Origin: a virus
Virus record (IMG/VR): IMGVR_UViG_3300044644_001981
Location: 1-64,000 of that record
DNA: 64,000 bases
Direction: 5' to 3' (one strand)
The notes below the pieces were generated by a model. That model was not told where the DNA came from and made no database searches. It saw nothing but the letters and a program-made list of their open reading frames with translations. The translations under genes and the position numbers were made by a program. The number at the start of each line of letters is the position of its first letter. Position 1 is the first letter of the stretch. Of the stretch, positions 1 to 64,000 are shown in pieces.

Positions 1-50
1 GAATAGGGTGCTATAATAATGATGCACACTGATTAAAATTGGACAACACT

Positions 51-86
51 AACCCGATGATTTATTAATTGTTGGGTTATTTTTAT
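51..86 (+). terminator. terminator-like hairpin at the left edge
   Basis: AACCC pairs with GGGTT across a long AT-rich loop and is followed by a T-rich run. It probably ends a transcript entering from outside the window. Confidence 0.4.
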
Positions 87-115
87 TGGTGAAGATATTG
101 GGTTTGTATTATAAT
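86..115 (+). promoter_or_regulatory. promoter for the DUF5662-like gene
   Basis: TTGGTG and TATAAT are separated by 18 bp, about 40 bp upstream of the ATG at 156. This is a motif-based call only. Confidence 0.4.
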
Positions 116-155
116 ATAAATAGGCAATTGTAAATCTTGAAACAGTAACAACAAT

Positions 156-788
156 ATGACTGAAGACGCTCTAAGAAAAACATGGGAACATATTGATTTA
201 GTTGTCCGGTTACTAACCTCGGCACAGATTGAGTTGATGAAAAGAGCAGTCACCCATGATAGGAGTAAGTTATCATCCCCTGAGTGGGAAATGTTTGCAG
301 AGATTACTCATAAATTAGAGGGGTTGACCTACGGTTCTGAGGAATATGAGAACCAACGAAAGGAAATGTTAAATAGTGCGCTAGGGCATCACTATGAAAA
401 CAATAGGCATCACCCTGAGTTTTTTGAGTCAAGAAAACCTAGCAATGTTATTAACAATCATATTCTTACAACCCAATGGGCTATAAAGAATGGCTGTATA
501 ATGCCTGATGATATTTTTGGGTATGAGCAGGTTGAAAATTATCTGATTCAAAAGCAAAATGAGCATCAAAGCTCAATAAATAACATGAACCTTTTTGACA
601 TACTTGAGATGTTGATTGATTGGTGTGCGGCGTGTAAACGTCATGCTGATGGAGATATAGAAAAAAGTATTGAAATAAATACCAAGCGATTCAATCTGTC
701 TCCACAGTTGGTTAATATCATAAAAAACACAGTTCCATGTTTAGAGGATAAATTTAAAGATTTAAAAACACAGAAAGATATTTACTAA
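156..788 (+). CDS. DUF5662-like phage protein
   Basis: A 210-aa soluble protein. It carries the pattern I associate with DUF5662 phage proteins: THDRSK near residue 34, GHHYENNRHHPEFF near residues 77-90 and a late LEMLIDWCAACKRH segment. The clustered His/Asp residues resemble an HD-type metal site, but no activity is established for the family as far as I know. It has its own promoter and stands alone on the plus strand, facing the PP-loop gene. Family assignment is from memory of the motif. Confidence 0.65.
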   Translation: MTEDALRKTWEHIDLVVRLLTSAQIELMKRAVTHDRSKLSSPEWEMFAEITHKLEGLTYGSEEYENQRKEMLNSALGHHYENNRHHPEFFESRKPSNVINNHILTTQWAIKNGCIMPDDIFGYEQVENYLIQKQNEHQSSINNMNLFDILEMLIDWCAACKRHADGDIEKSIEINTKRFNLSPQLVNIIKNTVPCLEDKFKDLKTQKDIY

Positions 789-906
789 CAATTTAAAGAG
801 TTAATGTTGTATCACCCGCAAGAATCAAGATTTATTTAAGGTTGTTGGGGTGTTAAATAATCAGAGGGGAGAATTAGGAAAATTGAGAGGTGGGAGTTAA
901 GGGATC

Positions 907-1815
907 TTATTTCCCGCACAACAAACCGCATCCAGTAAAAGCAAGTTCATTGTCGATTTCTATACCACCAAACAATTGACTGTTCATCCGGTTTTCAATA
1001 TGCTTACAAACTTGTTTTACCCGCTTATCAATGATTTCGTCCTTGCGTTTTAATAAATCAGGTAAATTGTACTCCTTTAGCCATGTATAACCCTCTTTCC
1101 CGTGAGACTGTTCTAATTTAGTGGCATTCTCAAACAGGTCTGGGTGAACATCCTCTAACCAAATAAATTCATACTGCCGTTGGAAGAAACAGAAATAGCA
1201 ATTTGATCGACTTCTCCCTGCAAACAAGAAATCAAATTCAATCTCGGAAATACAGTTTTTCCAGTCAAATAAAGGGCATCGTTTAGCCATCTCCTCACAG
1301 ACTCGGTTATACAATGCCTGCCAGAAGAAAGTGGGAGGTTTTAACCCTTGAGAATTACAAATAGACAAAACCATAGGGAGTGTTATACCTAATTCTCTTA
1401 ATGGGTATTTAGGAACAATATTACTATGGGGAATATAGCCTATTCTGGTCGGTTCATCGGCACGGAGTCCGTAATAGACTATTACGGACTCCTGTTTTTT
1501 AAATAGTTTTTCAAATGGCTTTATCTTGCCACTGGAAGTACAAAACCGCATCCGACGCGATGGAAGGATATTGTATTTTTTTATTATATCTTCAATACTT
1601 TCCCCAACTCGCTCAATCTCCCATCCCATCTTTAACTCAACTTTGTTGATCCATTCGTAGGTTTCTGGAAGTTCCGCCCCTACGTCATTAAATACATAGC
1701 GGTAGTCAAGATGTGGTGCATTGACCGACTGAACAATTGCCGTCGCCAATGAATCTTTTCCCGATATAGGGATAACATGAGACATTCCGTTTAACAGTAG
1801 TGGTATAATAGCCAT
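907..1815 (-). CDS. PP-loop ATPase, PAPS-reductase / DndC-like family
   Basis: A 302-aa protein with a PP-loop ATP-binding motif ISGKDSLATA at about residues 17-26, typical of the PAPS reductase / adenine nucleotide alpha-hydrolase fold. A Cys-rich segment GRSRSNCYFCFF near residue 205 and a C-terminal FTGCGLLC tail could bind metal or an Fe-S cluster. Mobile-element members are often of unknown role; some relatives act in DNA phosphorothioation or base modification. The start at 1815 follows an AGGTCAACTATG site and one of the recurrent hairpin leaders. No partner dnd genes are visible, so the substrate is unknown. Confidence 0.65.
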   Translation of the reverse strand: MAIIPLLLNGMSHVIPISGKDSLATAIVQSVNAPHLDYRYVFNDVGAELPETYEWINKVELKMGWEIERVGESIEDIIKKYNILPSRRMRFCTSSGKIKPFEKLFKKQESVIVYYGLRADEPTRIGYIPHSNIVPKYPLRELGITLPMVLSICNSQGLKPPTFFWQALYNRVCEEMAKRCPLFDWKNCISEIEFDFLFAGRSRSNCYFCFFQRQYEFIWLEDVHPDLFENATKLEQSHGKEGYTWLKEYNLPDLLKRKDEIIDKRVKQVCKHIENRMNSQLFGGIEIDNELAFTGCGLLCGK

Positions 1816-1892
1816 AGTTGACCTGCGTTTTAGTGTTAGGTTGACTCAATCCCCAAGCATTTCCGGTGCTGTGGGGATACTTTTTTATTATA
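1816..1892 (-). promoter_or_regulatory. promoter and recurrent hairpin leader (copy 1)
   Basis: Read on the minus strand, TATAAT (1892-1887) is followed by a hairpin with TATCCCCA/TGGGGAT arms (1878-1849), then TTGAGTCAACCTAA, AGGTCAACT and the ATG. The same order of elements precedes at least three other genes in the window (9285, 55765, 57336). Confidence 0.6.
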
Positions 1893-1898
1893 ACAAAT

Positions 1899-2045
1899 TA
1901 TATCTATATTGAAAAGGAAAAGGAATATTTTGATATTGCTTGTGATCGCATCTCCCAGCCTAGGGAATATTCAGAAACAGAATTAGAAATTATAGAATTA
2001 AAACAACCGGAATTTAAACAATTAAGTTTATTGGATTTGATTTAA
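1899..2045 (+). pseudogene. C-terminal remnant of a DNA methyltransferase
   Basis: An open frame without a start encodes IEKEKEYFDIACDRI and runs to a TAA. That string matches the usual C-terminal end of phage N4/N6 DNA methylases (IEid.eYfdiAc.RI). Nothing upstream encodes the catalytic part, because the frame enters the promoter of the divergent gene. It is best read as a relic left by a deletion. Confidence 0.45.
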
Positions 2046-2072
2046 GGATTTGGACATCCCTAATAAATAGGA

Positions 2073-2142
2073 TACAATTAATAAATCCCCTCGCGGTACG
2101 GAAATACCCAGGGGAGGTAACTATTAATTAGGAAATAGCCAC
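2073..2142 (+). promoter_or_regulatory. promoter and hairpin leader (variant)
   Basis: TACAAT at 2073-2078 is followed by a hairpin with TCCCCT (2086-2091) pairing AGGGGA (2110-2115), and an inner GGTA/TACC pairing. It resembles the leaders of the KilA-N genes, but its downstream part differs. Confidence 0.45.
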
Positions 2143-2661
2143 ATGAATAATATTATCAGAGCCGAGCGTGCAACTGTCAAGTTTTGTGAGGGTGTCGAAG
2201 TTGACGGGTATTTGTTGCCAGATGGTGAGTTTAGGGTTGGGAAGGTCGGAGCCGCGATCGCCGTGGGGTACGGAAAAGACTGGGTAGGACAACTCAAGGG
2301 AAAACCGCTAAAAGCCTTGCAGGATAAGGGGTTCACCGGGTCTGAAAAACCTGTGCAGCTAAACTCTATCAATGGCGGTGGGACTGAAGCAAAAACACTT
2401 AGTCTCCTTGACTTCAGAAAATTAATTGTTTTTGCAGCAAAGAAGGAAAGGCCTGAAGCCGAGGCGTTACTGGATGCCATTGTCGATGTGTCCCTTGAGG
2501 ATTATTTTAGAATAGCGTTTGGACAGCAAACATTAACCCTAGAGGAAAAGCGCGACAAATTTTTCAAAGCCTATTCAGCGACCATTGACTGGCTCACAGA
2601 AGACCGATCTGACTGGGAACTGATAGCTGAACAGGAAAGGTTTTTATTGAGCCTAAATTAA
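2143..2661 (+). CDS. unknown protein, possible antirepressor-like
   Basis: A 172-aa protein I do not recognise with certainty. Its middle (SLLDFRKLIVFAAKKERPEA) looks helical. The C-terminal stretch (KAYSATIDWLTEDRSDWELI) is closely repeated in a separate 46-aa protein at 35593-35733. It shares a leader type with the KilA-N genes of this element, which hints at a regulator, but this is inference. It is followed at once by a good intrinsic terminator. Confidence 0.6.
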   Translation: MNNIIRAERATVKFCEGVEVDGYLLPDGEFRVGKVGAAIAVGYGKDWVGQLKGKPLKALQDKGFTGSEKPVQLNSINGGGTEAKTLSLLDFRKLIVFAAKKERPEAEALLDAIVDVSLEDYFRIAFGQQTLTLEEKRDKFFKAYSATIDWLTEDRSDWELIAEQERFLLSLN

Positions 2662-2671
2662 TCAAAAAAAG

Positions 2672-2697
2672 AACCCTCTAAATATTTAGAGGGTTAA
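2672..2697. terminator. intrinsic terminator between convergent genes
   Basis: A perfect 24-nt hairpin, AACCCTCTAAAT followed by its complement ATTTAGAGGGTT, flanked by an A-run and a T-rich tail. It can serve both strands. Confidence 0.75.
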
Positions 2698-2699
2698 AA

Positions 2700-2830
2700 T
2701 TAGAAAAGTTTATTACAATCCTTGCATTTCATTCGTCGGCGACCGTGTTCGGTGTAGCCATACTTAACCAGCCTATAGCTACCACACAGGGGGCAACCGT
2801 CACCAACAATCAGGGCTTTTGCAAAAAAAG
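2700..2830 (-). CDS. zinc-ribbon segment, possible -1 frameshift extension
   Basis: This frame encodes CPLCGSYRLVKYGY and RRMKCKDCNKLF, a C-x2-C / C-x2-C zinc ribbon like the IS1 InsA type. It has no convincing start of its own. It lies in the -1 frame relative to the 126-aa gene that ends at 2810, and the two frames meet at a run of seven T (2829-2823). A -1 slip at T-TTT-TTG would fuse them. Alternatively it starts at a non-ATG codon or is a relic. Confidence 0.4.
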
Positions 2831-3190
2831 ACAGCCTAACACCTCTGATGGGTTGGCAGAATTGCGGACTAGCGCACCGGGAGCTAGGCAATCCGTCCGA
2901 TTTACTTTAACGGCGGCTGCTGCTACCAGTCCCGACACTATATAATAAGTGTCGGGGGACGCAGGGGGGAGTCCCTCAATCTCGCCATATTGAACGCTTT
3001 GGACTGGAATACCTAAAATGGGTTCGGATTCGGTGTTCCCCATCGCCACGCGGGGGATGATTCCCGATGGTGGCAGGGTGTGGAGGATCTCAACAGCCGA
3101 AGCGGTGAACTGTTTGGTTTTAGGATCTTGGACAACCCCTTGGTTGCTACAGATGACGATTTGATGGGGAGTGGCGTTGATGATTTTCAT
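2810..3190 (-). CDS. small phage/cyanobacterial protein of unknown function
   Basis: A 126-aa protein starting MKIINATPHQIVI, with PSGIIPRVA, GIPVQSVQYGEIEGLP and YYIVSGLVAAAA segments and a late LAPGALVRN. I recognise this as a recurrent small protein of phages and mobile elements, but I know of no assigned function. The ATG at 3190 follows an AGGAGAAAATC ribosome site. The 3' end holds the T7 run discussed for the zinc-ribbon frame. Confidence 0.65.
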   Translation of the reverse strand: MKIINATPHQIVICSNQGVVQDPKTKQFTASAVEILHTLPPSGIIPRVAMGNTESEPILGIPVQSVQYGEIEGLPPASPDTYYIVSGLVAAAAVKVNRTDCLAPGALVRNSANPSEVLGCLFLQKP

Positions 3191-3199
3191 GATTTTCTC

Positions 3200-3367
3200 C
3201 TAATAAAATAATGTGTCAATGCGACTGCAAGCGCAGTCATAGGCTGTGGCTTCTGTGGGGTAATCGTAGCCACTTGAAAAGATGATTACCCCGTCTTGGT
3301 AGATAAACCAGGCGTACTTCCCTGATTTATCTTTAATCTCGACTTCGTAGCCGAAATAGTGGGTCAT
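3200..3367 (-). CDS. 55-aa unknown protein
   Basis: The start is placed at MTHYFGYEV (3367), one base after the TAA of the upstream gene, rather than at an in-frame upstream codon. The product is hydrophilic with aromatic residues (YAWFIYQDGVIIFSSGYDY). A fragment of its DNA (about 3240-3283) recurs at 4258-4300. No family recognised. Confidence 0.55.
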   Translation of the reverse strand: MTHYFGYEVEIKDKSGKYAWFIYQDGVIIFSSGYDYPTEATAYDCACSRIDTLFY

Positions 3368-3368
3368 A

Positions 3369-3650
3369 TTAGACAAGAGCGCGCTCCTTGTGTTGGCTGG
3401 CACAATCTTGAACTGTAGGACAGTAATCTGTCCAGTTGTAGCCTTCTAAATAGAAGGCAAAACCATCGGGTTGATCAGAATATTCCGATCCAAACCGTGC
3501 TTCGGCTTGGGCAATTTGCCCACCTTTACCCCATAGCTTCCAGACGGTCATACAATCCCTGGTGTTGTTGTCAACCGTTACCTCTAGGTTAGAGCAGTTA
3601 GTAAGTTTCAATAACTTACTAAGTTGCTCATTGATTTGATGTTTCTTCAT
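3369..3650 (-). CDS. 93-aa unknown protein
   Basis: It starts MKKHQINEQLSKLLKLTN. The body is rich in aromatic residues and Cys with no motif I can name. It is translationally adjacent to the 55-aa gene downstream. The tRNA-like structure lies just upstream of its start. Confidence 0.55.
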   Translation of the reverse strand: MKKHQINEQLSKLLKLTNCSNLEVTVDNNTRDCMTVWKLWGKGGQIAQAEARFGSEYSDQPDGFAFYLEGYNWTDYCPTVQDCASQHKERALV

Positions 3651-3687
3651 TGCTTTAGCCTATGTAGTTAATAATCCCTTTCGGGAA

Positions 3688-3734
3688 TGCGACCGCACGG
3701 AATCGAACCGTGCTAGGAGCTAACCTGAGATCGC
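3688..3734 (-). other. tRNA-like structure (T-arm plus acceptor, no full cloverleaf)
   Basis: On the minus strand a canonical T-arm, CACGG-TTCGATT-CCGTG, is followed by CGGTCGC. This pairs with GCGATCT upstream at 6 of 7 positions (one G-U). Only 15 nt lie between the acceptor 5' strand and the T-arm, so the D and anticodon arms are missing or replaced by one small hairpin (AGG/CCT). It could be a decayed tRNA, a tRNA-mimic element or an old attachment-site relic. Confidence 0.4.
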
Positions 3735-3739
3735 TACTT

Positions 3740-4237
3740 TTAGTCTCTCCATGTCGGGAATTTAGCACCCCCAACAACCCCTGTTTTGGGGGTAACATGG
3801 GATAGCCTGTTGAACAGGTTGTGAAGCCCTCGAAACTTCACACTACCAGAGGCTTTTACCTCTGTCGCTGTAGTTTCCATAGCTTTTTGAAAAGCCGAAA
3901 CTACAGCGGGTGACATCGGCGCAACCCAAACGCCCACTTTCCCGTTTACAGGGTGCAGGACAACTGAATCCTTGAATTCATTGGGAAGTTCAACAGGACA
4001 GTTTTTCACCTCCTTAAATAACATGTCAGAAGTAGATAGCTCCATAGCCATAAACCAGTGCTTGGCTGTTAGGCAGTGAAGGTCGAAGTCAAACTTTACG
4101 ACCTGTTTTTTATTCCGCTTAAAATCGGGGACTTGACCCCGATACAATACTGTTGTTACCGCGTCGTCTTCTCCGACGACAAATCCTTGAAAATCAACTG
4201 AATCAAAAAGGTTTTCTGGTTTTGTGAAGGTTGTCAT
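3740..4237 (-). CDS. 165-aa unknown protein
   Basis: A soluble 165-aa protein starting MTTFTKPENLFDSVDFQG. It contains mixed hydrophobic and charged segments and no motif I recognise. The ribosome site (AGAGAGGAAAAACA) is nearly the same as that of the next gene upstream (start 5082), indicating a duplicated translation leader. Confidence 0.6.
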   Translation of the reverse strand: MTTFTKPENLFDSVDFQGFVVGEDDAVTTVLYRGQVPDFKRNKKQVVKFDFDLHCLTAKHWFMAMELSTSDMLFKEVKNCPVELPNEFKDSVVLHPVNGKVGVWVAPMSPAVVSAFQKAMETTATEVKASGSVKFRGLHNLFNRLSHVTPKTGVVGGAKFPTWRD

Positions 4238-4293
4238 TGTTTTTCCTCTCTGTTTTTAGCTGTGGCTTCCGTGGGGTAATCATAGTGAAAAGG

Positions 4294-5082
4294 TCATATC
4301 AGGTCACATTTTCCTACCATCTTGTTCCCGCAGGGGAAATCCGCGCAAACGGACTGGTAGGTGGGGTTTTTAGTCCCAAAGGCTTTTGTGACAATCCCCT
4401 GCCCATATACAGGGTGATTGACAATGTCACCGACCTTTAACAGCCCTTCAACGGGTTTATCTAAATTGTCAAGGTATTCTTTGACAACCTTGATTGCCTC
4501 TCCATAGAGGTGTTTTCGTTGGTCTGTGTAGACCTTCTCTACCTTCTCGGTAGGCAATTCCAAAACCGCCAACTCGGTAACGAAATATTCAGTGACTTTT
4601 CCATAACCCGTTTCGTAGGCAATGGTTGTGGCACTGGGAAATTTAGGCTTCCCTTCCACAGCTTCCCCGAATTGATTTACGGCTTTGGTTGCCATATAGG
4701 TGACAGTCACCTGATATTCGTCAGCCACAAAATGAGCTTTGGGGCCAGAAACTTCGCCCCATTGACTTCGACCGCCCCGCATCCCATCGGGGGATTCTTT
4801 GCGACGGGCGGGAGTCGCAGTTTTTTTGTGGCTACCTGTTAACTTTTGACAGGTAATGATTTCTTTTTTTTCTTCCTGGGTGACAACCCATTCCAGTTTT
4901 GTCACCCGAACTCCGTTCGGTAACGGGGTGACGTTACCAATGGAGTCACCATTATCTTTCCAGATGTTCCCTCTATCATCAACGTAATACCCCTTTGTAG
5001 GGAGTTTTAGGGCATCACGCCCCAAGTTATTATTCCACTTCCATTCGGGGGTTTTAGTTGCGGTTTTAGTTGTGGTTGTCAT
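4294..5082 (-). CDS. unknown protein with PcrA/UvrD-tail-like motif
   Basis: The start is placed at MTTTTKTATKT (5082), after an AGAGAGGAAAAGC ribosome site, giving 262 aa. The C-terminal VGDIVNHPVYGQGIV resembles the small beta-fold at the C-terminus of UvrD/PcrA helicases and CarD-like proteins, where it contacts RNA polymerase. The N-terminal part is basic and Thr/Lys rich. That similarity is a short motif only, so a role in transcription or DNA binding is speculative. Confidence 0.6.
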   Translation of the reverse strand: MTTTTKTATKTPEWKWNNNLGRDALKLPTKGYYVDDRGNIWKDNGDSIGNVTPLPNGVRVTKLEWVVTQEEKKEIITCQKLTGSHKKTATPARRKESPDGMRGGRSQWGEVSGPKAHFVADEYQVTVTYMATKAVNQFGEAVEGKPKFPSATTIAYETGYGKVTEYFVTELAVLELPTEKVEKVYTDQRKHLYGEAIKVVKEYLDNLDKPVEGLLKVGDIVNHPVYGQGIVTKAFGTKNPTYQSVCADFPCGNKMVGKCDLI

Positions 5083-5111
5083 TGCTTTTCCTCTCTGTTG
5101 TGTTTTAATTT

Positions 5112-5360
5112 TTAGTAGCATTTCAGGACGTAATCAATCGCCATGTTGTCTGACGTGGTGAGGCGGTAGGATTGCGACCCTTTCCAGGTCTTTAATCCAT
5201 CAATAGCTCGTTTTAGATCGCCACCGTCATCAACCCAATTAAAGAAATTTGTTAACCGAGCTTCTGTCCAGGGTGATGTTTTGTAAAAAGCTAAGTTGCG
5301 ATCGCAGTAATAAGTTTTAACTGCTTTTGTTTTGGTCGTTTTTGCTTTGGTGGTTGTCAT
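5112..5360 (-). CDS. 82-aa unknown basic protein
   Basis: It begins MTTTKAKTTKTKAVKTYY, with a Lys/Thr-rich N-terminus like its downstream neighbour, then a WTEARLTNFFNWVDDGG helix. No family recognised. It is first in a minus-strand series driven by the promoter at 5394-5422. Confidence 0.55.
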   Translation of the reverse strand: MTTTKAKTTKTKAVKTYYCDRNLAFYKTSPWTEARLTNFFNWVDDGGDLKRAIDGLKTWKGSQSYRLTTSDNMAIDYVLKCY

Positions 5361-5393
5361 GGCGTTTGCTCCTGTCTCCTGTCTACATTTCTA

Positions 5394-5422
5394 ATACTAC
5401 ACAAAATATCAACAGGTGTCAA
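5394..5422 (-). promoter_or_regulatory. promoter for the 5360-3200 minus-strand series
   Basis: TTGACA (5422-5417) and TAGTAT (5399-5394) are separated by exactly 17 bp. It overlaps a CAACAGGTGTCAACAGGT direct repeat that could be an operator. Confidence 0.65.
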
Positions 5423-5550
5423 CAGGTAAAGCAAACTATTTTAGATTTTGTATCAGGGGGATACAAAACGACTGGTTTTTTGATATAATATATAGAGAAG
5501 AGACTACGACGTTAACGATTACCAAATAATTCTCGGTCTAAATTAAACTA

Positions 5551-5586
5551 AAAAGTCCTCCACGAGTTAAAAATGGAGGGCTTCTC
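5551..5586. terminator. hairpin downstream of the zinc-finger ORF
   Basis: GTCCTCC pairs with GGAGGGC around an AT-rich loop. It sits just after the 3' end of the minus-strand gene set ending at 5588. Confidence 0.45.
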
Positions 5587-5587
5587 T

Positions 5588-5776
5588 CTATCTGTATTTG
5601 TGATTTTTTCTAGCCTTGCGACTAGGACTATGCTCTCGATGTTTTTTGCAATATCCCGAACGGTTTTGAGTGGAAAGTGGGATATTACACACCTGGCATT
5701 TCTTGATTGTCTTAATCAGGAAATCGACCTTGGAGAATTTCCAGATCCTCCTTTGTGTCTTCAAAGCAATGTTCAA
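5588..5776 (-). CDS. small zinc-finger protein, start uncertain
   Basis: It encodes CQVCNIPLSTQNRSGYCKKH, a C-x2-C / C-x3-H finger common in phage and plasmid proteins. The listed start is TTG at 5776, overlapping the upstream gene by 65 nt; no in-frame ATG exists near the finger. As with the 2700-2830 ribbon, the finger follows directly in another frame after the stop of its neighbour. Confidence 0.45.
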   Translation of the reverse strand: MNIALKTQRRIWKFSKVDFLIKTIKKCQVCNIPLSTQNRSGYCKKHREHSPSRKARKNHKYR

Positions 5777-6065
5777 CTTTGAAGACTTCCTTGTGATAAT
5801 CCGTTAACTCCCCATAGCACGGGCTATCACAAAACTTGACTGCATCTTCAAAAGTCCATTTCCCCATGCGTTTCTCGCGGCTTCCCATTCTTTCGGATGT
5901 ATGTTCACGGACTGACGGCCCCCCATAGCCACCACTCGCTCCTGTCACAAAACAGGCGACCGAGTTGGCGAAAGCTGCATGATGTTGATTGGGTGCGTCG
6001 GGGTGATTGACTTTTCCTAATTCAAAAGCCTTTTCAAGAATTACTGAATAATTGTCAATATTCAT
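5712..6065 (-). CDS. 117-aa unknown protein
   Basis: The start is placed at MNIDNYSVILEKAFELGK (6065), after an AAAGGAAACC ribosome site. The central FVTGASGGYGGPSVREHTS is Gly rich and hydrophilic. No function is recognised. It lies directly downstream of the 31-aa membrane peptide gene. Confidence 0.55.
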   Translation of the reverse strand: MNIDNYSVILEKAFELGKVNHPDAPNQHHAAFANSVACFVTGASGGYGGPSVREHTSERMGSREKRMGKWTFEDAVKFCDSPCYGELTDYHKEVFKVEHCFEDTKEDLEILQGRFPD

Positions 6066-6076
6066 GGTTTCCTTTG

Positions 6077-6172
6077 TTAATTGAATTTGCGGAGTAAATA
6101 GGCTGCAAGAATGCCGCATCCGATACCAAGGAGGGATTCGAGAATGATTGAAATGATTTGTTGAGTTTCCAT
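6077..6172 (-). CDS. 31-aa single-pass membrane peptide
   Basis: It starts METQQIISIILESLLG and ends AAYLLRKFN. About 20 hydrophobic residues form one predicted membrane helix followed by a positive tail. The AAAAAGGACAAAACT ribosome site fits well. Small hydrophobic peptides of this kind are common in phages, but no role (holin or other) can be assigned. Confidence 0.5.
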   Translation of the reverse strand: METQQIISIILESLLGIGCGILAAYLLRKFN

Positions 6173-6204
6173 AGTTTTGTCCTTTTTAGTCTGTCATCTG
6201 TACA

Positions 6205-6243
6205 ACGGGGCTAATCCCAATCTGCAATGGTTAGCCCCGTTTT
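6205..6243 (-). terminator. terminator after the PcfJ-like gene
   Basis: ACGGGGCTAA pairs with TTAGCCCCGT around a 16-nt loop immediately past the stop of the 665-aa gene. Confidence 0.65.
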
Positions 6244-6245
6244 GA

Positions 6246-8243
6246 CTACCATCTTTGAGCGGAGTGAAAATTATAAAGATTCGCGTCGCCCAATGTCCGT
6301 AAAATAGACGTTCTTAATGCTGATGGGGGTTCACTATTTCGATACCCGTAGAACTGTTGGCAACCATAGAATTTCCCGCTAGGAGTCATCTCAATTGTAT
6401 GAGTCACCCGCCCCTGCTCCCGAACTGCAAGGATGATAGAGCGACCGGAGTTAACAGCTTGACCATAGCCTCCTATGCAGTGGCTCAACTGCTCACCCCA
6501 TAGTTTTAATTGAGCGTTACAGGTTGGGATTTCCAGTTCCCAACTACCATCAACAGCACAGAGTCCTTGAACCCGTTTAAAATCGGGGTTAACTTTTAGC
6601 TCATAGTCCGGTTGACGCCGGACATATTCTTTAGCCAAGGTTTCGTGAACCGTCAACCAACACCGCACCCGTCCCAATTCCGGTGCACCTGTTCCGTCTT
6701 TATTAAGTTGATTCCACAAATAGCCCGCATCACGGACTAAATTGGAATCAACGTTATTTACTTCACCCCGTACTTTAAAAGTCGTGGTCTGAATCATCCG
6801 TAACGCTACTTCAGAAGATAGCGATTTCAAGAAGGGAATCGCATCCTCCTGAAACCCGATAACGGAATCTTCAGGAAGATTCAGATATTTTTGCAACAGG
6901 TCGGCGTTCCCATTAACCAACACCATCGCCCATTTACGGGGTGTGGGTGAGCTATTTTGAAATGCTTTGACCGTCGCTTTTCCTGTTGTACCAAACAGGT
7001 GTTCACAGGCTTTCTGAGGAGAAAGGAAATCAACTAAGCCCAGTAATAATTGATCTGAGTTTTTAGACAGATTTAATTTAGTCCAGGGAAGTGACTCATG
7101 GGGAAGATTTAGGGCAACTTCCAATAGAGTCCGGTAATGCTTTTTGATGTAATAATACTTGCGGGAATACCCACTCCGACTCCATTCTCCGTTTTCATCA
7201 CCCATGATATAGGGCAATAATTGACCAAAGTTTGCTTGAGAATATTCTCGGAATGTAGCCCAGAACTCCATTGTCAATTCATGGCGACTAATGGGGTTTC
7301 CGTCCCGATCTGTCCAGTTGACTTTATGGAAAGACTGCCATGCTACACTTCGAGACTCAATGACTTCTTCCCATGCAAATTTAGCTAACAGGCGAGATTT
7401 GACCGGCATCCGTCCAACCCGTTCGGCAATCCCCTTGGGAAGATTGCCACACCATTTCCAGGCGCGGGCGCAGTGCTTTAACCGCCAAATATTTCCGATG
7501 CGGTCGGGGTTGACTTCAAAGGCATCGGCGTTAACCATTGCCTTTTTGACCCATAGCGGGAGCTTATTAAAGTTTGGTGTCGTTGCGATCGCCAACACTT
7601 TCGCATGGTCAACTTGGTAACAGGAACCCCATGACCGCTTGGGGTTCATCACTTGTTTATAGAGGTTCAGGAATCGTTCGGCTTGCCAGTCAAAACGGAT
7701 GCCCAAACCTAATAATGTGCTGGTATCAACAGCAAACCGGACATATTCTAAATCCTCTTCTTTGTACCCATCGTAAATATTGACGTATTTGCCAATAGGT
7801 TCCCACTGCCCACCTTCAACTTGACATTTCTTGTGACCCAAACCACAAAGGGCTAAGTCTTCAGTTCTGGATTTTGCCCAACGCCGGAGTTCTTTCGTTG
7901 CAGCCCAATCTTTTCGGGATTGTGTCATGTCAAATTGCTTGTCTTGTTTTTCGGCTTCTATAACTTGGTAGGCTAAAAAGCGTGCACCTCTCGATTTCCC
8001 TTCAATTAATTGTTCAAATTTTTCAATGTCATAAGATTTTGACTCCCATCGAAAATTGGGGGCGGTAAAGAGAGACTGTATATATTCGATTTCTTCCCAG
8101 GTTAGTTCACGGGTGTTGGTATTAAAGATGATTTCTAACTGACCCGCTACCAGGTCAACGCCTTCCTCGAAAAGAGCTTCCTCTAAAGTTTGGCTATTGC
8201 GGACTCGGACTGCTAACGGGGATTTTTTAGAGTTGAGAGACAT
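6246..8243 (-). CDS. PcfJ-like protein
   Basis: A 665-aa protein whose last ~110 residues (ELEIPTCNAQLKLWGEQLSH then CIGGYGQAVNSGRS) match the PcfJ-type domain: a short HC-x-GGY core followed by an IELTPSGKFYGCQQFYG-like strand. PcfJ-like proteins occur on conjugative plasmids and phages and have no firm biochemical role. The N-terminal 500 residues are helical with many Trp and Arg. It has its own strong promoter (8322-8350) and terminator, so it is a monocistronic unit. Confidence 0.65.
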   Translation of the reverse strand: MSLNSKKSPLAVRVRNSQTLEEALFEEGVDLVAGQLEIIFNTNTRELTWEEIEYIQSLFTAPNFRWESKSYDIEKFEQLIEGKSRGARFLAYQVIEAEKQDKQFDMTQSRKDWAATKELRRWAKSRTEDLALCGLGHKKCQVEGGQWEPIGKYVNIYDGYKEEDLEYVRFAVDTSTLLGLGIRFDWQAERFLNLYKQVMNPKRSWGSCYQVDHAKVLAIATTPNFNKLPLWVKKAMVNADAFEVNPDRIGNIWRLKHCARAWKWCGNLPKGIAERVGRMPVKSRLLAKFAWEEVIESRSVAWQSFHKVNWTDRDGNPISRHELTMEFWATFREYSQANFGQLLPYIMGDENGEWSRSGYSRKYYYIKKHYRTLLEVALNLPHESLPWTKLNLSKNSDQLLLGLVDFLSPQKACEHLFGTTGKATVKAFQNSSPTPRKWAMVLVNGNADLLQKYLNLPEDSVIGFQEDAIPFLKSLSSEVALRMIQTTTFKVRGEVNNVDSNLVRDAGYLWNQLNKDGTGAPELGRVRCWLTVHETLAKEYVRRQPDYELKVNPDFKRVQGLCAVDGSWELEIPTCNAQLKLWGEQLSHCIGGYGQAVNSGRSIILAVREQGRVTHTIEMTPSGKFYGCQQFYGYRNSEPPSALRTSILRTLGDANLYNFHSAQRW

Positions 8244-8321
8244 GGTATTATTTCCTAAGTGATTTGTTCACTCAAGGGTAGAGTTTGATTTGCGGTCGGC
8301 TCTGCCCTTGCCTTATTTCTC

Positions 8322-8369
8322 AATATACCCCCCACTTCTTAAAATGTCAAGCGTTTTCTGAAAATATTT
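8322..8369 (-). promoter_or_regulatory. promoter with AT-rich upstream module (copy A)
   Basis: TTGACA (8350-8345), 17 bp, TATATT (8327-8322). Upstream reads AAATATTTTCAGAAAACGC, the same module that precedes the promoters at 34366 and 35296. Confidence 0.7.
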
Positions 8370-8415
8370 TTTTAGGCAAAATAGGAGCAAAATTTAGCAA
8401 GCCCAAATTAAACTC

Positions 8416-8448
8416 AAAACCCTCGGAAACAATATTTCCGAGGGTTTT
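8416..8448. terminator. intrinsic terminator
   Basis: AAAACCCTCGGAAA pairs perfectly with TTTCCGAGGGTTTT. It closes the 9285-8468 gene pair. The 26 nt before it (8394-8419) recur at 9387-9412. Confidence 0.75.
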
Positions 8449-8467
8449 GAATTAGAAGCCTCTAAAT

Positions 8468-9007
8468 CTACATTGATGGCTTCCCATCCCAAAGGTTGGC
8501 ACAAAACCAAGTCGAGTCCGAGCTAACGTCTGGGTAAAGTTCATCAGCTAAGGTTAGATGGAATTCCCAGGTTAAACTATCTTGAAGGCTGTCTAAGCTC
8601 GACTTCTGGGTGGCGTAGCCTTTGGTTTCTAGCTCATGCTGGTTGATATAGTATTTGCTCTCCCAGACGGTAGCTAAAGCCTTTTGGTGGGACTCAGATA
8701 AAACTTGATCATAGGTAGCTGATACCCATTGATCTTGTTCGCTATCCAGAAGCCATAATGTCATGTTGTATTTCTGCACAGCATCACAAAAACTTTTGGC
8801 AACATCTGGACACTCATTCTTGAGTAACTGGAAATCGTAGGGTAGTGTTTCCAGGCTATCTATCTGGGAATGATACTTAATCACTACATCCCCAAGTGTC
8901 ACGGTTTCAAATTCAAGCCCACTTACTTTGTGCTTTTGTTGGACACAGTGGATTTTGTCTAGCCGTTTCCAGTGTTTCTCTACTGTGTGGTGATAGGATT
9001 GACCCAT
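8468..9007 (-). CDS. 179-aa unknown protein
   Basis: A soluble, acidic protein starting MGQSYHHTVEKHWKRL. It overlaps the end of the upstream gene by 28 nt, which suggests translational coupling. No domain recognised. Confidence 0.6.
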   Translation of the reverse strand: MGQSYHHTVEKHWKRLDKIHCVQQKHKVSGLEFETVTLGDVVIKYHSQIDSLETLPYDFQLLKNECPDVAKSFCDAVQKYNMTLWLLDSEQDQWVSATYDQVLSESHQKALATVWESKYYINQHELETKGYATQKSSLDSLQDSLTWEFHLTLADELYPDVSSDSTWFCANLWDGKPSM

Positions 9008-9285
9008 GCTTCCTTGATAGCCTCAAGACTATTTAAGTCTTTCTTGCTTTGATACCGTGACAGGCGTTTTAAGACCTGTTCTGGGTCGGTGAACCCTTGA
9101 TACGCGAGTTCTAGTTCGTCACTGGGGCTAAGGGGAACCCCAAGCCGACTACTTAACCCGATGTTTATTAAAGCCTTAGCGATCGCAACTTCTGGGCGTT
9201 TGTGGAGATATCTGTCAGCTTTCTCCAGGGAACTTAGTATGCGTTGTTGTGTTATTGGTTTGGGATTTGATTTATTATTGATCAT
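8980..9285 (-). CDS. 101-aa unknown protein
   Basis: The start is set at MINNKSNPKPIT (9285), because it follows the AGGCAACTATG end of the recurrent hairpin leader; an upstream in-frame codon would lie inside that leader. The product is helical (KALINIGLSSRLGVPLSPSD). Function unknown. Confidence 0.6.
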   Translation of the reverse strand: MINNKSNPKPITQQRILSSLEKADRYLHKRPEVAIAKALINIGLSSRLGVPLSPSDELELAYQGFTDPEQVLKRLSRYQSKKDLNSLEAIKEAWVNPITTQ

Positions 9286-9345
9286 AGTTGCCTGCTTATT
9301 AGGTTTACTCACGTCCCCTGGTGTTTGCTGCACTGTGGGGATATT
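9286..9345 (-). promoter_or_regulatory. recurrent hairpin leader (copy 2)
   Basis: On the minus strand ATCCCCACAGTG forms a hairpin with CACCAGGGGAC (9342-9313), then GTGAGTAAACCTAA, AGGCAACT and the ATG. It matches the leaders at 1816-1892 and 55685-55764. Confidence 0.6.
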
Positions 9346-9386
9346 TTAATTTTACCTTACCCGATCGCACTGCACCCAATCAATTT

Positions 9387-9445
9387 TTAGCAAGCCCAAA
9401 TTAAACTCAAAATCTTCCCGATTTGTGGAGGGTTTTGAGTTTTGC
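9387..9445. repeat. intergenic repeat with hairpin
   Basis: TTAGCAAGCCCAAATTAAAC and the next six bases are shared with 8394-8419. The downstream hairpin has diverged (CTTCCCGATTTGTGGAGG). Confidence 0.5.
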
Positions 9446-9457
9446 TGCGATCGCCCC

Positions 9458-9581
9458 TGTCACACTGAATCCCGAAACCCCGATGCTGTATAATTTATGG
9501 GGATGTCACACTGAATTTCTTATACACTGAATCTTGATCACAGTGTTTTTTATTAATCTTCTATTATGTTTTAGTGTGACA
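9458..9581 (+). promoter_or_regulatory. TGTCACACTGAAT iteron cluster A
   Basis: Three TGTCACACTGAAT-type repeats (9459, 9504, and a partial at 9524) are followed by a 44-nt segment (9538-9581) bounded by TCACAGTG and AGTGTGACA. That 44-nt segment is identical to 54811-54854 and nearly identical, inverted, to 31609-31652 inside the rep gene. It lies upstream of tmk and may be an operator, a partition site or a Rep-binding site. Confidence 0.6.
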
Positions 9582-9641
9582 AAGAGGATTCGTTAAAAGT
9601 ATCACCATGATACAGTTTATTTTATTTTACCCCTTGACAAA

Positions 9642-10250
9642 ATGACAAACACCACCCCTTTATTTGTAGCTTTTGAAGGAATTGATGGCTCTGGAAAAAC
9701 AGAGCAACTTGGACAAGTGGCAAAACATCTGACGGAACATTCGGGCTTGAAGGTTTTAAACACCAGGGAACCTTGGGGGGATGATGCACGGATTAGGATA
9801 AAAAACACAGATTTACCCCCATTGGATCAGATCCAGTTGATTGCCGAGGATAGAAAAGCTCATTGCAATTGGCTTAGAGAAGTTTGGGGCGACTATGACC
9901 TGATCCTTTGTGACCGATTCACAGCCTCCACGTTAGCCTACCAGGGCTATGGAGAAGGGCTTGAGATAGAAGGCTTGATAAGGGTAAATGAAACGGCTAC
10001 ACAGGGCTTAAAACCCGACCTCGTTCTATTGTTCGACTGTCCCGTAAACGTCTCGGCCAATCGGCTGAATAGATCCCTTGATAAAATAGAAAAAAATATC
10101 CATTTTCTAAACAGAGTGCGGTTCGGGTACTTGGCTCTTGCCCATCGGTTTAATTATCAAATCATTGATGCAAGCAAAAACAAGGGCAATGTTTTTACCG
10201 ATGTCCTAATATCCTTATCAAAGCTAATGAAGTCGTCATGGGGTGACTAA
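9642..10250 (+). CDS. tmk: thymidylate kinase
   Basis: A 202-aa P-loop kinase converting dTMP to dTDP. It has FEGIDGSGKTEQ (Walker A, residues 11-22), TREPWGDDAR (the REP-like motif) and LILCDRFTASTLAYQG (the DRY-like substrate motif). The normal LID basic segment is altered, and the C-terminal third contains IEKNIHFLNRVRFGYL. Together with ThyX and the ribonucleotide reductase subunit it forms a dTTP-supply set typical of larger phages. A truncated copy of its C-terminal half follows 8 nt downstream. Confidence 0.85.
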   Translation: MTNTTPLFVAFEGIDGSGKTEQLGQVAKHLTEHSGLKVLNTREPWGDDARIRIKNTDLPPLDQIQLIAEDRKAHCNWLREVWGDYDLILCDRFTASTLAYQGYGEGLEIEGLIRVNETATQGLKPDLVLLFDCPVNVSANRLNRSLDKIEKNIHFLNRVRFGYLALAHRFNYQIIDASKNKGNVFTDVLISLSKLMKSSWGD

Positions 10251-10258
10251 CACCCGAT

Positions 10259-10498
10259 ATGGTGATTGTTTTCGATCTACCAATTCGGGCGGCTGTGGCG
10301 AGATTAGAGAATAGACCCCTTGATGCAATTGAAAGAAATATCTTGTTTTTGGAGAGGGTGCGATGGGGATATTTGGACATTGCCAAAAGATACAAATACC
10401 ACCTTATTAATTCCAATCAGTCATCTGAGTTGGTGTTTAGCAAGGTGGTAAATCAGGTGTTACGGGCCCTGGAAATTGAGAGTTTAGTTAAGGTATAA
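10259..10498 (+). pseudogene. truncated tandem copy of the tmk C-terminal half
   Basis: This 79-aa ORF aligns with the last ~75 residues of Tmk: VFDLPIRAAVARLENRPLDA against LFDCPVNVSANRLNRSLDK, then IERNILFLERVRWGYL against IEKNIHFLNRVRFGYL. It lacks the P-loop and the thymidine site, so it cannot be a kinase on its own. The frame is open and diverged, so it may be expressed as a subdomain or simply be decaying. Confidence 0.65.
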
Positions 10499-10500
10499 AT

Positions 10501-10534
10501 AAAGCAGGGTATTTTGCAACCCTGCTTTATATTT
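10501..10534. terminator. terminator after the tmk pair
   Basis: AAAGCAGGGT and ACCCTGCTTT form a perfect 10-bp stem followed by ATATTTAA. Confidence 0.75.
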
Positions 10535-10543
10535 AAACTATTG

Positions 10544-10702
10544 TTAACTCCACTCCTCTAACTCCAATTCTTCCCCTACAAACTCAGGGAACTGATTGTA
10601 GAATTTTGTCAAGGCTTCTAACTCATTTAGAGCGTCTAAATAATACCCTTGACGGTCTTCTTTTTTGGCTGCGGTTTTGATGCGGGTGATTCTGTAGATC
10701 AT
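10544..10702 (-). CDS. 52-aa unknown protein
   Basis: Start chosen at MIYRITRIKTAAKKED (10702), which has an AAGGAGCAAATC ribosome site. The product is helical with a strongly acidic tail (EELELEEWS). It is last of a three-gene minus-strand operon. Confidence 0.5.
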   Translation of the reverse strand: MIYRITRIKTAAKKEDRQGYYLDALNELEALTKFYNQFPEFVGEELELEEWS

Positions 10703-10728
10703 TGATTTGCTCCTTACTCGGTTAACTT

Positions 10729-11094
10729 TTATGCCGCCCAACTATCACTTTCTTCCTTCTTCATGGCGATCGCTTCATTCTTAAGTTGGACGTAGTCCGG
10801 ATCGGCTTCCGCCTCCGCAGCTTCAGAAGCCCAAATATCTATCTCAACGGCTTCTAATGCTTTTTGCTTACATTCCTTGAGGGTTTTGTAGCCTAGAACC
10901 CGATCAACTTCCCAGGTATTCCATTCCTCTGATGAGTCATACCACCAGCCGTCGTCGTCTTTGAAAATCGAAACCGTGGCAGTAACATTGTCATAGGAAT
11001 TGTCGGCATACGCTTTTTTATATTGAGCTTCCCAAATACCAGGATGCTTGGGTGCTGGCTTGTGCCATTTGAGCTTTGTTGCTGCGATTGTCAT
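10729..11094 (-). CDS. 121-aa unknown protein
   Basis: It starts MTIAATKLKWHKPAPKHPGI, followed by a WYDSSEEWNTWEV segment and an Ala/Glu-rich tail. Its ATG overlaps the stop of the upstream gene by 4 nt. No domain recognised. Confidence 0.55.
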   Translation of the reverse strand: MTIAATKLKWHKPAPKHPGIWEAQYKKAYADNSYDNVTATVSIFKDDDGWWYDSSEEWNTWEVDRVLGYKTLKECKQKALEAVEIDIWASEAAEAEADPDYVQLKNEAIAMKKEESDSWAA

Positions 11095-11291
11095 TCTTCT
11101 ACTTCCAAAAGGGCTTTTAATTGATTCAGTCGTTGAATCACCTGAAACGCTGCCAAGTCAATGGCGGTTGACGCCTCATAAGCGTCGCCGTCAACCGCCT
11201 CTAACTCTCCTTTGATGATACCTTCAAGGCTCATTAAAGCCTTGGCGTAATGCCGTCTTTGAGCCTCGATTCTTTTATTTAAGCTAGTCAT
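11091..11291 (-). CDS. 66-aa helical protein
   Basis: Start chosen at MTSLNKRIEAQRRHYAKAL (11291), after a CCAAGGAGTAGGAC ribosome site. The whole protein looks like a helical hairpin or short coiled coil. It is first in the operon running to 10544, behind the promoter at 11331-11359. Confidence 0.55.
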   Translation of the reverse strand: MTSLNKRIEAQRRHYAKALMSLEGIIKGELEAVDGDAYEASTAIDLAAFQVIQRLNQLKALLEVEE

Positions 11292-11330
11292 TGTCCTACT
11301 CCTTGGTGGTTTCAACCTTCTACATTTATA

Positions 11331-11359
11331 ACTGTACCCCAGTTATTTTAAAATGTCAA
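11331..11359 (-). promoter_or_regulatory. promoter for the 11291-10544 operon
   Basis: TTGACA (11359-11354) and TACAGT (11336-11331) are 17 bp apart. Confidence 0.6.
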
Positions 11360-11364
11360 CCCCC

Positions 11365-11553
11365 TCACTCAACTTTTTTGTAAAGAATTATATCGCCCGT
11401 TGTGATCGCCTCCAAAAATTCAGTCCACGCGGGTTCTGCTGACTCCCGCCTCCAATAACGATAACCCATGCCGATGACGAGGGTTTTCAACTTCTCCCTG
11501 TCTTCTGGCTTGAGTCTGGCTTTGATTTCTTGCCTATGTTCGTGGGGCCTCAT
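11365..11553 (-). CDS. 62-aa unknown protein
   Basis: Start chosen at MRPHEHRQEIKARL (11553), preceded by TAGGATTTTTT; an upstream GTG would add 8 residues. The product is basic and hydrophilic. No function recognised. Confidence 0.45.
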   Translation of the reverse strand: MRPHEHRQEIKARLKPEDREKLKTLVIGMGYRYWRRESAEPAWTEFLEAITTGDIILYKKVE

Positions 11554-11644
11554 AAAAAATCCTATGTAACTATTCACCAGTTATAACAGATTATTCACCA
11601 TCTGGAAATAAATCTGGCAACGACGGGCGGTGGATCGTGGATCT

Positions 11645-11678
11645 AAAAAGCCGAATCCCTTAAAGAATCCGGCTTTTA
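11645..11678. terminator. terminator overlapping the thyX relic
   Basis: AAAAGCCG and CGGCTTTT form the base of a hairpin with GAATCC/GGATTC-type inner pairing. Confidence 0.6.
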
Positions 11679-11722
11679 CCTCTAGCTGTTTTCGATAAAA
11701 CATCAACCTTGAATCTGTCCAT
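11660..11722 (-). pseudogene. duplicated 5' end of thyX (20-codon relic ORF)
   Basis: The 61-nt block 11683-11743 is almost identical to 52457-52520, which is the ribosome site, start and first 13 codons of thyX (a 3-nt deletion is the only clear change). Here it encodes MDRFKVDVLSKTA, then runs out after seven foreign codons into a terminator. It is a partial duplication, perhaps keeping the thyX translation signal. Confidence 0.7.
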
Positions 11723-11748
11723 TAATCTCCTCTTTTGTGCATCTTCAG

Positions 11749-12057
11749 TCAAGAAACAATGCAATCGTTAACATCCCATAATGATTGAGAAGGTAAAATC
11801 TTAGGAACTAATACCAAAACAAAACCATCGGGAATAGAGCCTATCGCATAATCAAAATCTTTCAACCAACCCAACTCAGTGGCATGATTAACTAAGGCAT
11901 TAACATGGTTTTGGGGATATTCTTCACCGTACTGACAATAAACGATTTTAGAACGTCCAGAACCGTTGCTTGTTTTAATCTTTGTAAGTTCCGTATCGGT
12001 TGCTGGTATAACTTTAGAAACTATGCTTGTTCTGTAAATATCTGGATTTAATAACAT
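11749..12057 (-). CDS. 102-aa unknown protein
   Basis: It starts MLLNPDIYRTSIVSKVIP and contains NHVNALVNHATELGWLKDF. Its last codons lie in a copy of the 25-nt core of the 12118-12228 repeats, so the repeat contributes its C-terminus. Function unknown. Confidence 0.55.
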   Translation of the reverse strand: MLLNPDIYRTSIVSKVIPATDTELTKIKTSNGSGRSKIVYCQYGEEYPQNHVNALVNHATELGWLKDFDYAIGSIPDGFVLVLVPKILPSQSLWDVNDCIVS

Positions 12058-12117
12058 TTGATTTTATCTCCTTTTGTTTGAATGTTTGCTTTGGTCGGTT
12101 TTATTTTTTAACCTACA

Positions 12118-12228
12118 AGTATCAAATTAGTCAAGAAACAAGGCAATCATTAACGAATACTCTGGATGTCTCCACAAATCGGACTCAAAATAGTATCAAA
12201 TTAGTCAAGAAACAATGCAATCGTTAAC
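12118..12228. repeat. two 37-bp direct repeats spaced by 37 bp
   Basis: Copies at 12118-12154 and 12192-12228 differ at two positions and are separated by exactly 37 unique bases. The 25-nt core GTCAAGAAACAATGCAATCG+TTAAC recurs at 11748-11772. They lie upstream of the 12057-11749 gene. The geometry resembles one CRISPR repeat-spacer-repeat unit, but they may instead be operators or recombination scars. Confidence 0.6.
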
Positions 12229-12310
12229 TGGTAAACCTTGATTCTTGACTATTTACATTGTACACGAATAACGCAAAAAAAAACAAGTTTATTTATATAT
12301 TTTTAAAAGG

Positions 12311-12724
12311 TCAAGAGCAATCGTCAACCTTGATAATCTCAATCTCGACACAAAGGGCTTTTAATCGCTCGTAAGCCACCACCGGATCGGCTTCAAAATC
12401 AACCGGACTAGATCCGGTCATCGGAGCGTCAGACACCGCCCCTAATGGCTCAAAAGCACGGGATTTATTATTCCAAAAAAACACCCTGTTAATACGTCGC
12501 TCTATTGCTTCCGGTGTTTCGAGAAAACAATAGATAAGTCCTGTGACAATAGACTGTCTCACATCGGTTCTGAATCGCCTTTTATCGAGTTTAATTGTCC
12601 ATAATTCAGATAGAGATTCCTCGTCTGTTTGTGCATCATACCAGAGACATTCACAAGAGAATGTGTGGAGGTCGTTGGCATGAATTTTTTGGGCGGGTTG
12701 AAATCCTTTTTTAGTTGTCTTCAT
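12311..12724 (-). CDS. 137-aa unknown protein
   Basis: A soluble protein starting MKTTKKGFQPAQKIHANDL. The end of the methyltransferase gene overlaps its first 14 nt, so the two are probably co-translated. No domain recognised. Confidence 0.6.
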   Translation of the reverse strand: MKTTKKGFQPAQKIHANDLHTFSCECLWYDAQTDEESLSELWTIKLDKRRFRTDVRQSIVTGLIYCFLETPEAIERRINRVFFWNNKSRAFEPLGAVSDAPMTGSSPVDFEADPVVAYERLKALCVEIEIIKVDDCS

Positions 12725-13667
12725 AAAGATTAATTGATTTTAAGATAGCCAAACCTAGCTCTTTAGCCAACAACGGCGGCACGGCATTTCCGATTATTTG
12801 TTGACTTAAAGATTTGGATTCTGGGAATTTGTAATCATCGGGAAAAGTTTGCAGCCGTGCCGTCGCTTTTTGACTAATCCGTTTAATTTGACTTCCCTGT
12901 ACGATGTCCGCCCAATGGGTCGAAACACCCGCCATAGCTCGAATTGTTGGACAAGGCTTGTTTTGTGGAGTCGGTAAAATGTTCTTAATACAGGCTCCCG
13001 CACGGGGGATTAACAAAACGGGTGAATGAGAGGCTTTTTCTGGCAAATAACCCAGTTCATTCAGTCGCTTAATCTGCCAGTCCGCAAGCTCACAGTCCTG
13101 CATTTCTGGGATTAAATCACTAATGGCTTGATACCATCCCTTTTTAGGTTTTGATTCAGGAAAATAAGGGAGGGGTTCTGAATTTTTAACTGCCCACATA
13201 ATCAACCGTTTCCGATTTTGCGGAACCCCGTGATCCGCCGCGTCTAAAATTAGCCAATGATAGCGATATCCGTTACGGATCAATGATTGTAGGATTTTCT
13301 CGAATACAGGTGATTTTGAGTAGCCAGGGACGTTTTCTAAAACTACCCATCGAGGATCAATCGCTGCGATATAACTGCTACAGTACAGCCCCGCGTCCTT
13401 GTCTTTGTGATCACCTAAATTACCCCGTCTAGCGCTTGAATACTGTTGGCACGGGGGACTCATCCAAAGCAGGTCAACATAGGGAAGACTGCGGGGGTTT
13501 ATGTCTCCTGCGCAAGAATTAAATACTTTGGTATTTGGGAAATTTAATCGTGCTACTTCTGCAATTTTAGGATCTCTTTCAATTCCCCATAAAGACTTAA
13601 ACCCTGCGGCCTCTAATCCTTTGCCAGCCCCACCACCGCCCATAAATAATTCACCGCAAGTGTACAT
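12711..13667 (-). CDS. C5-cytosine DNA methyltransferase
   Basis: A 318-aa enzyme transferring a methyl group from SAM to cytosine C5. Motif I is GGGGAGKGLEAAG (about 10-22), the catalytic PPCQQYSS is at 71-78 (nucleophile Cys73), ENVPGY is at 111-116, QNRKRLIMW is motif VIII and QIIGNAVPPLLA is motif X. Length is short but complete for a solitary methylase. No cognate endonuclease is evident, so protection from host restriction or gene regulation is more likely than a restriction system. Confidence 0.9.
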   Translation of the reverse strand: MYTCGELFMGGGGAGKGLEAAGFKSLWGIERDPKIAEVARLNFPNTKVFNSCAGDINPRSLPYVDLLWMSPPCQQYSSARRGNLGDHKDKDAGLYCSSYIAAIDPRWVVLENVPGYSKSPVFEKILQSLIRNGYRYHWLILDAADHGVPQNRKRLIMWAVKNSEPLPYFPESKPKKGWYQAISDLIPEMQDCELADWQIKRLNELGYLPEKASHSPVLLIPRAGACIKNILPTPQNKPCPTIRAMAGVSTHWADIVQGSQIKRISQKATARLQTFPDDYKFPESKSLSQQIIGNAVPPLLAKELGLAILKSINLYEDN

Positions 13668-13669
13668 AT

Positions 13670-13993
13670 CTATATTCCAGTGAGTTTATTTTGCATCCCA
13701 GGAGCGAGTAGAATCACCTGAGCGTATCTAAGAGCGATACTTTTATCCTGATATTGGCGATAAAGTTGGCCGAAGAACTTTCGGTTTTTACTTGGTAAAA
13801 ACCCTCTGATACTTCTTAGAGGCAAGGAATATACCCAGTCTTGATAGGATTCGCTATTAACTATAAGAAATTCTTTTTTCCATCGGGAAACCGTGTCTTC
13901 TGGGATATTTAGTTCCATTGCTATTTTGTTTTGCTTCACCCCTTTTTTCAAAAGCTCTAGGGCTTTCTGTTTTGTCTCTGCGGGATAGGTCAA
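13670..13993 (-). CDS. helix-turn-helix protein
   Basis: A 107-aa protein whose first 45 residues (KQKALELLKKGVKQNKIAME, then LNIPEDTVSRWKKEF) form a transposase/terminase-small-subunit type helix-turn-helix. The rest is basic. It ends 2 nt before the methyltransferase start, so it is the first gene of that operon and may regulate it. Confidence 0.6.
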   Translation of the reverse strand: MTYPAETKQKALELLKKGVKQNKIAMELNIPEDTVSRWKKEFLIVNSESYQDWVYSLPLRSIRGFLPSKNRKFFGQLYRQYQDKSIALRYAQVILLAPGMQNKLTGI

Positions 13994-14079
13994 ATTCCCT
14001 CCTTCTTTATGCTATGGTGGTTTAATGAATCTATCACTGAGAGTAATAGATTTTTATTCACAAGTCAAGAGGATGTTTT

Positions 14080-14361
14080 ATGATTCCTAGTGTTCCTTAC
14101 GATCGCGTTGCCTCAATATCCTGGGATAAGCAAGCAGGAGAGAGGCTGAAGAAGCTGCGGAACAATAAACGGTATTCTCGTGGCTGCTTGGCAAGACTTA
14201 CCCAAGATTGCGACCAAAGGTTATCCGAGGCTTATATCCAAAAGGTTGAGGACGGGAGGGCAAAAACAATCCGACGCGCGAAGCTAGAAACGTTATTATC
14301 CCTACTGGATTCGGATATCCAGGCTGTTTTCCCTGGCGGAGACAATAAAAAGTTTTCCTAG
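14080..14361 (+). CDS. XRE-type DNA-binding protein
   Basis: A 93-aa protein with an HTH_XRE pattern: GERLKKLRNNKRYSRGCLAR, then LSEAYIQKVEDGR, and a C-terminal helix. It is divergent from the methyltransferase operon and precedes the replication genes, a natural place for a regulator. Confidence 0.6.
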   Translation: MIPSVPYDRVASISWDKQAGERLKKLRNNKRYSRGCLARLTQDCDQRLSEAYIQKVEDGRAKTIRRAKLETLLSLLDSDIQAVFPGGDNKKFS

Positions 14362-14414
14362 CCGCTTGACTTTTATTACTGCAAGTAGTAAATTGGTAAT
14401 AAGCACTGGATAAT

Positions 14415-14571
14415 AAGCACTGAATAAAAAAGGTGCGCTATCTATTAAGCAAACAGCAATCCAATTGCATCTAAATTTATAGGCTTGTGTTCCCCCACGG
14501 CTTCACGGTGCGATAGTGAGGCAGTGGGGAGGCGTAATCTCCCAATCAACGTAAACATTCTGTAAAAAAAT
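14415..14571 (+). promoter_or_regulatory. structured 5' leader before the SSB-like gene
   Basis: The ~150 nt before the ATG hold nested stems: CCCCCAC/GTGGGGA around 14493-14535, an inner TTCAC/GTGAG hairpin, and GGAG/CTCC around 14532-14550. There is no clear Shine-Dalgarno sequence before the ATG at 14572. This suggests an RNA-level control element. I do not recognise a known riboswitch. Confidence 0.4.
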
Positions 14572-15579
14572 ATGACAAGTAATTCAATGCCCGAAGTTAT
14601 TGTTGTTAACTTCGACGATGACGACAAGTTTGGAGTCCTCTACGCCAAGGATTATGTTCCTGGCTACAACAAAATCGGTCTGGAAGACCTCTCCGACGAA
14701 GATTTCCAAGACGATGAGGCTTTATTCTTAACTTGCCTAACGTGTTTAGCCGATGGGAAAGATTTAGATCTCAAAGATGTTATCTCCGTCAAGGCAACTG
14801 AATCAGGTATGGTAGACCGAATCTACACCCCTGCGATGTTCGCTTCAGAAGGTGGCGAAGGGTTGGTTATTCGTGCGGGATCGAATCTATTCCCCGTGAC
14901 TCAAAACGGACGCACTTTCACTTGCGGTGAAATGCAAGGGGAAATCGAAAGCTACTCGGTTAAGTACGGGGACAAAGAGTACAAAGTCCCTCGGATTGAT
15001 TTTGTCGCACCAAAGGGAGGCTTGATTTTCTCCCTCCGTGTCTTTGGTAAAGATGAGACGGTGAACGGGGATTCCCTTAAGCACCGTGCGCGAGCCGGTG
15101 GGGCGATCGCTGGCTACCTTCGGGAAGCCAAAGGGGGAAACTACCAGGTGGTAAAACCCACCGAACTGCCAGAGGGGGAATACTTGGTGACTGGGATTGA
15201 TCAAAAAGAACACCCTGAATATGGTACAGGGTATTTTGTTGCCCTCGACGGTGGAAAGGCTTTATATGCCAACTTCGGCATGAAGAAGCAGCTTAAATCC
15301 TCGTTCAACAGCTTCTCGAATTGCTTAAAAGGTGGTCGTCCAGTAACCCTGATTATCGCCAACATCCGAGAAGGTAATAACAAAAAGATGACTTGTGACG
15401 CGGTGTTCCGCAATCGCGCACCCCACACCTCAAATATGTTTAAGCAGGGGTTTGTGGCAAAAGAACTCCCTGGGGCGGCCGTGGATTCTACAGAAACTTC
15501 CCGTCCTAAAGAGAAAGGAATGAAATCGGCAGAGCCAGATAAGACAGAAGGTGGTCAATACGATCCTCTGCCTTTCTAA
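14572..15579 (+). CDS. candidate single-stranded DNA-binding protein
   Basis: A 335-aa acidic protein without a domain I can name, but its last residues, GGQYDPLPF, match the acidic-Pro-Phe tip of bacterial SSB proteins (DDDIPF) that docks replication partners. A long disordered, charged linker precedes the tip (about 295-330), as in SSB. It lies directly upstream of dnaN, which fits a replication role. The OB fold itself is not evident by eye. The start could also be at 14587. Confidence 0.45.
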   Translation: MTSNSMPEVIVVNFDDDDKFGVLYAKDYVPGYNKIGLEDLSDEDFQDDEALFLTCLTCLADGKDLDLKDVISVKATESGMVDRIYTPAMFASEGGEGLVIRAGSNLFPVTQNGRTFTCGEMQGEIESYSVKYGDKEYKVPRIDFVAPKGGLIFSLRVFGKDETVNGDSLKHRARAGGAIAGYLREAKGGNYQVVKPTELPEGEYLVTGIDQKEHPEYGTGYFVALDGGKALYANFGMKKQLKSSFNSFSNCLKGGRPVTLIIANIREGNNKKMTCDAVFRNRAPHTSNMFKQGFVAKELPGAAVDSTETSRPKEKGMKSAEPDKTEGGQYDPLPF

Positions 15580-15625
15580 CGATTTCTATTGATACCTATC
15601 AGGAATTGAAACTAATCAACTAAAT

Positions 15626-15656
15626 CAAACCGGGATAAATAAATCTCGGTTTGATT
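15626..15656 (+). terminator. hairpin between the SSB-like gene and dnaN
   Basis: AAACCGGGAT pairs with ATCTCGGTTT around AAATAA. It has weak T enrichment, so it may attenuate rather than stop transcription. Confidence 0.4.
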
Positions 15657-15679
15657 CAACCTACAAATTCACTAAACCA

Positions 15680-16894
15680 ATGAAATTGACTGTAGATACA
15701 AAAGCCTTGTCCGATGCCCTTGATTGGGCAAACAAGGCGATTCCTCAAAAGCCTAATCATCCCATCCTGGCTAACTTCAAAATTGAAGCGGGTGATAGCA
15801 ATTTAGAGGTTACGGGGTTTGACCTCTCAATGGCTATTAAAGCCACGGTAGAAGCAAATGTTGACAGATGTGGCAGTGTTACGATTCCTGCCAAGTTGTT
15901 CACGGAGACAATCAAACACCTCCCCAACGGAGAGCTAACACTTGAAGTGGACAACGATGACGTTAAGATAATTTCCAGTGGCAAATACAACTTGCGGGGA
16001 TTAAGCACAGAAGAATACCCCGAAATCCCCTTGCTTGAAGCTAACAATAGCTTTGAGATTTCGGTAGAGAATCTTCTTCAAGGAAGTAAAACAATCTCCA
16101 CCGTGTCTACTGATGATACAAAACAGGTGTTGTGCGGGGTTGATCTGAAGTTCTCAGATAAGGGAATCAAGTTTGCAGCAACAAACGGACACTTGTTGAT
16201 GGTAATTGAAGTCGAAAACGAGGATTTTGAAGGGGATGAATCGGAAGTTCAGGAGATTATCATTCCTGGTCGGGCTTTCCGAGAGGTTAAAAAGATGATC
16301 ACAAAATTCAAAGAGAAAAGGGATGATGATACTCCCGTTTTGGTTGGATTTGATGACCGGATTATTATTTTTTCCTATAAGAATCAGCAAGTCCAATGCC
16401 GGAAATTAGACGGGGCTTTCCCCGCTTACGAACAGCTAATCCCTAAAAACCACGCCACTTTGGTAACGGTTGATCGGCGAACCTTTATTGGTTCCCTGGA
16501 ACGGATGGAGATAATTGCAAAACAGAAAAATCACATCGTGTGTTGCGACTTTGATGCCGAAGCACAGCAAATTAAACTATCGGTAGAAGCCGCCGACGTA
16601 GGCAAAGCAGAGGAGTATATCCCTGCACAAATATCAGTCAAGGAGCCTGTTGCATCCGATGACGACGAAAACGATGACGGGGATGATAAAGAATCCTTTG
16701 CCACGATAAACGCAGTTAAAGAGCCAATTACAGTCGCTTTCAACTGCGCTTATATCATTGAGGGCTTGGAAGAAATGGAAACCAGTGAAGTCCAAATAAA
16801 GATCCAAGAGTCTACCATCGCACCAATTATCATCTCGCCATTAGGGGGAATTAAGATGACATTTCTTCTAATGCCAGTCAATCTTCGGAAGTAA
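15680..16894 (+). CDS. dnaN: DNA polymerase III sliding clamp (beta)
   Basis: A 404-aa protein with the three-domain clamp pattern: N-terminal MKLTVDTKALSDALDWANKA, HPILANFKIEAGDSNLEVTG, STEEYPEIP, GVDLKFSDKGIKFAATNGHL, and a C-terminal SPLGGIKMTFLLMPVNLR closing like MPMRL. An extra acidic insert (DDDENDDGDDKES near 336-348) makes it longer than the usual ~370. A clamp on a mobile element implies its own replisome tether, although no polymerase gene is in this window. Confidence 0.9.
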   Translation: MKLTVDTKALSDALDWANKAIPQKPNHPILANFKIEAGDSNLEVTGFDLSMAIKATVEANVDRCGSVTIPAKLFTETIKHLPNGELTLEVDNDDVKIISSGKYNLRGLSTEEYPEIPLLEANNSFEISVENLLQGSKTISTVSTDDTKQVLCGVDLKFSDKGIKFAATNGHLLMVIEVENEDFEGDESEVQEIIIPGRAFREVKKMITKFKEKRDDDTPVLVGFDDRIIIFSYKNQQVQCRKLDGAFPAYEQLIPKNHATLVTVDRRTFIGSLERMEIIAKQKNHIVCCDFDAEAQQIKLSVEAADVGKAEEYIPAQISVKEPVASDDDENDDGDDKESFATINAVKEPITVAFNCAYIIEGLEEMETSEVQIKIQESTIAPIIISPLGGIKMTFLLMPVNLRK

Positions 16895-16902
16895 AGCCAA
16901 AA

Positions 16903-16950
16903 TATAGATACAATCCTCCTCATCTGGGGAGGACTTAGATAGAGAAAACA
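16903..16950 (+). promoter_or_regulatory. promoter and short hairpin leader
   Basis: TACAAT is followed at once by TCCTCC pairing GGAGGA (loop TCATCTG), then the ATG at 16951. It is the most compact relative of the recurrent hairpin leaders. Confidence 0.4.
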
Positions 16951-17202
16951 ATGGCAAACAAAAGATATAGTCACCCATATCTAACCAAGGATTTTCTAAC
17001 ACGGAATCCTTTTAATTATTGCCTAAACTGCGGAGGGATCTTGGGAAATATTAGACCGGATTTGAAGAATGCAAGACAGGTTTGGCTCGTCCCTTGGGGG
17101 TCAAACAAGGTCATGTTAAACAAGGTCGTGTTAAACGGCTACACCCATATTATTTGCCCACATCAAAGAGATCAACAAAATGACTCAATTAATGTCCGCT
17201 AA
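16951..17202 (+). CDS. 83-aa unknown Cys-containing protein
   Basis: It contains NYCLNCGG and a later IICPH, a possible C-x2-C...C-x-H metal site. Its end overlaps the start of the reductase gene by 23 nt. It may be a small accessory protein, but no family is recognised. Confidence 0.5.
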   Translation: MANKRYSHPYLTKDFLTRNPFNYCLNCGGILGNIRPDLKNARQVWLVPWGSNKVMLNKVVLNGYTHIICPHQRDQQNDSINVR

Positions 17203-18226
17203 CCCGATTTTTAATCCAAACGGAAACGACGATGTTGCCCACAGAACGATTTGGTTTGGGGAAACCACAAACTTAATGCAATTGAATGATGTCCGCTATT
17301 CTTGGGCGGTTGGTTTGTATAAGCAAATGAGAGAGAACTTCTGGGTCGCCGAGCGATTGGATATTACCCAGGACGTGACAGATTACGCGAACCTAACTCT
17401 CAATGAACGCAATGTTTATGATGGGATTTTAAGCTATTTAACGTTCTTGGATTCCATTCAAACCTGTAATATTCCCCACCTTAAAAGTTGCGTCACAGCC
17501 CCAGAAATCAGCCTGTGCATGGCAGAGCAAAACTCCCAGGAGGCGTTACACTCCCAGTCTTATTCGTACATGATCGAAACGATTATTCCATCGGATCGAA
17601 GAACATCTGTTTATGAGTTTTGGAGAACAGATGAAGTCTTGCGCGATCGCTGTGAATTTATTGCAGGAATTTATCAGAACTTCATGGATAATTCCACGCC
17701 AGAGAATTATTTTGTCGCTTTGTTAGCCGATTATATGTTAGAGGGGATTTACTTCTACAATGGTTTTATCGCTTACTACAATTTCGCTTCCCGTCAATTA
17801 ATGCCGGGATCTGCTGATATCTTCAAAATGATTAACCGTGACGAATTAAGTCATGTTCGGTTATTCCAGAAATTGATTCCTGAAGCTATGCAATTGTTTC
17901 CTCATTCCGTTGACCAGATTTACGAAATGTTTGGCACGGCTGTCGAGCATGAGTGTAAATGGACTAATCATATTGTGGGAAATAATATTTTAGGAATCAC
18001 GGAATATAGTACGGAACAATACACCAAATATCTAGCCAATATTCGGTTACGTTCTATCGGTTTAGAGCCCCTTTATCCCGATAAAAAGTACAGTAAAAGT
18101 CCCTATACCCATTTAGAACGCTTCTCTGATACCAAAAAAGAAGGGCACACCAAAGCTAACTTCTTTGAGGCGACCGTGACAAGTTATGTGATGTCCTCCG
18201 GCGTTGACGGGTGGGACGAGATTTAG
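17180..18226 (+). CDS. nrdB: ribonucleotide reductase class I small subunit
   Basis: A 348-aa ferritin-like protein that generates the radical used by NrdA to make dNTPs. Metal ligands are visible in FLDSIQ (Asp), EALHS (Glu, His), MLEGIYFYNGF (Glu) and RDELSHVRLFQ (Glu, His). The radical Tyr follows four residues after the first His (HSQSY). The large subunit is not in this window, so it must pair with a subunit encoded elsewhere or by the host. Either ATG 17180 or the internal ATG at 17192 could start it. Confidence 0.88.
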   Translation: MTQLMSANPIFNPNGNDDVAHRTIWFGETTNLMQLNDVRYSWAVGLYKQMRENFWVAERLDITQDVTDYANLTLNERNVYDGILSYLTFLDSIQTCNIPHLKSCVTAPEISLCMAEQNSQEALHSQSYSYMIETIIPSDRRTSVYEFWRTDEVLRDRCEFIAGIYQNFMDNSTPENYFVALLADYMLEGIYFYNGFIAYYNFASRQLMPGSADIFKMINRDELSHVRLFQKLIPEAMQLFPHSVDQIYEMFGTAVEHECKWTNHIVGNNILGITEYSTEQYTKYLANIRLRSIGLEPLYPDKKYSKSPYTHLERFSDTKKEGHTKANFFEATVTSYVMSSGVDGWDEI

Positions 18227-18251
18227 GCATTAATCTCTATAACTCCCAAAG

Positions 18252-18280
18252 AAGCTCACTCTACCTAGTGGGCTTTTCTT
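18252..18280. terminator. bidirectional terminator after nrdB
   Basis: AAGCTCACT pairs with AGTGGGCTT, followed by TTTCTT. It overlaps the 3' end of the convergent gene. Confidence 0.65.
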
Positions 18281-18515
18281 GATCGTCATCTGAATCATCG
18301 ACAATCTTTTTAATAAATTCCTCAATAGTTAATCCTTCATCCTCAGACCGAGACTTTAACATCGCCACAATTTGTTGGTCGTTTGCTTCTATTCGAGCCT
18401 GTAATACGTTACCCGCCAAGGTTGTGGGTGCTACACCCTTGAGTGCTGCCCATTCCCTTAATCGCTTATTATGCCACGCCGGGATCTTAATCGTAATTCT
18501 ATACCTTTTGTCCAT
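18261..18515 (-). CDS. ribbon-helix-helix-like protein
   Basis: An 84-aa protein with an N-terminal strand YRITIKIPAW and helices LREWAALKGVAPTTLAGNVL, as in CopG/Arc-type regulators. The tail is acidic. Upstream, two AGCATA direct repeats overlap its promoter, as expected for autoregulation. Confidence 0.55.
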   Translation of the reverse strand: MDKRYRITIKIPAWHNKRLREWAALKGVAPTTLAGNVLQARIEANDQQIVAMLKSRSEDEGLTIEEFIKKIVDDSDDDQEKPTR

Positions 18516-18571
18516 TGTTTTTTTATGTCGTTTAGCATATAATCAGCATAACATTAACACAAATACTGAAA

Positions 18572-18602
18572 GGGGCTGACCGGATATCAGCCGATCAGCC
18601 CC
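18572..18602 (+). promoter_or_regulatory. hairpin in the leader of the 18.6-26 kb operon
   Basis: GGGGCTGA pairs with TCAGCCCC. It lies before the first gene, with no T-run, so it is a leader structure rather than a terminator. Confidence 0.45.
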
Positions 18603-18640
18603 ACCCCAACCCATTCTTTAACCCAGTTGAGGCTATTACA

Positions 18641-18838
18641 ATGTTTGCACAAAAAGAACTATCTGTAGATGAATTTCGTTTACTTACCGGAAAATCCATC
18701 AACCAAATTTCATTGTTAACAGGAGCCGACCCTGACACGGTAAAAAATCACCGTCGCAAAGGCTACGACCCTAAACCCCAATACGTTCAATTTCGTCGCC
18801 ACTTAGGTTTGTTAGCACAATCAGAGGGAAAAATATAA
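18641..18838 (+). CDS. small helix-turn-helix protein
   Basis: A 65-aa protein with SVDEFRLLTGKSINQISLLT, then GADPDTVKNHRRKGYDPKP, a plausible HTH. It is first in the long plus-strand operon and overlaps the next ATG by one base. Confidence 0.55.
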   Translation: MFAQKELSVDEFRLLTGKSINQISLLTGADPDTVKNHRRKGYDPKPQYVQFRRHLGLLAQSEGKI

Positions 18839-19041
18839 TGGACAATTATTCACACTCTCAAGAAGTCCATTACCTAAAAGGGGAAATAAAATTAGGGCAA
18901 AAGGTTAATGGTCAATACTGTATTACAACGATTAATCAAGATAATACCTTTGTGGACTTATGGGTTGACCGAGATGTATTGAAACGATTTTGCAAACACA
19001 CGCTTTATGTTATGGAATGGCAAGAAAAGAATAATCAGTAG
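18838..19041 (+). CDS. 67-aa unknown protein
   Basis: It starts MDNYSHSQEVHYLKGEIKLG and looks like a small beta-rich domain. Its start overlaps the previous stop (TAATG). It ends just before a terminator at 19077. Confidence 0.5.
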   Translation: MDNYSHSQEVHYLKGEIKLGQKVNGQYCITTINQDNTFVDLWVDRDVLKRFCKHTLYVMEWQEKNNQ

Positions 19042-19076
19042 TGGCAAATTCCACCCCAGATGTATTTTCCCCTATG

Positions 19077-19103
19077 CCCACCCTTTGCGGTGGGTTTATT
19101 ATT
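19077..19103 (+). terminator. terminator after the regulator pair
   Basis: CCCACC-CTTTGC-GGTGGG is followed by TTTATTATT. Confidence 0.65.
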
Positions 19104-19164
19104 GGTACATCAGGTTAAATCAAGCCTGAGTCAATCTAAGAAGGAGAGGTGTACTAAACCATGA

Positions 19165-19635
19165 ATGGCTAATTTTGAGACAAGGAAAGGGGGAACCCGA
19201 AAGATGATACACCTCAAAGACGAAGACGCTTTACAGCCTTTTTCCTCAGAGGAAATCCAGTTAATCTTTAAAGTTTCTCACCAGACTATTGCCGAACGCA
19301 AAGGGATATTGGGGATTAAAAGAAAACCTGTAGGATGGGCAGAATTAAACGTTTTATACCTCCTACATATCTTTGTTAGTTCCAAATATCAACATCATAC
19401 CTATTACCAGTTCCAAAGCCTCTATCACCACTGTTTAAACAACGGTTTATCTATCGAGATAGAAGTTTTCCAGAAGATGTTAATGCTAAACACAACACAA
19501 CTATTTAAGGAGTTTAAAGTCGATGTCCTATCAAGAATCTCAAGCTACCGACAACACAACGGAACAGGAACTTACCGAGTTATATCAGAACTCACGGAAA
19601 CCCCAAACCCAGACGGAACAACCGAAACAGCCTAA
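19165..19635 (+). CDS. unknown protein with a DNA-binding-like N-terminus
   Basis: Up to 156 aa. PFSSEEIQLIFKVSHQTIAE resembles a helix-turn-helix. The last ~37 codons overlap the next gene in another frame, which is unusual and may mean one of the two is shorter. An alternative start is at 19204 (MIHLKDEDALQ). Confidence 0.5.
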   Translation: MANFETRKGGTRKMIHLKDEDALQPFSSEEIQLIFKVSHQTIAERKGILGIKRKPVGWAELNVLYLLHIFVSSKYQHHTYYQFQSLYHHCLNNGLSIEIEVFQKMLMLNTTQLFKEFKVDVLSRISSYRQHNGTGTYRVISELTETPNPDGTTETA

Positions 19636-20029
19636 ATCAGCTATCACCAAAGGGAGTACAACAGATCAACTCAATGATGCAGTTGTTAAGACCCAAAAGA
19701 AAGCTAAAGATAACGCGATCGTTAACACTAAAGCCGTTATTGTTGCGGGTCAAAACTCCGGGCGGGAAGATGCTAAACTATTTAAAAAAGCAAAACAATT
19801 GGCTTTCTTAAATGAAATTGCAGACGATGAAATCGAGTCTGCTAAGGCTTTATTGGTTGGGATTCCTGAGTATAAGAATGCAATTGATCAAGCGTCCGGG
19901 TGTGAGTTGGAAAACCTCTTAGACTTTGATCAAGAAATCTCAATTGAGGCTTTAGAACAGCAACTTAACGAAGCTGTGGGAAAGTCCAAAAAATCCCAGT
20001 TAGTTGTCAGAAGTTTTTTCGGAGAATAA
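19523..20029 (+). CDS. unknown Gln/Lys-rich protein
   Basis: A 168-aa protein. Residues 1-75 are low in complexity (Q, T, K, E rich) and probably disordered; the remainder is helical and acidic. It may be a cytoplasmic component of the membrane cassette that follows. No family recognised. Confidence 0.55.
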   Translation: MSYQESQATDNTTEQELTELYQNSRKPQTQTEQPKQPKSAITKGSTTDQLNDAVVKTQKKAKDNAIVNTKAVIVAGQNSGREDAKLFKKAKQLAFLNEIADDEIESAKALLVGIPEYKNAIDQASGCELENLLDFDQEISIEALEQQLNEAVGKSKKSQLVVRSFFGE

Positions 20030-20130
20030 ACGAACTAGAAACACGGGTTGAGAGAATAGAAGTTATCCTAAAAATCCCTCAACCCAAGGAAATCAGTCAA
20101 CAATTAGAATTATTAATGGGAGGGTTTTAA
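20026..20130 (+). CDS. possible ~34-aa peptide, start unclear
   Basis: This frame encodes INELETRVERIEVILKIPQP and ends LLMGGF at a TAA directly before the next GTG. It lacks an ATG and would need a rare start or coupling. It is included because it exactly fills the gap between two coupled genes. Confidence 0.3.
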   Translation: MNELETRVERIEVILKIPQPKEISQQLELLMGGF

Positions 20131-20217
20131 GTGGGAATCGTTATCGACTTGGTTAATCTATTTGGAGTTTACTGCTCACATAACGTCATGCCCTTTTTAA
20201 TGGGAGGTTGTTTCTAA
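20131..20217 (+). CDS. 28-aa hydrophobic peptide
   Basis: A GTG start directly after the preceding TAA, with an upstream GGGAGGGTTTTAA ribosome site. The product is hydrophobic (VGIVIDLVNLFGVYCSHNVM) and overlaps the next ATG by one base. Confidence 0.4.
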   Translation: MGIVIDLVNLFGVYCSHNVMPFLMGGCF

Positions 20218-20342
20218 TGAATACTATTTATTATTTAACAGCATTCTTTATTGGGTTTTTAATATTTAGCAATCAAGTAGTTTTTAGTCGAATCAGGGAA
20301 CAGTCCCAAAACTATCAATATGAAAATCCCAGAACCCGTTAA
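20217..20342 (+). CDS. 41-aa membrane peptide
   Basis: MNTIYYLTAFFIGFLIFSNQ is one membrane helix, followed by a hydrophilic tail. It overlaps the previous gene by one base and the next by 23. Good GGGAGG ribosome site. Confidence 0.5.
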   Translation: MNTIYYLTAFFIGFLIFSNQVVFSRIREQSQNYQYENPRTR

Positions 20343-20745
20343 GGCGATCATGGTTGGAACTGTGATTGGTGGCATTAGTTCAGTCCTGTTATCCCTAACA
20401 TTAGAACCGGAAATATCAGAGGTTAGAATGATGCAATATGGGGGGTTTATCGGATTAGTAGCTAGTTCCACAACTACTGCACTCTTGGCTATCACAACCC
20501 GCAATAACACCCAATCAAACAAGGAAACAAGCCCCAACAGATCAGACACAAAACCAGACTTTAACCTTGTGTTGGGTGAACTGATCCAAAGAGCAACCGA
20601 GAATCACCTGAATTGCCTTCAGCCTGGGAGTCCTGAATACTTTGAAGCCCTTGAACTCTATGGAAAGGTACTTTCGCCCGAAAACACCACTCCAAACACC
20701 AACGCCCAGAAAATCAAAACCTCACACCATGCACAGGGAGATTGA
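20320..20745 (+). CDS. membrane protein with two helices
   Basis: A 141-aa protein. Hydrophobic stretches IMVGTVIGGISSVLLSL (9-25) and YGGFIGLVASSTTTALLAI (40-58) are followed by a soluble C-terminal region. It resembles a small membrane anchor of a secretion or packaging complex. No family recognised. Confidence 0.55.
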   Translation: MKIPEPVKAIMVGTVIGGISSVLLSLTLEPEISEVRMMQYGGFIGLVASSTTTALLAITTRNNTQSNKETSPNRSDTKPDFNLVLGELIQRATENHLNCLQPGSPEYFEALELYGKVLSPENTTPNTNAQKIKTSHHAQGD

Positions 20746-20750
20746 TATAG

Positions 20751-21557
20751 ATGTTAGACAGTTTACAGCCTAGTGATGACTTACCAGCTTTTAGTGGGGA
20801 TTCAGAAGCCACTCAGAGGGAACCTAGAAAGCCTAATAAAACACGAAAACGAGTAGCGGTTTTACTAACAGTTATTGCAGTTTGTAGTTTTATTACCTTA
20901 GTCGGGAATAAATCAGGAATTATCAAGAAGTTTGCTCCTAACGTTCCCGTAGCTGAAAGTGCCGAAGTTCAGCAAATGACGGTAGAACCAACAGGGGAAA
21001 CCTCGACCGAAGCTAATGATAATTCTGGAGAATTTCAACCATCCCCTGACTTAGAAATGGCACGAAATGAGCTATTAGATAAGTCATTAAACGAGGTAGG
21101 TTTTCAAGTTAACAATCTGAGTGAAGCGGTAGCAGAAACATTCCTGTTGCAAGCTCGTTCTGAGATTGAAAAGAAACCCATTTCTATTGAGTTATTTCTG
21201 ATTAAGAAAATCAACTTTCTGGCTAACAAACTTGATAAAGCTACGCTAGAGGGAGAATTTAACGGTTCACCTAAAGAACGGAAGCAAGCGGCTGATTTGT
21301 TGTTTGAGGTTTGGGGAAATCTTTTGGCACTAAAACGCCATTGGGAAACTACATCGGCAGATCAAATTCAATTAAAGTTTACCTCTGTTAATGTCTCGGT
21401 TTTGGCGAGTGATGTCCGTCGGTTCTCTGAGGTTGCCATGACACTTAGAGCTTTAACCTACGAGCAGCAGAAGCGGACTGAGGCCCTTCAAAAGCAATCA
21501 GAACTTGAGGCTAAACAATTGGCAGAAAAGGAGGCTAAAGATGCCAAAACCAAATAA
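20751..21557 (+). CDS. single-pass membrane protein with coiled-coil tail
   Basis: A 268-aa bitopic protein. A basic N-terminal segment precedes a helix at about 34-52 (VAVLLTVIAVCSFITLVG). A large extracytoplasmic region and a C-terminal coiled coil (QKQSELEAKQLAEKEAKD) follow. Its end overlaps the start of the ATPase gene by 17 nt. This topology suits a periplasmic scaffold linked to the ATPase. Confidence 0.6.
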   Translation: MLDSLQPSDDLPAFSGDSEATQREPRKPNKTRKRVAVLLTVIAVCSFITLVGNKSGIIKKFAPNVPVAESAEVQQMTVEPTGETSTEANDNSGEFQPSPDLEMARNELLDKSLNEVGFQVNNLSEAVAETFLLQARSEIEKKPISIELFLIKKINFLANKLDKATLEGEFNGSPKERKQAADLLFEVWGNLLALKRHWETTSADQIQLKFTSVNVSVLASDVRRFSEVAMTLRALTYEQQKRTEALQKQSELEAKQLAEKEAKDAKTK

Positions 21558-22977
21558 CTTCACTAAGGAGAATTGGGGAGTTGCCGTTGCAGCAAGTTTA
21601 GGATTTTCAGCCATTGGTTTATTCAGCGCTGCGACTGTTCAGATTGAGGATTTAAAAGGTATCTCACCCCACCAATCTCAGAAAGGAGAATGGGGTAGCG
21701 TTTTGGTAATTGAGCGTAAACCCGTTAATAATTCAATCCTTCTATATTTAGCGGGCGTGGGATGCCTTGGTGCTTTAGCGGGGTTGATACTAGGGGATGA
21801 GTCTATGGTCAAACTTGAGGATCTACCCCGCACCGTCCCCGATACCTTGGCTAAATCAGTTAGTTGGACAGTTTGGGGAGTTGGTCAGGCTTTGGATAGT
21901 CTAGGGGACTTTGGAGAAAAAGGTTATGCCAAATCTTCACAACTCTTAATCAAAGCTATCCCACCGGAAATCAAGTCTAAGTTTCAATCAATCAAAGATG
22001 ATTCGGGTTGGGTATCTGAATTTCTATCGTTGCCACATCAAAGGCTAACGGGTGGCACGGGGTCGGGAAAATCTAAACTCCTGGGATTGATAATCAGTCA
22101 ATGGCTTGAGAATAACCCCGATGGTCAACTGTTTATTGCTGACCCGAACTATGGAAAGCCCGATAATGACGGTTATCTTAATAATTGGTTTGGGTTGGAC
22201 ACCGAATGGATCAAGCAACCCGATGACGAGATTGATAGCCTAATTGATCACGTTCACGCCCAATTAGATAAACGGATTAAGGCTTGTGTTGACGGAGCCA
22301 GAAACGGCTTTACCAAGTTATCAGAAATTCAAGTTGACCTGACTCCGATTTGCCTAATCTGCGAAGAATTTGACAGTATCGTGGAACGATACAAGTCAGA
22401 CAAAACCAATTCCCGGCTCGATAAGCTAATTGAGATCATTAAGCAGGGTAGAGGCTACAAGATTAAGTTAATCCCCGTGGGTCAATCCGCGTCCGTTGGT
22501 GAGGGCGGCTTTACCCTCGCAACCCTTGAGAATATTGCACAGCTAATTATTTGTTATCCCTCAATCCCTGAGTCTCAAATCAAATATTTAGGAGGGGAGA
22601 AAACAGGGCTAATTGAGATAGCAGAGCGACTCCTAAAAGAAGGTAAACGCCCGGCTATCTGCACAATCAAAGGACAAAGCCGTGTCGTGGTAATTCCTGA
22701 CCTATCAGGATTTAACGTTACCTTTGCCAGTGCCAAATCAACCGACCCGGATAGTGATTGGTGGGAGCAGGTTAATACTGCCCTGTTTAAATCTTCTCTT
22801 GAACTTCGGGCTTTTAAATATTCCCACGGTTTGATTCCATCACCCCTAAAACAAATTTGTAGCGAGTTAGGAATAGAGCCGCGTTCTACTAACAAGCGTT
22901 ACATTAACTACCTAAAACCCGCATGGGAGTCTCAATTATCTCAGTCCTCTCAGTCCAAAGTCTTAATTAATAAATAG
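21541..22977 (+). CDS. membrane-anchored FtsK/HerA/TraD-type ATPase
   Basis: The start at MPKPNNFTKENW (21541) follows AAGGAGGCTAAAG; the longer frame has only a TTG. Two membrane helices (about 13-32 and 64-85) precede a P-loop LTGGTGSGKSKLLGLI near 170 and a Walker-B-like ICLICEEFDSIVERY near 270, then an LPVGQSA-type sensor region. This is the DNA-pumping family used in conjugation, phage packaging and DNA segregation. With the wall hydrolases downstream it suggests DNA transport through the envelope. Confidence 0.75.
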   Translation: MPKPNNFTKENWGVAVAASLGFSAIGLFSAATVQIEDLKGISPHQSQKGEWGSVLVIERKPVNNSILLYLAGVGCLGALAGLILGDESMVKLEDLPRTVPDTLAKSVSWTVWGVGQALDSLGDFGEKGYAKSSQLLIKAIPPEIKSKFQSIKDDSGWVSEFLSLPHQRLTGGTGSGKSKLLGLIISQWLENNPDGQLFIADPNYGKPDNDGYLNNWFGLDTEWIKQPDDEIDSLIDHVHAQLDKRIKACVDGARNGFTKLSEIQVDLTPICLICEEFDSIVERYKSDKTNSRLDKLIEIIKQGRGYKIKLIPVGQSASVGEGGFTLATLENIAQLIICYPSIPESQIKYLGGEKTGLIEIAERLLKEGKRPAICTIKGQSRVVVIPDLSGFNVTFASAKSTDPDSDWWEQVNTALFKSSLELRAFKYSHGLIPSPLKQICSELGIEPRSTNKRYINYLKPAWESQLSQSSQSKVLINK

Positions 22978-22988
22978 GAGTATCTGTT

Positions 22989-23399
22989 GTGAATAAAAGG
23001 TTGAAATTATTAACCATCGGATTGATTACTGTGACATCGTTACTGTCTACTCCAAAGCCATCAACCGCCGAGCTACCTGTTTTTAATCGCTCAGGGAATT
23101 ATCTAGTGTATGTAGGCAGCGAACCCAAAGGGCAACGGATTCGCAACCCCTCTGATCTAAGGCAGTTAGTCACTATTTCCTCGGATGCCAGATTTTCCTT
23201 GCGTCGTATGACCCGACACCCAATAACAGGAGACTACAGTTACAGGGAGAGTGGATTTTTTTCTAGTAGAATGCAGTTTTTTCTTAAAGGGAAAGAGTCG
23301 GTAATTATAGTGTTCAATCCATTGAATAAACAAGAATCTAACAAGAAAATCAAGGTAACAGTTGATTTTGAACAAGCTACTCAATCACAAATTAATTAG
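22989..23399 (+). CDS. exported protein
   Basis: A GTG start with a GGAGTATCTGTT ribosome site. The first ~27 residues form a signal peptide (KRLKLLTIGLITVTSLLS, Ala-type cleavage near PSTAE). The mature 109 aa are basic and beta-like. Function unknown; part of the membrane cassette. Confidence 0.6.
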   Translation: MNKRLKLLTIGLITVTSLLSTPKPSTAELPVFNRSGNYLVYVGSEPKGQRIRNPSDLRQLVTISSDARFSLRRMTRHPITGDYSYRESGFFSSRMQFFLKGKESVIIVFNPLNKQESNKKIKVTVDFEQATQSQIN

Positions 23400-23410
23400 G
23401 AGCTTTACTT

Positions 23411-23647
23411 ATGAAACCCTCAAGAATTGTTTTCGTTTCTGCGCTAACTTTACTTGTCTTTTTTGGAGTCAGAGGGATGACAGTTGAAACCGCTATCAAG
23501 ACATTATTCGAGAAAAGTGTAGGGACTTTAACCTATTGGTTCGGCGGGTCTATAAATGCCACAAATAATCGTCAACTTCCCCCCGGTCAAGGTGACGATT
23601 CCGATTCAACCATTACCCCAATTGAATCACTGGAGGATGTTAAATAA
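23411..23647 (+). CDS. small membrane protein
   Basis: A 78-aa protein with an N-terminal hydrophobic helix (IVFVSALTLLVFFGVRGM) and an acidic, probably disordered tail. It is coupled to the next gene (TAATG). Confidence 0.5.
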   Translation: MKPSRIVFVSALTLLVFFGVRGMTVETAIKTLFEKSVGTLTYWFGGSINATNNRQLPPGQGDDSDSTITPIESLEDVK

Positions 23648-23997
23648 TGAGAGTTTTATTCTATTTTGGATCTGTTCTGGGTTGGGTATTTCTGATTTAC
23701 TTTTGTTGGAATCAGTCAATCCCTTGGTGGTTTAAAAAGGGTGTAGCCGAAACGGTAAAAACCATCCCAGAAATAACTAGGCAGATACCCAAGGAGGACT
23801 GGGCAAAACCTAAAGAAGAACCCAAAACCGATGATAAAAAATCTTCCGATTCCACTAAACCCGAAAAGAAAGAGACTGCTAAAAATCTGTTCAGTGGAGA
23901 GTTTAAATTAGGTGGCTTGCGATCGCGCTACAACCTTGACGTTCCCCAAAACGATAAATCAGAACAAATAGGCAAGCAAGATATGGGGGGAAAATAA
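23647..23997 (+). CDS. small membrane protein with charged tail
   Basis: A 116-aa protein. VLFYFGSVLGWVFLIYFCW (about 3-21) is a membrane helix; the rest is Lys/Glu/Pro rich and disordered. Likely a structural accessory of the cassette. Confidence 0.5.
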   Translation: MRVLFYFGSVLGWVFLIYFCWNQSIPWWFKKGVAETVKTIPEITRQIPKEDWAKPKEEPKTDDKKSSDSTKPEKKETAKNLFSGEFKLGGLRSRYNLDVPQNDKSEQIGKQDMGGK

Positions 23998-24001
23998 GGC
24001 A

Positions 24002-24604
24002 ATGTTGAACCGGAAATTGGAGGAGAGGATAAGGGATTGTGAGGAACAGTTGGATGATGCTTTTTTCTGGATTTTCATTACTTGTCTGTTGTTGGGCTTT
24101 GGGATTCTTAAATTCAACCAATCCTCTCCCCAAGTTTCTAGTCCCCAATCAACAGAATCTAGTCAAACCTCAACAGTCACGTTAGGTAAAGATGCCCCTA
24201 AGTTTATTTATCCCCATTCAACACCCTACACAATATCTTCTGGGTTTGGTATGCGCGAGCATCCTGTAACGGGAGGGCAAAAAATGCACAACGGGATTGA
24301 TTTTGCAGCGCCAGGGGGTGCAAACATCTTAGCTGTTGCCGATGGTCAGGTGTCTTTTGCGGGTGACATGGGCGGTTGTGGCAATGCAGTTGAGATCAAT
24401 CATTCCGGTGGCTACCTGTCCAAATATTGCCACGCCTCGAAAGTTTTAGTCCAAAAAGGTCAATCAGTCAAAGCCGGTACACCTATTGCATTGGTTGGTA
24501 CTACGGGAACATCAACCGGAAATCACCTACACTTAGGAATAAAACTCAACGGGAAATATATTGACCCTAAAAAAGTAATCCCAATAATGGAGCCAAAAAA
24601 ATGA
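24002..24604 (+). CDS. membrane-anchored M23 peptidase
   Basis: A 200-aa protein with a membrane helix near 20-38, then a LytM/M23 domain. The zinc motif H-x3-D is in MHNGIDFAAPGG and the H-x-H in NHLHLGIKL, so the zinc endopeptidase looks active. It cuts peptide cross-links in peptidoglycan. Its stop overlaps the start of the muramidase gene by 4 nt, so the two wall-opening enzymes are made together. Confidence 0.85.
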   Translation: MLNRKLEERIRDCEEQLDDAFFWIFITCLLLGFGILKFNQSSPQVSSPQSTESSQTSTVTLGKDAPKFIYPHSTPYTISSGFGMREHPVTGGQKMHNGIDFAAPGGANILAVADGQVSFAGDMGGCGNAVEINHSGGYLSKYCHASKVLVQKGQSVKAGTPIALVGTTGTSTGNHLHLGIKLNGKYIDPKKVIPIMEPKK

Positions 24605-25221
24605 TTTTCAATAACTTAATGATGTTAGGGGTAACGGGGTTTACACTTATCAATTTATTACAATCTCCCGCCATTCAATCAGTAACGGGTGTTAATCCAT
24701 CGGGTAATGTTTCCGGTGATATTTCCAAAGCACAAGCCCCTGAAGACATCAAGAAAGCTGTTAGTCAAGCTGGTATAAATGACGAGGGTTTTGCATGGGC
24801 GATCGCGCATATTCTAAAAGTAGAAGGAGGTTGGTCGGATCACCCTGCCGATGGCGGTGGGAAAACCAAGTATGGTATTATTGAAAGTGTAGCTAAACGG
24901 CACGGGTTAAACGTTTCCTCAATAACTTTACCCCAAGCAATAAAGATATATCACACCGACTACTGGATAGCTTCAGGTGCAGATAAAGCCCAGAAACCGC
25001 TTAATTTAGCTATTATGAATAGTTATGTTAATAGTGGTAAAAAGTGGGATATCTCAGGGTCAACACCGCAGGAACAGGCGTTAAACTATCTCAAGTCTCA
25101 AGATAGTTATTACACCTCAATTTATACCAGTAGACCTTCTCAAACCGTGTTTAAGTCGGGTTGGCATCGTAGAACTAAATACATGACGGATGCCGTTAAT
25201 GGCGGTAATCCGAGTTGGTAA
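24601..25221 (+). CDS. GH108-like N-acetylmuramidase
   Basis: A 206-aa protein with a hydrophobic N-terminus and then ILKVEGGWSDHPADGGGKTK, followed by YGI, the GH108 (zliS-type) signature; the Glu in VEGGW is the expected acid catalyst. The family hydrolyses the glycan strand of peptidoglycan and serves as phage endolysin or as a transglycosylase-like enzyme in secretion systems. No holin is obvious, although several small membrane peptides are present. Confidence 0.75.
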   Translation: MIFNNLMMLGVTGFTLINLLQSPAIQSVTGVNPSGNVSGDISKAQAPEDIKKAVSQAGINDEGFAWAIAHILKVEGGWSDHPADGGGKTKYGIIESVAKRHGLNVSSITLPQAIKIYHTDYWIASGADKAQKPLNLAIMNSYVNSGKKWDISGSTPQEQALNYLKSQDSYYTSIYTSRPSQTVFKSGWHRRTKYMTDAVNGGNPSW

Positions 25222-25245
25222 TTTTGAATTGTATTAGGAGAGAGT

Positions 25246-25512
25246 ATGGTAAAAGCAAAATCACCCTATCCACAAATAGCAGAATTAGTGGTTAAGGAAG
25301 CCAAGAAACGAGGGGGAAATCAACAACTAACAGATATTAACTGGGTAACTAAAACCCTGTTTAAATATCAGAATGGTGTGACTCCTCTGACTGATACCGA
25401 CTCCGATTGCGTCAGGATTGGAGAGGAGTTAAGACCCCGTTATGAGTGGCAGATCACCAGAGATCATGTAGCTTTTGCTAATCAGAATAGTATTAAGAAG
25501 GGATGGAAATAA
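25246..25512 (+). CDS. 88-aa unknown protein
   Basis: A soluble, basic protein (MVKAKSPYPQIAELVVKEAK). It overlaps the resolvase start by one base. A role beside the resolvase is likely but unknown. Confidence 0.5.
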   Translation: MVKAKSPYPQIAELVVKEAKKRGGNQQLTDINWVTKTLFKYQNGVTPLTDTDSDCVRIGEELRPRYEWQITRDHVAFANQNSIKKGWK

Positions 25513-26078
25513 TGATCAATACTTTCATCGGAATTGACCCAGGTAAAACCGGAGCGATCGCTATCATCTCTCCATCGGGAATCAAACTCATTGATTGTCC
25601 AGTTATTGAGACTGAAACTAAGGTTAAAAGCAAAAAGCCAAACCTCACGCTAATTGATCAACTTGTGGACAAGGGAACAGTCAAGTCCAAGGCCAAACCC
25701 AAAACTAAAATCACAACGAAGTCAAACCCTGCATTAATGGCATCGGAGTTAGCACAGTCAATTACCTCAAACTCAATAATCGCCATAGAGAGCGTTCATT
25801 CAATGCCAGGACAGGGAGTTAGATCAACCTTTGATTTTGGGACGAATTTTGGCATTTGGTTGGGAGTGATCGCAGCGTTAAATATTCCTATGGAGTTGGT
25901 GACCCCTCAAGAATGGAAAAAGCATTATGGCTTGATAGGGAAAGACAAGGACGCATCAAGGATTATTGCGGTGCAGTTATTCCCCCAGATGGCTATGGAA
26001 TTAAAGCTCAAGAAATACAACGGGCGGGCGGAGGCACTTCTCCTTGCTGAATATCTGCGGCGCAAAGCAGGAGGCTAG
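25512..26078 (+). CDS. RuvC-like Holliday-junction resolvase
   Basis: The start is placed at the ATG of TAATG at 25512 (188 aa). The RNase-H fold motifs are FIGIDPGKTGAIAII (first Asp), IIAIESVHSMPGQG (Glu) and GRAEALLLAEYL, where the usual Asp of the last motif appears as Glu. An inserted Lys/Thr-rich loop (about 40-70) is unusual. It would cut branched DNA during replication or packaging. It is last in the operon, before a strong terminator. Confidence 0.75.
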   Translation: MINTFIGIDPGKTGAIAIISPSGIKLIDCPVIETETKVKSKKPNLTLIDQLVDKGTVKSKAKPKTKITTKSNPALMASELAQSITSNSIIAIESVHSMPGQGVRSTFDFGTNFGIWLGVIAALNIPMELVTPQEWKKHYGLIGKDKDASRIIAVQLFPQMAMELKLKKYNGRAEALLLAEYLRRKAGG

Positions 26079-26082
26079 GACA

Positions 26083-26124
26083 AAACAAAACCCCGTCCAA
26101 AATACTGATGGACGGGGTTTTGTT
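26083..26124 (+). terminator. strong terminator of the 18.6-26 kb operon
   Basis: AAAACCCCGTCCA pairs with TGGACGGGGTTTT, followed by GTTTTT. Confidence 0.8.
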
Positions 26125-26182
26125 TTTATGGATTAACTACCGACTGTGCTAGAACTGAGTACGGAATTGATTTATCTTTTCG

Positions 26183-26488
26183 TCAAACTAATTCTAATTC
26201 GTGAATTCTTGCCGACAAATCGGCTGTCCATTTTTCCCAGTCGTGGGTTTGACCATATTTGGATCGAAAATAATCATGCTCTGACTGAATCAGAGAAATT
26301 AGATTATTAGGGAAGCACCCATCAACCCCAAATGCTGACACGGGGAACCCTTCGGGATTGTATTCGGGGCTGTATTGATAAGTTGTCGCCATCAACGAGA
26401 TGGCATCCCCAGATACTTTAAACACGGGAGTATTCCAGTTTTCTTTGAATTTTGCTCTCATTAAGTCAATTGCTGTGTAACTATCCAT
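26183..26488 (-). CDS. 101-aa unknown protein
   Basis: A soluble protein starting MDSYTAIDLMRAKFKENWN. It is preceded by a TTGACA promoter carrying the AT-rich module (around 26540-26580). No domain recognised. Confidence 0.55.
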   Translation of the reverse strand: MDSYTAIDLMRAKFKENWNTPVFKVSGDAISLMATTYQYSPEYNPEGFPVSAFGVDGCFPNNLISLIQSEHDYFRSKYGQTHDWEKWTADLSARIHELELV

Positions 26489-26554
26489 GATTTTGTCTCC
26501 GAGTGTTTAACTGTTACCTGTTACTAATATCCCATAGGTCTTAAAGAATGAATG

Positions 26555-26770
26555 TCAAGCCTTTTCCAGAAATTTTTTATAGATTTCCTGAAACTCGGAC
26601 GGTGACAGCATCCCACGCCCTAACCTCTCTATGAGTTCGGCACGGGATAACCCAAAGGACGCTGACAGGACTTTAAGACCGTCCCACGCGACATCGGTGA
26701 TATTTATGCCCTTAGAAGTTTTGATTGTGGCGTAGTCGCGGGGTTTCCCTCTGCCTCTTTTTGTGTCCAT
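26555..26770 (-). CDS. small DNA-binding-like protein
   Basis: Start chosen at MDTKRGRGKPRDYATIKTSK (26770); 71 aa. An N-terminal basic arm and LKVLSASFGLSRAELIERLG suggest a ribbon-helix-helix or HTH regulator. It is divergent from the 26847 gene. Confidence 0.5.
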   Translation of the reverse strand: MDTKRGRGKPRDYATIKTSKGINITDVAWDGLKVLSASFGLSRAELIERLGRGMLSPSEFQEIYKKFLEKA

Positions 26771-26846
26771 AATTATTTTAATTTGGGTTGGCATATTTAT
26801 TATAACCTGTGCTATGATTATATTATATCACGGGAGAATTAAAATC

Positions 26847-27128
26847 ATGAGTAGAGAATCAAGAGTAATCTATTATATTCGGTGCGATGTTTGCGGGGAA
26901 ACAGACGAAGACGGAAATACCTCGTTCGATTACGATTCCGATTGGAATAAAAATCACGGGTTTAATGTTTGTGACCAGTGTTCAGAAGATGGGGAAAACG
27001 GAGAAATCTGGGATTACCGCAGCATCGAGGAGGTTATAACGGATGAGATTCCAGACAGAGAAAACTCCACAAACGCTTTCATGAAGGCAGACGCAGAAGG
27101 CGAGATTAAATTTGTTAAATGGCTATAG
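26847..27128 (+). CDS. 93-aa zinc-binding protein
   Basis: Start chosen at MSRESRVIYYIRCDVCGE (26847), after CGGGAGAATTAAAATC. Two pairs, CDVC and CDQC, make a C4 zinc site. The remainder is strongly acidic. Function unknown. Confidence 0.55.
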   Translation: MSRESRVIYYIRCDVCGETDEDGNTSFDYDSDWNKNHGFNVCDQCSEDGENGEIWDYRSIEEVITDEIPDRENSTNAFMKADAEGEIKFVKWL

Positions 27129-27181
27129 GTTGACTATTTTCTAGTTTTGCTCTAATATATTATATATGCACTAGGTAATAT

Positions 27182-27340
27182 ATGGCAAGACAAAAAAAGC
27201 TACAGTTGAGTCTATCGGAAACGGAGCATAATCGGCTAAAGTCCTATGCCCAAAGCCAGGAAAAGACTATGGCGGAAGTGATGCGCGATTGCATTCGGGG
27301 TTTTTCAACAGCAACAACACAACAGGAGAAGCATGAATAA
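27182..27340 (+). CDS. 52-aa CopG-like protein
   Basis: It starts MARQKKLQLSLSETEHNRLK and continues YAQSQEKTMAEVMRDCI, a typical ribbon-helix-helix regulator layout. Its stop overlaps the next ATG by 8 nt, so the pair may be a regulator with its partner. Confidence 0.55.
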   Translation: MARQKKLQLSLSETEHNRLKSYAQSQEKTMAEVMRDCIRGFSTATTQQEKHE

Positions 27341-27737
27341 AACAACAACCGAAATCCCCAGATGGGACTTATCAGAAGACTTCAAGGAATTAAAAGAATT
27401 TATGGAGCTTCAGGCAACAGAAGATCAGGAGGATCACTATAAAAAACTTTTCTGTAATTTTGCTTGCGTTGAGATTTGTGAAATTTACGATAGCCGGATG
27501 GAAATGCTTTGGGATAAAGGAAAGATGCTCAATTCAGATATTGGGACTTTCGTAGTTGACGATGAAAGCGGTCTTGGATCGGGAGAATACTATTGCAGTA
27601 TTAAAGAATTAAACGAGGGGCTCGACCTCATCTTTAACTCTCAAACAGATGTGAGTAAGAAAATTTTGGCTGATCTCAAAGAATGGAAAAGAGACCTAGT
27701 GGCGTGGCGTTGTGGAATTGAAGCCACCAAACAGTAA
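27333..27737 (+). CDS. 134-aa acidic unknown protein
   Basis: A soluble protein starting MNKTTTEIPRWDLSEDFKEL, rich in Asp and Glu. It is coupled to the CopG-like gene, a layout seen in toxin-antitoxin pairs, but it has no toxin motif that I can see. Confidence 0.55.
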   Translation: MNKTTTEIPRWDLSEDFKELKEFMELQATEDQEDHYKKLFCNFACVEICEIYDSRMEMLWDKGKMLNSDIGTFVVDDESGLGSGEYYCSIKELNEGLDLIFNSQTDVSKKILADLKEWKRDLVAWRCGIEATKQ

Positions 27738-27756
27738 ACAAGTAGAAAGGAGAATC

Positions 27757-28182
27757 ATGGGTGAAGCAAAGCGACGGAAACAGTTAAATCCTGAAGGGTT
27801 TAGGAAAGTCTCAGCAACTATCGACGGCAAAAAGTTATTAGTTGACCATTTGAAAATTGAAAGTTATTTTACCGACCCCGATCTAATTGATTGGGTTGAA
27901 AACTTGCTGCCAGACACTTGTAAGAAAAAATTAAGGATTAGAGTACCGAATACATTGACAGGGCTTGGATCTGCCATAGTAAAAGGGAAAGATCCCAAGA
28001 AACTTTATGCAGGGTGGGAACCCAAAATATCAAGGGTTCCATACATGGGATTCCGGCTCTCAAGTGGAAGATTATGGGTCAATCCTAGTTACCCAGGACT
28101 ACCCCCTGATTGTAATATTTTGGAATCATGGGTTGATCTCGAAAACCATGTCCCGATCTGGCACAAGTCCATCTGGGATTAG
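27757..28182 (+). CDS. 141-aa MGEAKRRK-type protein
   Basis: The start is placed at MGEAKRRKQLNPEGF (27757), after AGAAAGGAGAATC. The MGEAKRRK opening is common to a group of small bacterial and phage proteins of unknown role. The body is mixed alpha/beta. Nothing more can be said. Confidence 0.6.
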   Translation: MGEAKRRKQLNPEGFRKVSATIDGKKLLVDHLKIESYFTDPDLIDWVENLLPDTCKKKLRIRVPNTLTGLGSAIVKGKDPKKLYAGWEPKISRVPYMGFRLSSGRLWVNPSYPGLPPDCNILESWVDLENHVPIWHKSIWD

Positions 28183-28299
28183 GTTACAAAATTTTATAAG
28201 CAAATCCGTCCGATTGTGCTTATAATAGAAAAACGGTCGGGGTGAAAACTTTCTTCTGTTTTTGCCTCGTCGTGTCCCACCAGTTATAGGAAGATTGAC

Positions 28300-28428
28300 A
28301 TGAAAATTCCCAAAGAAAAACCCCGTCCTGAGAAGACGGGGGATTCAAAAACACCAAGAGAACGAGTCAAACGAGTCAAAATCTTTTTTAGCAGTATTGA
28401 GAACAACAGCCAATTCATTAAAGTATAA
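28300..28428 (+). CDS. 42-aa basic peptide
   Basis: An ATG after TAGGAAGATTGAC encodes MKIPKEKPRPEKTGDSKTPR and a RVKRVKIFFSS tail. A CCCCGTC/GACGGGG hairpin lies inside it. It could be a leader peptide for the rep gene, or this may simply be the structured rep leader. Confidence 0.35.
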   Translation: MKIPKEKPRPEKTGDSKTPRERVKRVKIFFSSIENNSQFIKV

Positions 28429-28543
28429 CAAAGATATCTTGAAAAAACAAGAGTCTTTGCAAAATATTTTATGAATTGGCGATCGCACGGTCAACTAACT
28501 CCTTTTCAAACTTAAACCCCACGATACTAGAGGGATCAACACT

Positions 28544-31500
28544 ATGATTATTCAAAGACATCGAGACGAGTTCCTGGCTTCAGCTATTCATCCCCGTATC
28601 ATCGACTTAAATTTTGAGTCGCTCAAGGGGCAGGATGCTCTTGAAGTCTTGTTGTACGAGGCGATGGAAGTAGTAGCAAAAAAATCCCCCCACTCGCTTC
28701 AGTATGTAACTGCCCCTCTCAAGAGATTGCTTGACCGCTACAAGCACGTAGAGGAAGGGGGATGGAGTTTTAGGGGCGTTGATCCACTCAATGATTCCAA
28801 TTATATGAAATGGGGATGCTTTAAGCCGGATAGACCTCGACCATGCCCTATCAACCATTTCAAGTTAATAAAATATGAGCATCCAGAAAAAGGAACTAGA
28901 CAGGCATTTTTTGTGGTTCCTTCTTGGGAGATCGGAGTAAAAATCGCTATCAAAGCAGGGGAGCAATTTTTAGAAAGCTACAAGTCCCGATGCCCGCAGG
29001 GGGATTTTGATTGGAGCGAGGGCGATCGCCACTTTTGGGAGTGGGCAATTGAGATCAACTTACCAATCACGATCACCGAGGGGGCTAAGAAAGCAGCGTG
29101 TTTGATGTCGGCGGGATACGCTTGCATCGGACTGCCAGGAATTAATGGGGGAGTGCGAACCAGCCGATTGGACAACGGATTCAAAGAACAATGCGCTCCT
29201 TACCTTATCCCTGAGATGGAGATTTTCAGGACGGCAGGGCGACGGGTGAATATTGCTTTTGACTATGAAACAAAGATCAAGAGCTTTCAGGATGTCCAAC
29301 GCGAAACTAACAAATTAGGAGAACTCTTCCAAAAGGACAAACGGGATGTCCGGGTTATTTCTTTGCCAGGGCCAGAGAAGGGTGTTGATGATTTTATCGT
29401 GGCGCATGGGGAAAAAGAATTTGATCTCCTATATGATCGGGCTCCAGATTATAGGTTCCATCAATTCAACAGAGGTTGGCAGCTAACCAAGACTCCGACA
29501 TTGACCCTAAACGTTCGATATTTGGGAGATTTACCCACTCCTACTACTGGGCCTGTTTTTATCCAGTCAGGCATGGGGACAGGGAAAACTAAACGGCTAG
29601 AACCTATTGCGCGGGAGGCTATTGCTAGTGGGCGGCGGGTTTTGGTGATTACCCACAGGGTTGAACTTGGGCGGGCAATCTGCAATGCGGTGGGTGTGCC
29701 TTGGGTTGAGGAGTGCAAGGGAAGCGTTGAAGGGAAAAACCTGGGGTATGGGTTGTGTGTAGATAGTTTACACCCACTGAGCCAAGCCAATTTTAACCCA
29801 GAGGATTGGGAGGGTGCGGTGGTGATCATAGATGAAGTTGAGCAAGTCCTTTGGCATTTGTTCAATAGTTCAACCTGTGCCGAAAAACGGACAGCAATCC
29901 TTTCAAGTCTGGAAACGTTACTGAAAAGCGTTCTAACAACGGGAGGATTGTTAATTGCCCAAGATGCCGACCTTTCAAATTACTCAATTGACTACCTTAC
30001 GGAATTGTCGGGGATTGAAAATCTGGAACCCTACATTGTCGTCAATAAATACAAAGGAAACGGGCGCAAGGTTCATTTCTATAGCCATAAAGTCGAAGCA
30101 CTCTACAAAGAGATAGACAAGCAAATTCGTGAAGGCAAGCGAATGATAATCGTGGAGGATAGCCAAAAAGTTAAAGGCAAATTCTCGGCAATCAATATGG
30201 AATCACACATCCGTAAGAATCATCCCCACGTCCGTGTTATTCGGATTGACTCGGAGACTGTATCAAATCCAAATCACCCGGCTTTTTGCTGTGCAAAAAA
30301 CATTGACACGGTGATTGAATCGGGTCAATATGACGTTGTGATTGCTTCCCCCACAATCGGGACAGGTGTATCTATTGACCTCAAAGGCTATTTTCACAGC
30401 GTGTTTGGGCTTTTCAAGGGAGCGATCGCCACAAACGATGTCCTCCAGATGATGTCGCGGCTTCGGGACTTGGCGGCTGAATGGCATTTATGGTGCGCTC
30501 AGTACGGGTGCAGCAAGGTTGGGAATGGGTCATCTGGCGCGCACGTCCTCCTTGAATCTCAAGATCGGGTGACTCGCAAGCATATCGAAATCTTAGAGAA
30601 ATACGACAGGGCAGGATTTGATATCGACACCCAAACCGACACTCGGCACACAAGTGCATGGGCTAAGTATGCGGCACGAATCAACGCAGGGCAGTGGAAA
30701 TACCGAGAAACGGTTCTTTACCTATTGAAACAGGAAGGGCATGATGTTTCCAATTCGGATGATTCTCAAATGCGATTTGACGAGGATAGATTAGCTTCTG
30801 AAGAAGCGATCGCCCGACAAATGGGGGATTTAGAGAAAGCCGACGATATTCAATACGAACGGGGACGGATTGAAGTCATCACGGACGAGCTTGACAGTAA
30901 GATTCAGGTAATCAAAGCCGAGGCGGAGGAGATTCGCACCCAGAATCGGGTGGCGAACGCCGAGGTAATCACGAACGCGGAGGATATTTCGTTCTCTAAA
31001 TACGAGAAGCTGCAAGACAAGAAAGCCAAAACCCCAGAAGAACTGGCGGAGCAGCAAAAATACTACCTGAAGGACACATATAAAATAGATGTCACGCCAG
31101 AGCTTGTCTTAAAGGACGAGGACGGTTGGCTAAAACAGCTACGATTGCACTATTTCTATATGAATCCTGAGCAAGTTCATGATCGGGATGCCAATCACAT
31201 CAAAAATGCGGTACAAAACGGGGATGGGCAAGTCCACCTGCCGGACATCAAACTTTATAGTGCCTGTGTTGAAATTCTCAAGTTGATGGAACTGGATCGA
31301 TTCCTGAACGGAGAGGAATTTACTAATGAATCCGAATTGATCCAAAAACTAGGCAAAATCTTCAAGGAACAGGGGCGAGAGATTCGGGAATATTTTAAGG
31401 TAGGGCCGACAGGCTTGACCCCGATTGCTCAGATCAACCGATTTTTCAAAGATACTATTGGACTAAGAATGTCTGGGCGGCAAATCCGTGACGAGGAAGG

Positions 31501-32113
31501 GAATAGAACAAGAGCTTATTCCTTCAAAGGCTTTGAGGATGGACGTTCTGTGGTTTTTGAAGCCTGGGATAAAAATGTAGCCCAATATACCAATAACGAG
31601 ATAATGGCTGTCACACCAAAACATAATAGAAGATTAATAAAAAACACTGACACCACTAATAAAATTCAGTGTGATCAAATTCAGTGTGATCATGGAGAAG
31701 AAGGAACACCCTTTCCAGTAGATATAAAGCGGGGGGAAGAAGCCCAGCGAGTAGCGATTTCATTGACCAAGCCAGAAGAAGCTCAAAACACTCCCAAAGA
31801 TTGGCAAAATCAGGGGAGTGCGGTGGGTTCCGGTACTTTGGTAGAGGCGGTGTCGAATAGTTGGAAGGGTGTTGTGCGGCTGGTTAAGTCGGTCTTCCCT
31901 GAATGTTGGGTAGCTAAGTATGAAGTCAGCTTCCTAAAACGAAACCTCTTGCTAGAAACAGCAGGGAAGGCATTTACAATCGACTCACCCGCCGCACAAT
32001 GGGTTCATAACGCATTAGACCCCGATGGTGGTGCATGGGCTTTCCAGGGCTACATAGAGGGCAGTACGCAGATGTACACAATCCCTCTGGGATGCCTGGA
32101 TTTCAATCCATAA
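28544..32113 (+). CDS. CyRepA1-like plasmid replication primase/helicase
   Basis: An 1189-aa protein with the layout I associate with cyanobacterial CyRepA1 replication proteins: an N-terminal DUF3854/TOPRIM-like region (VTEGAKKAACLMSAGY near 180), then a superfamily helicase with FIQSGMGTGKTKRL (Walker A, about 338-351), VVIIDEVEQVLWH (about 425-437) and ASPTIGTGVSID. It should start or drive replication of this element. Residues near 1021-1055 are encoded by an inverted copy of the TGTCACACTGAAT repeat region. Its last codons (F, N, P, stop) lie in the first CRISPR repeat. Confidence 0.8.
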   Translation: MIIQRHRDEFLASAIHPRIIDLNFESLKGQDALEVLLYEAMEVVAKKSPHSLQYVTAPLKRLLDRYKHVEEGGWSFRGVDPLNDSNYMKWGCFKPDRPRPCPINHFKLIKYEHPEKGTRQAFFVVPSWEIGVKIAIKAGEQFLESYKSRCPQGDFDWSEGDRHFWEWAIEINLPITITEGAKKAACLMSAGYACIGLPGINGGVRTSRLDNGFKEQCAPYLIPEMEIFRTAGRRVNIAFDYETKIKSFQDVQRETNKLGELFQKDKRDVRVISLPGPEKGVDDFIVAHGEKEFDLLYDRAPDYRFHQFNRGWQLTKTPTLTLNVRYLGDLPTPTTGPVFIQSGMGTGKTKRLEPIAREAIASGRRVLVITHRVELGRAICNAVGVPWVEECKGSVEGKNLGYGLCVDSLHPLSQANFNPEDWEGAVVIIDEVEQVLWHLFNSSTCAEKRTAILSSLETLLKSVLTTGGLLIAQDADLSNYSIDYLTELSGIENLEPYIVVNKYKGNGRKVHFYSHKVEALYKEIDKQIREGKRMIIVEDSQKVKGKFSAINMESHIRKNHPHVRVIRIDSETVSNPNHPAFCCAKNIDTVIESGQYDVVIASPTIGTGVSIDLKGYFHSVFGLFKGAIATNDVLQMMSRLRDLAAEWHLWCAQYGCSKVGNGSSGAHVLLESQDRVTRKHIEILEKYDRAGFDIDTQTDTRHTSAWAKYAARINAGQWKYRETVLYLLKQEGHDVSNSDDSQMRFDEDRLASEEAIARQMGDLEKADDIQYERGRIEVITDELDSKIQVIKAEAEEIRTQNRVANAEVITNAEDISFSKYEKLQDKKAKTPEELAEQQKYYLKDTYKIDVTPELVLKDEDGWLKQLRLHYFYMNPEQVHDRDANHIKNAVQNGDGQVHLPDIKLYSACVEILKLMELDRFLNGEEFTNESELIQKLGKIFKEQGREIREYFKVGPTGLTPIAQINRFFKDTIGLRMSGRQIRDEEGNRTRAYSFKGFEDGRSVVFEAWDKNVAQYTNNEIMAVTPKHNRRLIKNTDTTNKIQCDQIQCDHGEEGTPFPVDIKRGEEAQRVAISLTKPEEAQNTPKDWQNQGSAVGSGTLVEAVSNSWKGVVRLVKSVFPECWVAKYEVSFLKRNLLLETAGKAFTIDSPAAQWVHNALDPDGGAWAFQGYIEGSTQMYTIPLGCLDFNP
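31609..31692 (-). repeat. TGTCACACTGAAT repeat cluster C inside rep
   Basis: Read on the minus strand this contains two TGATCACACTGAATTT-type repeats (15-bp period), then the 44-nt segment seen at 9538-9581 and 54811-54854 with few changes. It is translated in frame as part of the Rep C-terminal region. Confidence 0.65.
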
Positions 32114-32362
32114 AATAGGCAATCGTCTATTGCGGGTAGATATTTTGCGGAGTTTTGCGGAAATTAGAAAAGCTGTTTCAATCCATAAAATAGGCAATCG
32201 TCTATTGCGGGCCCAAGCTCAAATTCTTGGGGGGTATATTGACTATCAGAGGTTTCAATCCATAAAATAGGCAATCGTCTATTGCGGGTTCTAGCTCCCC
32301 TAGATTAACTGTAGTCAGGTTTTCCGTTTCAATCCATAAAATAGGCAATCGTCTATTGCGGG
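32101..32362 (-). CRISPR. four-repeat CRISPR array beside a Cas12-like gene
   Basis: Repeats lie at 32362-32326, 32288-32252, 32211-32175 and 32136-32101. On the minus strand each begins CCCGCAATAGACGATTGCC and ends TATTTTATGGATTGAAAC. All four are identical except that the last lacks the final C (the base there is T), the usual sign of the distal end. Spacers are 37, 40 and 38 nt and unrelated. The ATTGAAAC end is typical of cyanobacterial repeats and supports minus-strand transcription from the nuclease side. The repeat has a GCAAT/ATTGC mini-hairpin. Confidence 0.93.
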
Positions 32363-32381
32363 AGCTTAATCCGCAATTGTT

Positions 32382-34058
32382 TCAGGCGTTTCTATCGAAA
32401 TCACCTAAGCTCATTTGATTTATTATAGCATGAGTTTTGGTGGTTTCGGCAACTAAAAAATCGTGAACCCCGTTTTTAAACAAATCATCTGGAATCGTTA
32501 TGGTGTCTGACTTTTTGGTTTTTTTCTTGGTTGCCTTTTTAGAACAGCTAGGGGTTGCCGAATTTTTATTAATCAGGAATTTATACCAGAAATTATCGGA
32601 CAATTCCACACCTTGATTGATTGCCATTTGAGCTAAACCTTTTAACTTAATGTTCTGTCCTGAGTTGACATCACGAGCAACGGTATAACCACAATTAGAG
32701 CATTTGTGAGTGCGTTGAGATAGCTTTTTCTTCTCTTGATGTCCACACTTCGCACAACATAAAGTAGTTCCCCAATTATCAACCCGAATCACTAATTTTC
32801 CGTGTTCCTTTGCTTTGGTTTCTAATAAATCAATAGCTTGACCAATAGCTACATCACTCCCTGTTCTGTTACTTCCTCGTTTGCGTTTTTGACTATTTTT
32901 ATCGTAGATAACTGTACCATTTTCGGCAACCACTGGATTTCCTTCTGTGTCTAATTTTGCCTTGGCTTTAGCTTTTCGGTAGACGTTGGCGGGTTTGTAA
33001 TCCTCAACAAAAATCACGTCAAACCAATTGATTAAATTGGTAGAATGCCAGTGATTGAATGATCGGCGGTGACGGGCGATTTTCTCATGAAGTTTAGCAA
33101 TTTTATTATTGAGTTTCTCCCAATTCTTAGTTTTTCCCTCGTTCATTCGATACTTGCGAGATAATTGTTGCTGCATTTTCCTTAGACGTTTTAGCGATCG
33201 CTTTAAAGGTTGTGCAGCCTCAATAGTATGACCATTATCCAATGCCATAACAAACTGATGTCCGGGGTCAATTCCACAACATAACCCTGTCTTCTTGGCT
33301 TGTTTGACAGGGACGGACGCAGTTAATTGTATATACCACCCCGACGCTTTTTTGCAAATTTTCATCGGGTTAAAATCGCAACCATACCACCGTTTATCAA
33401 ATCCAATTACTTCGATATAACCCAATTTTGGAATATTGATCTTACTGTCCTTAACGCCTAGATCCTTAGCGTTGTAATGGATTAAAGTCATTACCTTATC
33501 TTTAGCTGTTTTGAAACGTGGACGACTGTGGCGACCCGCTAAAAATCCCTCCCAAGCCTTTGATAGTTCATGCGCTACACCTTGAATAAATTTTGCCGGG
33601 CAATCGGTGAAATTAACTTTTCGCTCCTCACCTCTAACTAAATAAGTCACAATCCGATCCTTGTGGTGCTGATGTCCAAATACCTTTAGAAACCCGTATA
33701 GTACCGACTTTTTAGAATCCAGTGAGTCAATAATAGGACTATTTTCATCAATGGCGACAGGATGGATTAACCCCTTTTTCTTCTCGACTCGCTCAATCCC
33801 CATCTTCCAATCTGGGATCTCAATTCGTACCCATTGCTTGAGCTTGCGGTCGTATCGTTGCAGGGGAGTTGCAGGGACGTTAGACTTCGACAGTTTATCG
33901 TAAGGGTTCCACTCGTTAAATTCCTCTATCAGTCCTAACGAGCGATTCCAAACCCACTTACAAACTAGCATCCAATCTTCTAGGGTTCGCTCTTGTTCTG
34001 AAGATAAAATGAGTTTAAACTCCTTTGTTCGCACATTTTCGCTAAAATTAGAAGACAT
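32382..34058 (-). CDS. compact Cas12/TnpB-type RNA-guided nuclease
   Basis: A 558-aa protein of the TnpB/Cas12 lineage. The RuvC active site is complete by eye: Asp264 in CGIDPGHQF, Glu352 in FVEDYKPAN and Asp463 in ARDVNSGQNI. The zinc finger is C435-x2-C438...C453-x2-C456. An N-terminal VCKWVWNRSLGLIEEFNEW matches the TnpB wedge/REC start, and a basic GSNRTGSDVA loop lies near 395-403. TnpB is usually ~400 aa; this size fits Cas12f or V-U effectors. Its stop is 19 nt from a CRISPR array, and a tracrRNA-like gene lies upstream. No tnpA, cas1 or cas2 is nearby. It should be an active crRNA-guided nuclease; exact subtype unproven. Confidence 0.85.
   Translation of the reverse strand: MSSNFSENVRTKEFKLILSSEQERTLEDWMLVCKWVWNRSLGLIEEFNEWNPYDKLSKSNVPATPLQRYDRKLKQWVRIEIPDWKMGIERVEKKKGLIHPVAIDENSPIIDSLDSKKSVLYGFLKVFGHQHHKDRIVTYLVRGEERKVNFTDCPAKFIQGVAHELSKAWEGFLAGRHSRPRFKTAKDKVMTLIHYNAKDLGVKDSKINIPKLGYIEVIGFDKRWYGCDFNPMKICKKASGWYIQLTASVPVKQAKKTGLCCGIDPGHQFVMALDNGHTIEAAQPLKRSLKRLRKMQQQLSRKYRMNEGKTKNWEKLNNKIAKLHEKIARHRRSFNHWHSTNLINWFDVIFVEDYKPANVYRKAKAKAKLDTEGNPVVAENGTVIYDKNSQKRKRGSNRTGSDVAIGQAIDLLETKAKEHGKLVIRVDNWGTTLCCAKCGHQEKKKLSQRTHKCSNCGYTVARDVNSGQNIKLKGLAQMAINQGVELSDNFWYKFLINKNSATPSCSKKATKKKTKKSDTITIPDDLFKNGVHDFLVAETTKTHAIINQMSLGDFDRNA
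32422..32430 (-). promoter_or_regulatory. extended -10 promoter for the array
   Basis: TGCTATAAT (TGnTATAAT) on the minus strand, inside the 3' end of the nuclease gene and about 60 nt before the first repeat. No good -35 exists, as expected for an extended -10 promoter. It would start the pre-crRNA near 32415. Confidence 0.5.
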
Positions 34059-34086
34059 ACCTATTTAAGAAATTGAAATGTATATA

Positions 34087-34119
34087 TTGACATTTCCATT
34101 ATATACAACTATAATGGAA
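34087..34119 (+). promoter_or_regulatory. consensus promoter of the tracrRNA, with operator-like palindrome
   Basis: TTGACA (34087-34092), 17 bp, TATAAT (34110-34115): a perfect sigma70 consensus. The -10 sits in a 10-bp inverted repeat, TTCCATTATA-TACAAC-TATAATGGAA (34094-34119), so the minus strand also offers a TATAAT for the nuclease gene. A dimeric regulator could bind here. Confidence 0.8.
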
Positions 34120-34121
34120 TC

Positions 34122-34270
34122 ACCGACGTTTAGATCGGCAAGCCAAAAGCTGCCCTTGGAGCCGAAAGGATTAACGATTAGGCGATGAAGAGGGAATATT
34201 CTCTAACCAGATATGGTTAGCAATTTTAAAAATAGGTAATCAACTTAAAAAGGGGCTCCGGCCCCTTTTT
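34122..34270 (+). ncRNA. candidate tracrRNA of the type V locus
   Basis: A ~150-nt non-coding unit between the consensus promoter and a strong terminator, divergent from the nuclease. It has several hairpins (CCGA/TCGG at 34123-34138, AGAG/CTCT, CTAACC/GGTTAG near 34203-34220). The segment 34221-34241 pairs with the minus-strand repeat at 19 of 21 positions (16 Watson-Crick, 3 G-U, two central mismatches). The GCCAAAAGCTGCCCTT stretch resembles, from memory, the core of the Cas12f1 tracrRNA. Function is inferred, not shown. Confidence 0.75.
34247..34270 (+). terminator. terminator of the tracrRNA
   Basis: GGGGC-TCCG-GCCCC followed by TTTTT and preceded by AAAAA. Confidence 0.85.
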
Positions 34271-34342
34271 AGTGGACTCCATCTATTGTCCTGATATTGT
34301 CCTGCCCACAAAATCAGAATCAAAAAGGACATCGCAACACCT

Positions 34343-34394
34343 CAAAAAATATTTTCAGAAAACGCTTGACATCTTTTGGGATGTTGTGTACTAT
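34343..34394 (+). promoter_or_regulatory. promoter with AT-rich module (copy B)
   Basis: AAATATTTTCAGAAAACGC precedes TTGACA (34366-34371), then 17 bp and TACTAT (34389-34394). The spacer contains CATC-TTTTGG-GATG, the exact reverse complement of the same region in copy C. Confidence 0.7.
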
Positions 34395-34436
34395 GTTAAT
34401 TGTAAGGATAAAACACGAAGCAAAGGACAAAACGAC

Positions 34437-34979
34437 ATGGCTATTCAATCACTGACAAAAAGATACTTACAACTAAAATCTTTAATGTCCAAGTTCAAAA
34501 GCGTCAAGTCACTAATTAGAAAGTGGGCTTTTGAGTTAACTCAGTTAGAAGGGAAAATCGAAGATTTCTACAAAGGAATAACAACCAAGCCCGTCAAACA
34601 AGTCGAGAAAGTTGCAGAAACAATCACAATAAATGTTGGCTCACAAGTATTGAAATTCCCCGTAAAAAATGAGGGTGATAGCGAAAAATTCAAAATAACA
34701 ATCAAAAGTATTCAAAAATTAATTGCTAACGCCACAGCTAAGTGGAGTGATGAATATGGCGAATATTGGCAGTTTAATGGTCGAGCATCTTACGGGGTTA
34801 TGATGGGTTTACAAGAGATGATGAAAGTTTATAAAAACACATCTGGCAACGGTGGACTAAAATTAGAAGATATGTCTCATACATACATGATTAATTGGCG
34901 GTTTCCTGGAAACTTTGTTGGTCAAGCTAATATGGTCTCATTAAGTTGCAGTATCCTGATTAACAATCGCAAACCCTAG
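34437..34979 (+). CDS. 180-aa unknown protein
   Basis: Start chosen at MAIQSLTKRYLQLKSLMSK (34437), downstream of promoter copy B and after CAAAGGACAAAACGAC. The N-terminal third is a basic helix and the remainder has a YGEYWQFNGRASYGVMMGL segment. Its place beside the CRISPR locus is suggestive, but I see no known anti-CRISPR or nuclease motif. Confidence 0.6.
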   Translation: MAIQSLTKRYLQLKSLMSKFKSVKSLIRKWAFELTQLEGKIEDFYKGITTKPVKQVEKVAETITINVGSQVLKFPVKNEGDSEKFKITIKSIQKLIANATAKWSDEYGEYWQFNGRASYGVMMGLQEMMKVYKNTSGNGGLKLEDMSHTYMINWRFPGNFVGQANMVSLSCSILINNRKP

Positions 34980-34990
34980 CCAATAAACAA

Positions 34991-35014
34991 GTCACCGGAT
35001 TTGATCTGGTGACT
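34991..35014 (+). terminator. hairpin after the 180-aa gene
   Basis: GTCACCGGAT pairs with ATCTGGTGAC around TTG. There is no T-run, so it is a weak terminator. Confidence 0.45.
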
Positions 35015-35044
35015 GTAAGAATAAAACACAACCCTATTATAACC

Positions 35045-35275
35045 ATGCAATGCCCATCCTGCAACACCGCAATGTGGCTAGACGGATTTAAGAGAGGTCG
35101 TCAAGCCTACAAATGCCCTGAATGCCACAAACAGCTAACAGATCCCGCACAACAGGGAAAAGCAGGGCGACCCAGTGGCACATCAAAAGGTCGGACTTGC
35201 ACCCTCTGTGACAAACCCCATTACGCCGGGGGATTGTGCCAAATGCACTACAGGAGGGAGAAACGGAAGAAATAA
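35045..35275 (+). CDS. double zinc-ribbon protein
   Basis: Start chosen at MQCPSCNTAMWLDG (35045). It has CPSC/CPEC, a GKAGRPSG linker and CTLC...C-x2-H. One of four InsA-type ribbon proteins on this element (2700, 40016, 56839). Such proteins may be relics of IS1-type transposases kept as DNA-binding proteins. Confidence 0.55.
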   Translation: MQCPSCNTAMWLDGFKRGRQAYKCPECHKQLTDPAQQGKAGRPSGTSKGRTCTLCDKPHYAGGLCQMHYRREKRKK

Positions 35276-35324
35276 AAAATATTTTCAGGAAACGCTTGAC
35301 ATCCCAAAAGATGTTGTGTACTAT
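35275..35324 (+). promoter_or_regulatory. promoter with AT-rich module (copy C)
   Basis: TTGACA (35296-35301), 17 bp, TACTAT (35319-35324), with the same flanks as copy B for about 75 nt but an inverted 6-bp core (CATC-CCAAAA-GATG) in the spacer. Confidence 0.7.
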
Positions 35325-35370
35325 ATTAATTGTAAGGATAAAACACAAAAAGGCATTAGAGGTTAAAATA

Positions 35371-35550
35371 ATGATCAGAGTTCAAGACGTTACACAGTAT
35401 CAAATTAGCAATCTTGATACGTCGTTGCCAATTTTAAGAGTAAGGACAGTTTACGGGAAAACAGAAATCTACACAGGAAATCAAGCTATTAAAAACTTAA
35501 AAATAATCAGAGAAGTTTTTGACAGAATCGAGCAGGAATTAAACCATTAA
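35371..35550 (+). CDS. 59-aa unknown protein
   Basis: Start chosen at MIRVQDVTQYQISNLD (35371), after promoter copy C. A small alpha/beta protein of unknown role. Confidence 0.5.
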   Translation: MIRVQDVTQYQISNLDTSLPILRVRTVYGKTEIYTGNQAIKNLKIIREVFDRIEQELNH

Positions 35551-35552
35551 CT

Positions 35553-35588
35553 ACCAAAAAGGCACGGGTTTGAATCCGTGCCTTTTAA
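35553..35588. terminator. bidirectional terminator
   Basis: AAAAGGCACGG pairs with CCGTGCCTTTT. Confidence 0.75.
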
Positions 35589-35592
35589 GTAT

Positions 35593-35733
35593 TCAATTCC
35601 AAATCCCAGATAAGAATAATTCCTGTTCCTCAATCAACTTCCATTCCTGCCTATCCTCAAGTAACCAGTCAATAGTCGCTGCGTATGCTTTTAATAATTT
35701 GTTTAACGCAGATTTGTTGATTTTAATAGTCAT
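35593..35733 (-). CDS. 46-aa paralog of the 2143-2661 C-terminus
   Basis: LKAYAATIDWLLEDRQEWKL aligns with FKAYSATIDWLTEDRSDWEL of the 172-aa protein, as does EEQELFLS with AEQERFLL. It is therefore an isolated C-terminal domain with its own ATG. A detached oligomerisation or interaction domain could modulate the full-length protein. Confidence 0.5.
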   Translation of the reverse strand: MTIKINKSALNKLLKAYAATIDWLLEDRQEWKLIEEQELFLSGIWN

Positions 35734-35742
35734 ATTTGTGTC

Positions 35743-36228
35743 CTAATAAAAAGAAGATAAAATGATATTTGCTGCAATAAGTAAGATTGTAAAACACAAT
35801 ATTCTACTTGCCCATTTTGCTATATCCGCTTTTTCATCTCTCAATGTCTCAAGCTCTTTTAGTGCTTCTATCCAAGTTTTAGTAATAATTAATCGGCAAT
35901 CCTCATCGGTATCATAGTAGTTTTCTTTCATCAGCAAACCAGGTGGAGTCATCCCTCCTGCTGCTTTTGGATGTAACCCTAAATAACTTAAACCTACTGT
36001 TATAACGAGAAAAACGCAAATTACAGTTTTAACGTTATTGGGCGAGTCTGGCAAATTAAACAGAGACAAAATACTGGTGACAAAGATTATCCCTAGCTTT
36101 ATATCAAGCCTACTTATGCTTTTATTAACTAATTTTATGTGATATTTTGTGTAACTATATATTAATTCAATATTCGTGTGTTCCATTCTAACCTCTTTTG
36201 ATTTTAACTCAATATTCGTGTGTTCCAT
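35743..36228 (-). CDS. membrane protein, three helices
   Basis: 161 aa, or 146 aa from the second start at 36183. Hydrophobic segments LGIIFVTSILSLF, VICVFLVITVGLSYLGL and ILCFTILLIAANIIL are visible, with a soluble loop between the second and third. The ribosome site and first codons are tandemly duplicated (about 40 nt), giving two equivalent starts MEHTNIEL. Function unknown. Confidence 0.6.
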   Translation of the reverse strand: MEHTNIELKSKEVRMEHTNIELIYSYTKYHIKLVNKSISRLDIKLGIIFVTSILSLFNLPDSPNNVKTVICVFLVITVGLSYLGLHPKAAGGMTPPGLLMKENYYDTDEDCRLIITKTWIEALKELETLRDEKADIAKWASRILCFTILLIAANIILSSFY

Positions 36229-36349
36229 TCTAACCTTTTTTGATTTTAACTATTGATCCACCACCCGATTTGACGATATTTGGCTATAGGATCGTTTTTG
36301 TTGAGCGGTGGCTTGCCAACTAAAAGCCTTACAAAAGCGAAGATAAAGA

Positions 36350-36396
36350 ATAAAATAACACCAGAAGAGAATGTTTTTCCTGGTGTTATTCTTTAT
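36350..36396. terminator. bidirectional terminator
   Basis: AATAACACCAG pairs with CTGGTGTTATT and is flanked by T-rich sequence, just past the methyltransferase stop. Confidence 0.65.
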
Positions 36397-36408
36397 ATTT
36401 TGTTGGTT

Positions 36409-37143
36409 CTATTTAGAAAGAATGATTATTTTCCCCCCAACGTTAGTTCCGCTTTCCTTAAACGCGCCTGGCTCAATATCTAAGACTTCCGCATCATTCT
36501 CGTCTAGGAATTGAATAAACTGGATCTGTTTCCGTTGACTCCCGTTAAACCAGGACGTAGAACAAATCGAAACCAACCGACCACCATCATTTAAACAGTC
36601 CCACATCTTTAGGATATGGTCAATATCCTGATTTTTGGTAAATGGAGGATTGGCAATAATCCGGTCATACTTCCCCTCGCTATGATTCAGAAAATCGTCT
36701 CCTAGTAAATTGAATTTGAGCTTGGTTTTTTTTAGGATAATGCGATTAACCTCCATCAACTCGTAGCAGTCCACCCTTACATTACAAATGGCGTTTATCG
36801 CCCGAATGATGGCTCCTTGTCCGGCGCTCGGCTCTAATATTGAATGGTTATTATCAACCTTCGCTAGTTCAACCAAGTAGTTAGCGAGTGGGGCAGGGGT
36901 TCCAAAAAACTGAAATTCTTTCTTGAGATTGCGATCGCCACCATTGGCAATTTCGCTTAATAATTCAGTTGGATCAGTTAAGAAAACAAATCCTTGAACT
37001 TTCCCTCCTTTCCACTTGCCACCGATTAAATTAAGGGATTTGGCAACTTCCAGATAAAGTTTTCTTTCTAACTGGTCTTCTGGGAGTTTGACGATATTCC
37101 CGTCAACGGTACATTTGGACAAAATATCTTCTTTCGTGGTCAT
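36409..37143 (-). CDS. SAM-dependent adenine methyltransferase-like
   Basis: A 244-aa protein with motif I LEPSAGQGAIIRAI (about 98-111) and motif IV ANPPFTKNQDI (about 165-175), typical of N6-adenine/amino methyltransferases. The C-terminal half is complete (FKESGTNVGGKIIIL). A solitary DNA methylase is likely, for protection or regulation. It overlaps the upstream gene by 4 nt. Confidence 0.75.
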   Translation of the reverse strand: MTTKEDILSKCTVDGNIVKLPEDQLERKLYLEVAKSLNLIGGKWKGGKVQGFVFLTDPTELLSEIANGGDRNLKKEFQFFGTPAPLANYLVELAKVDNNHSILEPSAGQGAIIRAINAICNVRVDCYELMEVNRIILKKTKLKFNLLGDDFLNHSEGKYDRIIANPPFTKNQDIDHILKMWDCLNDGGRLVSICSTSWFNGSQRKQIQFIQFLDENDAEVLDIEPGAFKESGTNVGGKIIILSK

Positions 37144-37415
37144 GATTCTTCCTGAGAGTTGTTTTCGGTGCTTTTGATACTTACCATGCTTTTAACTTTG
37201 TTACGTTCATCCTCAAAAGACAAATACGTCCCTAAATCCTCTTTTTTGACGAAAGTGATCAACGTATAACCACTGATCTCCTTTTTTTCGGCAACAACCC
37301 ATCCTTTACTTGCCATCTGCTTCACTGCAAGAGCTATTTTTTCAGGGTTTTGATTTGTATATCCCTTTACCTTTATTTGGACTTTTGAGGCGAAACACCT
37401 TTTCGTGATTGTCAT
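37140..37415 (-). CDS. 91-aa unknown protein
   Basis: A soluble protein starting MTITKRCFASKVQIKVKGYT. It is translationally coupled to the methyltransferase. No domain recognised. Confidence 0.55.
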   Translation of the reverse strand: MTITKRCFASKVQIKVKGYTNQNPEKIALAVKQMASKGWVVAEKKEISGYTLITFVKKEDLGTYLSFEDERNKVKSMVSIKSTENNSQEES

Positions 37416-37676
37416 ATTAATTTAATTCAACTCCTACTCTTTGTTGTTGGATTAGGGGTTATTCCCTATTGCTCCAATTATAACTTAAACCCGATGAATT
37501 ATCAATGACAACACCACAAGAACAAAAAGAGTGACTAGCAGGGGTTGGGTTTCGCGTGTTACGGGGTGATTAGGCTTTTTGGATGGCAGTCCCACAAAAA
37601 TCCCTTACAAGAATAAGCCCAGACACCGGACACACAGGGACTTTCAGGGATTTCTAAAAATTCTTTTAGAAATCGC
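37416..37676. other. gene-poor stretch between divergent transcription units
   Basis: No supported gene in this stretch or up to 37794. It carries AT-rich sequence before the promoter at 37677. Confidence 0.4.
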
Positions 37677-37705
37677 TTGACAATTCCTATGGTTCGAGCT
37701 ATAGT
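37677..37705 (+). promoter_or_regulatory. promoter for the 37.8-39.9 kb operon
   Basis: TTGACA, 17 bp, TATAGT. The spacer end CTATGGTTCGAGCTATAG is near-palindromic. Upstream AT-rich sequence resembles modules A-C. Confidence 0.65.
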
Positions 37706-37794
37706 TAAAAAAGTAGAAAACATAAAGGAAACGGCTGGCTACCCTGCAAAAGTCACCAACCGAATCCCTCCACCTAACACAAGGCTTAAATATT

Positions 37795-38421
37795 ATGTTA
37801 CACCAAACGAACCACTTAGTCAAACCCGAGTACCGGAACAGAATAATTGTAGCCCAGGTTTTGACTTGGGACAATTACGGACAACAAGAGGTGAGACCGG
37901 AAGATATCACACAGATGGCGATCAGCGATGGGATCTTAACCTACCGACTGGGGGCGAAAGCCCACCCCATAGGGGTTGATCAGTTCAACCGCTTCTGGAA
38001 AGCGATACAAGAAGCTAAAAAAGCCGAAGCCCAGAAACAAGCCCAAAAACAAGCCCAAAAACAAGCCCAGGAAGCAGCAACCGAACCCGAATGGAAAATT
38101 GAACACTCCTTTATAGACTTCGATGATACGGAAGTAGATGTAGTAAGCCGAACAATCAACGGGGTCAAAGAAACACGGATGATGTGGCGAGAAGATAGTC
38201 CAAACTTTGACCTGGACTTTGCGATCCGCACAAGCTCAGGTGTGGTGGTCAAAGCCTCCTGGAAGTATGGACACCGCAATTCATGGTTAAACGCCTACCG
38301 AGGCCTCTGGACAGCCCGTAACCGCCAACGGAACGCGGAACGGGACGCTATTGAACGGATGGAAGCCGAGCGCAACGATGCCCGATCCTACTGGGAAATG
38401 GCAGACGCAGCATCATATTAA
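37795..38421 (+). CDS. unknown protein with KQAQ repeats
   Basis: A 208-aa protein. A short Ala/Gln/Lys repeat (KQAQ three times, about 81-92) separates an N-terminal domain from a C-terminal one with RMMWREDSPNFDLDFAIRTS. No family recognised. First gene of a cluster sharing AAAGGACAA-type ribosome sites. Confidence 0.55.
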   Translation: MLHQTNHLVKPEYRNRIIVAQVLTWDNYGQQEVRPEDITQMAISDGILTYRLGAKAHPIGVDQFNRFWKAIQEAKKAEAQKQAQKQAQKQAQEAATEPEWKIEHSFIDFDDTEVDVVSRTINGVKETRMMWREDSPNFDLDFAIRTSSGVVVKASWKYGHRNSWLNAYRGLWTARNRQRNAERDAIERMEAERNDARSYWEMADAASY

Positions 38422-38471
38422 GATCCGAGGGGTGAAAATCCCCTCAATAATTAACCCTATTAACTGAAACC

Positions 38472-38633
38472 ATGAACTACAAAGGCTACGAAATCACAAC
38501 AGAACAAATCAAACAAGGATTTGTGTTCTCCCAACCGTCGTACTGGGTGGTAAGCATCGACGGCCGACTGCAACAGCAACAATTCGATTCTGAAGAAGAA
38601 GCGATCGCCTATGCAAAATTCACTATCGACTAA
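38472..38633 (+). CDS. 53-aa unknown protein
   Basis: It starts MNYKGYEITTEQIKQGFVFS and ends EEEAIAYAKFTID, a small beta-beta-alpha domain pattern seen in phage accessory proteins. It carries a HIP1 site. Confidence 0.5.
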   Translation: MNYKGYEITTEQIKQGFVFSQPSYWVVSIDGRLQQQQFDSEEEAIAYAKFTID

Positions 38634-38710
38634 AAAATCCAGGGGGTGAAATTCCCCTTCAATACAACTAACAGCAAACCAAAGGACAATTAACCAAAGG
38701 ACAATTAACC

Positions 38711-39595
38711 ATGACATCTCAACAATCTGAAACCGAATTTCAACCAATCAAATACCCCAACGGGTTAACCGTAACCAAGTCGATGACAACCCCATCAAAA
38801 CCAGGCAAGAAACCCCGCGAGGTTTGGACTGTGACAGGGTTAACGCTTAACGAATACCGTGATGCACTCTACGACCTTGGTGGTCGCCCCTATCCCCGTA
38901 GCTCAAAGCATAATTTCAACTTCTGGGATGACCCCAATAGTGATATCGCAGCGTTAAACGATAGCGATAAAACATCCTTTGCCGAACAGCAAGAGGGAAT
39001 GAAAAAACGGGCGGTAGCTCGTTCAGAGCGATATGAGGAGTTAGCTCAAAAGAACTCCGATAAATCAAACGCTTATTATCAGACTTCTAGTGACGCTGTA
39101 GCAGGCATCCCCCTGGGGCAACCCATCCTAATCGGTCATCATAGCGAAGGGCGACATCGGCGCGATATAGCCCGTTGTCATAGTGCTATGGACAAGAGTG
39201 TAGAGCATCAAAAGAAATCGGAACACTACGAATATAAAGCAGCCGTTGCAGCCAGTAATGCCGAAAGCCACGGCATTGAGTTTATTGGCAACCGAATTGC
39301 CGACTGTGAGGCTAAAATTCGGGCTTGCGAAAAATACCCAGACACGCAGTTTTATATTCAACAAAAGAAAGAGGAAGAAGAAAAATTAGAATACTGGAAA
39401 CAGAAGTTCGATGAAGCTGGCGGGTTACGGGTTGAGATTAGCAAGATAAAGAAGGGTGACTATATTAAGGTGCGGGGTCAGTGGTACACGGTAATCAGGG
39501 TTAACAAAAAGACCGTAACCCATTCATGGTTTTATGAAGGCGGAGAATGGAAAAGCCCACACCATGAAATTCAAGAGCATAAAACGGTAGTATAG
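38711..39595 (+). CDS. DUF3560 domain protein
   Basis: A 294-aa protein. Residues about 125-190 (GIPLGQPILIGHHSEGRHRR, then CHSAMDKSVEHQKKSEHYEY) match DUF3560, common on plasmids and integrative elements. A coiled coil follows, then a C-terminal KKGDYIKVRGQWYTVIRVNK beta domain. Function unknown. Confidence 0.7.
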   Translation: MTSQQSETEFQPIKYPNGLTVTKSMTTPSKPGKKPREVWTVTGLTLNEYRDALYDLGGRPYPRSSKHNFNFWDDPNSDIAALNDSDKTSFAEQQEGMKKRAVARSERYEELAQKNSDKSNAYYQTSSDAVAGIPLGQPILIGHHSEGRHRRDIARCHSAMDKSVEHQKKSEHYEYKAAVAASNAESHGIEFIGNRIADCEAKIRACEKYPDTQFYIQQKKEEEEKLEYWKQKFDEAGGLRVEISKIKKGDYIKVRGQWYTVIRVNKKTVTHSWFYEGGEWKSPHHEIQEHKTVV

Positions 39596-39606
39596 GGCAA
39601 AAATAA

Positions 39607-39915
39607 ATGCAACACAGACTGTACGGATTAAGAGGAGAGGCATACACCCAGGAATATAAACGGTTGTACACCGAGCTTGCTCCAGAGATCAAAACAGAAA
39701 TTTTGAAACTCAAGACTTCATCGGGGAGTTTCACGATCTACGACTTTGGCAGTTTATGTATGAAGTTTGAAATCCCTGCAATAGTGATGGACGACTACCT
39801 AAACTCAATTTTCCCTCCTCCTTCTGATAGCTTCTTTTGGGGTGCAGGGACGTGGGAGAGACTTCATAGCAATGGGGTCAAAGCCGAAGACATCGGGATA
39901 GCGTGGGGTGATTAG
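39607..39915 (+). CDS. 102-aa unknown protein
   Basis: It starts MQHRLYGLRGEAYTQEYKR. Probably two small helical and beta parts. Unknown. Confidence 0.5.
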   Translation: MQHRLYGLRGEAYTQEYKRLYTELAPEIKTEILKLKTSSGSFTIYDFGSLCMKFEIPAIVMDDYLNSIFPPPSDSFFWGAGTWERLHSNGVKAEDIGIAWGD

Positions 39916-40015
39916 AAAGGAGATGATCATTTAGTGCCGCCCTTTTTTCGTGGAGGGCGGTGTTTCTATTTTTTGATACAGTACAATTAATTAAACAAAA
40001 AGCAAGGAGAAGGCT

Positions 40016-40321
40016 GTGGAAAACAAATGTCCCAGATGTGGAAGCAAATCTTTCTATTACAATGGAATAAGAAAGCGAAAAACAGGCGACGCACAGCAAT
40101 ATCGCTGTAAAAACTGCAATAAACAATGGATTGATGAACCTCTGCCAGGAGGAAGACCTCCTCTATTGACATCCTACGACGACGAATATTGGTGCCGGAA
40201 CCATTTAGGCGTTAGAGCCAAAGCCAAGGGCTTGTGCGCGAACTGTTACGCCACTCACCGAAGAAAGGAGAGGGGAAAAGGAAAACCAGATCCCCTTGAG
40301 TCTCTATTAGTTTTAAGTTGA
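40016..40321 (+). CDS. zinc-ribbon protein, InsA-like
   Basis: A GTG start after AAGGAGAAGGCT. CPRCGSKSFYYNG and QQYRCKNCNKQW form the ribbon, then GRPP and a second C-x2-C with His. Related to the 35045 and 56839 proteins. Confidence 0.6.
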   Translation: MENKCPRCGSKSFYYNGIRKRKTGDAQQYRCKNCNKQWIDEPLPGGRPPLLTSYDDEYWCRNHLGVRAKAKGLCANCYATHRRKERGKGKPDPLESLLVLS

Positions 40322-40338
40322 GGATTAGCCAATAGAAA

Positions 40339-40363
40339 ACCCTGGTCATGCCAGGGTTAGGGT
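40339..40363. terminator. terminator
   Basis: AACCCTGG-TCATG-CCAGGGTT between convergent genes. Confidence 0.65.
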
Positions 40364-40382
40364 GTCTATTTTAGGCGATCGC

Positions 40383-40643
40383 TTATTTCCCGTCACCTAA
40401 AACCGCATCCTCTAATTGCTTTAGCCGCGACTCTATTGCCATGAACCTCTTGCTGTCTGGACTGGGATTGGCAGAATTGATCGCTTCTATCCCTGCTTTT
40501 ATTAAAAGTTTTAGGGTTCGCCCTTGATTGAACTCCAGCATTTTCCCAGGCGTGGGATAACTCTCTAACCCGATTTTCTCCATCTCCTCGTAGATTTCGG
40601 GAGGGCATCGGAAATTGATTGCTATAGAAGATTGTCTGTTCAT
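40383..40643 (-). CDS. ribbon-helix-helix-like regulator
   Basis: An 86-aa protein. INFRCPPEIYEEMEKIGLES then YPTPGKMLEFNQGRTLKLLI parallels the 60171-60566 protein ([20 protein letters not shown]). The two are paralogs, both followed by a short coiled coil, and are likely DNA-binding regulators. Confidence 0.6.
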   Translation of the reverse strand: MNRQSSIAINFRCPPEIYEEMEKIGLESYPTPGKMLEFNQGRTLKLLIKAGIEAINSANPSPDSKRFMAIESRLKQLEDAVLGDGK

Positions 40644-40831
40644 GATGGAATATGGTTTACATTATTTCCCTTATTATAGCCTATTGTTGACATTTTGCAA
40701 TACATAAGTAAACCAGTAGAGTAAACTGTAATTATGTAAGAAATACTAAATGCGAATGGTTGCAAAAAAGTAAACGGATTAGGTACTATGCAAGACAGTT
40801 TTCTGAATTTTAAAAAATTAGGAGCGATCGC

Positions 40832-41011
40832 ATGAATTATTTTATCATTAAAGCTAAAGGTGCATCTGTCTTTTGGACAGGTACTCAATGGCATCATCCA
40901 GCTAAAAGATATAAGTCAAGAAAGATAGCTGAGAATGCTATCAGAAAAACAACCAATCACTATGAGTTTAAAAGACGAGAAAAAGAAGTAATAGAAATCA
41001 ATCTTCCATAA
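40832..41011 (+). CDS. 59-aa basic protein
   Basis: It starts MNYFIIKAKGASVFWTG, after TTAGGAGCGATCGC. Very basic C-terminal half (KRYKSRKIAENAIRKT). Unknown. Confidence 0.5.
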   Translation: MNYFIIKAKGASVFWTGTQWHHPAKRYKSRKIAENAIRKTTNHYEFKRREKEVIEINLP

Positions 41012-41015
41012 AATT

Positions 41016-41045
41016 CAACCCCGTAAAGTTAATTTACGGGGTCTG
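41016..41045. terminator. terminator
   Basis: ACCCCGTAAA-GTTAA-TTTACGGGGT, between convergent genes. Confidence 0.75.
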
Positions 41046-41048
41046 TTA

Positions 41049-41354
41049 TTATTTCTTTTTCTTCCAACTTTTTCCGACTTTATTTAACAAGCCAGGAAAC
41101 ATTCTAGTCCAAAATATTCCCCCTATAGCAAAAGCAATCATTGTGGCTTTAGTCGGTGGATCACAATTAAAAGGAAACCCACCAGCCCTATTGTCGAAAG
41201 TTTTATAACCAACAATATTGTCATCGTCAATATCGGCAGTTTTAGTAACTAGCCTTAACCAATTAATAAATAATTGAGGATCGGATTCAAAAACCATTTC
41301 AACAATCCGATCCTCAATCAATCCCAACTTTTTCGCATCCATCATTTTTACCAT
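41049..41354 (-). CDS. 101-aa unknown protein
   Basis: It starts MVKMMDAKKLGLIEDRIVE and ends in a hydrophobic stretch (ATMIAFAIGGIFWTRMFP) and a Lys tail. It may be membrane associated. Its ATG overlaps the methyltransferase stop. Confidence 0.5.
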   Translation of the reverse strand: MVKMMDAKKLGLIEDRIVEMVFESDPQLFINWLRLVTKTADIDDDNIVGYKTFDNRAGGFPFNCDPPTKATMIAFAIGGIFWTRMFPGLLNKVGKSWKKKK

Positions 41355-41899
41355 TTAGAAGTTTGACAAACGGTTCCCCAACCCTCAAAAATTTCCTCAA
41401 ATCTTTGAGGTTGCAATCCAAAATAAAACAGAGTTTGGGAGAACCTGTTTTGGTCTTGTTTTTTTCCTTCCGCCGCCCGTTTGGGACTGTAGAATGTGAG
41501 TCGGGTTGAGGGTAGGCAGAAGCGATCGCACCGATTCAAAGCCTTTTTATACCAGGCTGTACTGTTGTCAGTATTGGTCAACAAGAATGCTTCCGCTTCC
41601 GTCTCGTTCAGGGTTTGAATCAATTTGTCAACAACCTTCTCAACAAATCCCGCGCTGTAGGGAGGGTTTAACCAGAGTGTCTTAGCCCGTCTCCAGTTCT
41701 GTTTAAATCCATCATCTTGAATTGTGAATATCTTTTGAGCTTTTACCGTTCGGTTGGCAAGTTCACAGCTAAAAGGGTCTAATTCAGGAAATCCATAAAA
41801 CTCATGGACTAAATCAATCAAATCAGACGGGGTATAATTTTCGTTTGAATCAATTAATGATGGTTGTGTTTCAAACAGACAAAGTTGTTGTATAATCAT
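41348..41899 (-). CDS. phage-type DNA N6-adenine methyltransferase
   Basis: A 183-aa protein. It has the layout of the short phage Dam family: NENYTPSDLIDLVHEFYG, LDPFSCELAN, then LWLNPPYSAGF (catalytic NPPY near 98-101), and a terminal FCLPSTRLTFYSP. Complete for this family. It probably methylates adenine to evade host restriction. Confidence 0.85.
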   Translation of the reverse strand: MIIQQLCLFETQPSLIDSNENYTPSDLIDLVHEFYGFPELDPFSCELANRTVKAQKIFTIQDDGFKQNWRRAKTLWLNPPYSAGFVEKVVDKLIQTLNETEAEAFLLTNTDNSTAWYKKALNRCDRFCLPSTRLTFYSPKRAAEGKKQDQNRFSQTLFYFGLQPQRFEEIFEGWGTVCQTSKW

Positions 41900-42009
41900 T
41901 GTTGTTTACTCCTTTTGTGTTTAAAAGTATCTGAGATGCTCTACAAACTCAGATACTTTTTCTTTATTATAAAGTATTAGAGATTTTTTGGCGGTTTTGC
42001 TATGTTTAT

Positions 42010-42035
42010 TTTATCATTATTAGTGATAAAATAGT
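42010..42035. promoter_or_regulatory. operator-like palindrome
   Basis: TTTTATCA-TTATTAG-TGATAAAA lies between the divergent methyltransferase and the 42058 gene. Confidence 0.45.
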
Positions 42036-42057
42036 TTTTAAAATTGAGGAAGTAAAA

Positions 42058-42225
42058 GTGACAACAGAAACAGCACTAACGGAAATAGCTACGCCGTCGA
42101 TTGTAGGGTATTTACTCGACAATCAAGGGAAGACAATTAAGTGCAAAGCAACGATAAACTCAAAGGGATATATAGTTTTTTATCCCGTGGACGAGGAGTG
42201 CGATCGCAATGCCAACAACGACTGA
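42058..42225 (+). CDS. 55-aa unknown protein
   Basis: A GTG start after TTGAGGAAGTAAAA. It contains GYLLDNQGKTIKCKATINSK. Its end overlaps a 23-nt copy of the start of the 42359 gene (ATGCCAACAACGACTGATTA). Confidence 0.45.
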   Translation: MTTETALTEIATPSIVGYLLDNQGKTIKCKATINSKGYIVFYPVDEECDRNANND

Positions 42226-42358
42226 TTATGTTAATGTTTTCGTGTTATAATAATATTGGTGGAAAGATTCTCTCTTAAAGTTACCCGGCATCCGCTTGGT
42301 GGCTTTTTGTTTTATGGGTTTGGGTGTTAGAATATTATTGGAGAGATCAGGGGGAGAA

Positions 42359-43204
42359 ATGCCAACGACAACTGATTATGTAAGCTCGGTTTCATTGCTC
42401 CCAACAGTGGAATTTTTGGAGTTGGTAGCTAAGAAGCAATGGGACTCAACCGTTAGTTATGGCCTAGGAATATCAACTATTGTCCCGATGTTTCACTCCA
42501 CAACCAACTCGGAATGGCTATGCCTAAACTCTGAAGCCGAGTTTTTGAACTCACCCATAGGGACAGTATCAATTAAAAATCCCTTTGCCTATACCCGACC
42601 GGAATCGTCGCCCGTTTATGTTGGCTATAACGATATTTCCATCCCCTCTACTAAGGCAAATAAAGCCAAATCACTCTATTTGTTCAGGATAGATGAAGAT
42701 GGGATAAATGAAGTTATTATGGTTTCTAATTATGATAAAAAGGATCGGAATGTTACCACCGCACCGCCATTGGATTGCTTCTCTAGGGAGTGTTTAACTT
42801 GGTTTAGTAGCGATGTTGATTGGTTTACGGGGTTCGGCGTTACCTCTCAGTCTCTGGCTTCGTTTGTTGTTAACGACAATGGGATTATATTAACTAAGTC
42901 TAGCGATATCTTATCGGGGGTAATTCCTGAATCGGTGACAACGGTTGACTATACAAATATTCAGGTTGTTAACACAGTCTCCACTTTTACCCCTTGGGTT
43001 TCTATTCAGTTATCAACAGGGGTTCAGTATATGGGTTCAGAAGATGATAAAGCTAATATATTATTCTTGTACTCAGTAGATAAAGATAATGATTCCTTGG
43101 TGGCATTTGCTCATGGTTATACTGCACCAGTGAAAATGCGAGCAAGCTATGATAACATTGAATCACAAATTTATTTTGATAGCAGTGAAATTATAATAAT
43201 ATGA
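42359..43204 (+). CDS. unknown, tail/structural-like protein 1
   Basis: Start chosen at MPTTTDYVSSVSLLPTVE (42359), after CAGGGGGAGAA. A 281-aa beta-rich protein with many Ser, Thr and Tyr. Its stop overlaps the next start (ATGA). Adjacent large beta-rich genes of this kind are often virion tail or baseplate proteins, but I recognise no family. Confidence 0.5.
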   Translation: MPTTTDYVSSVSLLPTVEFLELVAKKQWDSTVSYGLGISTIVPMFHSTTNSEWLCLNSEAEFLNSPIGTVSIKNPFAYTRPESSPVYVGYNDISIPSTKANKAKSLYLFRIDEDGINEVIMVSNYDKKDRNVTTAPPLDCFSRECLTWFSSDVDWFTGFGVTSQSLASFVVNDNGIILTKSSDILSGVIPESVTTVDYTNIQVVNTVSTFTPWVSIQLSTGVQYMGSEDDKANILFLYSVDKDNDSLVAFAHGYTAPVKMRASYDNIESQIYFDSSEIIII

Positions 43205-44931
43205 AAATAAATGGTGCTTATAAGTTTAGAACGAAAGCCAACGTTTTCCCTAGCTTTAAAATATGCTTTTTGGGTCAATACCAGGACAGAGAGAGTGGAG
43301 ATACAAATTTCTATTTTTTTGTTGCAACCCCTGACAAAGAAATAGAAGAAGTCACAATAGAAAATTCTTATTCCGAAGCTTTTTTTACCCCCAAGGTCAA
43401 GGAAGTTTATTTTCAGAATATAGGGAATCAAAAAACTGACTGGGTGGCAACTTATACCTGTTCGTGGGATACATCGCTAAACGAACAAGAAGGAGAATTA
43501 AAAATATTGTTAGGGTATAAGGTGGGAGAAACGGCAACAAACGAAAAACCCAAAGAATACAATTCTATTGAAACCGACCCAAAATATTTAGTTAATACTG
43601 TGGCTCAAAGAAAATTCGGAGCGCTGGAGCCGATAGGAGGAGGAGATTTTGTTGGTTGTTTTCCTCTTGGCTGGCAAAGGTATAGAGAGACTGCCCATAA
43701 TACAGGGGGTTATCCCTCCTATATTGATTCTGCTACCGTTTATGTTAATGATGAACTGTACGCAGAAAGCTCTAGCTCTGTTTCGTTTTTTTTAGGTGGG
43801 GGTGGTTATACAACATCAGGGTGGAATACTGATGTTAAAGTATATCCAATAAGTAGTTATTTCTATTTTTATAATAACTCAGGATTAACAGAAGAAACAT
43901 TAACCCCATCATTCTCTTTGAATAAGAATTATTCAAGATCGTGGAGGCAAGACTTTACTATTCCAGAAAGTGGGTATATTGATATATCTTTTGATCTTTC
44001 GGGATCTGGATTGATTTACGAGGAACTTGGTAGTATATATGGTGGGCTTATTAATAATATTAATCAAGACCGGATATTTGGCCCTGCGACAATAAGCAAC
44101 GACTACCTCCCAATACGGACAGCAAGCTTAAAATATAAATATTGGCTAACAGACTCAGATTCGTTTTTATCGACATTTACTGCCAGCCACAACTATGCAG
44201 GGAATGGAACAGCCAAGGGGAACAATGCTGCTCAAAACATTGATTTACAGTATAATGCCGTATTATTCAATAACTGGGATTGCAAGACTTTTTCAACCTT
44301 TTTAACAAGAAATCTTAATTATTCATTCCTTATAGAGAACCAAGAGTCGGCTAGTTTTAGCGATATCACTGGCGGCACAACACTTAATTCTAGTTATTCC
44401 TCTGATTACACGACATCAATTTATTTGGTTTCCTTGGAATCTGGTACAAAAGAAAAGATTTATGAATGCAGCGTTTTGGCTACATCTTCATCTTTTTATT
44501 CTCATTACCAATACGTCAGAAGATACTATACCAGACCTCTATTTCCCTGGGATGGATACCGTTACGGTGGTATCAACCAATTCAACCCAATAACAAATAT
44601 TTCTTACGCTTCCACAGATGGGTTTTGGGGGGGTGTGCGTAGTTATTCCTCTCAAATACAGGAGGAGGCGATGATGCTATTTTTAAAGGCTATCTCTCAT
44701 AGAGACAAAAGCACATTAAGAGGGGATTACTTGTATTATGTTGAAAACGATGTATTCGATCCTATTAACACCTTTTTGACACAAGAATACACTGTAGATG
44801 TACTGGTTTTTGATATTAAGGATATTGAAAAATATATCAGGAAGCAGGTAAGGATGAAGCCGTCAAAGATACCCGAAGGAATGGAAGGCTTAACTATTAC
44901 AAAAATAATGGCCATGCAATATTTGGAATGA
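43201..44931 (+). CDS. unknown, tail/structural-like protein 2
   Basis: A 576-aa protein rich in Tyr, Ser, Asn and Gly (SGLIYEELGSIYGG, NYSRSWRQDFTIP), low in Lys and Cys, with no signal peptide. The composition suits a surface or virion protein. It is coupled to the previous gene. AT content looks higher than in the neighbours, possibly a later acquisition. Confidence 0.5.
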   Translation: MKINGAYKFRTKANVFPSFKICFLGQYQDRESGDTNFYFFVATPDKEIEEVTIENSYSEAFFTPKVKEVYFQNIGNQKTDWVATYTCSWDTSLNEQEGELKILLGYKVGETATNEKPKEYNSIETDPKYLVNTVAQRKFGALEPIGGGDFVGCFPLGWQRYRETAHNTGGYPSYIDSATVYVNDELYAESSSSVSFFLGGGGYTTSGWNTDVKVYPISSYFYFYNNSGLTEETLTPSFSLNKNYSRSWRQDFTIPESGYIDISFDLSGSGLIYEELGSIYGGLINNINQDRIFGPATISNDYLPIRTASLKYKYWLTDSDSFLSTFTASHNYAGNGTAKGNNAAQNIDLQYNAVLFNNWDCKTFSTFLTRNLNYSFLIENQESASFSDITGGTTLNSSYSSDYTTSIYLVSLESGTKEKIYECSVLATSSSFYSHYQYVRRYYTRPLFPWDGYRYGGINQFNPITNISYASTDGFWGGVRSYSSQIQEEAMMLFLKAISHRDKSTLRGDYLYYVENDVFDPINTFLTQEYTVDVLVFDIKDIEKYIRKQVRMKPSKIPEGMEGLTITKIMAMQYLE

Positions 44932-44943
44932 ATTTTAAGTTGA

Positions 44944-45696
44944 TTACAAGTCACGCATAATAAAGAGACTTAAACTCTCAAAAGTTGGCATCCGCCGACC
45001 AACCTCGGCATCCTCAGAACATAGCCACCAACTACAAAATGATTGGACTTGATGCTGTTCGGCTATTGATATCAACTCCGACCATAGCCCATTACAAATC
45101 GCTTTATCGGCAACGGATTTATACCATAAACTCGCCTCTATAAAATGCACGGGAACATCAAACATCTCAATAATTTTAGATAATCTGGTTAGGATCACCG
45201 GAGCATTATAGGTTTTCAAATGAGTTTGAATCCCTACCTCAACAGGAAAATCCTTAGCTAATTCGTGGCAGATGTTGGCGATCGCATCCCATTTATTGAA
45301 TAGGTGGGGTTTGAAATCTCCCAAAATTAATCGAGCTTTGGGGTTGGCAATATGCGCGACTTCACAATATCGCTTTAGGTTATCAAGTTTATAACCAGGA
45401 TAGCCGACACCTAGATCGTCGGTAAATTCATTTGTTAATACCCATTCATTAATCTTAGGGAATTTTGCAACCCGTTTTTTTATCCATTGTTCTATCGTTT
45501 CACAACCGGAAAATGGACAGGGCTTTTGATGTTTATGCCCATAAAGGAATTGCGCTCGGATAATTTTATCTGGGAAGTCCAGAGGGTTTTTAGTCCCGTT
45601 CCGGTCAACAAATAACTGCCAATGGTAGCCAATCACAACCCCGTCAAATAGCGTTAAGTCCAAAGGTTGTGAACTTCCACAGGTAAATTGCAACAC
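44944..45696 (-). CDS. GH10-like glycoside hydrolase
   Basis: A 250-aa protein that reads as a reduced GH10 TIM barrel. The acid/base Glu is in EWVLTNEFTDD (about 81-91) and a nucleophile-like Glu in VHFIEASLWY. GH10 enzymes cut xylan-type beta-1,4 glycans. Beside tail-like genes it could be a depolymerase for the cyanobacterial sheath. It lacks a signal peptide, consistent with a virion-borne enzyme. Confidence 0.6.
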   Translation of the reverse strand: MLQFTCGSSQPLDLTLFDGVVIGYHWQLFVDRNGTKNPLDFPDKIIRAQFLYGHKHQKPCPFSGCETIEQWIKKRVAKFPKINEWVLTNEFTDDLGVGYPGYKLDNLKRYCEVAHIANPKARLILGDFKPHLFNKWDAIANICHELAKDFPVEVGIQTHLKTYNAPVILTRLSKIIEMFDVPVHFIEASLWYKSVADKAICNGLWSELISIAEQHQVQSFCSWWLCSEDAEVGRRMPTFESLSLFIMRDL

Positions 45697-46184
45697 TAAC
45701 TAGATCCCCCCTCTCCAATTGCTACCCAACCGCCGTTAAAAACATGGTACAAAATACCTGTCGAGGTATCTTTCCACATCTCTCTCGCACTATTGGGGGT
45801 CTTAGAAACACTTGCCGGGGTGTTAGTGTGTACGCGCATTCTGGCATCTGTCTCTACCCATGCCGTGCCGTTGTAGACATAGGTTAGGACTGAATCATAG
45901 TTATTGACCGCCCCATTCTCTTGATATATCCAACGGGTTCCAATCGCAGCCGCCCCCGTTGGCGTGGTAGTGGCGACAACCGTAGAATCTCTGGATATAA
46001 ACCATCTACCTCCGCCCGTGGCAGTGTAGCAACTTTTACTATTTGCTGTTGAAGTCGTGTCGGTTTTAGCTAATGCTAACCAAACTTTTTCAGCAGAAGC
46101 ATAGAAGACAATTCCATCTTCTAAATCAGTAACACTTAAAGCCACAATCGCGGCTATATTCGCCTTTGAACCCATCCAAACCAT
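45696..46184 (-). CDS. tail-fibre-like protein
   Basis: A 162-aa beta-rich protein (LEDGIVFYASAEKVWLALAK, WVETDARMRVHTNTPASVSK) resembling short modules of phage tail or fibre proteins. It overlaps the GH10 gene by one base. Confidence 0.5.
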   Translation of the reverse strand: MVWMGSKANIAAIVALSVTDLEDGIVFYASAEKVWLALAKTDTTSTANSKSCYTATGGGRWFISRDSTVVATTTPTGAAAIGTRWIYQENGAVNNYDSVLTYVYNGTAWVETDARMRVHTNTPASVSKTPNSAREMWKDTSTGILYHVFNGGWVAIGEGGSS

Positions 46185-46188
46185 TGTC

Positions 46189-46551
46189 TTAAATCTCCGC
46201 TACGGTTAAACCTAAAAACACCGATACATCCCCAACACTCGCACTATTCCAATCATTTATTAATCCAGAGTTCCAATTATCAATTCCATGCAAATCCCAA
46301 ACTAAATTAACAGGGGTGTCACTCGCCCAAATTTGGAGAGCTTGACCCGTAGTTAGCAAGATTTTAGTCTGCAACTGGAATGGAAAACCCTGGTCAATTT
46401 TGGCGTTAACCAGGAGGGGTTTTATTGTGAGGTAGGCATCTACTGATGTCAGGTTAGATGCTATCCCACCGATAACCATTGTGTCCTGAGTTGGGGTGAA
46501 TAGTGTTGTCGGCTGGTTTATTCGTTGCCTAATTGATTGTGCGATCGACAT
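46189..46551 (-). CDS. structural-like protein
   Basis: Start chosen at MSIAQSIRQRINQPTTLF (46551), after GGGAGAAGAC. A 120-aa beta-rich protein, in operon with the fibre-like gene. Unknown family. Confidence 0.5.
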   Translation of the reverse strand: MSIAQSIRQRINQPTTLFTPTQDTMVIGGIASNLTSVDAYLTIKPLLVNAKIDQGFPFQLQTKILLTTGQALQIWASDTPVNLVWDLHGIDNWNSGLINDWNSASVGDVSVFLGLTVAEI

Positions 46552-46747
46552 TGTCTTCTCCCCTAGCTTTTCTGATTGCCACACCCGTCAATCGGTAGAT
46601 TTCTTTACTACACATTCTCACTATGTCATTAAGGATACCTTCCTTCTCGTCATCGTTTACACCCCACCCTTTAAGCTCAACAACTAATCTTTCTAGTTGT
46701 TCAATATTTAAAGGGGGATTTTTTTGATATTGTCCTCTATTTTCCAC
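46529..46747 (-). CDS. 72-aa helical protein
   Basis: It starts MENRGQYQKNPPLNIEQLE. Mostly helical. It overlaps HU upstream and the structural gene downstream, so all are co-transcribed. Confidence 0.5.
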   Translation of the reverse strand: MENRGQYQKNPPLNIEQLERLVVELKGWGVNDDEKEGILNDIVRMCSKEIYRLTGVAIRKARGEDNVDRTIN

Positions 46748-47018
46748 TCCCCACTACCTCCTTGAAGTTTTTCCCTGCCGAAAACACGGGGACAGTAACC
46801 GCAGGGATAATCATTGTTTCACCTGTTTTTGGGTTTCTTCCTTCTCTTTCCTTCCGTTCCCGTGACTGAAAAGAACCAAAACCAACCAATGTTACCTTAT
46901 CTTGATTAGAAACCGCTTCCATAATCGTATCTAAAGCCGCTGTCAACACAGTGCCAGCTTGTTTTTTAGATACGCCAGCGCGTTCTGCCACGGCATCCAC
47001 TAATTCACATTTATTCAT
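46737..47018 (-). CDS. HU-family DNA-binding protein
   Basis: A 93-aa protein with the full HU pattern: MNKCELVDAVAERAGVSKKQ, FGSFQSRERKEREGRNPKTG, MIIPAVTVPVFSAGKNFKE. It bends and compacts DNA as a dimer. It heads the operon leading to the tail-like genes. Confidence 0.92.
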   Translation of the reverse strand: MNKCELVDAVAERAGVSKKQAGTVLTAALDTIMEAVSNQDKVTLVGFGSFQSRERKEREGRNPKTGETMIIPAVTVPVFSAGKNFKEVVGSGK

Positions 47019-47063
47019 TGATCCACCTTCAGCTTAGTAATTAAGTTAATAATATCACAAAAC

Positions 47064-47282
47064 CTAAAGGACATGGGAGTTTTCTGTGATTCCAATTATT
47101 TTTATTCTTTCCCGCAAAACTTCTTTATATTTTTTCATCGCACTTAATTGGCAAAGTTGCCTCTGTCTTTCCCCATTTGAGACGCGATTCAGTGCCGGGT
47201 TGGAACCGATAAAACTTGCTAGTTTTTGAATCCTAGAATCAAGTTCCTCTTGCTCTAGGTATATATCACTCGACTTATTCAT
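47064..47282 (-). CDS. 72-aa helical protein
   Basis: It starts MNKSSDIYLEQEELDSRIQK. A helical hairpin type. Unknown. Confidence 0.5.
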   Translation of the reverse strand: MNKSSDIYLEQEELDSRIQKLASFIGSNPALNRVSNGERQRQLCQLSAMKKYKEVLRERIKIIGITENSHVL

Positions 47283-47445
47283 TGTAAACTAATAATTTGA
47301 ACGAGACAATGGTGGGCTAGGTCAGGGATTACCCAGACACACAGCATGAAGCAGACGTTCACCCACCACTATTATTTTAACATTTTACTTGATTTTTGAC
47401 CGATTGAGAGAGGCGGAGGATCTGGATCTCGGCGATCGCCCTGGG

Positions 47446-47534
47446 CAATAAAAAACTTCAAACACACCCCACGCCCCTATCTTACCGATGAAGAATTAAA
47501 ACAGGAATTGTTTGGAGTATTAGAGGAGAGTTGA
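47446..47534 (+). pseudogene. short coding relic in a gene-poor stretch
   Basis: A startless frame encodes KNFKHTPRPYLTDEELKQEL and ends EES-stop. It looks like the end of a lost gene. The rest of 47283-47588 holds nothing I can support. Confidence 0.3.
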
Positions 47535-47588
47535 CGAGATAAACAGATAGAATCCAAATCAGGAGGGTGGTCTATTCAACCATCAGCA

Positions 47589-47804
47589 TTAAAAGTAATG
47601 CGGCTTCATTGCTCTTAATAAATTTGTCCGTATCATATCATTTTGGGTTACTTGCAGGATAAAATCTCGCATCTCATCAAACCCTTCCCGTATTCTCCCT
47701 GAATCTATTGCGAATTGGATTTTCATATCGACTTCGGCTTTGATTGAGGCTAACTGAAATTGCTGTTCTAAAGACAATGCTCCGGGTTCTTGCTTTGCTT
47801 GCAT
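47589..47804 (-). CDS. nblA: NblA-like phycobilisome degradation protein
   Basis: A 71-aa protein. LSLEQQFQLASIKAEV and the terminal QNDMIRTNLLRAMK match the two helices of NblA (LSLEQEF... and ...QMMVK.N...LLK). NblA feeds phycobilisome antenna proteins to the Clp protease. Freshwater cyanophages of Microcystis and Planktothrix are known to carry nblA. The central segment is more diverged than in host NblA. Good AAAGGGATAAACT ribosome site. Confidence 0.72.
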   Translation of the reverse strand: MQAKQEPGALSLEQQFQLASIKAEVDMKIQFAIDSGRIREGFDEMRDFILQVTQNDMIRTNLLRAMKPHYF

Positions 47805-47961
47805 AGTTTATCCCTTTCAATAGATAGTGAATTTACCCCTATCTTATCCTGTGGATCGCTAAGAGAAAGATGTTATTGATACATTTAGGTGTTGCCCTAA
47901 CGAATACCGTGTAACACGCTAACCTTTGTCGGGAGGGTAGGGGGGTCTTTTTGGGATTATG

Positions 47962-48088
47962 TGTTATAGTGAATATGGCTTAGGCTAGAACTGCTCTCGC
48001 ACCACACGCAGTTTAGTTCAGTCCTTGGCTCCTTAACTCTTTGTTTTTCGATTTATTGTCCCAGGAGAAATCTTGGGACACTTTTTTG
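47962..48088 (+). ncRNA. candidate small RNA of about 110 nt
   Basis: An extended -10 (TGTTATAGT, 47962-47970) lies upstream of a hairpin-rich stretch (AACTG/CAGTT) and a strong terminator TGTCCCA/TGGGACA plus T-run (48057-48087). No plus-strand ORF occupies it. Confidence 0.4.
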
Positions 48089-48098
48089 TTTATAGGGG

Positions 48099-48128
48099 TT
48101 GAGTTTTCCCTGGTGTTTGAGTTATAGT
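48099..48128 (+). promoter_or_regulatory. promoter for the 48.2-49 kb genes
   Basis: TTGAGT, 18 bp, TATAGT, then CAAGGAGTAAAAAGCAAGGA before the ATG at 48164. Confidence 0.55.
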
Positions 48129-48163
48129 TAAAGCAGGAAACAAGGAGTAAAAAGCAAGGACAC

Positions 48164-48328
48164 ATGAATTGTTTAGACTGGATTAATTGGCGGAGCAATG
48201 GCTTCCGCGACTACACCGTTAATTTCCGGCTGTGGCGAAACATCGTCAGCCGCACAAACCCCTACGATCACCAGATCATTGCTTTCTGGTATTGGTTGAA
48301 TTATCCCAGTTCAGAAGGTGATGGTTGA
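48164..48328 (+). CDS. 54-aa Trp/Arg-rich protein
   Basis: It starts MNCLDWINWRSNGFRDYTVN. It overlaps the next gene by 8 nt. Unknown. Confidence 0.5.
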   Translation: MNCLDWINWRSNGFRDYTVNFRLWRNIVSRTNPYDHQIIAFWYWLNYPSSEGDG

Positions 48329-48662
48329 AATGAAAAAAGCAGCGTCATGGCGAGATCATGCGATTTCAAGGATATCAAACGCCCTCCTTGAATATGAAGC
48401 ACAATGCGCTTGCTTAGGGGAAGAAATCAACCCTAAAGACGCACGGAAGTGGGTAAACGACCGCTACCCCTTCGGAATTAGGGAACATTCCCCCTACAAG
48501 ATATGGCTTGAGGAACTGAAACTAATTGAGAAGTTTCTCAAGTTGGGTGAGCCCGCTAAATACTATTCCCATTGGCGAAATCATGTAACCAGTCGAGGTG
48601 AGTCAGGAAGCACTCGCAAATCCAAAGCAGTAGTTTACGAAGGTCAATTAAGTTTATTTTAG
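48321..48662 (+). CDS. 114-aa unknown protein
   Basis: It starts MVEMKKAASWRDHAISRIS and contains NPKDARKWVNDRYPFGIREH, as in small phage proteins that help process DNA. No firm family. Confidence 0.5.
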   Translation: MVEMKKAASWRDHAISRISNALLEYEAQCACLGEEINPKDARKWVNDRYPFGIREHSPYKIWLEELKLIEKFLKLGEPAKYYSHWRNHVTSRGESGSTRKSKAVVYEGQLSLF

Positions 48663-48684
48663 TCTAATCAACACAAAGGAACAA

Positions 48685-48993
48685 ATGGAATTATTAACTT
48701 TCAAATCATTCAAAGAACAAATCAAGAAACTGTTTCCCCATTTCCACGAAGAAGTGGAGATTCACGCTGCAAACTTAACGGAATCAGCATGGGAATCCAT
48801 AACGATCTTGTATATTGCGAAGTTTGGCTACGACGATCCGAATGAGCATATTGTTGAATACGAAACAAGCGGGTGTTTTTATTACCACTCCCAGAAAATT
48901 ATTGGGGTTGGCAAAACACTCTCGGATGCCATAGAAGATCATCGGGTAAAAGCTAAATCTAATCTTTCTTTCCTTTCAATGTCCAAAAGTTAA
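48685..48993 (+). CDS. 102-aa unknown protein
   Basis: It starts MELLTFKSFKEQIKKLFPH. The C-terminal half has a VGKTLSDAIEDHRVKA helix. Unknown. Confidence 0.5.
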   Translation: MELLTFKSFKEQIKKLFPHFHEEVEIHAANLTESAWESITILYIAKFGYDDPNEHIVEYETSGCFYYHSQKIIGVGKTLSDAIEDHRVKAKSNLSFLSMSKS

Positions 48994-49114
48994 GCCAGAT
49001 TACCGTGTAACACAGCAATTATGGCTTGACGAATCCAAGAAAGTGAGTTATGTTTAAAGATAGGAAGTCGCAAAACCAACAACAGCGAGTCCTATCTTTT
49101 TTATATCAAAAACA

Positions 49115-51355
49115 ATGGCAAATCCAACACCAAGGCAACTAGAGTTTTATTTCAAAGGGAAGTGGAACAACCTCCCAACAAAGGTCATTAGGCTCCCTGA
49201 AGTTTTCCATAGGAAAACTTACGAATTGTGTAAACTTCTCGACAATGGAATTGATCCACTCGCAAGAGTTGAATCCGTGCCACAAACCTCTCCCTGGACA
49301 ATGGAGGCGGTTCGGGACTGGATGGTTCACGAAGATCGGGAACTGCCTGAACTCCTGCCGTTAGAGCAAATATTAACAAAAGCGATCGCCGATGCCAGGG
49401 AACGGAAGATTGACCGCAGACTGGAACGAGCCGTTTGTTTTTTGGCTGACCGATGCGACGGAGCCAGGGAACATGATGGGTGCGGTTTTAATACCTGCGA
49501 TTCCCAGTTTGGGAAATGGATTGCGGAACGAGTGCGGAGTGGTAAGCATCTATCGGGAAATATGGCAAAAGCCACACTCAAGATGCTGCAAAAGTATGTC
49601 CGGCAGTTAGAGAATAGCGGGTTAGTTCTACCGGAGTGGGAAGCGATCGCCCACCAATATCAAGCTACACCCGAACCCTCACAAGAGGAAAAGCCACCAA
49701 AACGGATTGAGGTTATCGGACATCGGCTCTGTGTTTTCCATCCCTTTGACGGGACGGGAGCATTCCAACAGAAAGCTAAAACCGTCCGAGGCTATAAATT
49801 TAACGAGTTGAATAACAAAGGATGGTGTTATCCCCACAGCGTATTAGAGGACTTAATTAAGGTGTTTCCCCAATCAGACTTTTACTATGACGACGAGATT
49901 CAGACCATGATCCATTTAATTGAAATCAAGAAAGCCGAAGCCGAGGCGGAACTCCATGCCGAAGCATTAGGAAAAGCAACCCGAATTATGGGGTTAGTCG
50001 AGAAGGCAAAAATAGACCAACCTCTCTCAAATGGTTGGATATTGCGAGACTATCAACAGAAAGGGGTTGAGTGGCTCCTGGCTCACAGCGAGGGCGGGAT
50101 TTATAAAGGAGGCATTTTAGCCGACGATATGGGACTAGGGAAAACCTTAGAATCCCTAGTGGCAGCAAAAGCCCTACAACGGACGCACAACTGCCCTGTG
50201 TTTGTGGTTTGCCCTGTATCTTTGATGGAGGGTTGGCGACGGGCAGCTACAATGGTAGAGGTTGAGGTAGAGTTGTTTTCTAATCACTTTAGTCAAATCC
50301 CTGCACCCTTAGAAAGCGGGGGTTTTGTGGTAATCTTTGACGAGGCACATAGCTTTCAAGATCCCACATCAAAGCGGACAAAAAAATTCTTGAATTTATG
50401 CCTTGCCGAGAATTGCATCGCCGCATGGCTTCTGACCGGAACGCCAATGAAAAACGGACGACCAATTAACCTGATGCCCCTTTTGATGGCGGTTGAACAT
50501 CCCCTCGTGCAGAACAAACATAAATTTCAGGAGCGATACTGCAACGGGCATCGGAAGGTCATTAACTCCTACGGAAAGACTGTCTGGGACGTGACCGGAG
50601 CCGCATTCTTGGACGAACTTAGCCAGAAAACCCATGACGTTATCCTGCGGCGGACTAAAAAAGAATGCCTCCCTGAACTGCCACCAAAGACCCGAATCTT
50701 TAAGCAAGCGGAATTAGAGAAAACTCGTGCATCTGAATACCATGCCGAGATTAAAGCCTTAGTTCAAAACTACAAAGACCGTGCCGATGCAGGGGAGGTT
50801 GACCCCTCTGCCGAGGCCCTTGTTACCCTGAATATACTGCGAGGAGTGGGGAGCCGATACAAGGCTGACAGCGCCATCACACTCGCCCAAGAACTGCTAG
50901 AACAAGGGCAGCAGGTGGTGATTTTCACCGAATTTATTGAGAGTGCCAAGGCTATCAATGCGGCGCTTGGGGGTGAGCTACTTATTGGGGGAGTAGATCC
51001 ATTACTCCGACAGGATATGGTAGATCGGTTCCAAGTCGGGAGAAGTCGGGTGTTTGTCGGGACAATTAAATCCGGTGGGGTAGGTTTGACACTGACCGCG
51101 GCATCAAACGTAATCCTAGTGGATCGGGCATGGACTCCAGGTGACTGTGAACAAGCCGAGGATCGGTGTTATCGTCTCGGACAATTAAATGCAGTCTTCT
51201 GCCACTGGCTGAAATTTGGGACGGTTGACGAGGCGATTGACTCGTTGGTTGGCGAGAAGCAAGAGCGAATTGAGATTGTCTTAAAGGGCAAAACCCACAC
51301 TATCAAAGCATCCTCCCCGATGGAATTAGCCAAGCAATTACTACAGATTTTATAG
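49115..51355 (+). CDS. SNF2-family helicase
   Basis: A 746-aa protein. The C-terminal 430 residues form a complete Swi2/Snf2 ATPase: GILADDMGLGKTLESLVAA (about 333-351), VVIFDEAHSFQDP (about 408-420), LLTGTPMKNGRP, and the second lobe with GGVGLTLTAASNVILVDRAW and EDRCYRLGQ. The N-terminal region is helical with a Cys-rich patch (CDGAREHDGCGFNTCD) that may bind zinc. This resembles SMARCAL1-type annealing helicases of phages and plasmids. It probably remodels forks or recombination intermediates. Confidence 0.85.
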   Translation: MANPTPRQLEFYFKGKWNNLPTKVIRLPEVFHRKTYELCKLLDNGIDPLARVESVPQTSPWTMEAVRDWMVHEDRELPELLPLEQILTKAIADARERKIDRRLERAVCFLADRCDGAREHDGCGFNTCDSQFGKWIAERVRSGKHLSGNMAKATLKMLQKYVRQLENSGLVLPEWEAIAHQYQATPEPSQEEKPPKRIEVIGHRLCVFHPFDGTGAFQQKAKTVRGYKFNELNNKGWCYPHSVLEDLIKVFPQSDFYYDDEIQTMIHLIEIKKAEAEAELHAEALGKATRIMGLVEKAKIDQPLSNGWILRDYQQKGVEWLLAHSEGGIYKGGILADDMGLGKTLESLVAAKALQRTHNCPVFVVCPVSLMEGWRRAATMVEVEVELFSNHFSQIPAPLESGGFVVIFDEAHSFQDPTSKRTKKFLNLCLAENCIAAWLLTGTPMKNGRPINLMPLLMAVEHPLVQNKHKFQERYCNGHRKVINSYGKTVWDVTGAAFLDELSQKTHDVILRRTKKECLPELPPKTRIFKQAELEKTRASEYHAEIKALVQNYKDRADAGEVDPSAEALVTLNILRGVGSRYKADSAITLAQELLEQGQQVVIFTEFIESAKAINAALGGELLIGGVDPLLRQDMVDRFQVGRSRVFVGTIKSGGVGLTLTAASNVILVDRAWTPGDCEQAEDRCYRLGQLNAVFCHWLKFGTVDEAIDSLVGEKQERIEIVLKGKTHTIKASSPMELAKQLLQIL

Positions 51356-51363
51356 GACAAGAT

Positions 51364-51400
51364 TAAACCCGCCATCCTAGTTAGGGAACGGCGGGTTAAT
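51364..51400. terminator. terminator between convergent genes
   Basis: AACCCGCC pairs with GGCGGGTT. Confidence 0.7.
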
Positions 51401-51402
51401 TT

Positions 51403-51711
51403 TCAGTTCTTTTTGCTTTTAGCTGTTCTCTTTTCTTTAACTTTTGCAACCCTCTCTGGTATTTTTCGAGGGATAATCTCAACGTTTCCCCATAACCACT
51501 GGGAATCGTTAATCTCCTTGAAAACCAAGTAATAGCGCGGAGGTTTTCCTTCTTGTAAAACGTGCAGTGTCGTTTCCTCACGATCTGCTTCTGGGTTGTA
51601 CCGAGTAGGAGAAATCTTACAATAGTATGAAGGACATCCAATCCCCTCCTCTACTCCCTCTCCAAACTCTACCGGGGGGTTGGCAAGAACATAAGAAACC
51701 TGTTTATACAT
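51403..51711 (-). CDS. 102-aa unknown protein
   Basis: Start chosen at MYKQVSYVLANPPVEFGEG (51711). A beta-rich N-terminal part and a Lys/Arg-rich tail. It follows thyX; a CTTGTAACACG motif lies in the gap. Confidence 0.5.
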   Translation of the reverse strand: MYKQVSYVLANPPVEFGEGVEEGIGCPSYYCKISPTRYNPEADREETTLHVLQEGKPPRYYLVFKEINDSQWLWGNVEIIPRKIPERVAKVKEKRTAKSKKN

Positions 51712-51776
51712 AACTTGCAACTTATACTTGTAACACGCGAAACCTAGGCATTTAACTCCCTGTCCAGAAAGCAAAA

Positions 51777-52496
51777 TTAGGGAGCAAGCCGAGCTTTCCC
51801 TAATCTATTTTTCTCATACCAAGCTGAAATCTCAGGAACCCATTCTTGAGTATGGGCCCACATCATTTCAGAGAGTTTTTGAATCTCTAACTGGGCATCT
51901 TTTTTGAATCTTAAATCGAGAAAATGTAACAGTGAACGCAGGTTACAAGACATAACAAAATGCTGTCTGAAATCGAACGGGATTAAACCCCTGGCGTGTT
52001 CTTCACTCATCCCAGACTCAATGTTTTGTTTATACAAACCACAAGCATCTACACAGTGTTGTAAATGGATTTCTCTTAATTCAGGTGAATAATAATATTT
52101 TTTCCCTTGGCGGTCAACATATTCACCAACAGGTCTTAAATAAAAAACATCTTCTAAATCACGTTTACCATCAACAACATCAATGATTCTTTGGCCTGAG
52201 TAACGCATCGACTCAACGCTAAAAGAAATATGCCTATGTCGGGTTGCTTGCTGCATGACGCTATGGGGAAAGTAGCCAACATTAAAGACAATATAGGCAG
52301 TTTCGGCACAACTCCAATGCCCTCTATCACCTGCTAACAATCTTTTGACTGCTATCTCGCCACACTCTTTTTCTGGGGGGATTGATAAAATCCCCCCAAA
52401 CACATAATTCTCGCTATAACATTGGTGCAATGCCAGGTAAATCATCTGTTGGGGATTAGCTGTTTTCGATAAAACATCAACCTTGAATCTGTCCAT
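51777..52496 (-). CDS. thyX: flavin-dependent thymidylate synthase
   Basis: A 239-aa enzyme making dTMP from dUMP with FAD and methylene-tetrahydrofolate. The ThyX signature RHR-x7-S is at 86-96 (RHRHISFSVES), followed by MRYSGQR. FDFRQHFVMSCNLRSLLHFL supplies the second substrate region. With Tmk and NrdB it supports dTTP production. Its ribosome site and first 13 codons are duplicated at 11683-11743. Confidence 0.92.
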   Translation of the reverse strand: MDRFKVDVLSKTANPQQMIYLALHQCYSENYVFGGILSIPPEKECGEIAVKRLLAGDRGHWSCAETAYIVFNVGYFPHSVMQQATRHRHISFSVESMRYSGQRIIDVVDGKRDLEDVFYLRPVGEYVDRQGKKYYYSPELREIHLQHCVDACGLYKQNIESGMSEEHARGLIPFDFRQHFVMSCNLRSLLHFLDLRFKKDAQLEIQKLSEMMWAHTQEWVPEISAWYEKNRLGKARLAP

Positions 52497-52617
52497 TAAT
52501 CTCCTGCTCTTTTGTGCATCGTAATCATACCATTATATCATTTAATCACCCATCCCAAAATAGCCCACTTCCCAAAATGTCCATAACTTGTCCCCAAAAA
52601 AAAGTTTTAAAAACCCC

Positions 52618-52646
52618 TTGACATTTCCTAGGGTATCGGTTATAGT
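52618..52646 (+). promoter_or_regulatory. promoter for the amidoligase-like gene
   Basis: TTGACA, 17 bp, TATAGT, preceded by an A/T-rich stretch. Confidence 0.65.
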
Positions 52647-52679
52647 TAGGAAAGTAGAGAACAAAGAGCTAAAACGACC

Positions 52680-53696
52680 ATGAACTATAGAGAACTTCAA
52701 CAATCCTTAAAAGCCTACCGTGCATCGGGTTTGACCATAATCAAACTCAATCAAAAAACGGCCGTTCTTCAGGCCGAATATAACCGGATTCAAGCCCAAC
52801 AAGCCCAACAAGTCCAACAAGCCCAACAATTCCAACAAGCCCAACAAGCCCAACAAGTCCAACAAGCCCAACAATTCCAACAAGCCCAACAAGCCCAACA
52901 AGTCCAACAAGCCCAACAATTCCAACAAGTCCAACAAGCCCAACAAGTCCAACAAGCCCAACAAGCCACCAACGACTTACCAGACAGCCTCACCTTCGGG
53001 GTTGAAATCGAAGTAACCCGGCTAATAAGCCAGGAGGCGATCGCACAAGCCCTACAAGCCGCAGGGATAGCGGCTGAGGTCGAAAACTATAACCATGTAA
53101 CGAAGCGGCACTGGAAGGTCGTAACGGATGGCAGTTGCGGCTACGAGGTCGTAAGCCCCATACTATGGGGCGAGAAGGGCATCGCCGAGCTTCGGAAGGT
53201 TTGTGAGACTCTAACCCGTATAGGGTGTAAAGTAAACAAGCATTGCGGACTGCACGTCCACCTGGGGGCGGACTTCCTAGGGGTCGCACGGGTTCGGAAC
53301 TTCGTAAAACGCTACGTGGCGAATGAGGTAAACCTGGATGCCATCCAGCCTAAAGCACGGCGAGGATCGGCGAACCGATTCTGTCTACCGACTTCGGAAA
53401 CAATGAGAACCCATCTCATTGATAACTGCCTCACAATTGACGAAATGCGTCAATTACAGCACAGCCGATACAGCAAGTTGAACTTGCAGAGCTACCGGAA
53501 ATACAACACCATCGAAATCCGGCATCACGCCGGGACGACCAACGCGACAAGGATAGAGAACTGGGTAAGATTTTTAATCGGGTTCGCTACAACCGCCACG
53601 CCCGAAAACGCCACGAACATCGAATTTAACGAGATGTTCAACAACAATAACATCGCCACCTTCTACCGCCGACGGCGCGCCGCACTCGCCGCATAG
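52680..53696 (+). CDS. amidoligase-like protein with N-terminal QQAQQ repeats
   Basis: A 338-aa protein. Residues about 37-96 are a Gln/Ala/Val/Phe repeat (QQAQQVQQAQQFQQ). The rest matches the amidoligase fold (ATP-grasp-like, related to glutamate-cysteine ligase): LTFGVEIEVTRL, VVTDGSCGYEVVSPILWG, CGLHVHLGAD and TIEIRHHAGT carry the acidic and His metal/ATP ligands. The family forms peptide or isopeptide bonds and is frequent on phages and plasmids. The target is unknown. Confidence 0.78.
   Translation: MNYRELQQSLKAYRASGLTIIKLNQKTAVLQAEYNRIQAQQAQQVQQAQQFQQAQQAQQVQQAQQFQQAQQAQQVQQAQQFQQVQQAQQVQQAQQATNDLPDSLTFGVEIEVTRLISQEAIAQALQAAGIAAEVENYNHVTKRHWKVVTDGSCGYEVVSPILWGEKGIAELRKVCETLTRIGCKVNKHCGLHVHLGADFLGVARVRNFVKRYVANEVNLDAIQPKARRGSANRFCLPTSETMRTHLIDNCLTIDEMRQLQHSRYSKLNLQSYRKYNTIEIRHHAGTTNATRIENWVRFLIGFATTATPENATNIEFNEMFNNNNIATFYRRRRAALAA
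52788..52965 (+). repeat. in-frame tandem repeat coding the Gln-rich region
   Basis: 9-nt units (CAAGCCCAA, CAAGTCCAA, CAATTCCAA) are arranged in higher-order blocks of about 45-54 nt. It is open in several frames and likely variable in copy number. Confidence 0.8.
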
Positions 53697-53734
53697 CCGC
53701 ATAGCCGCATAATAGACTACGGGTAGGGAATCCT

Positions 53735-53805
53735 ACCCTGTCCTACCCTATCCTACCCTACCCTATCCCAACCCCCTATCCCAACCCCCTATCCCCTACC
53801 CCGCA
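53735..53805 (+). repeat. CCTACCCTATCC-type microsatellite
   Basis: Degenerate tandem copies of CCTACCCTA and CCTATCCCAACC lie between the amidoligase gene and the next gene. Confidence 0.6.
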
Positions 53806-53817
53806 AAGGACAAAACA

Positions 53818-54072
53818 ATGACCACTAAAACAATGGCTTACAGACTGTTTGATGATTCGATAACCGTTACAGGTTCACCGGAACAGATCACCGCCGCCCT
53901 ATGGCGAAATTGTGTACGAGGCTGCCACTCCCCATTACCCGATGTCAAAGCCTATATGGAATGGCAGAAGCGGGTTGAGGTGAATTGGTCGGGCAAAACC
54001 CTTGACACAAGCTCTTACGATGCGTTTGTAGCCTCCCTCGTCACGGTGGGGTTCCTAGTGCCTATCAAATAG
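53818..54072 (+). CDS. 84-aa unknown protein
   Basis: It starts MTTKTMAYRLFDDSITVTGS, after GCAAAGGACAAAACA. Unknown. Confidence 0.5.
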   Translation: MTTKTMAYRLFDDSITVTGSPEQITAALWRNCVRGCHSPLPDVKAYMEWQKRVEVNWSGKTLDTSSYDAFVASLVTVGFLVPIK

Positions 54073-54241
54073 CCAACGGCTCCCTACTCCTGCCGTGATG
54101 CACAACGGTACTCCATAGGGGGAAGTCATGGGGCAAATGACCGATGTTGAAAACCAGATGAATGACGCTATAGGGATCGCGTTGACGAAAATCTAGTAAG
54201 CACACCCTATAGCACACCTAAAATAGTATGAGGACGATAAA

Positions 54242-54478
54242 ATGATGTCATCAACAAAGTTTCAAATTGATTATTTCTTAACAACATCAAACTATATTCC
54301 TATTACCGAAGCAGGGTATCCCAACGGCTGTCAACTAGGACTAGGGGAGACCATTGCCTTCTTTTCAGGGATAGACTCCCGTGGATACACCATCCAAGCT
54401 GTCTACCGAGTCTCTGGGGTCGCAGATGACCCCGAACGGGGAGTGGTTGCCCAATTGCACTATATCGGGCAAAGTTGA
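54242..54478 (+). CDS. 78-aa unknown protein
   Basis: It starts at either of two adjacent ATGs. Beta-rich (TIQAVYRVSGVADDPERGVV). Unknown. Confidence 0.45.
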   Translation: MMSSTKFQIDYFLTTSNYIPITEAGYPNGCQLGLGETIAFFSGIDSRGYTIQAVYRVSGVADDPERGVVAQLHYIGQS

Positions 54479-54512
54479 CCCCATACCCTATAAACCCTCT
54501 ACAGCCTCCTTA

Positions 54513-54566
54513 AACCTAGGGAGGTTTTGTTTTGCCAAAAACCTAGGGAGGTTTTGTTTTGCCAAA
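54513..54566 (+). repeat. tandem 27-bp repeat, hairpin-forming
   Basis: Two perfect copies of a unit with AACCTAGGGAGGTTTTGTTT. Each can form AACCT/AGGTT followed by T-rich sequence, so it is a duplicated terminator. Confidence 0.7.
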
Positions 54567-54586
54567 GTAAAGGATAACCCCATTCG

Positions 54587-54892
54587 TCAGTTTAGAGGGC
54601 AATAATAGGGAATTTGAGGAGGGTTGACACTGGTTTTAGTAGATTCCCATTGTGACCATCCCCTCAAGCCCTCAAACCCCGTCATCCCCGTGTGGTTTTC
54701 AGCCCTCCCATTAGATCTAATGGAGGGGGGATCTTTATCCTTCTGTGTCACACCAAAAAATTTGTCACAGTGAATTCTGTCACACTGAATTCTGTCACAC
54801 TGAATTTTTATCACAGTGTTTTTTATTAATCTTCTATTATGTTTTAGTGTGACAGCGATTATCTCGTTGTTTGTATCATAACCTGATACCAT
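54587..54892 (-). pseudogene. relic of the rep gene 3' region
   Basis: The frame NNEIIAVTLKHNRRLIKNT and KIQCDRIQCD matches NNEIMAVTPKHNRRLIKNT and KIQCDQIQCD of the CyRepA1-like protein, then diverges. It coincides with iteron cluster B, so the similarity may come from duplication of the repeat region with some flanking coding sequence. Confidence 0.55.
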
Positions 54893-55129
54893 TTTAAGGA
54901 TTTCTTAACTATCTCCAGAAGCCACACCCCATAAAGGTTAGAGCCATTTTACTGCTGTTGAAGAAAAAATCATATTATTTAAGAGTCCAACACCTTCTCC
55001 TCTGTCACACTGAATGCCATTGGGTTAAGGTTACGGGAAATAATAGCTTTACCCCCACTTTACCCCCATGACACACTGAATAACTTAAACCCTATGAAAC
55101 ATGACACACTGAATAACTTAAACCCTATG
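54766..55129 (+). promoter_or_regulatory. TGTCACACTGAAT iteron cluster B
   Basis: Three 15-bp-period repeats (54766-54810), the 44-nt segment 54811-54854 identical to 9538-9581, a further TGTCACACTGAAT near 55002, and two perfect 29-nt repeats (55068-55096 and 55101-55129) containing TGACACACTGAATAAC. No gene occupies most of it. Candidate partition or origin locus, or operator array. Confidence 0.6.
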
Positions 55130-55171
55130 GCACTCGTTCAATTTCTTAGATTTTGATCTATGTGGACATCC

Positions 55172-55528
55172 TTAGAAAAAAATGTCCATCTTGTCTTCTT
55201 TATTATTAGGGAAAAACACAAAAAGGGTGTTATCCCCGCACTGTATAGCCTGTAGCCCGCTTGATGTCACGGTCTGGTATTGTCCCCGTCGATTTAGGGC
55301 GATCGCCTCCGGTGTTGACGCGAAAATAGCGGGAGACATCCTATAAAACCCATTTAACAATTCCCGAAAAACGGAAGGAGATAAGGTTGCAAAATGGGTG
55401 CAATTAGTAGCACACCCCCTATATCCCAAAACTTGTAATTGCCTTGATATTGTCCAGTGGATAGTCTGGATGGTTTCTGTAAATCCGTTCTCTGCCATAA
55501 AATCTTTGATTCTGGGTGACTCGATCAA
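55172..55528 (-). CDS. unknown protein, start uncertain
   Basis: Up to 118 aa. Only the portion after the 55419 gene ends looks reliable (LSPSVFRELLNGFYRMSPAI); the first ~37 codons overlap that gene in another frame. A TTG or other internal start is possible. Confidence 0.4.
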   Translation of the reverse strand: MIESPRIKDFMAENGFTETIQTIHWTISRQLQVLGYRGCATNCTHFATLSPSVFRELLNGFYRMSPAIFASTPEAIALNRRGQYQTVTSSGLQAIQCGDNTLFVFFPNNKEDKMDIFF

Positions 55529-55655
55529 CTACATACACTTTGTCCCCTTCTCTTTTAATCAGTTTGCGGACATTCCTGAGATACTTGATCTCCCTCACTA
55601 CGACGTTTTGACCAGGAGTGTGAAAGATGACGGAATAGTGGCTGTGGGCTTTCAT
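55419..55655 (-). CDS. 78-aa basic protein
   Basis: It starts MKAHSHYSVIFHTPGQNVVV. Basic and beta-like, with a convincing DRVTQNQRFYGRER stretch. Unknown. Confidence 0.45.
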   Translation of the reverse strand: MKAHSHYSVIFHTPGQNVVVREIKYLRNVRKLIKREGDKVYVVDRVTQNQRFYGRERIYRNHPDYPLDNIKAITSFGI

Positions 55656-55684
55656 AATTGGCGATCTCGCCTAAAATCAATTCT

Positions 55685-55764
55685 AATGTTATAATTAAAT
55701 ATCCCCACGATGTTTCCGCATCCGGGGACGTGAGTTCACCTAAACTAAAGACAAGAGGCAAACT
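55685..55764 (+). promoter_or_regulatory. recurrent hairpin leader (copy 3)
   Basis: TATAAT, then ATCCCCACGATG pairing with CATCCGGGGAC, then GTGAGTTCACCTAA and AGGCAAACT before the ATG at 55765. Confidence 0.65.
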
Positions 55765-56252
55765 ATGTCAAATCTTATCACAACCAAATACAATAACGTC
55801 GCTATCTCTACAAGAGATTCCGATGGGTGGGTCAACCTGACTCAGATGTGTCAAGCCGATGGAGTCAAGTTTAACGACTTCCTCCGACTAAAATCTACAA
55901 AAGCCTACGTCTCAAGCATGGTAGCTGATACGGGGATTCCCGCATCACAAATTATTGAAGTTGTCAAAGTGTCAAAGGGAAGTTTTCAGACGGAAGGCAA
56001 TAAGGAAGTTGGGGACACCCTGAGATTGCACTTTTGTTAGCTCAGTGGATCAGTCCTGAGTTTCATCGGTGGTGCAATGCTCACATCTTTGTCCTGTTAA
56101 AAGACGGTAAAACTTCCCTGGACACCGACCCGTTTGCTCGGATGCTGGAAATCAGGGGAGAAAACTATGGCGATCTTGATAATCAGATTTTAATTGATAA
56201 CCGCTTCGTTAATATCGAGGCTTACTCTAGCTGGTCTGTTGACGCGGAGTAG
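55765..56252 (+). pseudogene. KilA-N domain protein, broken by one frameshift
   Basis: The first frame encodes a KilA-N start (SDGWVNLTQMCQADGVKFND, FLRLKSTKAY) and the second continues with LAQWISPEFHRWCNAHIFVL. Adding one T to the GTTGGGG near 56012 restores VWGHPEIALLLAQW and a full 162-aa protein. KilA-N proteins are DNA-binding phage regulators. The last ~110 nt are nearly identical to the 57336 gene. A true deletion and a sequencing error are both possible. Confidence 0.7.
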
Positions 56253-56425
56253 GGACAACAAAGCCAGACTCCGGTGCGATCGCCACAAGAAAAATCACCC
56301 TACCACTCTCGACTCGTTTGATGATTGACTAACGGCGATCGCAATCGCAAACCAATTTAAGGCATGACTTTGGTTGGTATTGTGGTAAAATCAATGGGTT
56401 AAATAAAATCTCGTTATGTCTTTCA

Positions 56426-56632
56426 ATGAAAAACAGTAACACCTACCTGATCGCGTTTATTGTAGCCATTTCGGTCTTGACCCCCTGGATTAATGCCATA
56501 AATCTCGCCCATCACTTCTCTTTTCAAGGGAAGAAGGTTCAGGTTCTTGAATTGGTGGCAAATGGCGAAACTGGCGAAACCCCTAAAACAGAAACGAGTC
56601 CGAAGCGTGGCAATGGGAGACGTGAAGCATAA
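56426..56632 (+). CDS. small membrane protein
   Basis: A 68-aa protein. TYLIAFIVAISVLTPWINAI is a membrane helix with a basic, disordered tail. It directly precedes the next gene (TAA-ATG). Confidence 0.5.
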   Translation: MKNSNTYLIAFIVAISVLTPWINAINLAHHFSFQGKKVQVLELVANGETGETPKTETSPKRGNGRREA

Positions 56633-56842
56633 ATGGAAAAGTTAAAAGCCTTTCTCAAAGCCCGAATCATGGGGAAAAGGCTGTTAACCATAAACCCTAG
56701 ATCGGTGCAGTCCGAGTTACAGCTTACCCCGTTAGAATTTTGGGAGTCTATGGATCAATTAAAAGCCGATCAACAGATTAATTTCTACCAAACTAAAGGT
56801 AGTAGCGTAACCATCTATCCCGCAGCTATTCTCCTCGAATGA
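56633..56842 (+). CDS. small winged-helix-like protein
   Basis: A 69-aa protein. NPRSVQSELQLTPLEFWESM and the YQTKGSSVTIYPAAI strand fit a wHTH layout. It is coupled to the next gene by ATGA. Confidence 0.5.
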   Translation: MEKLKAFLKARIMGKRLLTINPRSVQSELQLTPLEFWESMDQLKADQQINFYQTKGSSVTIYPAAILLE

Positions 56843-57105
56843 ATAACTGCCTAAAATGCCAGATCCCTCTCAAAAAGAATGGGATGGCTTCTGGGAATAG
56901 ACAAAAATGGAGATGCCGAGACTGTGGGTTTAGTTTTACCGAGAATCCACAGCTAGGGGGAAGACCTCGGATATTTGAAGATCACATCTTGACCACTGCC
57001 GAACAAACAGCCCGACACCGGAAAAAGAAAAAGCTCAAGTTAACGGGATTATTGGTGGAGACATTAAAAGACAAGGGAACTATGTCAATAATGCAGATAA
57101 AGTAA
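56839..57105 (+). CDS. zinc-ribbon protein, InsA-like
   Basis: An 88-aa protein. CLKCQIPLKKNG and QKWRCRDCGFSF form the ribbon, followed by GRPR and a basic tail. Paralog of the 35045 and 40016 proteins. Confidence 0.6.
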   Translation: MNNCLKCQIPLKKNGMASGNRQKWRCRDCGFSFTENPQLGGRPRIFEDHILTTAEQTARHRKKKKLKLTGLLVETLKDKGTMSIMQIK

Positions 57106-57107
57106 TT

Positions 57108-57146
57108 TGACATCCGCCCCGCCGTAAAACGGGCGGGGATTGATAA
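57108..57146. other. IS200/IS605-type end-like hairpin
   Basis: TTGACATCCGCCCCGCCGT and ACGGGCGGGGATTGA form a strong imperfect hairpin that looks like the end hairpins of IS200/IS605 elements. No transposase adjoins it. It may simply act as a terminator. Confidence 0.4.
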
Positions 57147-57269
57147 GTTTAAATAGTGAATTAATGCAAACTACCCCATTAACAAAGTTTAGAAATGAGC
57201 TCCCCAAGTTTAAAAGGCAAGCTCAATAGGGGTTTAATCCTAGGCTTTTTAATATTCAGATTATTTTAA

Positions 57270-57335
57270 ATGTTATAATTAATTAGTCCCCAAGATGTTC
57301 TCTCATCTGGGGACTATTCAAATTTAAGGAATTAT
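57270..57335 (+). promoter_or_regulatory. recurrent hairpin leader (copy 4)
   Basis: TATAAT is followed by AGTCCCCAAGATG pairing with CATCTGGGGACT, then the ATG at 57336. Confidence 0.65.
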
Positions 57336-57839
57336 ATGAATTATAACATCATTCCGTTCGACTACAACGGGGTCAAGATTCAAGTTCGGGAATCTGACGG
57401 ATGGATAAACCTGACCGAGATGTGCAAAGCCTATGATGTGAGGCTCGACAACTGGATGCGGTTGAAAAGCTCAAAAGCTGAACTAGAAAGCCTCGTAAAC
57501 TCCCCCAATCTTAACTACCTCAGATGTGAGGGAGTTAGCTCAAACCCTTACGGTGCAATCCTTGAAACAAAAGAAGGGAAGAAAGGTGGAACATGGGGTC
57601 ATCCGTTACTCGCAGTCAAAGTTGCCCGATGGATTAATTCTGATTTTGCCAACTGGCTCGATGCTCATAGTCTCGTTCTACTAAGAGACGGTAAAACTTC
57701 CTTAGACACCGACCCGTTTGCTCGGATGCTGGAAATCAGGGGAGAAAACTATGGCGATCTTGATAATCAGATTTTAATTGATGACCGCTTCTATGATGTG
57801 GACACTTATTCTACTTGGACTCTTGACTCAGGGGAGTAG
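57336..57839 (+). CDS. KilA-N domain protein
   Basis: A 167-aa DNA-binding phage regulator or antirepressor. ESDGWINLTEMCKAYDVRLD, NWMRLKSSK, GGTWGHPLLAVKVARWINSD and FANWLDAHSLVLL are the domain pattern. The C-terminal 36 residues are shared almost exactly with the broken copy upstream. Confidence 0.8.
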   Translation: MNYNIIPFDYNGVKIQVRESDGWINLTEMCKAYDVRLDNWMRLKSSKAELESLVNSPNLNYLRCEGVSSNPYGAILETKEGKKGGTWGHPLLAVKVARWINSDFANWLDAHSLVLLRDGKTSLDTDPFARMLEIRGENYGDLDNQILIDDRFYDVDTYSTWTLDSGE

Positions 57840-57956
57840 ATAGCGATCGCACCCTCTGGCATTCAATCCAGAGGGTGCTATTAACCATTAAGACTCCCGT
57901 TGGCTTTAAGTAGGCGATCAGCAACCCATCTATATATTCAGTTAATCAAATACTCA

Positions 57957-57990
57957 ACACCCCTTTATCCGCAAGATGATAAAAGGGTTT
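57957..57990 (-). terminator. terminator of the ParB-methyltransferase gene
   Basis: CCCTTTATC pairs with GATAAAAGGG around CGCAAGAT. Confidence 0.65.
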
Positions 57991-57996
57991 ATCTTG

Positions 57997-59310
57997 TCAA
58001 TCAAGCCGACCGATAAGTTTTGGTTCTATACCAGAGAATGCTTTGAACCGATCTAAAATTACAGTGCAGTATTGTGGCGATAACTCAAATCCGTAAACTG
58101 TGCGATCGCCCTCCATTTTTTGCGCAGCCATTAATGTGGAACCACTCCCTAAAAAGCCATCGTAAATTAGATCCGTGGGTGCACTGCTATTGCCGAGAGC
58201 GTACTCAATTAAATCCAAGGGTTTCATCGTTGGGTGTTCACGGGATGCGGTGGGACGGTTAAAGTTCCAAACGGTAGTTTGGGAGCGATCAGCGTACCAA
58301 TTGTGTGCGGCTCCAGGCTTCCATCCGTAGAGGATGGGTTCATGCTTCCAGTGGTAGTCTTGTCGCCCAAGGACGAGGGATTGTTTAACCCAAACTATTG
58401 ATTGTTTATATAGCCAGCCCCCTTCTCTCATCCCACGCCTAAAGTTCTCCCCTTCCGTATCGGCATGGCAAACGTAAATCGCGGCTCCAGGTTTTGCTGC
58501 GTTACAGCATGAGGAGTAATATTTTAACAGGAACGTATAAAAATCAGACGAGGACGCGAACGAGTCGTTTTCAATGGTGAGCTTATCCTTAGTTCCCCCT
58601 TCATAAGCCACGTTATATGGTGGATCTGTGAAAATCATCCCTATCTGCCCGAAGCGATCGCCCAACAAAGCCCGAAGATTGCCCTCAACAGTAGAATCCC
58701 CGCAACCCAATCGGTGGCGGCCTAAGCTCCACACCTCGCCTGGTTTAACACGGGGTTCAACTTCCTCAACGTTGTCTAAAAGTTTCTCAACGGCTTCTTG
58801 ATCTTCCTCTTTCTTTTCGTGGGGAGTTGATTCTCCTCCACCGCCACCTTCGGTTTCCTGTGATTCAGCTAACTCGCTAGTTCTACCTTCTAACTCCTTG
58901 AAAAGATCCTCTAACTTCCCAGGGAAACAAAAACTTTCGAGATCAACCTCTTGGGATATTTCTCTCAAGATGTCTATGTCATAGGTAGAGGCATCGGAAG
59001 CGTAGTTATCAACAAAGGTGTATCGCTCCCACTGCTCCTCTGTTAGCCCCTTCCTTTGAACTGCAACAATTTGATCTCCGGTTGCTTCAACAATCAGGAC
59101 ATCCTCCATCCCTAATTCCCTGGCTTCGGTTATTGTCCCGTTACCAGCGCGAATGATTCTATTTTCGTCAATAACAATACTGCGACAAGCACCAAATTCC
59201 TTGAGACTTTTGTTAATAACAGAAGCCGATTCAGGGGTTCGCTTCCGAGGATTCCGAGGTGTCAATTTTAGGTCGGCAATATCAACTTGTTCGATTTTGG
59301 GTTTCGTCAT
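57997..59310 (-). CDS. ParB-like domain fused to a DNA methyltransferase
   Basis: A 437-aa protein. Residues 5-65 (IADLKLTPRNPRKRTPESAS, then IIRAGNGTITEARELG) form a ParB/Srx-like nuclease-fold domain. Residues about 190-430 form an N4/N6 methylase with IFTDPPYNVAYEGG (catalytic DPPY) and DGFLGSGSTLMAAQ (SAM site). This fusion is common in phages and is thought to modify the element's own DNA. An acidic linker with a Gly run (EGGGGG) joins the halves. Confidence 0.85.
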   Translation of the reverse strand: MTKPKIEQVDIADLKLTPRNPRKRTPESASVINKSLKEFGACRSIVIDENRIIRAGNGTITEARELGMEDVLIVEATGDQIVAVQRKGLTEEQWERYTFVDNYASDASTYDIDILREISQEVDLESFCFPGKLEDLFKELEGRTSELAESQETEGGGGGESTPHEKKEEDQEAVEKLLDNVEEVEPRVKPGEVWSLGRHRLGCGDSTVEGNLRALLGDRFGQIGMIFTDPPYNVAYEGGTKDKLTIENDSFASSSDFYTFLLKYYSSCCNAAKPGAAIYVCHADTEGENFRRGMREGGWLYKQSIVWVKQSLVLGRQDYHWKHEPILYGWKPGAAHNWYADRSQTTVWNFNRPTASREHPTMKPLDLIEYALGNSSAPTDLIYDGFLGSGSTLMAAQKMEGDRTVYGFELSPQYCTVILDRFKAFSGIEPKLIGRLD

Positions 59311-59326
59311 AAATCAATAATATCTT

Positions 59327-60073
59327 ATGGTTGATTATGGTGTTCTGTCTATGTTAGCATCTAATTGTCCATTTCGGCACGACTCGGAAGGAGTTCGGAA
59401 TACTTTGAACAAACCTGATAATACAAGACTAGACCTTTTGATCAAAGCAGTCGAAATTTTAGTCGAGAATCCATACTTGTCCAACGTAAAAGTTGCCAAG
59501 TTAGTGGGGTGTGACGAAGGCTCTATTCGGCGATGGAAGAAGTTGGATATATGGAAAGAAGAAGAGCAAAAAATATTAAAAATAAGAATGGAGGTAGCAG
59601 GAAATATATTATCAAATATCGCAAAAGGTAATCAGAGTGAGCAAAGAAACCAAAGTCATCAGGATACTCAAAGTCATCAAAATACTCAAAGATATCAGAA
59701 TACTCAAGGTGTTCGGGAGCAAAACGAGGATGTTAAAGATTTTGATCGGACTGACGTATTTGAAACAAAGAGACGGATTCAGTATCAAGCCAACCTAGAG
59801 AAACAGCAAGACGACTTAAAGTTATTCCTAGAGGCAATCAAGGCAACGGGTGTCCAATCGCTAAAGTTAGCAAATAAAACTTATACCGAGTTAGGGAAAA
59901 TGGATAACCCTGTCAAGGCTTGCCAGCAGGGGACAAAGGCAGGGGTTCATTTTCACGTCCGTACGGGGATGGATGCAGTAAAGGAAGTAGACCGACTCAT
60001 TGAACGAATCTATCAAATAGATCGGGTTCTTGAATATATGGAACAACAAATTGGGACAGATGATTATGATTAA
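59327..60073 (+). CDS. HTH protein, terminase-small-subunit-like
   Basis: A 248-aa protein. ENPYLSNVKVAKLVGCDEGS+IRRWKKLDIW is a helix-turn-helix of the type found in terminase small subunits. A Gln/His/Asn repeat (SHQDTQSHQNTQ) and a long helical C-terminus follow. It is divergent from the ParB-methylase, as in many phages, but no large terminase follows here. The start may be at a downstream Met. Confidence 0.5.
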   Translation: MVDYGVLSMLASNCPFRHDSEGVRNTLNKPDNTRLDLLIKAVEILVENPYLSNVKVAKLVGCDEGSIRRWKKLDIWKEEEQKILKIRMEVAGNILSNIAKGNQSEQRNQSHQDTQSHQNTQRYQNTQGVREQNEDVKDFDRTDVFETKRRIQYQANLEKQQDDLKLFLEAIKATGVQSLKLANKTYTELGKMDNPVKACQQGTKAGVHFHVRTGMDAVKEVDRLIERIYQIDRVLEYMEQQIGTDDYD

Positions 60074-60170
60074 CTTATATGGGACTACGTGTAACAGGCG
60101 AATCTACGGGAATGACAATACAAGAAAACACCCAATTAATACAGGGTGTTTTTGATTGATAAGATAACTC

Positions 60171-60566
60171 TTAACTATCGGCGTTAAAACCATCTACAAT
60201 CCCCATCAAATCAGGAATTAAAGATTGAATCTTTAAATATTTTTCCGATAAAGCCCCCTCCATTGCCTCCAGCCGTGCCTCTATGTCAGGGTCAATTGTC
60301 GGGGTTTGTCGTGCCTCTAGTTTGGCAATTCTGTCCAGCAGTTCAGCGTAGCTTGATTTGGGCTTTTCAACCTTCCTCTCTAGTTTTACCTCGCCATCGG
60401 TTAAGGTTTCAATCCCACTAATCAGGATATCTCTGATCGTTTTTGATTGGTCATAGTTAACGCTCCCCCTGTTGTTAGGGGCTGTGGGGTAATGTTCCCG
60501 TCCGTAGGCTTCTATTGCAGTCAGAAGGTCGTCGGGACATCGGAAGTTAATCAGTCTGTTAGCCAT
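60171..60566 (-). CDS. ribbon-helix-helix-like regulator
   Basis: A 131-aa protein. [20 protein letters not shown], then a coiled-coil C-terminus. Paralog of the 40383-40643 protein. Confidence 0.6.
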
Positions 60567-60610
60567 AGGTTCTCTGTTTTACTTTGTGGGTTAAGTATAA
60601 CACAACAATT

Positions 60611-60737
60611 GGGAATATAGGACAAATAACAGGACAAATAACAGGACACATAACAGGACACATAACAGGACATATAACAGGACATATAACAGGACATATA
60701 ACAGGACATATAACAGGACACATAACAGGACATATAA
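60611..60737. repeat. 12-bp minisatellite
   Basis: Ten tandem copies of AGGACATATAAC and variants (ACACATAAC, ACAAATAAC). It lies between the RHH gene and the next promoter. Stop-free frames across it are artefacts of the repeat. Confidence 0.85.
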
Positions 60738-60819
60738 GTAAAACATTATGTTTTATGTCTTACCTATAGAAAAGTCTGATGTAAAACACCTTGACAAAGT
60801 AAAACAAATCGGTTATAGT
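60738..60819 (+). promoter_or_regulatory. promoter with TAAGTAAAAC operators (copy 1)
   Basis: TTGACA (60791-60796), 17 bp, TATAGT (60814-60819). Upstream ATAAGTAAAAC, GTCTTAC and TGTAAAAC elements recur before two other genes. Confidence 0.65.
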
Positions 60820-60877
60820 GTTATACATAGGGTAAAAAAAACCCTTAAACCACTACGGAACACGGAACCTTGAAATT

Positions 60878-61144
60878 ATGAATAACCAAACAGAACGCTT
60901 CTTAACGTTTGCATCAGAAAAAATGGTGACAGTAGAAGGCTTCTACTACTGTTTCAACGATACCGGAATCGAGTTTATGCCCTCTGATAGTGAGTTATGG
61001 TTAACACTCACCTTTGAAGGGCAACTGGAAACCACCTATATCCAATACGAGGGGACTAAATCAATAGTCGAAGTCACTGAAAGATTCCCAGAAGATGTAA
61101 AGGTTACTGAAATCATCAAATGGTTAAAATCGAAAATTAAATAA
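60878..61144 (+). CDS. 88-aa unknown acidic protein
   Basis: It starts MNNQTERFLTFASEKMVTVE. A small beta-rich protein. Unknown. Confidence 0.5.
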   Translation: MNNQTERFLTFASEKMVTVEGFYYCFNDTGIEFMPSDSELWLTLTFEGQLETTYIQYEGTKSIVEVTERFPEDVKVTEIIKWLKSKIK

Positions 61145-61189
61145 ATCCTAAAACCCCTCCCTAGAGGGGAGTTTCACCCACCTATAACT

Positions 61190-61270
61190 CAACTGTCTTA
61201 CTTTTAAGTAAAACCTATAAGTAAGACTAATCTAAAACTACTTGACATCTGTAAAGCATAGCTGTAAGAT
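61190..61270 (+). promoter_or_regulatory. promoter with TAAGTAAAAC operators (copy 2)
   Basis: GTCTTACTTTTAAGTAAAAC and ATAAGTAAGAC precede TTGACA (61242-61247), 17 bp, TAAGAT. Confidence 0.65.
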
Positions 61271-61358
61271 GTAAGACATCAGAGTAAAACAACCAATACA
61301 GTTTAACCCTGATAACGCAACACAACACAACACAGTCACTACATATAAGGACAACACA

Positions 61359-61982
61359 ATGCTGTTTACTCAACACATCAACGCTTTGACCGCTTCAGTC
61401 GATGGTATCCAATCTCAAATCGAATCTTTAGAATCACAACTCAGAACCTTACGCAGTCACAAAGCAGGATTTGAGTCTGAGTTGCAACAAATCCTAACCT
61501 TAGAAGGTGCTGCTGAAAGTGCTTTGAATCAATCCCAGATGTTTGTAAATGCAGCCGAATCGTTGGGACGGACTGACTTGATTGAAACCTTCTGGGAGTC
61601 AATGGATGCTATGCAATCACCCGTTACCTATCAACTCCCAGAATCACCCGAACCCGACACCGACACACCGAAACCAGAACCCATTAACCCGATAGAACCC
61701 GATACCGATGATACAGACACCATCACGGTTGACCCTATCCTAGAATCACCCGAACCCGACACTACACCGGAATCAGAACCCGACACTACACCGGAATCAG
61801 AACCCCGTAACCTTGCTGTTGAGTGTGCAGTGTTTAACCCTTCTACTGCCGATTTTGACAACCTCAAAGCATGGGTACGGAGTCACCAGGGGGATGATAA
61901 AACCCGACTACAAGGAACCCTAACCCGGCGCACAACATGGGAATACGCCGCCAAATTGATTCTTGAAAATCTAATCAGATAG
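61359..61982 (+). CDS. coiled-coil protein with PEPDT-rich linker
   Basis: A 207-aa protein. The N-terminal 50 residues are a coiled coil (DGIQSQIESLESQLRTLRSH). Residues about 90-145 are Pro/Glu/Asp/Thr repeats (SPEPDT, TPESEPDT). A basic helical C-terminal domain follows. Unknown. Confidence 0.55.
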   Translation: MLFTQHINALTASVDGIQSQIESLESQLRTLRSHKAGFESELQQILTLEGAAESALNQSQMFVNAAESLGRTDLIETFWESMDAMQSPVTYQLPESPEPDTDTPKPEPINPIEPDTDDTDTITVDPILESPEPDTTPESEPDTTPESEPRNLAVECAVFNPSTADFDNLKAWVRSHQGDDKTRLQGTLTRRTTWEYAAKLILENLIR

Positions 61983-61989
61983 GGACTTC

Positions 61990-62094
61990 TAACCTATCTG
62001 TAAGACTTATAAGTAAAACATATAGTAAAGTGTTTTGCTTATAAGTAAGATTGATGTAAAACTACTTGACATCTGTAAGACTTTTAGTTATACT
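61990..62094 (+). promoter_or_regulatory. promoter with TAAGTAAAAC operators (copy 3)
   Basis: GTAAGACTTATAAGTAAAAC and ATAAGTAAGATTGATGTAAA precede TTGACA (62066-62071), 17 bp, TATACT. Confidence 0.65.
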
Positions 62095-62209
62095 GTTTTA
62101 CATAGGGGTCAAGAAAACACCTCTTAAAACAACAGAGTCAGAAGGGCTACTTTCTCAGGGACGCCCAACCGACTCCAATCAACCCAATAAAGGATCTAAT
62201 CTAAATATC

Positions 62210-62620
62210 ATGGTAGCTCAAATCACGACCGCAATCACCACCGAGATTGTCGCCTCTTACACATCAGACTTCGACGGAATCACGATTGACACAATCCAAA
62301 TGACTTACCCAGACGGGTCAACGGAAATCCGATACGGTTGGACTGAATTAATGGAAAACGGTGGCACAGTCCACTTTATCCGTACCGAGAAGGGGAGCGT
62401 CCTTAACGGGAATTGGGCAACGGTTCGCTCCAACAAATGGATGACAGCTTACAAAACTTTAAAACCCAAAACAACCCAAGCCCGACCCGTCCCTGTGATT
62501 CGCTCCTATGCAGGAAAAGCCTTCAGTTCAGGACGGATTAAAAGCAATCCAGACCTCGATATTACAGAAGCACAATATCAAGAAATTATGAGTGATTATC
62601 GGGTATCACTCGGTTTGTAA
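62210..62620 (+). CDS. 136-aa unknown protein
   Basis: Start chosen at MVAQITTAITTEIVASYTSD (62210); the longer frame crosses the promoter. Beta-rich N-terminus, basic C-terminus with Thr-Lys stretches. Unknown. Confidence 0.55.
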   Translation: MVAQITTAITTEIVASYTSDFDGITIDTIQMTYPDGSTEIRYGWTELMENGGTVHFIRTEKGSVLNGNWATVRSNKWMTAYKTLKPKTTQARPVPVIRSYAGKAFSSGRIKSNPDLDITEAQYQEIMSDYRVSLGL

Positions 62621-62687
62621 TTAATAAATTCCGGGGGTGAAATAATCCCCCTCTCCTAACACTTCAAACCACTTCTAAGGTAAAACA

Positions 62688-63188
62688 ATGCAACTTCAAA
62701 CCCCTACAACTGCCACTAACACAGCGATTCTACCCAACACTCCAAAGGATTTAAGAGTCGCTCTAGCATCCGGTCAAACGTTAGGAATTAACCGCCCGTT
62801 TCTTGAGATTCAAAAAGACTTATATCGCAAAGTTCCTGATAGCTATTATCAGTTTAAAAGTAAAGGGAACACTCAGATTATTTACTTACCTTGGGAGCTT
62901 CTCTCATGTTGCATGGATTACATTACCCCCGGATGGGAGAAGTCCATCAGTCTTAATCAAATCGGTGAACGGGTGACTGTTGAGTGTACCATCACGATTC
63001 ATAGTTCCGACGGGTCATTCAAACGGACTGCCACAGGGAGCGACACTCTACTCGACGAGGGATATGGGGGGCCTGTAGTTGATGCAGAAAGTCAGGCATT
63101 CAGACGAGCCTTAGCTAATTTTGGATTTTGCTCTTATTTGTGGGATCGAGAAATTAGCAATGCCTTGATTAAAAGAATCAGAGGCTAG
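62688..63188 (+). CDS. Rad52/Sak-like single-strand annealing protein
   Basis: A 166-aa protein. IIYLPWELLSCCMDYITPGW, VTVECTITIHSSDGSFKRTA, then AESQAFRRALANFGFCSYLW resembles the Rad52-type fold of phage recombinases (beta hairpin followed by a KRA/FRRALA..FG helix). It would anneal complementary strands during recombination-dependent replication. Assignment by pattern only. Confidence 0.6.
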   Translation: MQLQTPTTATNTAILPNTPKDLRVALASGQTLGINRPFLEIQKDLYRKVPDSYYQFKSKGNTQIIYLPWELLSCCMDYITPGWEKSISLNQIGERVTVECTITIHSSDGSFKRTATGSDTLLDEGYGGPVVDAESQAFRRALANFGFCSYLWDREISNALIKRIRG

Positions 63189-63376
63189 GAATTAACCAAT
63201 TGAGAGGGATTAAAACCCCTCTCACCGCCTCAAAACAACACTATAAAGGACTTAAAACAATGACCGCTTATGATATGTTGTTTGATTGGGAACGCGATTA
63301 ATACCCCTAGAACAACCGAGACCTGAGCAAGTCTTTAAAAGGCTCAACAAACCATTATTTATTTAAGGTAAAAAAA

Positions 63377-63607
63377 ATGAACAGAAACTACATCGCCAGC
63401 GTCGAACCCTTAATCTTTGACACCTACGAAGAATTTAAAACCTGGATAGGGGAAGAGAGCAAAAGCCCTAGTTTTATTGCCCCAGCTATGATCGGATTTC
63501 CTTCTAAAAAGGAGAGCGATAAATTTATCTTAAATTACAAACCAGAATTAACTTATGACTGTGGATCAGTCAAATACAACAAAATCTGGGGGAATCAATT
63601 CCTCTAG
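63377..63607 (+). CDS. 76-aa unknown protein
   Basis: It starts MNRNYIASVEPLIFDTYEEF, after TTAAGGTAAAAAAA. Unknown. Confidence 0.5.
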   Translation: MNRNYIASVEPLIFDTYEEFKTWIGEESKSPSFIAPAMIGFPSKKESDKFILNYKPELTYDCGSVKYNKIWGNQFL

Positions 63608-63672
63608 CCAATATCTGGGGGTGAAATTCCCCCAATTCAAACAATCAACCAAATCAACTAAAAGATTAAATC

Positions 63673-64000
63673 ATGGCAACAAATTCTCCCGCATCAAAAA
63701 TTAAATCTAAACTAAAAAAAATATTTCCTAATACTAAGTTTAGTGTAACAACACCAGATTATCGCTCTACCAAAGTTCATGTTAAATGGGATATGGAAAT
63801 CGGTAGCAGTCTAACTTGGAATACAATCAAAGCTGTTACAGATAAATACAACACTCATCCAACAATTAATAATTCTAGTGTTGAGTTATTACCTAAATTC
63901 AGTAAAGAACGAAAAGATTGGACGTTAGAGTGTATCAAAAATCTTCCCGTTGAAGGTGAAGAAAAATATGATGAAATAAAAAGATACAACCACTACATCA
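63673..64000 (+). CDS. unknown protein, cut by the window end
   Basis: It starts MATNSPASKIKSKLKKIFPN and is open to the last base (109 codons seen). FSVTTPDYRSTKVHVKWDME resembles the LPD29-type domain of large polyvalent phage/plasmid proteins, weakly. Confidence 0.5.
   Translation, partial: MATNSPASKIKSKLKKIFPNTKFSVTTPDYRSTKVHVKWDMEIGSSLTWNTIKAVTDKYNTHPTINNSSVELLPKFSKERKDWTLECIKNLPVEGEEKYDEIKRYNHYI

Follow-up and report, generated by a model that had tools for sequence, protein, structure and literature searches.

The coat-protein hairpin of phages MS2 and R17 is a translational operator, short and with a single bulged base on its 5' side, and the c4 antisense RNA (RF01695) is a phage RNA that is concerned with antirepressor expression and acts as an antisense RNA. 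How phages of filamentous, bloom-forming cyanobacteria control gene expression after transcription has, to our knowledge, hardly been charted. Structured leaders in cyanophages include the candidates PhotoRC-II, manA and wcaG (Weinberg et al., 2010; PMC2864571). The aba element of BstA is DNA-based, extends 34 bp into its gene and depends on terminal CCCGCC repeats (PMC8585504).

The leader described here is a new structured leader family, found in a 64,000-nucleotide stretch of viral DNA (the window), positions 1 to 64,000 of a virus record of 87,370 bp. No Rfam 15 family reached its gathering threshold in the window, six loci carrying family members gave no Rfam match at E ≤ 1, and the sole match of a further Rfam search was an unrelated lncRNA (E 0.56) lying off the leader hairpins. 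In the literature on PaV-LD, phage leader RNAs and cyanophage structured RNAs, with subscription journals thinly covered, the leader is undescribed at the level of titles and abstracts. By sequence, the virus is a relative of Planktothrix phage PaV-LD, which matches 24% of window positions 1-25000 at about 77% identity. It may persist as a plasmid, that is, as a phage-plasmid, because it encodes at 28544-32113 a protein akin to CyRepA1-type plasmid replication proteins (DUF3854), with 41-46% identity to Planktothrix plasmid CyRepA1. A short tandem repeat, CTTGCCCTGCGACAG, lies near the end of the record, in the part from position 87205 onwards (L005).

Leader copies in the window

A sequence-only reading of the window had reported four start-proximal hairpins, and all four were found where it had placed them, as TCCCC...GGGGA at 1850-1877(-), 9314-9341(-), 55702-55728(+) and 57287-57313(+). 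The motifs of the TGAGT..ACCTAA and ACTATG types that it saw in the first three leaders are likewise present: leaders a, b and c have GAGTnnACCTAA...AGG..ACTATG in common, or more fully GGGGA(N1-2)TGAGTnnACCTAA, a spacer and then AGG(Y)..ACTATG. Of the two variants that it proposed, the one at 2073 is a divergent fifth member that matches our covariance model R2, but the one at 16903 is a simple hairpin that lacks the bulged inner stem, has no R2 match and was rejected as a family member. The features of the five copies, a to e, are listed below.

1892-1813, minus strand: leader a overall
1887-1892, minus strand: extended -10 box (TGTTATAAT) of leader a, by sequence, ending 9 nt 5' of the model's first paired base
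1849-1878, minus strand: hairpin 1 of leader a, AUCCCCA[C]AGCA-CCGGAAA-UGCUUGGGGAU, with bulged C, by folding; model match 1813-1880
1816-1846, minus strand: helix 2 of leader a, AGU-CA-ACCU (1846-1838) with AGGU-CA-ACU (1824-1816), by folding (P(pair) 0.88) and two-part helix score
1815, minus strand: AUG of the leader a gene, adjoining helix 2
907-1815, minus strand: leader a gene, PAPS-reductase-domain protein, 302 aa (PF01507, E 1.3e-8)
9354-9283, minus strand: leader b overall
9349-9354, minus strand: -10-like TAAAAT of leader b, by sequence
9314-9341, minus strand: hairpin 1 of leader b, by pattern and model match
9286-9309, minus strand: helix 2 of leader b, AGU-AAA-CCU with AGG-CA-ACU, by folding and two-part helix score
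8980-9285, minus strand: leader b gene (ATG at 9285), 101 aa, relative of a 272-aa protein of L024, no Pfam family
55690-55767, plus strand: leader c overall
55690-55695, plus strand: extended -10 box of leader c, by sequence
55702-55728, plus strand: hairpin 1 of leader c, by pattern and model match
55733-55764, plus strand: helix 2 of leader c, AGUU-CA-CCU with AGG-CA-AACU, by folding and two-part helix score
55765-56040, plus strand: leader c gene, KilA-N domain protein (PF04383, E 1.4e-9)
57274-57338, plus strand: leader d overall
57274-57279, plus strand: extended -10 box of leader d, by sequence
57284-57316, plus strand: hairpin 1 of leader d, with a bulged A in place of C, by pattern and model match
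57336-57839, plus strand: leader d gene, KilA-N domain protein (PF04383, E 2.4e-19)
2073-2078, plus strand: -10-like TACAAT of leader e, by sequence
2086-2115, plus strand: divergent hairpin 1 of leader e, CCCCUCG[C]GGUA-CGGAAA-UACCCAGGGG; model match 2084-2145, E 1.3e-5
2117-2142, plus strand: helix 2 of leader e, GU-AA-CUAUU with AAUAG-CC-AC; the MFE fold pairs GU/AC and CUAUU/AAUAG
2143-2661, plus strand: leader e gene, phage family phrog_32599, function not assigned (E 3.9e-76)

Model R2, whose training rows came mainly from other contigs but included window leaders a, b, c and d and excluded 2084-2145, recovers all five copies (9283-9344, 55699-55767, 1813-1880, 2084-2145 and 57284-57338) with E from 5e-18 to 2e-4. 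Leader d has hairpin 1 and lacks the GUnnACCU part. Helix 2 of leader e, which carries the Shine-Dalgarno sequence AGGA inside its loop, is missed by the strict two-part score; relatives of leader e in PaV-LD and L088 have the same hairpin type. Immediately 5' of leader d, at 57107-57141, lies a GC-rich inverted repeat, a 35-bp exact match to positions 38-72 of Planktothrix agardhii NIES-204 plasmid AP017992, where it is unannotated. Elsewhere, at 41930-41971 on the minus strand before ORF 41348-41899, a -10 box stands about 5 nt upstream of a long hairpin with a perfect 13-bp stem, AAAAGTATCTGAG...CTCAGATACTTTT; its sequence differs and it is not a family member.

Pairing and position of the leader

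In hairpin 1 the outer stem has 5-6 bp and is separated by a bulged C, on the 5' side, from a 4-bp inner stem that closes a loop of 6-7 nt. Among 52 distinct rows, 10 of its 10 pairs change on both sides in a compensatory way, and cells with two-sided changes number 122 against 29 ± 6 in shuffles. In these rows 96.3% of the cells are paired, as opposed to 37-50% in slid registers; the alignments were fitted to the structure, which biases them towards pairing, and the gap to the slid registers is very large. Rows nearer PaV-LD show similar covariation, with two pairs invariant. Wholly different outer stems fold alike and keep the bulge, as in GCCACA/UGUGGC (L268), GUUCGG/CCGAAC (L261) and GCCCAG/CUGGGC (L257, L259), and GCUCCU/AGGAGC gives the same fold again. 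The bulged C is retained in nearly all rows, and the inner stem varies between copies of the window's own genome while mostly remaining paired. Since pairing is kept while the letters differ, even within one genome, these data are most simply read as selection on hairpin 1 as a hairpin, in RNA, and they make a conserved structured RNA leader well supported. An intrinsic terminator or attenuator would show a U run after hairpin 1; none follows it, and the GUnnACCU segment stands there instead.

The sequence of the hairpin 1 loop is not conserved. Some loops occur in both orientations, TTTCCG/CGGAAA and TTTCAG/CTGAAA (L045 12927-12989 and L047 32-93; L029 7527-7586 and L030 5687-5747), as though the segment between the stem repeats had been inverted. 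A loop that varies in this way, and is turned round in some members, is unlikely to be read base by base or to take part in a pseudoknot.

A second helix (helix 2) is predicted next to the start codon. Hairpin 1 is followed by (A/U)GU-nn-ACCU, then by 7 nt or 13-17 nt, and then by AGG(Y)-nn-AC(U/A), with the start codon 0-4 nt further on. Two subfamilies can be told apart, subfamily 1 pairing AGU with ACU and subfamily 2 pairing UGU with ACA. Distant versions read AC..UCCU/AGGA..GU (L266, with L264 similar) and GUAA.CCU/AGG.UUAC (L261), and further ones AUU.CCUA/UAGG.AAU (L260) and GCA..CCUA/UAGG..UGC (L273). Of 31 lineages, 26 had the two-part helix, where shuffling would give 12.3; the lineages in this comparison are not independent, and many share ACCU/AGGU by descent. 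Its total score was 347 against 146 ± 30, the maximum of 300 shuffles being 270.5. The margin in total folding energy was modest, with 6 of 400 dinucleotide shuffles reaching the observed sum, and exchanging half-leaders between lineages did not make the energy significantly worse (1270/5000). Helix 2 is likely to be real but weaker than hairpin 1. In most members the Shine-Dalgarno sequence lies inside helix 2; in L088, L260 and window copy e it lies in the loop, and pairing is limited to the sequence adjoining the start codon, so that simple masking of the Shine-Dalgarno sequence is not universal.

With both helices in view, action at the DNA level can be weighed, either as an operator over the transcription start or as a self-immunity element resembling aba of the BstA defence locus. 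We consider this unlikely. The inverted repeats do adjoin the -10 box, a symmetric DNA site would be indifferent to the loop inversions (TTTCCG to CGGAAA, TTTCAG to CTGAAA), and BstA too has a KilA-N-like domain, its 63-bp aba lying across the start of the gene and working as DNA (PMC8585504). The fit of DNA-level models is nevertheless poorer: what is conserved, even among copies in one genome, is pairing and not sequence, and the helix 2 repeats are spaced at either 7 or 13-17 nt, which does not preserve helical phase. The bulge, moreover, makes the repeat imperfect as DNA, and the leaders show neither the terminal CCCGCC direct repeats of aba nor its overlap with the first codons.

All intact members are sense-oriented and stand directly 5' of the start codon. 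In three further leaders (L029 8435-8493, L048 3368-3426 and L042 11553-11614) hairpin 1 and GUnnACCU are intact and the start codon or gene is not, as if the downstream gene had been lost or exchanged. In the window leaders a -10-like box (TATAAT/TAAAAT, often extended to TGnTATAAT) ends 6-9 nt before the stem, and in the wider set 34 of 49 cases have such a box ending 4-16 nt upstream of it, compared with 29% in shuffles. From this box just upstream we infer that hairpin 1 lies at or within a few nucleotides of the 5' end of the mRNA. That position also suits a serious rival, which we hold to be possible though doubtful: a plain 5'-terminal stem-loop that guards the mRNA from 5'-end-dependent decay, followed by a lightly structured ribosome-binding site and served by no dedicated regulator. 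Hairpin 1 sits at or near the predicted 5' end behind the -10-like box, its loop sequence is free, and 5' stem-loops stabilise E. coli mRNAs, according to works cited in PMC3997798. A plain stabiliser, however, has no need of a fixed bulged C, a 4-bp inner stem or GUnnACCU...AGGUnnAC, all of which persist as the stem letters change.

Recurrence and downstream genes

Contigs were collected by pattern scans of IMG/VR and by protein-led retrieval. Covariance model R1 was built from nine leaders, and R2 from the matches of R1. In the virus set R1 matched with E from 1e-25 to about 1e-4, and by pattern and covariance-model searches the family occurs in dozens of IMG/VR contigs. PaV-LD has five copies, preceding ORF091L, ORF099R, ORF105L, ORF068R and ORF028L, those at 45799 (before ORF068R) and 16738 (before ORF028L) having been added by R2. 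The annotated start of ORF105L (75186) falls within its leader (NC_016564, 75135-75186), whereas the conserved start codon is found in frame at 75135, some 51 bp downstream; the annotated start of ORF068R, 45858, lies at the end of the leader at 45799-45867.

Against 391 Cyanobacteriales genomes, with a capped number of candidates scored in each, R2 gave a match at E ≤ 0.01 in 40, of which at least about 18 were convincing on inspection, though divergent (best E 2e-10); the remaining ones look like chance. In a phylum-wide set of 292 genomes, 4 had a match at E ≤ 0.001; the two convincing ones, G060 and G057, are also in the Cyanobacteriales set. Plasmid pOSCIL6304.01 of Oscillatoria acuminata PCC 6304 carries one member, before a BRO-family gene. 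Low-scoring R1 matches in cyanobacterial genomes (L089-L092, L094) and many weak R2 matches (for example L276-L290) were judged on inspection to be chance. Ten genomes of probable Planktothrix, a genus assigned from a 94%-identical Planktothrix transposase fragment, had no match to R1, the narrower model and the sole one used on them, which argues against a general host leader in them. Two Planktothrix plasmids had no convincing R1 match, and a distant BLAST of plasmids with leader a found nothing.

The covariance-model search and the check for compensatory changes that the sequence-only reading had proposed thus both bear out its claim that the leader itself is conserved: the leader was found in many other viral and cyanobacterial contigs, and every hairpin 1 pair covaries in the 52-row set. 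The outcome that it had named as counting against this claim, neither covariation nor recurrence, is not what was found. Its interpretation is thus partly supported: a conserved RNA leader stands, and the two functions that it offered, regulator binding and RNA stability, are both compatible with the sequence, but it overlooked the second helix by the start codon and the enrichment of antirepressor-like genes. The downstream genes, which it had called unrelated, do differ in several cases, but those at 55765 and 57336 both encode KilA-N proteins and many others are antirepressor-like. KilA-N proteins follow the leader in window copies c and d, PaV-LD ORF105L and L261; AntA-like antirepressors in L030 and, by sequence resemblance, PaV-LD ORF091L and L256; and Bro-N proteins in L028, L253 and L110. 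Others encode a T5orf172 protein (L273), HNH endonucleases (L259, L162), phrog_32599 family members (window copy e and, by resemblance, PaV-LD ORF028L), a primase-polymerase-like protein with a sub-threshold Pfam match (L271), the PAPS-reductase-domain protein of window copy a, a possible zinc-ribbon protein and several proteins without assignment. Judged by these assignments, the leader is enriched at antirepressor-like regulators (KilA-N, AntA-like, Bro-N), and the genes are not simply unrelated.

Close to some genome members are genes for a phage minor tail protein and a phage integrase, as well as IS605 transposases and extra DnaB genes. Judging by the translations around it, the G060 copy lies on the chromosome, with IS605-type and ATP synthase genes next to it. 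Mobile-element neighbours and gene types together argue that the leader belongs mainly to mobile DNA. Among eight cyanobacterial plasmids with Bro-N, AntA-like or L257-like homologues, the leader is present in that of PCC 6304, doubtful in one Planktothrix plasmid and missing upstream of these homologues in the other six, so that it is not tied to a gene family. A shared recombination point for swapping antirepressor N-terminal modules, conserved through exchange and not through regulation, would account for near-identical leaders before different genes at one locus, for leader copies without an intact gene and for the domain-shuffled KilA-N/AntA/Bro-N proteins involved. Recent exchange, however, predicts identity, not compensatory change over distant lineages, and we regard this account as quite improbable.

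Proposed role and comparison with known systems

A bulged 5' hairpin combined with a weak ribosome-binding-site helix across unrelated coding sequences is best explained by a cis-acting translational-control element whose bulged hairpin is read by a putative factor, a reading to which we give about an even chance of being right. The mRNA would begin with a structured 5' untranslated RNA of about 60-75 nt, starting at or a few nucleotides before hairpin 1. Hairpin 1 would be the recognition site for the putative regulator, a protein or other factor, as its fixed bulge suggests. Helix 2 would keep the ribosome-binding site shut or weak, and the translation of antirepressor-like and other accessory genes would be set together through the leader. 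We infer the transcription start, the trans-acting factor and the translational effect from sequence. Since its fold recurs with different letters before regulator-like genes of related viruses and of mobile DNA in other cyanobacteria, the leader, which Rfam does not list, is probably a shared switch. A small-molecule riboswitch is very improbable: the conserved bulge, the internal loop and the Shine-Dalgarno-masking helix resemble, in our judgement, those of small riboswitches, but no Rfam riboswitch family matched at E ≤ 1 and the downstream genes have no common metabolic pathway.

We more tentatively propose, as a rather speculative extension of translational control, that one factor reads the bulged hairpin and jointly sets phage and plasmid antirepressors in a post-transcriptional lysis-lysogeny regulon. 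This factor could be host-encoded, since many different phages, plasmids and chromosomal loci carry the leader. If a single factor does read the leader, scattered phage and plasmid antirepressor genes would be joined into one regulon. The leader marks genes likely to act in lysogeny control, and its covarying form in a cultured phage, PaV-LD, and in Oscillatoria acuminata PCC 6304 offers a defined RNA for experiments.

Among described systems, aba is also a short element at the 5' end of a KilA-N-like-domain gene in prophages (PMC8585504), but the evidence for the leader is of paired RNA upstream of the start codon, and its conserved part stops before that codon. PhotoRC-II, manA and wcaG differ in serving photosynthesis or sugar-metabolism genes, and their Rfam entries did not match the leader (PMC2864571). 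The c4 antisense RNA is likewise linked to antirepressors, whereas the leader, which has no Rfam match, would act in cis as part of the mRNA. The MS2/R17 coat-protein hairpin is similar in being short, in having one bulged base on the 5' side and in controlling translation, as proposed here; its bulged base is an A, whereas the leader has a bulged C, a loop of 6-7 nt and a separate start-codon helix, and the likeness is one of resemblance only. Stabilising stem-loops of the ompA/papA type in E. coli stand at or near the 5' end of the transcript, as is predicted for hairpin 1. They are defined by position and stability, whereas in the cyanophage leader the bulge is conserved, a further, probable helix adjoins the start codon, and the whole is shared by many genes.
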